DNA from: Thermoplasmata archaeon M9B2D
GTDB taxonomy: Archaea > Thermoplasmatota > E2 > DHVEG-1
Assembly: GCA_002900555.1 (NCBI GenBank)
Contig: MUGD01000012.1
Location: 1 to 33,206, forward strand
Direction: 5' to 3'
DNA: 33,206 nucleotides
Position 1 is the first letter of the stretch. Each line of letters starts with the position of its first letter. Position numbers and translations under genes: made by a program. The notes beneath the pieces were generated by a model. It did no database searches. It saw only the letters and a program-made list of their open reading frames with translations, and was not told where the DNA came from. This document shows, in pieces, positions 1 through 33,206 of the stretch.

Positions 1-208
1 ATCCCACACAGGTCGGAAACGCACCAGTGACACCAGAAGGCGGATACGCGAGATGATTGACACCTTCCGGGGCATCACCGTAATCACGATAGTCGCCAAA
101 AGGTTCATTTTTCATTTGTGTCTGTGTGCTGTTCCATGCGATGACTGCAGCAGTACTTGAGGAAAGCATCAGCATTAAAATTAGTATTGTAATAAGTTGT
201 TTTCTCAT
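1..208 (-). CDS. Secreted protein, N-terminal part only (runs off the left edge)
   Basis: An open frame of 69 codons starts at the ATG at 208 and leaves the window without a stop. The first 20 or so residues (MRKQLITILILMLMLSSSTA) form a classic signal peptide: two basic residues, a hydrophobic core and a small-residue cleavage region. After it comes a YGDAPEG motif and then GVTGAFPTC, a combination I associate with extracellular GEVED-like beta domains in surface proteins; this family link is tentative. A strong ribosome site (GGAGG, 217-221) lies 8 bases upstream and a TATA box further up, which supports both the start and the strand. The enzymatic or structural role cannot be told from this fragment. 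Confidence 0.75.
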   Translation of the reverse strand, partial: MRKQLITILILMLMLSSSTAAVIAWNSTQTQMKNEPFGDYRDYGDAPEGVNHLAYPPSGVTGAFPTCVG

Positions 209-243
209 AATGGAATCCTCCGCTTGTATTGTTATAGTTGTCC

Positions 244-254
244 ATATATAAAAA
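244..254 (-). promoter_or_regulatory. TATA box for the gene at 1-208
   Basis: On the minus strand this reads TTTTATATATG. It lies about 26 bases upstream of a likely transcript start near 220-225, just ahead of the GGAGG site, which is normal archaeal promoter spacing. Confidence 0.55.
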
Positions 255-257
255 TAC

Positions 258-519
258 GTTGGATGTTTATTGTAACATTTGTTAAGAAAATTAATTGTTG
301 ATTTTTTCTTGATTTTTACACAATTTTTTATAGTAAATTAAACTATTTTTTTCTTATCACTATAAACATGATAAAAAAAATTATAAGTATAAAAAATTTA
401 AATATTATTTAATAATATAAATAAAAATTAAAAAAGGAATAATCTTAATGTAGATGAATAATTCCATAATTTAAAATACCATACAGAAGAAAATAGAAGA
501 GATTTTTATGTCAATAATA
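258..519. other. AT-rich intergenic region without a gene
   Basis: I see no credible open frame or RNA here. The stretch is very AT-rich, with long A/T homopolymers. T-tracts on the minus strand around 421-440 could end transcription of the exporter gene that stops at 520. Confidence 0.5.
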
Positions 520-1443
520 TCAGGTTATGCGAGTGGATTTTTTTGTATGCACAATTAATAGACCACCAATCACAAGCATACCACCAAAAATAAACAACCA
601 GGTTATCTGCTCTCCAAACAACACAGCACTAAAAATCGTAGAAAGAACTGGGATGAAATACAAAAACACGCTGATCTCAGAGGCGCTCTTAACCTCTAAA
701 GCGACGTACCAGAGGACATACCCAACTACAGTTGGTAGCAACGCTAAGAAAATCACCGCACCCCATCCACGTAACGAAAGCACTGCGACCTCAACAACCA
801 ACGACGAGGAAAGAAACGGGAGAAGACCCAGACACCCAAGTAGCACCGCATACACGGTAAGTGACAATGCAGAGTAGCGTTGCAATAACTTTTTTCCCGC
901 AATCGTGTACCCTGCGCCCACAATCGCAGAAATCAACACAGCTAAGGCAGCTGACAGATACCGCACCTCAAACGGGTCACTACCATTACCGGTTAATGAG
1001 ATAATTATGACACCGGCAAGTGAGAGTGTCACACCAAGCACTATTTTTTTCGTAATCCGCTCTTTTAAGAAAATGGTTGCGAAAATCACCGTGAAAATCG
1101 GAATGGTCGCAACAATCAGACTTGCGGTAGAAGCAGAAAGATGCACCTCGCCATAGTTCAGCCCAAGATGATACACCACAATCCCAAAAAACCCTAAAAA
1201 AAACAGCGGCACAACATCCTTTTTCTTTAAAGGAGTAAATTTCGCAGGTGCGACCAGCAGAAACAGCAAGAACACCATACAGACAGCAAAAAGACGCATA
1301 ATCGTCAGATTCACCGGGCTAAGCTCCTCAAGTCCGATTTTTATAAACGGGAACGCAAACGCCCAGAAAACGATCGGAAGAAAAATCACCACATAAAAAT
1401 ATCGATATGCAAACGAGGGTTTTTTTTCGTTCGTCTCTGACAT
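520..1443 (-). CDS. EamA/DMT-superfamily transporter (RhaT/YdcZ-like exporter)
   Basis: Predicted 307-residue inner-membrane protein with about ten hydrophobic segments arranged as two repeated EamA halves. The first half starts with FWAFAFPFIKIGLEEL, the usual first-helix signature of drug/metabolite transporters, and a second similar half follows after about residue 150. Such proteins export amino acids or other small metabolites; the substrate cannot be read from the sequence. A GTG at 1467 would give a longer protein. I prefer the ATG at 1443 because a TATA box (CTTTAAATAA, 1471-1480) puts the transcript start near 1449, so the gene would be leaderless from 1443. It is transcribed away from the nitroreductase promoter but on the same strand, with only 51 bases between them. 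Confidence 0.88.
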   Translation of the reverse strand: MSETNEKKPSFAYRYFYVVIFLPIVFWAFAFPFIKIGLEELSPVNLTIMRLFAVCMVFLLFLLVAPAKFTPLKKKDVVPLFFLGFFGIVVYHLGLNYGEVHLSASTASLIVATIPIFTVIFATIFLKERITKKIVLGVTLSLAGVIIISLTGNGSDPFEVRYLSAALAVLISAIVGAGYTIAGKKLLQRYSALSLTVYAVLLGCLGLLPFLSSSLVVEVAVLSLRGWGAVIFLALLPTVVGYVLWYVALEVKSASEISVFLYFIPVLSTIFSAVLFGEQITWLFIFGGMLVIGGLLIVHTKKSTRIT

Positions 1444-1470
1444 AGATACGAGGGGGACAAGATACACTTG

Positions 1471-1480
1471 TTATTTAAAG
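1471..1480 (-). promoter_or_regulatory. TATA box of the DMT transporter
   Basis: CTTTAAATAA on the minus strand, about 27 bases upstream of the position just before the ATG at 1443. It suggests a leaderless mRNA and decides the start codon. Confidence 0.5.
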
Positions 1481-1494
1481 TCAATGGAAAACAT

Positions 1495-2037
1495 TCACCA
1501 GTGCTCGTAACGCACGATTTCCTTTACCGTCTTTCTTTTTTTTGACTGTAGCAGGGTCTTGGTGATCTGCTCCACAACCCCTTTCTGAGCCACCGGATAG
1601 CCGAGTGGTGTCAGCGCCACGATACGAATCCTCCGGGGAATGTCAAGAAGTTTTTTCAGCTTCTCCTCATGAAATCCTGCGACCCAGCAGGTGCCAAGGC
1701 CAACATCTGTGGCTGCAAGGACCAAATGTTCAACGGCAATGGCGGTATCCACGGTATAATACTGGATGGAATTATTCGTCACACTCTCTGCAGGATCAGC
1801 ACAGCATACAATCAAGACCGGTGCTGTTTTTAACCAGCGGTTAATCACGCTTGTCTTTGCGATGTGCGCGATGGTTTCTGTGTTCTTAATGACAATGAAC
1901 CGCCAGCATTGCTTATTGACGGCGGATGGTGCAAGCCGTGCACATTCTAAAACATAGAGGATCTTCTCATCTTCAACAGGTTTTTTACTATACTCGCGAA
2001 TGCTTGTCCTGGCGTGAATCACATCGATGAACTCCAT
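1495..2037 (-). CDS. Nitroreductase-family FMN oxidoreductase
   Basis: A 180-residue flavoprotein of the nitroreductase fold. The N-terminus has the family signature RTSIREY followed by a LECARLAPSAVNKQ segment (FMN-phosphate-binding helix and the SxxNxQ motif). The middle contains the DTAIAVEHLVLAATDVGLGTCW block that shapes the dimer and FMN site, and GYP precedes the C-terminal tail. Length is typical for the short archaeal members. Members reduce nitro groups, quinones or flavins with NAD(P)H; the natural substrate is unknown. The open frame extends to 2169, but the ATG at 2037 is preceded by GAGG at suitable distance and matches the family start (MEFIDVI), so the upstream part is discarded. 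A TATA box lies at 2079-2088. Confidence 0.88.
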   Translation of the reverse strand: MEFIDVIHARTSIREYSKKPVEDEKILYVLECARLAPSAVNKQCWRFIVIKNTETIAHIAKTSVINRWLKTAPVLIVCCADPAESVTNNSIQYYTVDTAIAVEHLVLAATDVGLGTCWVAGFHEEKLKKLLDIPRRIRIVALTPLGYPVAQKGVVEQITKTLLQSKKRKTVKEIVRYEHW

Positions 2038-2078
2038 GATGCTTCCTCGTTTGGTTCTCGTGGGGATAACAAAGAAAA

Positions 2079-2088
2079 CGATATAAAC
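2079..2088 (-). promoter_or_regulatory. TATA box of the nitroreductase; rest of 2089-2344 empty
   Basis: GTTTATATC on the minus strand, about 25 bases upstream of a short leader with the GAGG site. The remaining sequence up to 2344 holds no gene. T-rich minus-strand tracts at 2151-2160 and 2262-2280 could terminate the surface-protein gene that ends at 2345. Confidence 0.5.
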
Positions 2089-2344
2089 GCTATGGTGCAA
2101 AGAACAAGAGACATACAGAAAAAACAAAATCATACAATAATGGTGCAGCAAGAAAAAAAATTCTGACAACCGATAAGATATAAGAGCAGAACAAATTCAC
2201 TGATTCGATTACTAAATATATTTCAACAGGTGTTGGTTAAAATCGAGATGTACCAGAACTGCAAAGAAATAAAAAAAATACAGAGGAGGAGCCAGCACGG
2301 CACCTCATCACCTTTTGGCTGATTATAGAGAGGTCTGGTTTGGC

Positions 2345-3802
2345 TTACGACCGGAGAGCACGCAAGATAGAAAAGATCGTTCCTGTATTACTACCCGTGT
2401 CTGCCCGTCGTTGGAAGATTCTTGAGAAGAGCGCTTGCCCTAGCCCAATCTTTTCCATATGGATGTTGCCAAAAAAGGTAAACGATCCGTACGCAAACCT
2501 ATGGAAGGGACCAAACCGGGACATTGACATCGGCCCGATAAGAAAACCACCGGTACACTTTTTAAAACTGATAAGGCCCCGCTGTGTCTTGAACGGACCG
2601 ACCGTCCGATAGTGCGCCTGCAAGGCATAGAAAGACACGCCGAATCGAGATTGTTGGAAGTTGTAGAAAAAGCCGGTGATCGTCGTATGTAGCACCAATC
2701 GTGAGGCAAATGCTGCTCCCACCACGAGCCAGGGCAGGATATGGAACCGCCATTTGGTGATGTTTATCTCATCAACGGCGCTCTTTCCGTTAACATCGTA
2801 GACGATGACCTTGATGGTCCGCGTCAGTGACATCCCGTTAAACTGGATGATCGGTTTCCAATACCATTCATAGGGTGTTTCGTTGACTGTACCTAGTAAA
2901 TTACCGTCTGCAAAAAATTCAACCCGATCGATGCTGACGTCAGAGACAACATCCGCCGTAATCGTAATCGGACCATAGACAATGGTATTTCTACCGATGT
3001 TAAAGCGTTCCACGTCATTAAAGTAAAATTTGTTTTCTACTGGTTTGGTGATGGTAACGGATAACTCGGTTTCTGATTTTGTAGTAAACACCCATAGAGG
3101 TCCTTGAGTCGAGGCGTTATGATTATCAAAAGCGACAATACGCCAGTAATACATGGTGTTGTAGTCAAGGGGATCTGCGGGTTGATAGCTTGTATTTGTT
3201 ATATTCTCTGCAACCAGCACAGGATCACTGGTATTTCCAAAATATATATCATAACTAACTGTGTCTTCCTCATCAGGATCGCCTCCCTCCCACGAAAGTG
3301 CGACATCTATCGCAACTTCGGTCGAACCGTTTTCCGGTGTTTCGTTGCTGGGCGTGTTAGGCGGGCTGTTTATTTTATCTTCTGTAGTAAACTCCCATTC
3401 TGGTCCTTCAGTAAACAGACTTTGATTGTCCCAGGCGATAATCTTCCAATAATAACGAGTGCTGTAATTCATTTTCTCTGGGGAGAAGCTTGTGTTGGTG
3501 TGATTTGACACAACCAAGGCGGGGGGGCTTTCCGTCCCGAAATAGATGTCAAAGGTGACGGGGTCCCCATCAGGGTCCTCACAAACCCAGCTAAGAGTCT
3601 CCAGGACTGAGACATTTGTCGACCCATTTGCAGGGGTCGGCTCACTCGGGACATTCGGGGGGTTGTTTTCACTTGGTTCAGCGCCGGTCCTTGGTGCAAA
3701 GGGGATGGTGAAGGTTGAGACCACCAGGACAAAGGTAAGGACGTAGACGGTGCTTATGCGCATAAATGAATAGGTATTCATTTTTCGATTATTCATGGTC
3801 AT
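2345..3802 (-). CDS. Secreted surface protein: two fibronectin type III domains, Ig-like domain, lineage-type C-terminal beta domain
   Basis: A 485-residue exported protein. Residues 1-41 are a signal peptide with a hydrophobic stretch (STVYVLTFVLVVSTF). Two similar units follow at about 50-140 and 147-243, each starting PPN.P..ETPENGST and ending WEFTT/WVFTT with YYWKI/YYWRI, a typical fibronectin type III pattern. An Ig-like region follows (about 248-350; VEFFADGNLLGTVNETPYEW resembles bacterial Ig-like 'Big' folds). The C-terminal 130 residues (FYALQAHYRTVG... region) resemble the broken gene at 29107. Several N-x-S/T sites could be glycosylated. A GGAGG site 7 bases before the ATG at 3802 and a TATA box at 3851-3862 fix the start. 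Probable role: adhesion or display at the cell surface; no enzyme motif is visible. Confidence 0.8.
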   Translation of the reverse strand: MTMNNRKMNTYSFMRISTVYVLTFVLVVSTFTIPFAPRTGAEPSENNPPNVPSEPTPANGSTNVSVLETLSWVCEDPDGDPVTFDIYFGTESPPALVVSNHTNTSFSPEKMNYSTRYYWKIIAWDNQSLFTEGPEWEFTTEDKINSPPNTPSNETPENGSTEVAIDVALSWEGGDPDEEDTVSYDIYFGNTSDPVLVAENITNTSYQPADPLDYNTMYYWRIVAFDNHNASTQGPLWVFTTKSETELSVTITKPVENKFYFNDVERFNIGRNTIVYGPITITADVVSDVSIDRVEFFADGNLLGTVNETPYEWYWKPIIQFNGMSLTRTIKVIVYDVNGKSAVDEINITKWRFHILPWLVVGAAFASRLVLHTTITGFFYNFQQSRFGVSFYALQAHYRTVGPFKTQRGLISFKKCTGGFLIGPMSMSRFGPFHRFAYGSFTFFGNIHMEKIGLGQALFSRIFQRRADTGSNTGTIFSILRALRS

Positions 3803-3850
3803 GGTTTTTCCTCCAATATTTATTTCTGCCGATTTACATAATACTTGTGA

Positions 3851-3862
3851 GATATATATAAA
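3851..3862. promoter_or_regulatory. TATA-rich divergent promoter region
   Basis: An alternating TATATATA tract between two divergent genes. On the minus strand it is well placed for the surface protein at 3802 (leader about 30 bases). On the plus strand it could serve the short frame at 3892 and the transporter at 3975. Confidence 0.5.
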
Positions 3863-3891
3863 TTTCTATAAAACGTCTTAAGGAGAGCCAT

Positions 3892-4002
3892 ATGGAGGAA
3901 AAAAAGCCAATTAATCATCACGAATTAGAGGTACCTCTAAAAGTATTAAACCAGCAAAAAGATACCGCCACAAAATGCTTGCAAAACTCGCTGTGGAACT
4001 GA
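3892..4002 (+). CDS. Possible 36-residue leader peptide overlapping the transporter start
   Basis: An ATG at 3892, 5 bases after an AGGAGAG ribosome site, opens a 36-codon frame that ends at 4002, 28 bases inside the transporter gene in another frame. The peptide is hydrophilic (MEEKKPINHHELEVPLKVL...). It could be a translated leader coupled to the transporter. Alternatively it is the true transporter N-terminus separated by a one-base frameshift near 3970, since a charged cytoplasmic tail followed directly by the first transmembrane helix would be natural. Neither is proven. Confidence 0.3.
   Translation: MEEKKPINHHELEVPLKVLNQQKDTATKCLQNSLWN
3925..3940. promoter_or_regulatory. 16-bp perfect palindrome upstream of the transporter, possible operator
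   Basis: TTAGAGGTACCTCTAA is an exact 16-base inverted repeat without spacer. It lies 35 bases before the transporter ATG and directly next to an AT-rich TATA-like stretch (AAAAGTATTAAAC). A dimeric regulator could bind here and block the promoter. It also lies inside the short frame at 3892, so it may be fortuitous. Confidence 0.35.
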
Positions 4003-5354
4003 TCTTTCTTGCCTCATCGATCATCACCCTTTATCTGATCCTCCGACGACGATACCTATACCTTCGCCTTGGCATGAGAAACATCCAGATTGACACTTAC
4101 TTCCTTGGAGCACTGCTTGGTCCTCTGCTCATCGTCCTTTTTGGCATCCTTAACGTCTCACAGATACTTACAGGCCTTGGTGGTGTCGGCAGTCTTAACC
4201 CCTTTGGGATCCTTGTATTGTTCCTAGCAATGGTGTTCATGAGTATCTTCCTTGACATTACAGGGTTTTTCGAATATTGCGCACGCATCGCATTACAATA
4301 CGCAGGCGGTAACGGACGACGCCTCTTCTTCACCGTGTATATCACAATCTCCATTCTCACCATCTTTACCTCCAATGACATCATCATCCTGACCTTCACC
4401 CCCTTTATCTACTATTTCTCGAAAAACGCAGACATTGACCCTAAACCCTACCTCATCGCAGAATTTTTCGCAGCAAACACCTGGAGCATGATGCTGTATA
4501 TCGGAAATCCTACCAACATTATGCTTGCCGCCGCGTTTGACTTGCGATTCGACGAGTACACCAGATGGATGTTACTTCCTGCGCTTACTGCAGGACTGAT
4601 GAACATGACCCTTTTATATATCCTGTTTCGAAAACGCATCAACACACCACTGCGGCACGTAGATGGAATCAACCCGCGGTCTGCTATCACCGATAAAAAA
4701 AGCACGATTCTTGGGCTTAGCATCCTTATTGGTTGCATACTTTGTCTTGCTATCGCTCCTTCCCTTGGCATTAACATGTGGATAATCTCCCTTGGATTTG
4801 GACTTGCATTGCTCATCATCCTTCTTTTGCGTGATTTCTATGTCCTCGTAAGGAAAGAGGATTTTGATAAAAAACATTTCACGATCGGGCGGACGATACG
4901 AAAAATACCGCTGAGCATCATCCCATTTGTTCTGTCCCTGTTTATCACGGTCGAAGCACTCCGAGTATACGGCGTCACAAGAGATGTTGGTGTATTTCTC
5001 AATAGTATGCTTGATGCTTCGACAACCACCACCACCTTTATCTATGGAATTTCCTCTGCGTTTGCAGCAAACATCCTTAACAACATCCCCATGACGGTTG
5101 CCTACGTCCCTATCGCAGCAGCAGCCTCTGAAGCAAACCGTCTCCCAGCGGTTCTTGCGACAACCATTGGCTCCAACCTTGGAGCGACCATCACTCCGGT
5201 CGGCGCACTCGCTGGCATCATGTGGATGAGCATCCTTCATGACAAAGATGTCACTATCACGTTTAAGGAATTTGTCATGTACGGATTTCTTGTCACCCCT
5301 CTCACCTTGCTTGTCTGCTTAGGCGTTCTTGCAGCGGAGTTTGTGCTCTTCTAA
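3975..5354 (+). CDS. ArsB/NhaD-type ion transporter (IT superfamily)
   Basis: A 459-residue integral membrane protein with about eleven hydrophobic helices. Two family blocks are visible: FTSNDIIILTFTPFIYYF in the first half and NPTNIMLAAAF after it, then a mirrored half with ANILNNIPMTVAYVPI and ATTIGSNLGATITPVGALAGIMW. These paired SND/NN and G-N-P/G-S-N loops are the re-entrant substrate loops of the ArsB/NhaD/citrate (IT) superfamily. Substrate could be arsenite, sodium/proton exchange or a carboxylate. No arsenate reductase or ArsR gene lies next to it. The ATG at 3975 lacks a clear ribosome site; a TATA-like sequence at 3939-3951 would make it leaderless. A charged peptide frame just upstream (3892) may be coupled to it. 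Confidence 0.85.
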   Translation: MLAKLAVELIFLASSIITLYLILRRRYLYLRLGMRNIQIDTYFLGALLGPLLIVLFGILNVSQILTGLGGVGSLNPFGILVLFLAMVFMSIFLDITGFFEYCARIALQYAGGNGRRLFFTVYITISILTIFTSNDIIILTFTPFIYYFSKNADIDPKPYLIAEFFAANTWSMMLYIGNPTNIMLAAAFDLRFDEYTRWMLLPALTAGLMNMTLLYILFRKRINTPLRHVDGINPRSAITDKKSTILGLSILIGCILCLAIAPSLGINMWIISLGFGLALLIILLLRDFYVLVRKEDFDKKHFTIGRTIRKIPLSIIPFVLSLFITVEALRVYGVTRDVGVFLNSMLDASTTTTTFIYGISSAFAANILNNIPMTVAYVPIAAAASEANRLPAVLATTIGSNLGATITPVGALAGIMWMSILHDKDVTITFKEFVMYGFLVTPLTLLVCLGVLAAEFVLF

Positions 5355-5406
5355 GAAAATCAAAACCTAAAACCATATACCCTGGAATAGTATTACCACC
5401 CCTGAT

Positions 5407-7218
5407 ATGGAATCATTAATACGCGTAAACAACCTAAGTAAAGCCATCGCAGGAAAACAACTCTTTGAAGATACTTGCTTTGACATCTACACAGAGGACT
5501 GCATCGGGCTGCTTGGACCAAACGGATGTGGAAAAACCACCCTGTTTAACATCATCCTCGGAAAAGAACAACCGACAAGCGGGGATGTGCAAAAAAAAGA
5601 AGAACTTCGGATCCGCTGCCTCGAACAAGAACCGGTACATCGCACTGACATCACGGTCTGCGATTTCTTTGCACGAACAACACATGCAGAAGCCATACAC
5701 CATCAACTAAGGATGTTAGAACAACAACTCGAAGACCCTGCGATCTACGAGACAGCAGAGCATCAAGAAATCCTTGAAAAAATCAGAACACTGCAGATGC
5801 AGACAAACAAAGCAAGCAGCGCCGCACGACTTGAAGCCGTACAACCGCTGCTCAAAGAACTTGGGCTTTTCTCAATTACCACAGATATACAGCTCCATGA
5901 GCTCTCAGGTGGTGAACGTCAAAAAATAGCACTTGCCGCAGTTCTGACCCAGCCACAAAACTGCGACTTGCTTCTCCTTGACGAACCAACCAACCATCTT
6001 GACATCGAGACCATCGAATGGCTGGAACAGAAAATTGCGGAAATCTCCTGTGCAGTCGTCATTATCTCACATGACCAGTACCTGCTTGGTGACCTCATAG
6101 ACCGAGTCTTTGAATTTCAAGGGACACATCTTTGGCTCTATGAAGCGTCATACGAAGAGTATGAAGAGCAAAAAAAGATACGAGAGCATATCAAGAAGCA
6201 GGAATACCAGAAAGCGTCCGTCGAGATGAAACGACAACTCGCCTCTATCAAAAAGATCACCAGAAGAAACCGCTACACAACTCAGATAAACAGCCGCATC
6301 AAACAACTAGAAAAACTTAAACGCATAGAAAATCCTGTACTGAAAAATTATCTTTTCAAATTCCATTTCAACACTGCGTTTAAGTCAGGGAAAAACATCG
6401 CAGACAGTAACGACCTTTCAAAAAACTTCGGTGAAAAACAACTTCTTTCGAATATCAGTTTTGAAATCCTTGCAGGACAAAAGATCGGTCTTATCGGTCC
6501 GAACGGCTGTGGAAAAACAACCTTCCTAAAGCTGCTTACAAGGGAAGAAACACCAACACAAGGAACCCTTTCTATCAGCCAGGGTGTCAAAGCCGGGTAC
6601 TTCGACCAGGGGCACCTTTCACTACATACTGAAAATACCTTGGTTGAGGAAGTCCTCCGTGGACATAAAGACCTTAGTGCGGAGGATGCAAAGGCGCTTC
6701 TCGGACAATTTCATTTCAAAGGAACAAACCTAGAGAAAAAAGTCGGACATCTCTCCGGTGGAGAAAAAGCTCGTCTTGCGTTCCTCCGACTCATCATGGA
6801 ACCGTATAATCTGCTCCTTCTTGATGAACCGACGAACCATATGGACATAGAATCGAAAGCAGCGATTGAAACTGCGCTTAGCACCTATGACGGGACGGTC
6901 GTTGTCGTTTCGCATGACCGTAGATTCCTTGATACGGTGGCCGACACGATTTTTTTTATTACCAACTCGAATCTTCGGACCTACACCGGTAACTATTCAA
7001 TGTTTCGTCTACAGCGCCAAAAAGAGGTGACAGACTATTCGGGCAGAAATCTTGCGTATCTTTCTACCTCTCCACTTATCAAGTATAAAGTTACAAAAGG
7101 GTTCACGATCTGGACAATAAAAAAGAAGCATGTCATCGGAGAGGAGATTTACATCGGTGACCATAACCGTAGTATGTATGAATGGGCGATACGGGGCGGT
7201 CTTCTCAAGGAGATATAG
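5407..7218 (+). CDS. ABC-F family ATPase (duplicated nucleotide-binding domains, no membrane domain)
   Basis: A 603-residue soluble protein with two ABC domains. NBD1 has Walker A GPNGCGKTT (residues 37-45), signature LSGGE, Walker B LLLLDEPTNHLD and switch ISHD. NBD2, after about residue 330, repeats GPNGCGKTT, LSGGEKARLA, LLLLDEPTNHMD and VSHD. Between them is a charged, helix-forming linker (about 245-320, rich in K/E/Q), the ABC-F interdomain arm that contacts the ribosomal E site in studied members. A tail of about 70 residues follows NBD2 and does not resemble the usual coiled-coil end. ABC-F proteins act on ribosomes in translation or antibiotic protection; which applies here is unknown. 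The ATG follows the previous stop by 52 bases and a TATA-like CCATATACC (about 5373) suggests a leaderless start. Confidence 0.92.
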   Translation: MESLIRVNNLSKAIAGKQLFEDTCFDIYTEDCIGLLGPNGCGKTTLFNIILGKEQPTSGDVQKKEELRIRCLEQEPVHRTDITVCDFFARTTHAEAIHHQLRMLEQQLEDPAIYETAEHQEILEKIRTLQMQTNKASSAARLEAVQPLLKELGLFSITTDIQLHELSGGERQKIALAAVLTQPQNCDLLLLDEPTNHLDIETIEWLEQKIAEISCAVVIISHDQYLLGDLIDRVFEFQGTHLWLYEASYEEYEEQKKIREHIKKQEYQKASVEMKRQLASIKKITRRNRYTTQINSRIKQLEKLKRIENPVLKNYLFKFHFNTAFKSGKNIADSNDLSKNFGEKQLLSNISFEILAGQKIGLIGPNGCGKTTFLKLLTREETPTQGTLSISQGVKAGYFDQGHLSLHTENTLVEEVLRGHKDLSAEDAKALLGQFHFKGTNLEKKVGHLSGGEKARLAFLRLIMEPYNLLLLDEPTNHMDIESKAAIETALSTYDGTVVVVSHDRRFLDTVADTIFFITNSNLRTYTGNYSMFRLQRQKEVTDYSGRNLAYLSTSPLIKYKVTKGFTIWTIKKKHVIGEEIYIGDHNRSMYEWAIRGGLLKEI

Positions 7219-7269
7219 ACCCGTTTTTTCATAGGTATTTTAATATGTTTCTATTTTAATAAAAAAAAT

Positions 7270-7280
7270 AAATTTATATA
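7270..7280 (+). promoter_or_regulatory. TATA box of the helicase-nuclease gene
   Basis: AAATTTATATA, with an A-rich upstream element. It predicts a transcript start near 7300-7305, that is, at the very base of the hairpin described next. Confidence 0.55.
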
Positions 7281-7298
7281 GTCGTACGATATTACGTC

Positions 7299-7337
7299 TT
7301 TGTTCAACGGGGGAGGTAACAACCTCGGATGAACAAA
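7299..7337 (+). promoter_or_regulatory. Two-part hairpin in the 5' leader of the helicase-nuclease mRNA
   Basis: TTTGTTCA (7299-7306) pairs perfectly with TGAACAAA (7330-7337). Inside, GAGGT (7313-7317) pairs with ACCTC (7322-7326) around a four-base AACA loop. The arms are separated by an internal loop holding a GGGGG run that could itself act as a ribosome site. A second ribosome-like site (GGGAGG, 7345-7350) lies just outside the stem. The placement at the predicted 5' end suggests a mRNA-protecting or translation-controlling structure. Confidence 0.5.
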
Positions 7338-7353
7338 AGTGTCTGGGAGGACA

Positions 7354-10299
7354 ATGCTGAAGCAAATGTCTGGGAAGACTTTCAGCAATCTTCTTGACTA
7401 CTATATCGCTTGCCTGCAGCAAGAAGATATGCTGTCCGTCACCTTCAATGTCTCCTCGGAAGGTGTCGCGTTCTTGTCCACCCTCTTCCAAACGGAAATG
7501 TTGTTCCACACAAACAACAAACAGGTGATGATCCAGAACGCAGACGAAGTACAAAAGTTTTTCCAGACCTCTTTGCTCCAGCAGAAAAACAAAACACTGT
7601 TTTACGGTTATCCGATAGTAATTGGTCCGCAAGGAACCATCAGCCCATTATTCTTCATAGAACTGCACATCAAACAGCACAATAACGCGTTTATCCTGGA
7701 AAAATCCTCTCCACACCACAAGTTAAATCACTTCATCCTCCTCCACCAGCAATTTTCTGCTGAAGAGATAAAAAAAATCCAACAAGAAATCGAAGAAGAA
7801 GAGTTTTATTCTGCTCTGACATCGATCTGTGAAATCCTGCATTTTAAAATCGAGGATTGTACACAAACCCTTGATGAAAAACCATTCAAACGAACCGTTG
7901 ACCAGAAACTCCTTAATAAAGCAATCCTCTATTTCGCAGAACGAACTGAAATAACACATAATTTAATCGTAGAACTAAATCAGCTGAAAAACAAACCAAT
8001 CGATGAGCTTGCATCCACAGCCTTGTTTCCTCTTCTCACCGGTTCTTACTCAAAAGAAAAAACAACCAAAGACAACCTTCCGCTCTTGGAAATATTTGCT
8101 TTAAACAAAGCCCAGGAAAATGCAGTGCGTCAATCCCTGCATAGTCCTCTTACCGTCATCACCGGACCACCAGGTACAGGAAAATCCCAAGTCGTCCTTA
8201 ACATTATCGCCAATGCTGTCTTTCACGACAACACCGTTCTCTTTGCAAGTAAGAACAACAAAGCAGTCGATGTTGTAATCAAAAAATTAAACGACCTTCT
8301 CCCGTATACGCTCCTTGTTAGAATGGGGCATCAAGGACATCGAAAGAACACAAAATCGCAATTCGAACACCTTATAAAACAGCCTATCGAAAGGATATCA
8401 ACAACACGATATTCCAAAGACGACATACTTATCATCGCATCTCAGATAGAACATGTTCAACATCAGATTACACGTCTTGCAACGATTAGCGAATCCATTG
8501 ATATTCTACAGAAAACCTTCGACGAGTTACAGAAACAATTACCAATCGACTCACCTATTCTCGAACAATCAGAACGTCTTGATAAAATCGACCCGGTGTC
8601 ATTACAAGAAGACCTTATAAAACTCTTTGGAAAACAAAAAATACTTGCGCATTTCTTTACACAGCGACAGCACCGCATACAAGAGCAATGCTTTCGGAAA
8701 TACTTCGAAGCTCTCTCCATACCACTCCAGACGTATCTTCAAAACAAACGAATCAACAGCAATACACCAATAAAAACAGTGTTACAATGGATTCTTGTTT
8801 GGAAAAGACAACAGCTAACCCAAGATGAACTTCAACAACTGAGAAAAACGGCGGCAGATCTCCCCTCGTATTCGGAGCTAAATCATCGCCTTGCTGCGTT
8901 TCACAAGAAATACATCGGCATCTCCCAGGCCTTACTCCAGCACCAGTGGATCAACAAATTCGCTAAAGCAAGTGACGAGGACAAACAACAGATCTCCCAG
9001 TATTTTCACGTATTAGAACAGCGAGGCTCATGTCTGGGGAATCAAAATATTTTCATGCAACTTCAAACACAGCGATTGCGGTTATTTCAGAAAATCATTC
9101 GATACCTGCCGGTATGGGTTGTTACCAATCTCTCTGCGAAACAAAGTTTCCCACTGAAAAACAATCTCTTCGATATCCTTATTATCGATGAGGCATCCCA
9201 ATGCGACATTATCTCTGCACTGCCCCTTTTTTATCGCGCACGGCACGTCGTTATCATAGGAGATCCCCATCAGCTTAAACATATTTCACTCCTGAGCGAA
9301 ATCCAAGACCGAGAACTTGCGATGACACATCGGGTCTCAGAGGAGATGTTCACTGTATTTTCCTATACAAAACATTCACTTTATGCTCTTGCGGAACGGA
9401 TTAAACACAACAACAGTGAGCATCCTGTACTCCTGAACGAACATTACCGATGTCACCCTGATATCATCTCTTTTTCAAATGAGTATTACTATGACAGAAA
9501 ACTGACGATCTCTACTGATGAAACAAGACTGCTGCACCATCCAAGTCTTCAGGGTAGAATCCTATGGCGACATGTAAAAGGGAAGACCATTCGCACTAAA
9601 AGCCCGTATAACGAGGAAGAGGCAGAAAAGGTCGCTGAAGAAACCCTTCGCATATTAAACCTGGTATCATCATCGCAAACATCGCTTGGGATTGTCACCC
9701 TCTTTCGTGCTCAAACCGAGATAATCACAGAGAAACTTAAAAAATTCCATGATCTCTTCGAAAATGAAATAACGATAGGAACTGCACATCGATTTCAAGG
9801 AGATGAAAAGGACATTATCCTGTTTTCACCAGCGGTTTCCGAAGGCGCAAAATCAGGGACTCTCCACTGGATACAGACCACAAACCAGCTGTTAAATGTC
9901 GCGGTCACCAGGGCACGAAGTCTCTTTGTTATTGTCGGCGACCAAGATGTCTGTCGACAAACCACAGGACCTCTCAAAAACTTATCAGACCATGTTGAAA
10001 TGATAAACACCAACCTTACTAGTGTCACCTCCCCAACAAAACAAATTCTTTATCAAGAGCTCAAAAAACATAACATCCCTATCCATCTCAACTATGTAAT
10101 CCGTGGTCCCACCCCCGTTCTTGTTGACTTCGCTTTATTCGTCAACGGAAAACGATATGCAATCGAAATAAGAGAAAATCATCTGAAACCAAAACAGAAA
10201 AAAATACCACAGACCACATGGAAAACTCGCTGGTTCACTGAACAAGAAATCCTAGTTTCCCTCTCCGATGTGGTTGAAGAAATTGCTCGATTGTGTTAA
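7354..10299 (+). CDS. SF1 (Upf1/Dna2-like) helicase fused to a C-terminal Vsr/DUF559-like nuclease domain
   Basis: A 981-residue protein. Residues 1-230 are not recognised. The helicase core has Walker A GPPGTGKS (K277), motif II DEASQ (D612-E613), motif III GDPHQL (636-641), NEHYRCHPDI, AHRFQGDEKD (811-820) and VAVTRAR (849-855), all features of AAA_11/AAA_12 superfamily 1 helicases. About 330 residues between motifs I and II are charged and probably helical. The last 100 residues contain VDFALF (D925) and YAIEIRENH (E938), the arrangement of the Vsr/DUF559 endonuclease fold, with Arg where a catalytic Lys might be expected. Helicase-Vsr fusions are known in single-gene antiphage defence, but a repair role is possible. 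Start is uncertain: GTG at 7339 or ATG at 7354; the latter has GGGAGG only 3 bases before it. Confidence 0.85.
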   Translation: MLKQMSGKTFSNLLDYYIACLQQEDMLSVTFNVSSEGVAFLSTLFQTEMLFHTNNKQVMIQNADEVQKFFQTSLLQQKNKTLFYGYPIVIGPQGTISPLFFIELHIKQHNNAFILEKSSPHHKLNHFILLHQQFSAEEIKKIQQEIEEEEFYSALTSICEILHFKIEDCTQTLDEKPFKRTVDQKLLNKAILYFAERTEITHNLIVELNQLKNKPIDELASTALFPLLTGSYSKEKTTKDNLPLLEIFALNKAQENAVRQSLHSPLTVITGPPGTGKSQVVLNIIANAVFHDNTVLFASKNNKAVDVVIKKLNDLLPYTLLVRMGHQGHRKNTKSQFEHLIKQPIERISTTRYSKDDILIIASQIEHVQHQITRLATISESIDILQKTFDELQKQLPIDSPILEQSERLDKIDPVSLQEDLIKLFGKQKILAHFFTQRQHRIQEQCFRKYFEALSIPLQTYLQNKRINSNTPIKTVLQWILVWKRQQLTQDELQQLRKTAADLPSYSELNHRLAAFHKKYIGISQALLQHQWINKFAKASDEDKQQISQYFHVLEQRGSCLGNQNIFMQLQTQRLRLFQKIIRYLPVWVVTNLSAKQSFPLKNNLFDILIIDEASQCDIISALPLFYRARHVVIIGDPHQLKHISLLSEIQDRELAMTHRVSEEMFTVFSYTKHSLYALAERIKHNNSEHPVLLNEHYRCHPDIISFSNEYYYDRKLTISTDETRLLHHPSLQGRILWRHVKGKTIRTKSPYNEEEAEKVAEETLRILNLVSSSQTSLGIVTLFRAQTEIITEKLKKFHDLFENEITIGTAHRFQGDEKDIILFSPAVSEGAKSGTLHWIQTTNQLLNVAVTRARSLFVIVGDQDVCRQTTGPLKNLSDHVEMINTNLTSVTSPTKQILYQELKKHNIPIHLNYVIRGPTPVLVDFALFVNGKRYAIEIRENHLKPKQKKIPQTTWKTRWFTEQEILVSLSDVVEEIARLC

Positions 10300-10340
10300 A
10301 GAATTTGTAAATGATTATCGCCCCTTACTTTTTTGTCAAT

Positions 10341-10350
10341 ATTTAAATAC
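10341..10350 (+). promoter_or_regulatory. TATA box of the C10 peptidase
   Basis: ATTTAAATAC, about 27 bases before a likely transcript start near 10370. An AAGGGG ribosome site (10376-10381) then precedes the ATG at 10391. Confidence 0.5.
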
Positions 10351-10390
10351 TCTATCAGAAATACAATTATGTATAAAGGGGATTTCAATA

Positions 10391-12376
10391 ATGGCAAAAC
10401 TAAACAAACTCAAAACAACAACAGTATTTGTTGCAGTAGGAATATTTCTTGGAGCAAGTACACTACCAACCATGAACGGCAATAGCTTGCCAGAACCATC
10501 AGACGTTTGGTTTTATATAGAGAAAGATATCGCGATGCAAGTCGCCTTGGCAACGCTTAATGAACTTGAAAAAACCGAGTTTTCATTAACCGAACCACTG
10601 CAGATAAAAAATGAAAAACAAGAACCGTTATTCTATGTATTCAAATTACAGCCTCAAGGTTATCTAATCGTAACCGGCTGCTATGACCTCCCCCCACTCA
10701 TAGCGTACTCATTCCTCAATAATTATGAGGAGGATACGAACATCAACCCTCTTTATGACCTGATTTATGCCGATCTGACATTTCGTCTACAAACCATTCA
10801 CCTTCTTCCAGAAGACATCCTCCAACAGCGACATCTCCAATGGGATTCCTACATTAACGGAAACAATATCCCCTCTGTAAGATTTGAACAATGGCCGCCG
10901 GAAGGCACAACACCGACTGGAGGCTGGCTTCTCACCAACTGGCATCAAAACACCCCCTACAACGACTTCTGCCCTCTTGACATAGCTAATGGAGGAACAC
11001 GTAGTGTAGCTGGATGTCCAGCAGTTGCCATAGCCCAAATATTAAACTATCATAATACAACAATGCATAGTGTTTTTGATGATAGTGATGACTACTACCA
11101 TAATTATCTAGGAAACCAGTATTGGATTGATAATAACTATGAAACCTATGATTTTCCTGCGTTTCCCCAGCTTAATAGCTATCTTTCTACACTTCAGTCG
11201 CATTATGAAAACCATATTCCTCCAACCAATGATGACAAAGCAGCAATTACCTTTGCCTGTGGTGTTGCCGCAAGACAAGTCTATGGCGCATCCGGCTCAG
11301 GAACCTATAATGTAAACCAGGCATATCAAGCCTATCAGCGATTCAACTGTTCAACATCCGCATTATTATACCCAAGCAGCCCAGATCTCTATGATAGAAT
11401 GCTGAATAATATGAAGGATGCACTGCCCGCTCATCTCGCAGTGGTAAACCCACAATGGACGGCGGGACACAACGTTGTCGTCGACGGATATAATACTGAT
11501 GAATATTATCATGTGAATTTCGGATGGGGTGGCGTTTATAATGGATGGTATCTCATCCCTGATGAACTCCCCTATAGTTTGACCGTTATTGAAGGTGTCA
11601 TTGTAGATATTCTGAAAAACACGGCTGTTCCCGATTTAACTTGCGAAGGGACGCTTGAATGGGTCAATGCCACACCAAATGAGGCTATTACCGGCTATTT
11701 TTCAGTTCATAATATCGGGGAACCGGGATCATATCTCGATTGGGAGATTGCATCATTCCCAAGTTGGGGGACCTGGACGTTTACCCCATCAGATGGTAAT
11801 AATCTTAAACCAGAGGACGGACCAGCTAACATCTCTGTAGAAGTCGTCGTACCAGATGTTGAAAATTATCTCTTTACAGGAGAAATCAAAGTAATAAACA
11901 GAGAAAACAGCAATGATTTCTTCCTTGTTCCAGTCTCCCTTCATACAGGAAAGAACGACATTGGAAAAGTATCCTGTAACGGGTCGTTAACCTGGACGGA
12001 TGTCAAACCCGAGGAAACGATGACCGGCAGTTTCACCGTGGAAAATAGTGGTACGCCATTATCTAACCTAAGCTGGGAAATCGTCAACTGGCCAGATTGG
12101 GGAACCTGGACGTTTACCTCCTTAGAAGGAACTGGTCTCGCACCAGAGGACGGACCAATAACTATTAATGTCAGTGTCATTGCACCGAAAAAAAGAAACA
12201 CGCAGTTCACCGGGGAAGTCGTTATCCTTAACATCGAAAACAGCAGCGATTATGATACAATACAAGTCATGTTAGCCACACCATACAAAAGACAATCATT
12301 CATTCTGGATATCTTCTATGCTTTCATGCAGCGATTTGAAACAAGATTGTCCCTATTTCGTTTTCTTTTTACATAA
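10391..12376 (+). CDS. Secreted streptopain-type cysteine peptidase (family C10) with two C-terminal repeats
   Basis: A 661-residue preproprotein. Residues 1-27 are a signal peptide; a propeptide of the streptopain type (about 30-150) follows. The catalytic domain has the nucleophile in VAGCPAVAIAQIL (Cys209) and the catalytic His in AGHNVVVDGY (His360), followed by FGWGGVYNGWY (377-387), which is diagnostic of peptidase C10. Residues 414-519 and 527-632 are two homologous beta-sandwich repeats, each with CxG(T/S)L.W, an S/P-x-WGTWTFT core and PEDGP. The enzyme should digest proteins outside the cell, with the repeats serving attachment or substrate binding. The frame is open back to 10268, overlapping the helicase, but the ATG at 10391 has a ribosome site and starts the signal peptide. 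A second secreted peptidase of another family lies at 20269. Confidence 0.88.
   Translation: MAKLNKLKTTTVFVAVGIFLGASTLPTMNGNSLPEPSDVWFYIEKDIAMQVALATLNELEKTEFSLTEPLQIKNEKQEPLFYVFKLQPQGYLIVTGCYDLPPLIAYSFLNNYEEDTNINPLYDLIYADLTFRLQTIHLLPEDILQQRHLQWDSYINGNNIPSVRFEQWPPEGTTPTGGWLLTNWHQNTPYNDFCPLDIANGGTRSVAGCPAVAIAQILNYHNTTMHSVFDDSDDYYHNYLGNQYWIDNNYETYDFPAFPQLNSYLSTLQSHYENHIPPTNDDKAAITFACGVAARQVYGASGSGTYNVNQAYQAYQRFNCSTSALLYPSSPDLYDRMLNNMKDALPAHLAVVNPQWTAGHNVVVDGYNTDEYYHVNFGWGGVYNGWYLIPDELPYSLTVIEGVIVDILKNTAVPDLTCEGTLEWVNATPNEAITGYFSVHNIGEPGSYLDWEIASFPSWGTWTFTPSDGNNLKPEDGPANISVEVVVPDVENYLFTGEIKVINRENSNDFFLVPVSLHTGKNDIGKVSCNGSLTWTDVKPEETMTGSFTVENSGTPLSNLSWEIVNWPDWGTWTFTSLEGTGLAPEDGPITINVSVIAPKKRNTQFTGEVVILNIENSSDYDTIQVMLATPYKRQSFILDIFYAFMQRFETRLSLFRFLFT
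11630..12286 (+). repeat. Tandem protein-domain repeat within the C10 peptidase gene
   Basis: Two units of about 320 bases (11630-11947 and 11969-12286) encode aligned domains sharing TCEGTLEW/SCNGSLTW, WGTWTFT, PEDGP and FTGE(I/V). The near-identical WGTWTFT segments suggest internal duplication. Confidence 0.75.
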
Positions 12377-12504
12377 TAAACACTCTCTTCTTACTCTTTC
12401 ATAAAAGAACCCAGTTGGGAGAGGCATACTTAATAAACAACCGACAGTTTCGAGAAAACGATGGACGCCCTAAAACACCTACAACCATCCATAAGGGAGC
12501 ATAC

Positions 12505-13938
12505 ATGAGATTTTTATTGATCTATCCTCCTTCAGAACCATTTTTCATACAAAAAAATAGGATGTTCTATGGATTGTCCCCTCCTCTTGGCCTTTTATAC
12601 ATCGCAAAGGTACTGGAAGTAGATGGAGACACCGTCAGCATCCTTGATTACTCCGCAGAACCCTTTGATGAACATAAGCTTATCACAGCAGCCTGTGCCG
12701 CAGATGCATTTGGAATAAGCGTCTTAACTCCGTTCTATCAACAAACAAAACAACTAATTGAATTGATTAAACAGCATAACCCAACTAAACCAATCATCAT
12801 CGGTGGCCCTCATTGTCTCCTCTTTCCAAAGGAGGCATTGCGTCAAACAGGAGCGGCTATTGCAGTCTTCGGGGACGGTGAGCAAGCAATACTTGCATTA
12901 AAAAAAAGGCTTATGAACAAAGAAGATTTCCAAGAAATACCCGGAGTAGTATATCAGACAGATCATGGAGTCAACCAAGGCCCTGCATCGGAACTCATAG
13001 CCGATCTTAACAGCATCCCGTTTCCGGCACGCCATCTCGTGAAGCACGCTGTCTATGGCCGCGAATACAACCCGTTCCTAAAAGCAGGCGAATTCACTTC
13101 GATTATCACAAGCAGAGGATGCCCCTATCGCTGTCGTTTTTGTTCCCGTGGATCGATATCTATGCAGCAATATAGGGTGCGGTCAACAGAGAACATTCTT
13201 ACAGAGCTAAAAGAAATCCAGAACCAAGGATATCGGCATGTTGCATTTGTTGATGATTGCTTCCCTGTCAATACAAAGAAGGCGTCTGATTTATTCGATG
13301 CGATCATTTCCGAGCATCTTGCTTTGCGATTCTCAATAACAGCAACGCGGGTCGATCTAGCAGATGAAGAGCTCTACAAAAAAATGAGACAAGCCGGGGT
13401 TACCCATGTTCAATTTGGTTTGGAATCAGGTAACCAGGATGTTCTTGATTTCTACAATAAACACACATCGATAGAAGCAATACAAAATGCAGTTCATCTG
13501 AGCCATCGGATAGGATTTTTCACCATCGGGTCGTTTATCCTTGGTGCACCATTTGAGACCATTGATCATTTTAAAACAACTCTTGCGTTTGCAAAAACCC
13601 TTCCCCTAGACTCCGTGTCATTTCTCCCTCTACGGTACATGGCTGGCTCTGACCTGTGGAACCGTGCGGTACAGGAAGGGAAAATTACCAAGGATGAATA
13701 TGTCGTTATCGCTGATAAAGACAGAGGATTAGGCATGTACTCAAAAGAGGAACTGCTGAGGTTTTGTATAAGTGCGCAACGGTCGTTTTATATGAGGCCA
13801 ACCTTTTTTATTACTCTTTTGAAAAAATCACTGAAAAACAACGATATGAGCTTTATGCATTCATATCTCTCCGTTGCCTTCTCGTCTATGAAGAAAATCA
13901 GAAAATCAGCAGGGAAGATTCGCCCTATACTCTCATAG
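12505..13938 (+). CDS. B12-binding-domain radical SAM enzyme, substrate unknown
   Basis: A 477-residue class B radical SAM protein. Residues 1-140 form a cobalamin-binding-like Rossmann domain (LLIYPPSEPF, SPPLGLLYIAKVLE, IIIGGPH, VFGDGE), though the DxHxxG cobalamin-ligand motif is not seen. The radical SAM domain carries CPYRCRFC (Cys206, Cys210, Cys213) for the 4Fe-4S cluster, then FVDDCF, TRVDLADEEL and the GLESG motif (about 300). Related proteins methylate unactivated carbons or close rings in lipids, pigments and natural products. The start at 12505 has AAGGGAG 5 bases upstream; the frame is open to 12415 but that part looks noncoding. The GNAT gene follows 62 bases later on the same strand. 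Confidence 0.88.
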   Translation: MRFLLIYPPSEPFFIQKNRMFYGLSPPLGLLYIAKVLEVDGDTVSILDYSAEPFDEHKLITAACAADAFGISVLTPFYQQTKQLIELIKQHNPTKPIIIGGPHCLLFPKEALRQTGAAIAVFGDGEQAILALKKRLMNKEDFQEIPGVVYQTDHGVNQGPASELIADLNSIPFPARHLVKHAVYGREYNPFLKAGEFTSIITSRGCPYRCRFCSRGSISMQQYRVRSTENILTELKEIQNQGYRHVAFVDDCFPVNTKKASDLFDAIISEHLALRFSITATRVDLADEELYKKMRQAGVTHVQFGLESGNQDVLDFYNKHTSIEAIQNAVHLSHRIGFFTIGSFILGAPFETIDHFKTTLAFAKTLPLDSVSFLPLRYMAGSDLWNRAVQEGKITKDEYVVIADKDRGLGMYSKEELLRFCISAQRSFYMRPTFFITLLKKSLKNNDMSFMHSYLSVAFSSMKKIRKSAGKIRPILS

Positions 13939-14000
13939 AAAGCCTCAAAAAAGGAATGGCGAAATATTCAAAACATCAGATTTCTTCTAGCCTTTGCTTT

Positions 14001-14444
14001 ATGAAGATACGACACGCAAGAATACAGGATGCCGACATCATCGTCTCTCAGAATATTGCACTTGCAAAAGAATCGGAAAATGTTTCTCTTTGTCCAGAAA
14101 TAGTTTCTGCAGGGGTAACGGCAGTAATCGCAGACCCGACCAAGGGGTTTTATCTTCTCGCTGAAGAGCAAGGGAACGTCATTGGGCAACTCCTGGTTAC
14201 CTATGAATGGAGTGACTGGAGAAACATCCCTATTTGGTGGGTCCAAAGCATTTACGTCCAGAAAGGATGGCGAGGAAAAAAAGTGTTAACACGATTGCTT
14301 GAGACGGTATCGCAACAAGCACATCATCACGGAGTAAAGAGTCTCCGTCTCTACGTGCATCAGAATAACACAGCAGCAGCTCTCGCCTATGAAAAACTAG
14401 GTTGGAAACCGGCTTCTTACAACCTGTATCATCTCCCGCTCTAA
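14001..14444 (+). CDS. GNAT-family N-acetyltransferase
   Basis: A 147-residue acetyltransferase. The start MKIRHARIQDADII is the standard GNAT beginning. WWVQSIYVQKGWRGKKVLTRL holds the acetyl-CoA pyrophosphate loop (Q-x-x-W-R-G-K, a variant of Q/R-x-x-G-x-G/A), and LYVHQNNTAAALAYEKLGW is the usual C-terminal helix. The acceptor (amine, amino acid or protein) is unknown. An in-frame ATG at 13956 with AAAGGA directly upstream would add 15 residues (MAKYSKHQ...). I prefer 14001 on family alignment, with moderate certainty. Likely cotranscribed with the radical SAM gene. Confidence 0.85.
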   Translation: MKIRHARIQDADIIVSQNIALAKESENVSLCPEIVSAGVTAVIADPTKGFYLLAEEQGNVIGQLLVTYEWSDWRNIPIWWVQSIYVQKGWRGKKVLTRLLETVSQQAHHHGVKSLRLYVHQNNTAAALAYEKLGWKPASYNLYHLPL

Positions 14445-14492
14445 GTGGATTACTATCTCAGGATGTACGAAACAATATCAGGATTTATTGTT

Positions 14493-15128
14493 TTATGTCT
14501 GCCTCTGCTGATATAATCGTAGAGCGATGGCAAAAAAAGACACGATGACAAGCACCCTAGCAGCATCAAAAACTGGGATTGCTTTTTGGTCAGGTTCGTT
14601 CGAAGAATCAGATTCTTGGATAGGCTCCCAAGCATCACCTACCGATGGTTCATCAATGATAAAGGCAGTGATCACATCGAACTGTATCCAAGCTATCTTC
14701 GTGTCATTTTTATTGAATTGTACAAAAACCTCCAAAGGCGCATAGGCATTAACCCATGAGGTATCCTGGCGGACCTTCATCTTCCAAACATATGTAACAC
14801 TCTGACCAGATTTTGGGAGATGCCGGCACTCAAGGAGTTGTTCCATGCTAGTAGGTCCTTCCAGGACCTCATAAACTGGTGTTCCAAACTCATGGAGTTT
14901 TATATACAATATACAAAGGTCTGTGCTCGTGGTCACAACAATTCGTATCTCAAACGACTCACCACGGCGCATCAAAGGATGTGCCGTCGCATTCACCCAC
15001 CCACCATCTGTGCCTTTGAACCACGCATACGCAGACCCATATGCACAGGTGCCTGCACAACACACAGGGACGATACATATGACACACAACAGACCACTAA
15101 GACAAATAAAACAACGAGTTCTTCTCAT
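14493..15128 (-). CDS. Exported protein with signal peptide and C-terminal membrane anchor, sarcinarray-like
   Basis: A 211-residue protein, last gene of a four-gene operon. Residues 1-25 are a Cys-rich signal peptide. The exported part begins YGSAYAWFKGTDGGWVNATA and contains GESFEIRIVVTTSTD and YEVLEGPTS, a pattern I recall from the sarcinarray family of methanogen surface proteins; that link is tentative. A final hydrophobic helix (about 190-205, VLVIVSFFAIALRLY) followed by RQ is an archaeal-type anchor. The preceding acidic stretch (ESDSSNEPDQ) is a likely flexible spacer. Its ATG overlaps the stop of the upstream gene (ATGA), indicating translational coupling and joint function with the pilin-like proteins. 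Confidence 0.75.
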   Translation of the reverse strand: MRRTRCFICLSGLLCVICIVPVCCAGTCAYGSAYAWFKGTDGGWVNATAHPLMRRGESFEIRIVVTTSTDLCILYIKLHEFGTPVYEVLEGPTSMEQLLECRHLPKSGQSVTYVWKMKVRQDTSWVNAYAPLEVFVQFNKNDTKIAWIQFDVITAFIIDEPSVGDAWEPIQESDSSNEPDQKAIPVFDAARVLVIVSFFAIALRLYQQRQT

Positions 15129-17800
15129 GACTCTTCTTCCTTGTCAAACCCCGCTGTATGATCATCAAACCAGTTTGACTGGATGTCTCCCACCATCATG
15201 CCCCATGGAGGGACAATCCCAAATGCAACAGTCGTAAAGCTGAAGGACAGGCGCGTGTTTTCACCAATGGTAATATTTGATGCAGTGATAATCTTTAACT
15301 CTCGTACATATGTTTGTGGTTCATGGCCAAGCAAGGGATGAAAAATCGTCTCATCGGTGGTATCAATCAGTTTCACCTGTGCATACTCTCCCTGCACATC
15401 GATAACCCAGCAATTCATCGTCAACAACCATGGAGTGACCGGTGTAGGAGGTAGCAAGGGAAGACCCGTCGGACCAAATAAACACCGATTTCGTATCTTT
15501 AACGTCCAGAGCTCTTCGTCACCCCATTGCGTTTTTTCAAAAGGATCAAGATAATGAGGAACATAGTCAACTGCAAGACGAACAGTCTCATTCCATATCT
15601 TTGTTCCCTGTCGAAATCGACTTAGGTTCATCAGATATCCAAAAGGGATGGTAAACTGATTTCGTATCGCATCTGATACATCTGCAAGTGTATTGGTAAG
15701 GTTCTTCGAGGTAAAGTCTGTATATGATGATATTGTGGTATCAAATGCAGCACTCAGCTTTTCAGAAACATTACAAAGAACCATTTCAGCCATAGTCCTG
15801 ACAAGACCAACATACCACTCACGAGCACAGTAGACTGCTTTTTTTCCGACACTTAGAAAACCATTGTCTGGACAATACGCTAAAAAATTCAGATACTCAG
15901 AAAGATGTGTATCGTATTGCGTTAAAAGGTCATTTTTTGCAGTTTCGACAAAATCAACTGGGTCTGGGTAGTGGATTAGGTCAATTTCTGGATTAAGGAT
16001 GATGTCCCCGATTTGCCCTCCAATATCTACCAATGCAAAAAATGCCTCCTCCGCGACCCAATCTGAAACTCCTCCATCCACCATCGCAGAAAGACCTATT
16101 GACCCCATATTTTCCCGTGTCATGATCAACACCTGTTTTTCCGGTTGTGAATCATCAGAGATAACAAGATACTTGTCTAAGGTGTCTTCTAGATTCAAAT
16201 CGTCTAGCGTCTCATTCGCATATAATATATCGACGACATCATCTTGGGTTTCTTGATAGATGGCATAATGTTCCAGGATGCTCTGAAGGGTTGCAGATTC
16301 GATAAGGATATCGGTAACGTTGTTCCATACTTGGACCTGCGTCATTGTGCCATTGATGACAAAGGTTTCTATTTTCCACCAGCAATGGATCCGCTCATAC
16401 GAAACAAAATACTGTTCTTCATATAGCGCGCTGCCTGGAATGATTTGTCCCTTTACTGGCTTTATCACATTTTTAGAGATGGGTGTAAAAGAGAAACAAG
16501 TCCATTGACTTACTCCACCATCGGTCCAACCGATGCCAGGATCCCCCCATTGCTCATCGATAACAGATCGATGAACAACCTGTGTTGACAGAGATGCATG
16601 ATATAGGTCAGCAATCATTGAGTGCAGTTTCTTCTGGGTTGTCATGTTAAGGGATAAGCCTTTTGTCATTCCTGAAAGGAAAAAGGAGTGATTTGCCCAT
16701 TGCTGTATCGTCTCATCAATTCTTACAAACGCCTGGTCATCAAAAGGAATAACCACTTCATCGCATTGCCCCTCGTCGTTCTCAAAATGTAACGTGATGG
16801 TTGAAATATTATACAGCACACGTTGTCCGATCTCGGAGAGGCTTAGTGAAGAACACAGATCAATCGACTCATTGAGAGGGGATTCTGCATCGACATTGGC
16901 AGTACCAGAGGTTAGGTTTTCTGTACTTACCATATATCCTTCCCCCAGCATCTGGGTATTGAAGGTAAAGAGAGCATCTGATGGAGACTGTTTGAGCACT
17001 TTTTGAGTTTGTTGCACCAAATGAACAAGACCAAGCGGATCAACACTGCCGAACACCAAACTTTGCGTAAGAAGCAACCCGCTGTTGAGGATAAGGGAAA
17101 GATGACGATTATCCATGACATTGAGTGGCTTACCACAGCGGAAATGTTTGAATCCTCTCAGAAGAGAATATGCATTTGACACGGTGGTGGTAAGCGTCCA
17201 TAACGGCGAAAACGTGCCATTAATCGACTGATGATATTCATTCATTAATCCCTCAAGGAGAGAGTATCGCGAGGTGAGAATGGACGATACAACAATCGTT
17301 CGTGTGGTTAGAGGTTTTTGTAAAACCTCATGTACGGTTCGAACTTCGATGGTTAGGGGAACAGAAGCGACCAAATAGGTGGTATGGTTTGTTATTTCAC
17401 GTGGTCCGATAAACGGAAGTGTTTGTCTTTTCAACTGCATAGGGATTGATTCAAGACTAATATTCTCCCTTGAAGGGATTGGTGTTTCGTTCTGAAGAAC
17501 AACCGTGATGGCGTACTGACCATGAGAAAACATGGTATCGACATAATGAGTGGTAAGATACAAGTTTAATTCGTCTTTGATGATTTCTTTTATTCGATCT
17601 TGGTTTATTTCTTCTGGAGTTCCTAGAGACGATCTGATGATAGGATTTTTACCGATTTGTTTAAGTGCTTTCATTCCTGCGATGTTTAACGCTGTTGCCA
17701 CATCAGCTTCGAAGTAGGAAAAAACGTTGTTCATGTCGTCCATTTCGAGGGACCGTGCAAACTCGTAGGATTTCTCAACCTCTAATCGTGTAATGTACAC
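15125..17800 (-). CDS. Large exported protein of the pilin-like operon (canonical start; true N-terminus probably longer)
   Basis: From the first canonical start (GTG, 17800) this is 891 residues, the biggest product of the operon. It is mostly hydrophilic with many N-x-S/T sites and Trp-rich segments (IGWTDGGVSQWT, GGVSDWVAEEAFF), as expected for an extracellular protein. No catalytic motif is recognised. The in-frame sequence upstream of 17800 encodes a transmembrane segment without any ATG, GTG or TTG, so the GTG start would remove the membrane-targeting part; see the entry at 17801. Neighbours on both sides overlap by a few bases. Similar large proteins with RIPFSIIGV-like N-termini occur with archaeal type IV pilus-like genes; role probably structural. 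Confidence 0.8.
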   Translation of the reverse strand: MYITRLEVEKSYEFARSLEMDDMNNVFSYFEADVATALNIAGMKALKQIGKNPIIRSSLGTPEEINQDRIKEIIKDELNLYLTTHYVDTMFSHGQYAITVVLQNETPIPSRENISLESIPMQLKRQTLPFIGPREITNHTTYLVASVPLTIEVRTVHEVLQKPLTTRTIVVSSILTSRYSLLEGLMNEYHQSINGTFSPLWTLTTTVSNAYSLLRGFKHFRCGKPLNVMDNRHLSLILNSGLLLTQSLVFGSVDPLGLVHLVQQTQKVLKQSPSDALFTFNTQMLGEGYMVSTENLTSGTANVDAESPLNESIDLCSSLSLSEIGQRVLYNISTITLHFENDEGQCDEVVIPFDDQAFVRIDETIQQWANHSFFLSGMTKGLSLNMTTQKKLHSMIADLYHASLSTQVVHRSVIDEQWGDPGIGWTDGGVSQWTCFSFTPISKNVIKPVKGQIIPGSALYEEQYFVSYERIHCWWKIETFVINGTMTQVQVWNNVTDILIESATLQSILEHYAIYQETQDDVVDILYANETLDDLNLEDTLDKYLVISDDSQPEKQVLIMTRENMGSIGLSAMVDGGVSDWVAEEAFFALVDIGGQIGDIILNPEIDLIHYPDPVDFVETAKNDLLTQYDTHLSEYLNFLAYCPDNGFLSVGKKAVYCAREWYVGLVRTMAEMVLCNVSEKLSAAFDTTISSYTDFTSKNLTNTLADVSDAIRNQFTIPFGYLMNLSRFRQGTKIWNETVRLAVDYVPHYLDPFEKTQWGDEELWTLKIRNRCLFGPTGLPLLPPTPVTPWLLTMNCWVIDVQGEYAQVKLIDTTDETIFHPLLGHEPQTYVRELKIITASNITIGENTRLSFSFTTVAFGIVPPWGMMVGDIQSNWFDDHTAGFDKEEES

Positions 17801-17893
17801 CGCCGTGATGCTACTGCCAAGGATGATTAAGACACCTATAATTGAAAAAGGAATACGTGCCTGGTCATCAGAAAGAATTCTTTGAGTTCTTAT
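17801..17893 (-). other. In-frame N-terminal extension of the large operon protein, probable AUA start at 17893
   Basis: These 31 codons are open and continuous with the gene at 15125-17800. They encode RTQRILSDDQAR and then IPFSIIGVLIILGSSITAV, a pilin-like charged head plus membrane helix that the protein clearly needs. No standard initiator occurs. The ATA at 17893 follows a GGTGAG ribosome-like site at 17897-17902 by 3 bases and overlaps the TAA of the upstream gene, the place where an ATG is expected. A rare AUA start, or an ATG-to-ATA change or sequence error, are the explanations. Confidence 0.6.
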
Positions 17894-19224
17894 TCTCTCA
17901 CCACCCAGATGGTTAACATCACTTCTGCTTTGTTTAAACAGATTTGATCTAGTAAAAAATCGATAATCATTTCAAAAAACACTACGAGAGTGTTTTGCAT
18001 ATCGATAAGGCTATTTACAAAGGATTTGAGTAATTCATCAAGATAATCGGAAATCAGAGAGGTTATCTGTTCTTTGAGGAACGCTTCACACGCATTGAAT
18101 GCTTCATTTAATGAAACAAACGACATGTTCGTGACCGAATGCATCGTTACATTAATCTGATCAAGTATCGTGGTTGATACCGGATGAGCAACGCTTGTGT
18201 TCAGACCGTCAAACAATCGGTCTATTGTCCGGACCACTCCACCGAATAATTCGTCCAACGCATTATTAAGGATATTCGTTGTTATATTTTGTATCTTCTC
18301 AAATCCATAAACAAGACTCATATGAATAACCCCTGGGAAGACAGAAACGTTTGTATCATCGCTGATACCATCTATGAGAAATCCATACACAAGTACACTT
18401 AGATTCTCCTGCATCGCTCTGGTCGCATTCTCTTTTGTATCAAACGGTGATATTCTCTTGGTGTAGTTCTCGAAAATACAAGTTAAATTTTCTATTTCAG
18501 GGATTGATGAATTACCAAATACACCATCTATGCTAAACAGATGTTCTTGAATCCAGCGTTTTGTAAAAACGATGGTATGATTCTGAAAAGAAAATACTGG
18601 TGTATACGGCATCATCAGGATGCTTTGGGCGACATAACAATCCTTTGTAGGTGGACGTAGACCAACAGAAAGTTCACCACCGAACGGTACTCCTTTAATA
18701 GGATGCCACCATGCTGTGAAATTATAGCAATATTTTTCGCCAAAAAAACGACAGAAAAACCGATCGATCTCTTCCTGTAGAATTCGGTCATACTCTTCAG
18801 TAACTATATTTAATCGATTCATCCCAAAAAAAGAAAACGGTAAGCGGAACTGACAGCCAAGATTTTCCGCAAGCAGGGTTGCATATGTTTTATGACGTTG
18901 TTCATGGGCAAGCAGCCATTCTGTGAAAGATGCATACAGGCCATCTGAAGAAACATTGATCCCAATATGTTGTGCAATGTCATCGATAGAAACACCACAA
19001 AACCGATAGGAAAATAGGTCTGCGCGTGAAACAAGAAACGTATGCAACGCAGTATCGACCACGTTTTCACGATGTTTGTCAACAGAACTTTCCAACGCGA
19101 TAGGAGTTTGCAACAACGGAAGAAAGATGGCTCCTGCGAGAGACACCATGACAATGAAAAGAATTGCATCATACATCAACGAGATTCCAGAGCTATTATC
19201 AAAAAAACGACGATGTTTCATCAT
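17890..19224 (-). CDS. Membrane-anchored exported protein with pilin-like N-terminus
   Basis: A 444-residue protein, second in the operon. The N-terminus has a basic head (MKHRRFF), then NSSGISLMYDAILFIVMVSL and the rest of a hydrophobic helix to about residue 40, resembling archaeal type IV pilin-like export segments. The rest is predicted extracellular, with several Cys, two VRTIDRLFDGL/ITSLISDYLDELL-type amphipathic helices, and a hydrophobic C-terminus (FFEMIIDFLLDQ...). I know of no enzyme resemblance. The ATG at 19224 overlaps the TGA of the preceding gene (ATGA) and follows GGGAGG by 4 bases; the next ATG at 19221 is equally possible. The frame opens further to a TTG at 19236, which I reject. 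Confidence 0.78.
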   Translation of the reverse strand: MMKHRRFFDNSSGISLMYDAILFIVMVSLAGAIFLPLLQTPIALESSVDKHRENVVDTALHTFLVSRADLFSYRFCGVSIDDIAQHIGINVSSDGLYASFTEWLLAHEQRHKTYATLLAENLGCQFRLPFSFFGMNRLNIVTEEYDRILQEEIDRFFCRFFGEKYCYNFTAWWHPIKGVPFGGELSVGLRPPTKDCYVAQSILMMPYTPVFSFQNHTIVFTKRWIQEHLFSIDGVFGNSSIPEIENLTCIFENYTKRISPFDTKENATRAMQENLSVLVYGFLIDGISDDTNVSVFPGVIHMSLVYGFEKIQNITTNILNNALDELFGGVVRTIDRLFDGLNTSVAHPVSTTILDQINVTMHSVTNMSFVSLNEAFNACEAFLKEQITSLISDYLDELLKSFVNSLIDMQNTLVVFFEMIIDFLLDQICLNKAEVMLTIWVVRE

Positions 19225-19706
19225 GGTTCCTCCCAAAGAAAAACGGTTAGCCTCCCAGGGATTGTTTGCGCTTCATTTAAAAAAAGGGCAATTTCTTTTG
19301 TCACAGCAGTATACCGAAAAGACCCTCTAACCAACGTCTCCGGGAAAATCATTGTACGATTATTCCAGGAAATTCGAAGGAAAAACACGATGCCTGATTT
19401 TTTGTACTGCTCCAAAATGGTTTGAAGAGACAGGGTATCATTTATTAAAACCTGAATGTCAATAAGACCCGCTTCCTTGACAAAAAAACAATCAGAACGT
19501 GTTAAGCGTTGTAAAATACGATCTGCGGTTTGATAATTCTGCAATCGATAACTATGGTCAGTATACGTGATGTATGTTTGAGACATCAATGCTACAAACA
19601 GAGCGAATCCTACCATCACGATGCAAAGAGCGGGAATTGCGGTAAATTCTTCTGAAATAGCGGTATTATCCTTTAAAAACGTATTTAATTTAATAGTAGC
19701 TCTCAT
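19221..19706 (-). CDS. Small pilin-like (TadE/class III signal) membrane protein
   Basis: A 161-residue protein, first gene of the operon. Residues 1-21 are charged and polar (FLKDNTAISEEFTAIPA) and residues 22-45 are a hydrophobic helix (IVMVGFALFVALM), the layout of archaeal pilin and TadE-like precursors. The body ends in a beta-rich region (SFRYTAVTKEIALFL, IPGRLTVFLWEEP). The ATG at 19706 has GGGAGA 8 bases upstream and a TATA box at 19760-19769. Gene order, overlaps and shared N-terminal layout with the next two genes suggest a set of minor pilins or surface-complex subunits. No secretion ATPase or TadC gene is in the window, so it may rely on one encoded elsewhere. Confidence 0.78.
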   Translation of the reverse strand: MRATIKLNTFLKDNTAISEEFTAIPALCIVMVGFALFVALMSQTYITYTDHSYRLQNYQTADRILQRLTRSDCFFVKEAGLIDIQVLINDTLSLQTILEQYKKSGIVFFLRISWNNRTMIFPETLVRGSFRYTAVTKEIALFLNEAQTIPGRLTVFLWEEP

Positions 19707-19759
19707 AGATATTTCTCCCAGACATTTTTTTTAAGAACGAATTTTAGATAGTATGAACT

Positions 19760-19770
19760 CTTTATATACA
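19760..19770 (-). promoter_or_regulatory. TATA box of the pilin-like operon
   Basis: TGTATATAAAG on the minus strand, with a predicted start near 19735 and a leader of about 30 bases before the ATG at 19706. No other good promoter is seen inside the four-gene operon. Confidence 0.55.
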
Positions 19771-19796
19771 TTTTGTTTTTTATAAGAATCTGCACA

Positions 19797-19895
19797 TCAA
19801 AATCTCCAATCATCATAGGTAGAGTTGATGATGGCAGAAATCCCTGATAGGGTGTCGGAGGTTTCCTGTGCTTCTATGTCGTCAAATCGGATCAT
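19797..19895 (-). CDS. Possible 32-residue small protein
   Basis: An ATG at 19895 preceded by GGTGA three bases upstream opens 32 codons ending in TGA at 19797. The peptide is acidic and polar, MIRFDDIEAQETSDTLSGIS at the start and YDDWRF at the end. It lies between the pilin-like operon and the candidate RNA, on the operon strand. So short a frame is not rare by chance in this AT-rich region, and I do not recognise it; a gene remnant is also possible. Confidence 0.25.
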   Translation of the reverse strand: MIRFDDIEAQETSDTLSGISAIINSTYDDWRF

Positions 19896-20024
19896 GGTTC
19901 ACCGATTTTCTTTTACTAGAAGCAATCCTCTAGCGTAATCACAACATTAAAAATTTTTTTTCCTTTTGTAAGAATCTTAATGAGTATACCAATATTTTCT
20001 CAGATTGTCGTTTTTTCACCATAT

Positions 20025-20034
20025 GTTTATATAC
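20025..20034 (+). promoter_or_regulatory. TATA box of the candidate small RNA
   Basis: GTTTATATAC, about 26 bases before the start of the GC-rich structured block near 20055. Confidence 0.55.
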
Positions 20035-20054
20035 AATTAATGACAAATGATAAC

Positions 20055-20171
20055 ATGCCTAGGGGTGGTCAGGCTGCATTTGGTGCTGACCTGGCTGTCT
20101 TTATAGGAGCCGCGTGGTATTTGGTACCCCGTCTGGCTCTCCTCTGGGTCTTTAGTACCAGCCAATTTTTT
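20055..20171 (+). ncRNA. Candidate structured small RNA, family unknown (about 115 nt)
   Basis: A GC-rich island inside very AT-rich intergenic DNA, with a correctly spaced TATA box before it and a run of ten T after it. It folds into three stem-loops. Hairpin 1 (20067-20091): GGTCA, a GGCT bulge and GCA close a TTTGG loop with TGC and TGACC. Hairpin 2 (20106-20141): GGAGCC pairs with GGCTC(T)C, and an inner CGTGGTA/TACCCCG helix with one mismatch closes an identical TTTGG loop. Hairpin 3 (20144-20161): CTGG with CCAG, next to the T-run. The repeated TTTGG pentaloop in two different stems argues for selection. I do not recognise SRP RNA, RNase P, 5S rRNA, C/D or H/ACA features. It could act alone or as a leader of the downstream peptidase gene. 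Confidence 0.55.
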
Positions 20172-20175
20172 TTTT
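20166..20175 (+). terminator. T-run terminator of the candidate small RNA
   Basis: Ten consecutive T directly after stem-loop 3 (20144-20161) and CCAA, typical of archaeal and intrinsic termination. Confidence 0.6.
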
Positions 20176-20234
20176 ATCAATTAGGTTCAGAAACATATAA
20201 AGAACCCCAAAATTCTAAATAAAAAAGAGGTTAA

Positions 20235-20253
20235 GTTTATATATTTTATAAAC
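20235..20253 (+). promoter_or_regulatory. TATA box within a 7-bp inverted repeat, promoter of the C25 peptidase
   Basis: GTTTATA (20235-20241) and TATAAAC (20247-20253) form an exact inverted repeat with a 5-base spacer. The left arm is a good TATA box and predicts a start near 20265, just before the TTG at 20269. The repeat could be a repressor site or a by-product of AT-richness. Confidence 0.45.
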
Positions 20254-20268
20254 AAACACTAATATAAT

Positions 20269-22959
20269 TTGGGGGTAAATAAAATTCAGAACAAAAAACA
20301 AATTCAAAACAGTATTTTCTCTTTAATCGTATGTAGTATAACATTCTTAATGATATCCGCTTCATCGATATCGGAACAAATACTTGCATCTGGTCCTCAA
20401 ATAACCTATCAAAAAACTATAACACTTACTTTTTCTAAAGATGATTTTTCATTTTCAATGCAAGATGGATACGACATCATCACCTTTCCCGACGGTGGAT
20501 TTCTCACTGATATAGGAAAACCAATGATTCCTGTAACACACATACGAATAGCGCTACCTGAAGACATGAACGTAATACAGATTTGCATCAACGAGATACA
20601 AGAGGAAACAATCGAAGGTTCCTACCTCTTGTATCCTGCACAACCAGCATACCAAATCAGTACAGTTGGAAGCATCAAACAATTTATTCCCCCTAATCCT
20701 CAGACGTACCAATCCAAACATCACTACCCCTCGGCATATATCGAGTTCATCGGTCAAACTGATCTAGCTGGTCAGAGTATCGCAACTCTCGTGGTCTACC
20801 CTCTTCGCTATCTACCTTCCCAAAGGAAAATAACTCTTGTTTCCTCCATAACTATCACTGTTGAAGGAACCAGTGGACATGAATGCAGTGATTATCTCCC
20901 TTATAATATCAGAGAATACGGAAGAGAGATGTACCAACAAATGGTGCAAGATATGGTCATCAACCCGCATGACGTGGTTCTACGTTCGTCTCCACCATCT
21001 CAACCCGTTGGCGTTGGCCCAGGTGAATATGACTATGTGATTATCACCCAGGAAAGCTGGGTGAGCGCGTTCCAACCTCTTGCGGAGTGGAAAACAAAAA
21101 AAGGGGTCCCTGCGACGATTGTCACAACAACATGGATCTACAATAGCGGAGGATACAGTGGATCAAACGTGGAAAGGATACAAGCATTTGTACAAGATGT
21201 GTACTCAAATTGGGGAACGATGTTTATCCTTCTCGGAGGCGACATCGATGTTATCCCCTGTCATTTTCGAACATTTCCATATGTTCATTCTGTCCCAGTC
21301 CCAAATGATACATACTACGCAGATTTTGACGATGACTGGATCTGTGAAGTACATGTGGGACGAGCATCGGTCAGCAGCACAGGAACTAGTGCAGGAGGCA
21401 TAGGCAACTTCATCAATAAGATCCTCACCTATGAAAAAAACCCGCCGTCGACCGACTATGCGACAAATGTCGGGTTTTTCGGGTTTGACCTTGATAGCAG
21501 CACCTTTGCCGAGCAATGTAAAATAACCATAAAAAACTCATATATCCCAACGAGTTGGACAATGACAACCGTCTACGATAGCCAGGGGGGGAACCATAAG
21601 ACAGATGTTATTACAGCCATCAACGCAGGGCAGAATCTCATGAACCATGCGGACCATTGCAATTACTATATCTTGGGCACTGGATACACGAACCATGGCC
21701 TTGGTTTGTTAATCTCTGATGTAGATGCGTTTACAAATGGAAACAAACAGGGAATCCTCTATTCCATGGGGTGTTTACCAGCACAGTTTAATGAAACAAA
21801 TTGTATCGCTGAGCACTTCGTACGCAACAGCAACGGTGGCGGAGTCGCATTTATCGGAAACACGCGATATGGATATTACAACCAAGGGTCATACAACACG
21901 CTTTCCATGAAATTTGACACATATTTCTTCAAATCTCTTTTCCCGGAAAATACCTATAAGCTAGGGGCATGTTTCTCTGATCACAAGAACGATGCCTATC
22001 AATATGATCTTTTTGGTTATTATAAGTATATCTTCACTGAGCTGACCTTGTTAGGCGACCCTGAACTCCCCATCTGGAAAGAAAACCCAACCCTGATGAC
22101 GGTAACCCATCCTAATCAACTGCCGCTTAATTCTTCTTCATTCACCGTCTCAGTAAGTACAGGGGGCACCCCCATCGATCAGGCATATGTATGCCTATGG
22201 AAAGGAACAGAAATCTACGAGACCAGTATGACAAACACTGCAGGACAGGTAACATTTTCCCTCTCGCCACCTACCATGGGAACGATGTCTGTCACAGTCA
22301 CAAAACAGAATCATTTTCCATACGAGGGGCAAGTACTGGTGTTAGATGGAAATAATAACCCGCCGAATACACCCGCAAAACCAGCTGGATTGGAAAATGG
22401 TGGGATCAATATTGAATATACCTACACCACCAGTACGACTGATCCTGAAAACGAACCGGTATGGTACCAATGGAATTTCGGATCGTATCTTAGCAATTGG
22501 ATCGGCCCGTATAACTCAGGTGCAACAGCACAAATGAAATACACATGGGAGACTGCAGGTACCTATGAAGTGAAGGTAAAAGCAAAAGATCAAAATGATC
22601 TTGAAAGTGACTGGTCATTTCCACTTGTTGTCACCATTGAAGACTCTGAACCGCTCCTCTCCATCGGGATGATTACTGGTGGGTTGTTCCGAGTGTCATC
22701 CAATATTGAAAATAGTGGTGGAATCTCTGTGACAAACATCCATTGGAAGATAACTGTGGATGGAATGCTCATCCTAACCGGGCGGACACTTTCAGGGGAC
22801 ATAACTTCACTTGATATCGGGAACAAAGTAAGTATTGAACTCTCTCCAATTATTGGATTTGGGAATGTAGTAATAGCCGTCACCGTGAGCGCTGATGGTG
22901 TTCCTGAAATAACGAAAAGTGTAAGTGGGTTTCTGCTGTTTATCTATCTCAATATATAA
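20269..22959 (+). CDS. Secreted gingipain-type cysteine peptidase (family C25) with PKD and C-terminal beta domains
   Basis: An 896-residue exported protease. A signal peptide (SIFSLIVCSITFLMISA) is followed by a propeptide region to about 245. The C25 catalytic domain begins YDYVIITQESW and includes LLGGDIDVIPCHFR, the catalytic-His region NHADHC (His463) and the nucleophile region YSMGCLPAQF (Cys502) followed by NCIAEHF and GNTRYGYY. After about residue 600 come an Ig-like domain, a PKD-like domain (about 695-790) and a C-terminal domain (GLFRVSSNIENSG ... IIGFGNVVIAVTV) common in archaeal surface proteins. It should cut proteins outside the cell. The start is a TTG at 20269, nearly leaderless; a GGGGGT site at 20271-20276 points instead to an ATT at 20284. 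Neither is standard. Confidence 0.88.
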   Translation: MGVNKIQNKKQIQNSIFSLIVCSITFLMISASSISEQILASGPQITYQKTITLTFSKDDFSFSMQDGYDIITFPDGGFLTDIGKPMIPVTHIRIALPEDMNVIQICINEIQEETIEGSYLLYPAQPAYQISTVGSIKQFIPPNPQTYQSKHHYPSAYIEFIGQTDLAGQSIATLVVYPLRYLPSQRKITLVSSITITVEGTSGHECSDYLPYNIREYGREMYQQMVQDMVINPHDVVLRSSPPSQPVGVGPGEYDYVIITQESWVSAFQPLAEWKTKKGVPATIVTTTWIYNSGGYSGSNVERIQAFVQDVYSNWGTMFILLGGDIDVIPCHFRTFPYVHSVPVPNDTYYADFDDDWICEVHVGRASVSSTGTSAGGIGNFINKILTYEKNPPSTDYATNVGFFGFDLDSSTFAEQCKITIKNSYIPTSWTMTTVYDSQGGNHKTDVITAINAGQNLMNHADHCNYYILGTGYTNHGLGLLISDVDAFTNGNKQGILYSMGCLPAQFNETNCIAEHFVRNSNGGGVAFIGNTRYGYYNQGSYNTLSMKFDTYFFKSLFPENTYKLGACFSDHKNDAYQYDLFGYYKYIFTELTLLGDPELPIWKENPTLMTVTHPNQLPLNSSSFTVSVSTGGTPIDQAYVCLWKGTEIYETSMTNTAGQVTFSLSPPTMGTMSVTVTKQNHFPYEGQVLVLDGNNNPPNTPAKPAGLENGGINIEYTYTTSTTDPENEPVWYQWNFGSYLSNWIGPYNSGATAQMKYTWETAGTYEVKVKAKDQNDLESDWSFPLVVTIEDSEPLLSIGMITGGLFRVSSNIENSGGISVTNIHWKITVDGMLILTGRTLSGDITSLDIGNKVSIELSPIIGFGNVVIAVTVSADGVPEITKSVSGFLLFIYLNI

Positions 22960-22965
22960 GAAAGT

Positions 22966-22983
22966 AGCTTTTTTCTTTTCTTT
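22966..22983. terminator. T-rich terminator between convergent genes
   Basis: A pyrimidine tract (GCTTTTTTCTTTTCTTTA) right after the C25 peptidase stop. The carrier gene on the other strand ends at its edge. Confidence 0.4.
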
Positions 22984-24064
22984 ACAGATATAATGAGAAA
23001 AGGTAAATCAGGACTACGACAATCGAGACACAGATAAGCGTTGTCCAGGTAACGACATGTGCTGTTATCCTTTTATCAATCCCATACGGAACAAGGAACA
23101 TATTCGTGCTTGTCACCGGTAAAAACGCGTTTATTATAATGACAGCGAACCATTCTTTTGGAAGGAGATGGAGCAGAAGAAGCGGTGTGAATATACCAAG
23201 AGTAATCAACGGTGTGATAACAACTGTAAGCATTATAATCGAACGGACGAGACTCCAATGTACATCGTGTGAGGGGGTTTTTGTTGCAGCTATGAGTTTT
23301 TTTAATTCGGATCGTTTTAGGTCTTTTGGGTGTATTCCCGCGCCGACATAGTAGAGCGCCGCTGGAATAGTCAACGCTGAATAAAACTGAAGCACGATAC
23401 CGGCATCACCGAAATCAGCAGTAGTCAATCCTGTGAACGAGTGAAGAGTAATTGCCGCAACTAAGAACCCAATTAGATACCAGGGATATAGTTTGAGATA
23501 CCATGGAAGTGAATGGATGTGATGGTCTGCCGGTGCTTGTTGTGTTTCTTTTTTATTAAAGCGGGTTAGTATATACGGGATGATTGCAAAAAGGACAATT
23601 CCTAATAACGCCATATATAGTCCGGCTTCGACACTCCATTTAGGGATGGCTAGCATCGCCCCTCCAATAAACGCAGAGCTTCGACCTTGGTTAGTTAATA
23701 TCGTTTTCATCGCCTTTGTCCGAGTGATATCTGAACCATTCAGATTGCGTGTTTTATGGTGGGCATAAAGCCAAGCAATGAAATACATCAAAAGGATTGT
23801 TAAACAGGTTAGCAAAGAAAAACCAATCTGTTCAATACCAAATCCAGTATCAATAAAAATACGGAAGAACAATATGGGTATAAAGAAAAATAATAGTATC
23901 AATCCGATTTTTTTCATAATAGCATCGATTCGCTGACGAGGAATTAAAAAAGAAAGAAGGAACGTAACCAAAAAACCAATGAGAATCCAGATGAGTGTGT
24001 ATAATCCACTGATATACGGCAAGATTTGTCTCAAAAGATCAATAATAATCGTACTCACCTCCAT
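22982..24064 (-). CDS. AEC-family carrier (auxin efflux carrier-like permease)
   Basis: A 360-residue membrane protein with about ten hydrophobic helices. The layout of two five-helix halves, with NQGRSSAFIGGAML in the first and LPVTSTNMFLVPYGID in the second, fits the BART/AEC permeases that move carboxylates and similar anions. The middle loop (KKETQQAPADHHIHS) is cytoplasmic. The assignment to AEC rests on pattern only. It follows the CoA ligase by 6 bases, so the two are cotranscribed and may share a substrate, for example an aryl or organic acid. The ATG at 24064 has no ribosome site upstream. Instead GGAGGTGA lies at 24055-24062, just inside the frame and 5 bases before an ATT at 24049. 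Confidence 0.7.
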   Translation of the reverse strand: MEVSTIIIDLLRQILPYISGLYTLIWILIGFLVTFLLSFLIPRQRIDAIMKKIGLILLFFFIPILFFRIFIDTGFGIEQIGFSLLTCLTILLMYFIAWLYAHHKTRNLNGSDITRTKAMKTILTNQGRSSAFIGGAMLAIPKWSVEAGLYMALLGIVLFAIIPYILTRFNKKETQQAPADHHIHSLPWYLKLYPWYLIGFLVAAITLHSFTGLTTADFGDAGIVLQFYSALTIPAALYYVGAGIHPKDLKRSELKKLIAATKTPSHDVHWSLVRSIIMLTVVITPLITLGIFTPLLLLHLLPKEWFAVIIINAFLPVTSTNMFLVPYGIDKRITAHVVTWTTLICVSIVVVLIYLFSLYL

Positions 24065-24070
24065 GGGAAG

Positions 24071-25363
24071 TTACCGTTCAATGACGCGTTTGGCCTTTCC
24101 TGTGCTCCGAGGGATTGTTCTTGGAGGTATCGCATGAACCGGTACATGTAAATTCAATATCCTATAGATTTCATTTTCAGCTCTTTTTTCAAAGTCATCG
24201 AGGTGACCTTCTTTATATCGATTTTCTGATGGTTCCACTTCAACGGAAAGAGAATAGATATCCCCGCTCTTGGTCTTAACGATTTGATAGTTGTCACTGA
24301 CTCCTGTGACTTGCATTAACGCAGCCTCAATCTGAGACGGGAAGACTATCACTCCCTTGATTTTCATCATATCGTCGCTTCTTCCTTTAATTCTCGATTG
24401 TATAGGTAACGTTCGTCCACACTCACAAATATCTTGGGTAATTGATGCAAGATCCTTTGTCCGAAACCGTATTGCAGGAAACGCCTCTTTTGTCAATGTC
24501 GTATACACTAGCTCTCCTTCCTCGCCAAATTCGAGGGTTTCTCCTGTGTTAGGATCAATTAATTCTGGATAGAAATGGTCTGCATTGATATGCAATTTCT
24601 TATATTCACATTCGGAGACCACACCAGGACCAATCAACTCTGTAAGTCCATAATGTTCATGGGCGACGATGCCCCAGCGTTTCTCAATATTTCTCCTCAT
24701 CTCCTCGCTCCATGATTCCGCACCAAATACTCCAAGGCGTAGGTTAAAATCTTTCGCAGGGGTAAGTCCTTTCTGTTCTGCAACCTCTGCAATATGCAAA
24801 CAGTATGATGGCGTGCACGCAAGCGCTGTACTGCTGAAATCACGCATAATATCGATTTGCCGTTCCGTGTTTCCCGATCCAATCGTAATGACCATGGCAC
24901 CAATTTTCTGTGCGCCTTTTTCAAATCCATGGGCTCCTGTGAATAATCCATATCCATACGCATTCTGCAAAATGTCTTTTTTCCGAAGGCCATTTGCGTA
25001 TAAGGCACGTGCCATCATTTCGCCCCAAAGGTCTACATCGTTTCTTGTATAGGGTCCGACGACCGGTTTTCCGGTTGTTCCAGAAGAAGCATGAACCTCA
25101 ATGATATCATCAACTGATGTACATATTAATCCAAATGGATAATATGCACGTAAATCCTGTTTGGTTAAAAACGGCAGTTTTTCGATATCTTTGACTGCTT
25201 TAATTGACTGTGGTGTTACCTTTGCATCTGATAATTTCCTGTGATAGTATTGATTTGTATTGTAAACATAGGTAATTAGTTTTTTTAATCGTTTCAATTG
25301 TACGTCCTTTAGCTCGTTCATTGGCATGGTTTCATATTTGGAATCCCAGAATTGCTGTGTCAT
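24071..25363 (-). CDS. Phenylacetate-CoA ligase-like adenylate-forming enzyme (PaaK family)
   Basis: A 430-residue ANL-superfamily ligase that activates an aryl or related acid with ATP and CoA. The phosphate-binding motif is HASSGTTGKPVVG, the A5-type motif is HEHYGLTE, the hinge region is YTTLTKEAFPAIRFRTKD and the C-terminal lobe holds GRSDDMMKIKGVIVFPSQIE, closely matching PaaK. FEKRAENEIYRIL and the end GKAKRVIER complete the family length (about 430). Archaeal homologues are often linked to aromatic amino-acid fermentation through indolepyruvate/phenylpyruvate oxidoreductases, which would suit a protein degrader; that is inference. The ATG at 25363 has GGAGTG 7 bases upstream. The GTG at 25378 is in frame but lies inside that site. 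The AEC carrier is next in the operon. Confidence 0.9.
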   Translation of the reverse strand: MTQQFWDSKYETMPMNELKDVQLKRLKKLITYVYNTNQYYHRKLSDAKVTPQSIKAVKDIEKLPFLTKQDLRAYYPFGLICTSVDDIIEVHASSGTTGKPVVGPYTRNDVDLWGEMMARALYANGLRKKDILQNAYGYGLFTGAHGFEKGAQKIGAMVITIGSGNTERQIDIMRDFSSTALACTPSYCLHIAEVAEQKGLTPAKDFNLRLGVFGAESWSEEMRRNIEKRWGIVAHEHYGLTELIGPGVVSECEYKKLHINADHFYPELIDPNTGETLEFGEEGELVYTTLTKEAFPAIRFRTKDLASITQDICECGRTLPIQSRIKGRSDDMMKIKGVIVFPSQIEAALMQVTGVSDNYQIVKTKSGDIYSLSVEVEPSENRYKEGHLDDFEKRAENEIYRILNLHVPVHAIPPRTIPRSTGKAKRVIER

Positions 25364-25436
25364 AAAAAAACACTCCACTTTTGCGTGCGTGAATGCTAAA
25401 GAACTCTATAAGAGTTTCTAAATGAAAAATAAAGAA

Positions 25437-25447
25437 AGGTATAAATC
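25437..25447 (+). promoter_or_regulatory. TATA box of the symporter operon
   Basis: AGGTATAAATC, about 27 bases before a predicted start near 25470, ahead of the strong GGAGGAGGT ribosome site at 25492-25500. Confidence 0.55.
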
Positions 25448-25504
25448 AAGATACATGTTTTCCTGCCACTGAAAAAATCAGTACAAAAAATGGAGGAGGT
25501 TCCC

Positions 25505-25675
25505 TTGAATATGATACTTGGAATGGATCTCGGTGTATTTATCGCATGGATTGGAACATTGTTAGCTGCCGCTTTGTGTGTGTTGTATGGACTGTATCAC
25601 CAACTAATCAAGAAAACAGGTGAGAAACAGCAATCACAAAAAGAACAGGAGAAAAAACAAGAGGAGGATCAATAA
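25505..25675 (+). CDS. Symporter small accessory protein
   Basis: A 56-residue single-pass membrane protein directly before a sodium:solute symporter. Residues 7-32 form one hydrophobic helix (FIAWIGTLLAAALCVLYGLY) and the tail is charged (EKQQSQKEQEKKQEEDQ). The AWIG...LCVLYGL pattern fits the small accessory proteins found beside SSS-family transporters in archaea and bacteria. Start choice: GGAGGAGGT (25492-25500) sits 4 bases before a TTG at 25505 and 10 bases before an ATG at 25511, so both are possible. An ATG at 25490 lies upstream of the site and is rejected. Its TAA overlaps the symporter ATG by one base, showing strict coupling. Confidence 0.8.
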   Translation: MNMILGMDLGVFIAWIGTLLAAALCVLYGLYHQLIKKTGEKQQSQKEQEKKQEEDQ

Positions 25676-27267
25676 TGGACATTTTGTTTTTCGTGGTTTT
25701 AATGGTGATTTTCGCCGCGGTATTTATCTTTCTTGGGTATCTAGGATATAAAAAGACAAAAACAGCGGAAGACTATTTTGTCGCTGGGAGGACAATGGGG
25801 TCTTTGGTAATTGCGTTTTCTTATGGTGCAACGTTTATTAGTGCTGTTGCCCTGATTGGATTTTCTGGGATTGCTTCCGTTTATGGCCATTCAATCCTTT
25901 GGCTTGCATTTCTGAACATCTTTGTTGGTATTTTCATTGCGTTTGTATTCTATGGTCTCCGAACCAGAAAGATGGGGCTTTCATTAGAAGCAATGACACT
26001 CCCAGAACTGCTCGGGATTCGATTTAACTCGGTGAAACTTCAACAAGTATCCGGGTTAATCATCGGTGTTTTTATGGTGGCGTATACATCTGCGGTCTTT
26101 TTAGCGATTTCTTCACTGTTCCAAGTTACCTTTGGGATTCCCTATTGGGTTTGTGTCGTCATTTTTACCTTAATTGTCGGTATCTATCTCATCGTTGGAG
26201 GACTCTACGCAGTGATGTGGACTCATGCAATACAAGCCATCGTTATGCTCATTGGTATGGTTATTCTGACGATTGGAGTGTACGCGATGCTTGGGGGTAT
26301 TGGTCCAGCGCATGAAGCCGCTGCAGCTCTCACCCCTGAGATGCTCACAAGTATTGGAAGCCCTGCCGCAACACAAGCGCCCAATGGTCTTACATCTATG
26401 CCGCCCTTTTTATCCGAACCCTTCATGATGGTGCTTACCCTCATTTTTGGAGTTGGCATCGGAGTGCTTGCACAACCACAGCTAATCATTAGATATCTCA
26501 CTGCAAAGAACGAGAAAGCGCTACGTTTGGCTGTCCCATATGGTGGTATTTTCATCTTGTTGATGACCTTTACTGCATTTAGCATTGGTCCTTTATGCAA
26601 TGTACTGATGTATCAAAATAATATCATGTACCCTACAAAGGAAGTAGCTGGGGTGATGATCGCAAATCCAGATGCAGTGGTCCCGACAATCATCAATGAG
26701 CTATTCCCCGCATGGTTCGTATTGATTTTTCTGTTTGCTATCCTTGCAGCAGCAATGTCAACTGCGGCAGCATTATTCCATACCGCAGGAGCATCTATTG
26801 GCAGAGATGTCTATGAAAAATCAATAAAAGGTAAGTCTTCCCCGCAAAAATCCATTTTAATTACCCGAATTGCGACGTTCGTGATTGTATTAGCGACGCT
26901 GATTATCTCTCTTAATCCCCTTGATGTTGTCGCGTTCATGACCGCGTTTTTCTTTGGCCTTATGGCATGTACCTTCCTTGCCCCTTATACACTTATGTTA
27001 TACTGGAAAAAAACGAACAGGATGGGAGTTTGGATTGGCATGCTTAGCGGGTTTCTTTTCACAATGGCCTGGTATATCCTTATTTATTTCAAAACCGCTC
27101 CGAAAATCATCGGGACTCCTCTTGTTGGAGATTACATGATCAACATGCTTGACCCTATCTTCATTGGTCTTCCGCTTTCATTCCTCCTAACAATCCTTGT
27201 CAGCAGCATCACCAAGCAAGATAAAGAGGAAGAAATAATCATGAAGAGGAGTTTTGAAAATATTTAA
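25675..27267 (+). CDS. Sodium:solute symporter (SSS family)
   Basis: A 530-residue membrane protein with about thirteen helices. Helix 1 and the following TAEDYFVAGRTMGSL motif, the SYGATFISAVALIGFSG sodium-site helix, and the GGLYAVMWTHAIQAIVML region are characteristic of SSS (PutP/PanF/acetate type) carriers. FAILAAAMSTAAALFHTAGASIGRDVYE is the eighth-helix signature with the Ser/Thr sodium ligands. It takes up a solute (amino acid, carboxylate or sugar) with Na+; the substrate cannot be told. GAGGAGG lies at suitable distance before the ATG, inside the accessory gene. The C-terminus is short and charged (KEEEIIMKRSF). Confidence 0.92.
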   Translation: MDILFFVVLMVIFAAVFIFLGYLGYKKTKTAEDYFVAGRTMGSLVIAFSYGATFISAVALIGFSGIASVYGHSILWLAFLNIFVGIFIAFVFYGLRTRKMGLSLEAMTLPELLGIRFNSVKLQQVSGLIIGVFMVAYTSAVFLAISSLFQVTFGIPYWVCVVIFTLIVGIYLIVGGLYAVMWTHAIQAIVMLIGMVILTIGVYAMLGGIGPAHEAAAALTPEMLTSIGSPAATQAPNGLTSMPPFLSEPFMMVLTLIFGVGIGVLAQPQLIIRYLTAKNEKALRLAVPYGGIFILLMTFTAFSIGPLCNVLMYQNNIMYPTKEVAGVMIANPDAVVPTIINELFPAWFVLIFLFAILAAAMSTAAALFHTAGASIGRDVYEKSIKGKSSPQKSILITRIATFVIVLATLIISLNPLDVVAFMTAFFFGLMACTFLAPYTLMLYWKKTNRMGVWIGMLSGFLFTMAWYILIYFKTAPKIIGTPLVGDYMINMLDPIFIGLPLSFLLTILVSSITKQDKEEEIIMKRSFENI

Positions 27268-27305
27268 CTGTCGAACTCCTTTCCCCCCATAGGTGGATGG
27301 CTTCT

Positions 27306-28463
27306 ATGAAAGTGCTGGTACTTGGTGCAGGAATGATGGGGCGTGCGATCGCATACGATCTGAATCGTTCTTCCTGTTTTGATGAAATACTTATTGCCGA
27401 CAATGATAGCCGAACGACTCGTTTAGTAAAGTCCTTCCTTAAGAACACTGCAGTCCAAGTGATACTATTAGACGCAAACACAACACACGACGTAAAGAAG
27501 CATCTTCGAACGGTCGATGTGGCTGTTTCAGCGCTTCCCTATGGATATAACTATGAACTTGCGAAGATAGCAATAGAGACGAACACCCACTGGGTGGACC
27601 TTGGTGGGAATACTACAATTGTCCAACGCCAACGACGGTTGTTTTCACAAGCAAAAAAGAACAATGTAACCATACTTCCTGACTGTGGATTAGCACCTGG
27701 TCTTGTCTCAATAATCACCCATGATATCGTGGATTATTTCGATACCGTTGATTATGTACACATACGGGTCGGTGGGCTCCCGTGTTATCCGCAACCACCG
27801 TTGAACTATCAAATCGTTTTTTCACCCTATGGACTCATCAACGAGTATGTTGAGGATGCCGTTGTTCTCGATCATGGGAAAATCCTTTATAAAAAATCAA
27901 TGACCGAGCTTGAAACGTTGAAATTTCCAAAACCGTTTGGAACGATGGAGGCCTTTCACACCTCAGGAGGATGTTCAACGCTCCCCATCACCTATAAGAA
28001 GAGAATACACTATCTTGATTATAAGACCATACGGTATCCTGGTCATTGTGAAAAAATGAAAGCGATCATCGACCTTGGGTTTGCTGATGAACAAAGAATT
28101 GAGTGTGCAGGTCAGATGATCATCCCAAGGGATGTTTTTGCGTTGTTGCTGGCAACCCAGGTTCCAACCAGTGGAGAGGACGTTGTACTAGTAAAGGTAC
28201 AGAGCCGAGGAATGAAAAACGGCAGAAAACGGTACCGGGAATATCAGTTAATAGATTATTATGATAAGAAAAACAGTATCACTGCAATGATGCGAACAAC
28301 AGGGTATTCTGCTTCGATTACAGCGCAAATGATTCAAAATGGTACTATTAAGGAGCATGGTGTGTTCTGTCCAGAGGAAATCATACCTCCAAGATCATTT
28401 TTTGAGCAACTCCACAAACGAGGCATCATCCTTTCCATCCGGGAGAGATGCGCTTCATCATGA
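27306..28463 (+). CDS. Saccharopine dehydrogenase-family oxidoreductase (lysine 6-dehydrogenase-like)
   Basis: A 385-residue NAD(P)-dependent enzyme. A Rossmann dinucleotide site is at the start (VLGAGMMGRAIA; G7, G9, G12), then ADNDSR after beta-2, VAVSALPYGYNYELAKIAIE and HWVDLGG, and a catalytic-domain segment LPDCGLAPGLVSIITHD that is strongly conserved in this family. The second half (RVGGLPCYPQPPLNYQIVFSP...) matches lysine 6-dehydrogenase-type proteins, and saccharopine reductase is an alternative. A role in lysine or a related amino-acid pathway is likely but not shown. The ATG at 27306 follows AGGTGG by 9 bases; the ATG at 27297 touches that site and is less likely. Its stop overlaps the Taw3 start. 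Confidence 0.85.
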   Translation: MKVLVLGAGMMGRAIAYDLNRSSCFDEILIADNDSRTTRLVKSFLKNTAVQVILLDANTTHDVKKHLRTVDVAVSALPYGYNYELAKIAIETNTHWVDLGGNTTIVQRQRRLFSQAKKNNVTILPDCGLAPGLVSIITHDIVDYFDTVDYVHIRVGGLPCYPQPPLNYQIVFSPYGLINEYVEDAVVLDHGKILYKKSMTELETLKFPKPFGTMEAFHTSGGCSTLPITYKKRIHYLDYKTIRYPGHCEKMKAIIDLGFADEQRIECAGQMIIPRDVFALLLATQVPTSGEDVVLVKVQSRGMKNGRKRYREYQLIDYYDKKNSITAMMRTTGYSASITAQMIQNGTIKEHGVFCPEEIIPPRSFFEQLHKRGIILSIRERCASS

Positions 28464-29050
28464 TAAAAAAAGAGTTTTTAGATGCTAAGGAAAATGCATT
28501 AAAATCCCTTAGAGACGCATATATGCAGGAAAAACTCGACGACGGGATCCTAGCTATTCTCGAGTTTATCAACAGGGCAGATGGGTTTTATACCTCTAGT
28601 AGTTGCGCTGGTCGAATTCTCCTTTTAGAGATCCCTGAAATTGGAGATAAACGTGGTGCAACGTTCCTAGGGATCTGGCATCGACCTATTACATCCAGTG
28701 ACATTACAACTGCTGCGACAAAAGCAACAGTTGGACTTCTCTGGCTGCTTGCACAATCCCCTATCATCCATATAGGAGCGGATACACTCATCCTTGCAGA
28801 TCGTATGGTGAAAGCTGCAGTATCTTGTGGATTTAAAAACTCATCTGTAAAATCTACACAGAAAAAAATCGTTCTAGAGATTGGGAGCACTGAACGTCTC
28901 GATGCTCCTATAGGAAGGGATGGTCATCTTTTCTGTGATGAGCGATACTTGTCCTTATTAGTTGAAATCTCAAATGAAGTGATAGAACGCTCGCGAAAAA
29001 AGATAGGTCGATTCGCCAAAAAACTCGCAAATTTTAGCGATTTTCCATGA
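28460..29050 (+). CDS. taw3: tRNA wyosine-derivative methyltransferase Taw3/TYW3
   Basis: A 196-residue enzyme of the TYW3 family, which methylates N4 of the wyosine base at position 37 of tRNA-Phe in archaea and eukaryotes. Visible family marks are FYTSSSCAGRILLLE (the SSCSGR block), GATFLGIWHRP, WLLAQSPIIHIGADTL and AVSCGFKNSSVKS, followed by GHLFCDERYL. Length agrees with archaeal homologues (about 200). The ATG at 28460 overlaps the previous TGA (ATGA), and GGGAGAG lies 12 bases upstream; an ATG at 28448 directly abuts that site and is less likely. It is coupled to the saccharopine-dehydrogenase-like gene, though the pathways seem unrelated. Confidence 0.88.
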   Translation: MIKKEFLDAKENALKSLRDAYMQEKLDDGILAILEFINRADGFYTSSSCAGRILLLEIPEIGDKRGATFLGIWHRPITSSDITTAATKATVGLLWLLAQSPIIHIGADTLILADRMVKAAVSCGFKNSSVKSTQKKIVLEIGSTERLDAPIGRDGHLFCDERYLSLLVEISNEVIERSRKKIGRFAKKLANFSDFP

Positions 29051-29061
29051 AAACTAACAAA

Positions 29062-29073
29062 AGATTTATATAT
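29062..29073 (+). promoter_or_regulatory. TATA box before the broken secreted-protein gene
   Basis: GATTTATATATT, with a start predicted near 29095 and then ATG at 29107. The promoter seems intact although the gene is not. Confidence 0.45.
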
Positions 29074-29106
29074 TATGTTGTTATATTAGTTGTTGGGGAA
29101 TAAAGT

Positions 29107-29357
29107 ATGAACACAAAAAAAATCTTAGGCATCTTTATATGCATGCTGGTATTGACCATGATACCTGTGACAAAGTAAATGGTGGAGCATTGGTTGAATT
29201 CAAATGTGTCTTTGTCCACTATGTCGCACAGGGACTTGGTCAGCGCGTAACCGGTTTCCGGTACGGCCTGCAAAAAATGGTTATACCAAGTACCTTCTAT
29301 GGCGTCATGATGCCCGGTGTGATTATGGGATACTGCATCGGGCAATTGGAAATCTAA
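29107..29357 (+). pseudogene. Frameshifted small secreted protein
   Basis: An ATG at 29107 with GGGGAA upstream encodes a textbook signal peptide (MNTKKILGIFICMLVLTMIP) that hits a TAA at 29176 after 23 codons. In another frame, open over the same stretch and ending at 29357, the sequence continues VEFKCVFVHYVAQGLG, then VIPSTFYGVMMPGVIMGYCIGQLE. This second part resembles the C-terminal domain of the surface protein at 2345-3802 (FYALQAHYRTVG, FGNIH). One indel between about 29160 and 29178 would join them into a 75-residue exported protein. It may be a true pseudogene or a sequencing error. Confidence 0.5.
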
Positions 29358-29377
29358 AGAGAACCAATTACCTTCTC

Positions 29378-29411
29378 TTTCTTTTCTTTTAATTTCTTTA
29401 TTTTTTTTCAT
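29378..29411 (+). terminator. T-rich terminator; rest of 29412-29478 empty
   Basis: A series of T-tracts (CTTTCTTTTCTTTTAATTTC and a run of eight T) after the broken gene. I see nothing else before the minus-strand terminator at 29479. Confidence 0.45.
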
Positions 29412-29478
29412 AATTAAATTTTCAAAAAAATAGTTGTAACACCTCGTATTGTACACCTACTTCTCGTTGTCAATCAAA

Positions 29479-29503
29479 AAGGCAAAAGAAGAAAAAAGAA
29501 GAA
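29479..29503 (-). terminator. T-rich terminator of the dehydrogenase gene
   Basis: On the minus strand the sequence after the stop reads CTTCTTTTTTCTTCTTTTGC and then TTTTT, a typical archaeal oligo-T terminator. Confidence 0.45.
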
Positions 29504-29504
29504 A

Positions 29505-30629
29505 TTAGATGTTATCTAATTTTTTGACGACTTCTCGTGCTACCTCAAGGCTTGTGTTTGATCCACCGACATCATAGGTTTTTATGGTGTTTTCTTTAAT
29601 CACCTGAGCAATAGCGTTTTCCAGTTTTTCCGCTGGTTTCTTCTCTCCAAGCCAATCCAACATAAGTGTAACGGTAAGTAGCATCGCCATTGGATTTACC
29701 TTATACATCCCTGCATATTTTGGAGCGGAGCCATGGGTCGGCTCAAACACAGCATACGTATCTCCGATATTACCGCTAGAGGCGAATCCTAATCCTCCTA
29801 CCAGTTGAGCCGCAAGATCAGAGATAATATCCCCAAACATATTTGACGAGACTAACACGTCATAGTCTTGAGGGTTTTTCACTAGCCACATGCACATCGC
29901 ATCAACATTGGTTTCCTGATATGTGATTTCGGGGTATTCCTGTGCGATTTTTCGTGCTTGTTCAAGCATCATGCCGCTGGTTTCCCGTATCACGTTTGGT
30001 TTTTCAACAAGGGTCACAGATTTTCGTTTATGGTCTTTTGCATATTGAAAAGCCTGACGAACAATGCTTTGACACGCTTTTTTTGTAAAAATCCTGCATG
30101 AGACCGCGATTTCATCCAAGGGTATTTGGGCAAACCGTTTCATTTTTTTATGGGTCATGAGGGCTTCGAAGACTTGTTTTGGCAATGGCCGAAACTCCAC
30201 GCCAGCATATAAATCCTCAGTGTTTTCTCGAAACACAACCAGATCGATATCATCTCGGTAGTTCAACGGATTTCCCATATATGCTTTACAGGGTCTGATG
30301 TTTGTATGAAGGTTAAATTCCTGCCGGAGCCGTACGATAGCGCTTGTGTAGACAAGACCCTTATTGCGCAGTTCAGGGATAAGCTCTTTTTGTGCATCTT
30401 CATTGGGTTTTGAGGTAATTGCTCCAAAAAGACAGCAGTCGGTTTCCCGTAATAAGGATACTGTGCGATCCGGAAGTGCGTTTCCCTCCGTTTTCCAGAA
30501 TTCCCATCCGATGTCTCCTTTGGTATATTCCGCATCAAGACCAATGGTATCAAGAATAATTTGTGCTGCGTCCATGACGTCGTTTCCAACGCCATCTCCT
30601 GGAAGGAGTGCTATATGGTATTTTGACAT
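29505..30629 (-). CDS. Isocitrate/isopropylmalate dehydrogenase-family enzyme
   Basis: A 374-residue beta-decarboxylating dehydrogenase that oxidises a 2-hydroxy acid with NAD(P)+ and Mg2+. The start LLPGDGVGNDV, the substrate-binding region LRQEFNLHTNIRPC, VVFRENTEDLYAGVEF, the metal-binding DAMCMWLV and DVLVSSNMFGDIISDLAAQL, and the cofactor loop EPTHGSAPKYAG are all present. RENTEDLYAG is more typical of isocitrate or homoisocitrate dehydrogenases than of LeuB, so isocitrate dehydrogenase is my first guess. ATG at 30629; GAGGAG lies 14 bases upstream, longer than usual. A TATA-like TTTTATAAAAA at 30663-30673 gives it its own promoter, downstream of MptA on the same strand. Confidence 0.9.
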   Translation of the reverse strand: MSKYHIALLPGDGVGNDVMDAAQIILDTIGLDAEYTKGDIGWEFWKTEGNALPDRTVSLLRETDCCLFGAITSKPNEDAQKELIPELRNKGLVYTSAIVRLRQEFNLHTNIRPCKAYMGNPLNYRDDIDLVVFRENTEDLYAGVEFRPLPKQVFEALMTHKKMKRFAQIPLDEIAVSCRIFTKKACQSIVRQAFQYAKDHKRKSVTLVEKPNVIRETSGMMLEQARKIAQEYPEITYQETNVDAMCMWLVKNPQDYDVLVSSNMFGDIISDLAAQLVGGLGFASSGNIGDTYAVFEPTHGSAPKYAGMYKVNPMAMLLTVTLMLDWLGEKKPAEKLENAIAQVIKENTIKTYDVGGSNTSLEVAREVVKKLDNI

Positions 30630-30662
30630 AAAAGGCTGTAATTCTCCTCTATTTTTAAAGTT

Positions 30663-30673
30663 TTTTTATAAAA
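30663..30673 (-). promoter_or_regulatory. TATA box of the dehydrogenase gene
   Basis: TTTTATAAAAA on the minus strand in the 68-base gap after MptA, about 25 bases before the GAGGAG site. Confidence 0.4.
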
Positions 30674-30697
30674 TCCCTCTAACCAAGAAACTAACGC

Positions 30698-31594
30698 TTA
30701 TCCTCGTAGTTCACCAAGACTTGTGACTCGTTCAGCAAATGCATTATGCTTATGGATAGATTCTTCACTTTCACTTCGTGCAATCACCAACACTTCATTT
30801 GGTAAGTCGTTGTATTTCTTCAAAACCGCACTAAGAATATCACGAACCACATCTTCGACAAATTTTGGTTTTGCATGTGCTCGAAGGACAAGTTCGGCTT
30901 CTTCTTTTCTTTTTAAAATACTATATGTTGGACTGCTGAAGGATTTCTCAACAATATCGATGAGATCATCTGCATCAACTACTTGAGTGCCTCGTGGAAC
31001 TTCAATCATCAATGTCCCAATATTTCGTTGGTTATGGGTTGGAACAGAACAGTGTTCATCGCGTGTTTCAAGCTTTCGAACAATCTCCATAGCACAGGGA
31101 CAGGCGGTCATTCCTATGACTTTAACACCAATGAGTTTTCTGAGTTCTCCGTTGCGTTTTGCCCGTGCCTCTGCCACAAGTTTGTATGGCTCTGATCCTT
31201 TGTGACCTGATGGGTAGACGATATCTAAAAAATACTCTGCCTCGGCCTTTACCTCTGAAAACGTCGCGTACTCGTGTTTTTTGAGGAGCAGTTCAGCAGT
31301 CTCAGCACAGAATGATTCTAGGTCAGCCACTGGTGTCTGCAGGGTTTGATCTATGATTTCTGATACCAATTCGAGGTTTCGAGACATATGACTGCCTTTC
31401 TGGGAAGCTGGTAAATCAACGAACAAATCCATCGTTACAGTAAGAGGAAGCATGGATTTTTTATTTGGTCGTTTTATATGAACAAGTTTTTTTACACCGG
31501 TTACTCCTACTCTTGTTAGTTTGAAATGGGAGGGTGAAAGTCTTGATTGTACATCAGGTAAATCTATGGATTTTATTGGGTTCACCGAAGCCAC
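30698..31594 (-). CDS. mptA: GTP cyclohydrolase MptA (archaeal type IV)
   Basis: A 298-residue Fe(II)-dependent GTP cyclohydrolase that opens the pterin ring route to methanopterin-type or folate-type cofactors, making 7,8-dihydroneopterin 2',3'-cyclic phosphate. Family marks are LPDVQ near the start, TMDLFVDLPASQKGSHMSRN (the substrate and metal region), GMTACPCAME (Cys165, Cys167) and the VPTHNQR block. It belongs to the FolE2/MptA superfamily, common in archaea, and the length is typical (290-320). The start is not certain: a GTG at 31594 is used here, but a second GTG (31585) or a leaderless start is possible because a TATA-like GAGATAAAAG lies only about 10 bases upstream. Confidence 0.92.
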   Translation of the reverse strand: MASVNPIKSIDLPDVQSRLSPSHFKLTRVGVTGVKKLVHIKRPNKKSMLPLTVTMDLFVDLPASQKGSHMSRNLELVSEIIDQTLQTPVADLESFCAETAELLLKKHEYATFSEVKAEAEYFLDIVYPSGHKGSEPYKLVAEARAKRNGELRKLIGVKVIGMTACPCAMEIVRKLETRDEHCSVPTHNQRNIGTLMIEVPRGTQVVDADDLIDIVEKSFSSPTYSILKRKEEAELVLRAHAKPKFVEDVVRDILSAVLKKYNDLPNEVLVIARSESEESIHKHNAFAERVTSLGELRG

Positions 31595-31822
31595 AATATG
31601 CTTTTATCTCAAAAACGTTCGCTTCATACCCATATTTGTGCCAACGGGTGTAAAATATCATTTATTGTTCAAAAATACGTGTTTGGTCTGAGAAAATATC
31701 TGTTGAGACATGTTTTTTCATATGTCCTGTATAGCTCTTTTCCTTCTTTTTTTTCGTCTTTAGATGACTGGAGGGAAAAAAGTAAAATAAACCCCCTTGA
31801 TATTCAGGGCCGTAGAATTGAT

Positions 31823-31894
31823 GCCGCTGTGGCTTAGAGGTATAGCGATTCCTTGGTAAGGAATAGGTCGAGGGTTCAATTCCCTCCAGCGGCT
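31823..31894 (+). tRNA. tRNA-Thr (anticodon GGU)
   Basis: A full cloverleaf. Acceptor GCCGCTG (31823-31829) pairs with CAGCGGC (31887-31893), discriminator T at 31894. The D arm is GCT/AGC with AGAGGTA in the loop. Anticodon stem ATTCC/GGAAT closes the loop TTGGTAA, giving anticodon GGT. The T arm is GAGGG/CCCTC with loop TTCAATT. There is no intron and no encoded CCA. U73 suits archaeal tRNA-Thr. An AT-rich TATA-like sequence (AAAATAAAC) lies about 35 bases upstream. Confidence 0.96.
31860..31894 (+). other. Probable attachment site at the 3' half of tRNA-Thr
   Basis: Tyrosine integrases commonly recombine in the anticodon-loop to 3'-end part of tRNA genes. The integrase begins 50 bases past this tRNA. 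The partner repeat should be a copy of part of this sequence at the other end of the element, outside the window, so this is inference from position. Confidence 0.4.
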
Positions 31895-33206
31895 TGTATA
31901 GCAAAGGTTAAAAGCCCTCATGCGTTTCTCCTTAGTGATAATTATGAACATCCATAAGCCAGAAACGCAATTTAAGCGCGTAATTGAATACCTGAAACAA
32001 AGCAGTACGGTTTCAGAACACAACAAAAAACTGATACTGGATTTTGTTGATTATTTTCTAGCGGAAGGCGAAGGGCATAGCGAAATCCGCGCTGTAAAAT
32101 ATATCTACATGCTGAAAAAAGTAAGCGAATTTCTGCAAAAAGATTTTACAAAGATTACCAAAAAAGATGCTATAACATTCTTCAAGGATATCAATACCGA
32201 TAAAGAAAAAATGGAATGGACACGGCATGATTACAAGGTGATCGCGAAACGGTTCTATTGCTGGCTGGATGCAGATATGAAAAAGAAACCAAAGCAGCTG
32301 AAGGAAGCCATCGAATACATCAAAAGCCAGAAGGTGAAACGTGCCAGAAGCAAGGAAAAAGCAGCGGAACACATGCTGAAGCCTGATGAAATATTGAAGC
32401 TGGCGGATCATACGAATAACAGCAGGGATAGGGCGTTTATATTAACTTTTTATGAATCGATGTGCAGGATCGGGGAAATCCTTCCAGTAAAGATTGGTGA
32501 TATCGAGTCTGATGATATGGGCATCAAGATGAATGTATCGGGGAAAACTGGCAGAAGGTACATCAGATTGGTTGTTAGCAGCCCTGCGATTTCGAACTGG
32601 CTAACGAACCACCCAGATCGGGATAACAAGGAAGCATATCTTTTCTGCGGCATCGGCAGGGTGAATCAAGGGCAGATGCTTAGTTATTTTTCAGCACGAA
32701 AAATGATTTTTGAAACAGCGGAAAAAGCAGGGATAAAGAAGCGGGTGAACCTGCATAAATTCAGGGCATCAAGGGCTAGTGAACTGGCTACCAGCGTTTC
32801 AGAATCAGTACTATGTAAATTAGGCGGATGGGAACAGAACAGCAGCCAGTTGCGGGAATATGTATTTCTTAGCGGAGCTGATGTTGATAAGGAAATCCTG
32901 CGGGTTAATGGGCTTCTGAAGGAAGAAGATGCAGGGAATGGTTTTAAATTATCGATCTGCCCACGATGCCAGCAGCGGAATACCCCAAAGGCGCGTTTCT
33001 GTTCATCCTGCAGCCTGCCTTTAGATGAACGAACAGTTATGCGGTATGATCAGCAGAAAGAACAGGCAACGAAAGCAGGTTTTGAACTATTCGAAGCAGG
33101 TGAATCAACCCAAGATGCGATCAACCAGGCGATTCTATCAGAGATTAAGGCTATACACCAGGAAAACCAGGTTTTAAAGCAGGAACTGGAAGCAGTGAAG
33201 AAACAG
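31895..33206 (+). mobile_element. Left end of a putative integrated element at tRNA-Thr
   Basis: Sequence after the tRNA carries an integrase whose codon choice (frequent CTG, AGC, CAG, GAA) differs from the AT-leaning codons of nearby genes. Only this end is visible; extent and cargo lie beyond 33206. Confidence 0.5.
31944..33206 (+). CDS. Tyrosine site-specific recombinase/integrase with zinc ribbon (C-terminus beyond window)
   Basis: An uninterrupted frame of 421 codons from ATG 31944 to the window end. Residues 1-110 form the SAM-like N-terminal DNA-binding domain (NIHKPETQFKRVIEYL). The catalytic domain has Arg175 (MCRIGE), Lys201 (SGKTGRR), His271 and Arg274 (LHKFRASRA), Trp296 in place of the second His (GGWEQ), and the nucleophile Tyr306 (REYVFLSG). 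After it come a zinc ribbon (Cys339, Cys342, Cys353, Cys356) and a Glu/Gln-rich helical tail. Archaeal integrases with this layout occur in haloarchaeal and thermoplasmatal elements. It lies next to tRNA-Thr, the likely target. An in-frame GTG at 31935 is an alternative start. Confidence 0.9.
   Translation, partial: MNIHKPETQFKRVIEYLKQSSTVSEHNKKLILDFVDYFLAEGEGHSEIRAVKYIYMLKKVSEFLQKDFTKITKKDAITFFKDINTDKEKMEWTRHDYKVIAKRFYCWLDADMKKKPKQLKEAIEYIKSQKVKRARSKEKAAEHMLKPDEILKLADHTNNSRDRAFILTFYESMCRIGEILPVKIGDIESDDMGIKMNVSGKTGRRYIRLVVSSPAISNWLTNHPDRDNKEAYLFCGIGRVNQGQMLSYFSARKMIFETAEKAGIKKRVNLHKFRASRASELATSVSESVLCKLGGWEQNSSQLREYVFLSGADVDKEILRVNGLLKEEDAGNGFKLSICPRCQQRNTPKARFCSSCSLPLDERTVMRYDQQKEQATKAGFELFEAGESTQDAINQAILSEIKAIHQENQVLKQELEAVKKQ

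Follow-up and report, generated by a model that had tools for sequence, protein, structure and literature searches.

The window, that is, the whole 33,206-nucleotide stretch of DNA analysed here, was found to contain a putative structured RNA gene whose product, judging from sequence comparisons, appears to be a member of a real, so far unnamed RNA family. The initial annotation had described a structured small RNA of unrecognised type in which two hairpins have the same loop. This description is borne out: homologues exist, their loops are conserved and their promoters share a layout, the stems of the wider family show compensatory changes, and Rfam has no match. We consider it an even chance (a probability of about 0.5) that this is a stable twin-module RNA serving as a protein-binding sponge or scaffold, with perhaps an Hfq/Sm-fold protein as its partner; what is shown here is the RNA family with its fold, the repeated module, the copies of it in leaders and the predicted fold of the protein, and we infer that the RNA is transcribed, that it binds a protein and works as a sponge, and which protein is its partner. 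Among small RNAs of uncultured archaea, few have been assigned a role. This one is present in most of the genomes sampled from one order of such archaea, its repeated module is compact, and an Hfq/Sm-fold protein is available as a candidate partner. The positions of the relevant features are given in the table.

Table. Features of the putative RNA gene and of the gene downstream (positions in the window)
Feature	Positions	Strand	Basis
TATA box TTTATATA	20026-20033	+	Sequence; TATA-like at the same place in 7/7 homologues
Element TGACAAATGATAAC, 3' of the TATA box and ahead of the predicted start	20041-20054	+	Similar in 7/7 homologues
Structured RNA, predicted start about 20055	20055-20149	+	R1 and R2 matches; start predicted from sequence
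P1 closing helix, 5' strand GCCUAGGGG	20057-20065	+	Folds of all 8 window-type sequences
Arm P2 with apical GCAUUUGGUGC; A at 20089 unpaired	20067-20096	+	Folds, R2 match
First UUUGG, predicted UUG triloop closed by U-G	20079-20083	+	In 7/7 homologues
Arm P3, apical GGUAUUUGGUACC	20106-20140	+	Folds, R2 match
Second UUUGG, predicted UUG triloop closed by U-G	20120-20124	+	In 7/7 homologues
P1 closing helix, 3' strand CCUCUGGGU	20141-20149	+	Folds of all 8 window-type sequences
Run of ten T (T10), where transcription probably ends	20166-20175	+	Sequence
Secreted C25 (gingipain-like) peptidase	20269-22959	+	Pfam PF01364, E 1.1e-53

The RNA lies in a GC-rich block, as first described, with a G+C content of 0.525 in 20040-20159 vs 0.21-0.43 in non-overlapping neighbouring segments. 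The plus strand had a predicted folding energy of -42.9 kcal/mol (z -2.14) and 5 of 200 shuffled sequences folded as well, so that the RNA of the window, taken alone, folds only moderately better than expected by chance; the fold of the minus strand was weaker (z -1.20; 25 of 200 shuffles as good). For the trimmed core, z was -1.50 in the window and ranged from -2.72 to -4.53 in its seven homologues. These homologues, 79-87% identical to the query, were obtained by BLASTN with positions 20040-20180 against 34 genomes reached from FolE2 relatives (G001, G002, G004, G005, G006, G008 and G013). All eight window-type sequences shared one fold, made up of a closing helix and a pair of arms with AUUUGGU at their tips, and 97.4% of the cells of the consensus structure were paired. 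The TTTGG noted at two hairpin tips is kept at both in every homologue. Of the three stem-loops initially proposed, the third (about 20145-20162) was not kept in the homologues; its stretch CCUCUGGGU pairs instead with the 5' end GCCUAGGGG in 8/8 sequences. Likewise, a GGTCA/TGACC stem with a GGCT bulge was kept only in G001, as judged by inspecting the alignment; G005 has GGUUU...GUCC at that position, and the conserved second helix spans 20067-20096 in the window.

Covariation among the window-type sequences was not significant (two-sided changes in 2 of 34 pairs; 160 of 500 shuffles scored as high) because these sequences are too alike. We therefore turn to the wider family. The pattern GRYATTTGGTRYC, searched together with a reversed control in 52 genomes of the order, gave 89 matches vs 29 for the control, and the matches included 15 pairs spaced 34-44 nt. 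The distant RNAs have other letters but the same plan, namely, a closing helix and two AUUUGGU hairpins. Fifteen RNAs, chosen by hand from 24 of other types and none of them window-type, made up an alignment (A8) and a model (R2), from which we left out those of G009, G010 and G026 with longer inserts, the type-B RNAs of G004, G005, G016, G023, G044 and G052, and the GCAA type described below. In A8, two-sided changes were present in 20 of 34 pairs and the covariation score was reached by none of 500 shuffles, showing that the compensatory changes proposed as a check are strong in the wider family but not among the window-type sequences. When the pairing partners were slid by 1-3 columns, pairing fell from 86.3% to 32.5-51.2%, a comparison that favours the A8 structure, since it was drawn by hand from its own sequences. 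Three sequences (C_G031, C_G014 and B_G051) are misaligned in P1, leaving P1 the least supported helix in A8.

R2 matched the window at 20056-20148 with 29.8 bits and an E-value of 1.1e-7 (rough calibration), with no second match in the 33-kb window at E up to 10. Five pairs (ten positions) of this match are non-standard, one in P2 and four in P3; by the folds and the R2 match, the window RNA follows the family plan of a closing helix and two AUUUGGU-capped arms. A second model, R1, built from window-type RNAs only and, like R2, giving rough E-values owing to a short calibration, matched 20053-20155 in the window, which is itself among the sequences that build it. This reverse test succeeded in part: at E 0.1, R1 found 11 of 52 genomes, its own seven plus G047, G022, G014 and G048, and of 14 other loci on which it was run directly it matched 7. 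The G022 copy has a G+C content of 71%, and the A-U pair closing its P2 loop is replaced by G-C (GCGUUUGGCGC).

At E 1e-3 or better, R2 matched 33 of the 52 genomes of the order, 18 of which had not been used in R2, with one to three matches per genome. R2, R1 and BLASTN together gave a match in 37 of 52 genomes and an RNA match in 36, G018 being left out of the latter count for having only a leader copy. At E 0.01, no match was found in 28 other genomes of the class, in each of which up to 49 candidates were scored. In a phylum sample of 340 genomes, the 31 that matched all belong to the order, but scoring covered no more than 11 candidates per genome, so that absence outside the order is weakly tested. 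The clade of this order is presumably MBG-D/Thermoprofundales-like; NCBI places the SM1-50 genome in the Thermoplasmatales. The statement that the RNA matches no recognised family also held. Specifically, in Rfam 15 the only match at or above the gathering score in the whole window was a tRNA-Thr, nothing overlapped 20055-20165 when 19800-20400 was searched at E up to 10, and the RNAs at 18 loci of several types had no match; no report of such an RNA was found among the titles and abstract starts listed in a literature search. ARAGORN called a tRNA-Arg on the minus strand at 27923-28001, inside a saccharopine dehydrogenase frame, which is probably false, being without Rfam support.

The TATA box is located, as originally claimed, at the right distance from the predicted start, its first base being 29 nt ahead of 20055 and its centre about 25-26 nt from it. 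The run of ten T is likewise present, and several homologues have T-rich DNA soon 3' of P1. The TGACAAATGATAAC element was also found ahead of related RNA genes and some protein genes, and some distant family members are without it. In addition, the upstream stretch TGACAAAnnnTAwCATGCCTAG has further copies in the same genomes, before other RNAs and some protein genes. A layout of TTTTGNCA..TTTAWATA..TGACAAAnnnTAACATG, recognised by eye in the window (20041-20062) and at loci L111, L114, L120, L133 and L148-L170, precedes RNA genes and several protein genes in the order. The genes sharing this promoter layout look as if they were served by one regulator or special initiator.

The repeated module is a hairpin in which U-G and then A-U pairs close a UUG triloop; five or six pairs down from the loop, the stem usually has a bulge of one base or a mismatch. 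Its common form is GGRGAUAUUUGGUAUCUACC, with one unpaired A, or a mismatch, on the 3' side. The hairpins of RNA genes and leaders (n = 47) extended past the searched pattern by 5.66 pairs on average vs 1.97 for 29 other matches (26 in frames of at least 100 codons, 3 outside), in a comparison that left out matches with unformed inner pairs and repeats of the same flanks and covers part of the 89 places; by the same measure, P3 of the window extends by 3. Two modules are present in the window RNA, a third in G009 and G010, and one in leaders, while the second hairpin is degenerate in the type-B RNAs of G016 and G052. With its constant module in varying number, the family looks like a binding-site array. 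A probable sister RNA (L115, L116, L118 and L121), in which a GCAA tetraloop replaces UUUGG within the same 5' start and closing helix, occurs in four genomes (G009, G010, G015 and G025); R2 matched three of these weakly (E 0.0016-0.1) and missed the fourth. A second RNA type, starting with GCCTAG or GCTTAG and ending with CTAGGC, was observed at L135, L137, L140, L148, L151, L152 and L158. Since G004, G005, G016 and G052 hold this type together with another twin-hairpin RNA, each has at least two paralogues.

The candidate partner is a small protein with an N-terminal helix and a five-strand barrel in its predicted structure, that is, the Hfq/Sm fold. We found a hairpin similar to the module in 5 of the 30 leaders read of genes for the stand-alone protein, as expected if the protein (or the sponge) controls its own mRNA. 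Co-occurrence of the RNA and the stand-alone gene in the order was not significant (20/35 vs 6/17, p 0.24), in a count made by hand in which G022 was entered as RNA-negative, though its RNA was found later. The RNA is present without such a protein domain in G006, G013, G022, G026, G031 and G042, genomes that are possibly incomplete. Among the seven window-type genomes, only G002 and G004 have a short Hfq/Sm-fold copy; G001, G005 and G008 have the domain only within frames of 288-312 aa, and G006 and G013 have none. Neither the RNA nor the protein was found in 28 further genomes of the class, as would be expected of any trait specific to the order. At 14 of 30 fetched loci (L268, L269, L271-L275, L277, L279-L281, L284, L285 and L287), the Hfq/Sm-fold domain was N-terminal in one frame with an archaellin, before the hydrophobic archaellin start. 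PF01917 was found in 11 of 11 tested frames of this type, and several of the linkers had no internal ATG, the only start codon considered, that would make a normal short leader. No Hfq-like archaellin fusion was found in the titles and abstract starts searched.

If the sponge or scaffold reading is correct, the product of the gene would be a stable RNA, about 95-120 nt long, whose ends are joined by the closing helix and which displays two copies of one binding module, with selection keeping the module and not the remaining sequence. The two equal sites would most likely bind more than one copy of a small RNA-binding protein simultaneously, and the RNA may act in the manner of the bacterial Csr/Rsm RNAs, relieving the control of mRNAs with a single site; judged by the leader copies, the partner may be an Hfq-fold protein. 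In a more elaborate scheme, which seems quite unlikely to us, the archaea of this order would have their own version of the flagellin circuit of bacteria (Csr/FliW), made up of the fused domain, the leader hairpins and twin-hairpin RNAs titrating the domain. Under this scheme, processing of the archaellin precursor would release the Hfq/Sm-fold domain into the cytoplasm, and titration by the RNA would tie archaellum output to post-transcriptional control.

Several other explanations were considered. The RNA block is also one open frame of 55 aa from the ATG at 20055, and a leaderless mRNA for a hydrophobic peptide (MPRGGQAAF...) would explain this ATG at the predicted start. The frame is suitably spaced from the TATA box and is shared by two database proteins (P0003 and P0004) in addition to that of the window, and among four in-frame sequences pN/pS was 0.27-0.44 in five of six pairs and 1.04 in the sixth. 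However, the frame is shifted in G008, G002, G013 and G004, with G008 also lacking the ATG, its ends diverge after the T run (P0003 and P0004 agree with it only that far, and P0004 has the letters of the G001 copy) and the stems covary in the wider family, making the peptide highly improbable. A conserved protein frame was what the initial annotation had named as evidence against an RNA; with the frame broken in four of the seven close homologues, we rejected a small protein gene. The secreted peptidase noted downstream is indeed there, as a C25 peptidase, and one may ask whether the RNA is its local regulator or leader. An ORF of 875-917 aa from the peptidase BLAST cluster follows the RNA at 7 of 8 window-type loci (window included), although the cluster is single-linkage and includes further secreted proteins, in many of which PKD-like stretches are visible by eye, and the Pfam test of cluster ORFs covered the window's copy only. 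A first scan of genome contigs with the peptidase gave no match, and the 448-aa and 161-aa neighbours had no Pfam family above the cut-off. Against a role tied to the peptidase, which we regard as quite improbable, G004 has the RNA without the peptidase, the neighbours of other types vary, and the T10 run and a second TATA-like stretch, the peptidase gene's own (20236-20243), are situated between RNA and gene. Because the other RNA types sit elsewhere, the RNA is not a leader of the C25 peptidase gene. Another part of the window (7339-12376) contains a helicase-like frame (AAA_11/AAA_12) overlapping a C10 (streptopain-like) peptidase frame by 32 bases, and the matches of the helicase-like protein to anti-phage models fell far short of the cut-offs.

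The identity of the two tips and the conservation of their loop letters could also indicate a small RNA whose UUUGG loops pair with CCAAA sites in mRNAs, and ACCAAA (6 vs 3.3) and CCAAAT (5 vs 2.8) were slightly more frequent at gene starts than in mononucleotide shuffles. The full anti-loop word ACCAAAT, however, was not enriched (1 seen vs 1.2 expected at 296 gene starts), the shorter words were no denser at gene starts than in the sequence at large, only UUG is predicted to be unpaired, and the probable sister type has a GCAA tetraloop instead, suggesting that base pairing is unlikely. A possible, if doubtful, explanation is a constitutive structural RNP, in which the RNA would be the scaffold of a housekeeping particle with two bound protein copies and would titrate no regulator. 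This agrees with an RNA match in 36 of 52 genomes at one to three per genome, with ends paired as in other stable RNAs and with the position of some copies among genes that are housekeeping-like by eye (Lhr-like helicase, Alba-like protein, glutamine synthetase-like), but less well with a module number that varies and with distant copies that retain little but the module.

Among known systems, the MS2 and PP7 coat-protein operators are short hairpins with a conserved loop and a bulged A, to which the module is likened by form; here, however, the bulge is on the 3' side, the loop is a UUG triloop and the gene is a cellular archaeal one. The Hfq/Sm-binding small RNAs are comparable in that the candidate partner has a predicted Hfq/Sm fold, but single-stranded sites rich in U or in A are what Hfq RNAs are known for, whereas the window RNA has a repeated bulged hairpin. 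The sRNA162 of Methanosarcina, likewise an archaeal small RNA, is reported to target mRNAs (PMC3510493); the window RNA differs in that gene starts show no enrichment of the complete anti-loop word. The Csr/Rsm sponge RNAs, such as CsrB and RsmZ (PMC4894983, PMC4005645), resemble the window RNA in having several copies of one hairpin motif per small RNA, and the motif is also present in mRNA leaders, as here. They have GGA loops, whereas the family described here has AUUUGGU and a bulge, is archaeal and is putative in its binding. If true, the sponge reading would represent a Csr-like logic built from unrelated parts.
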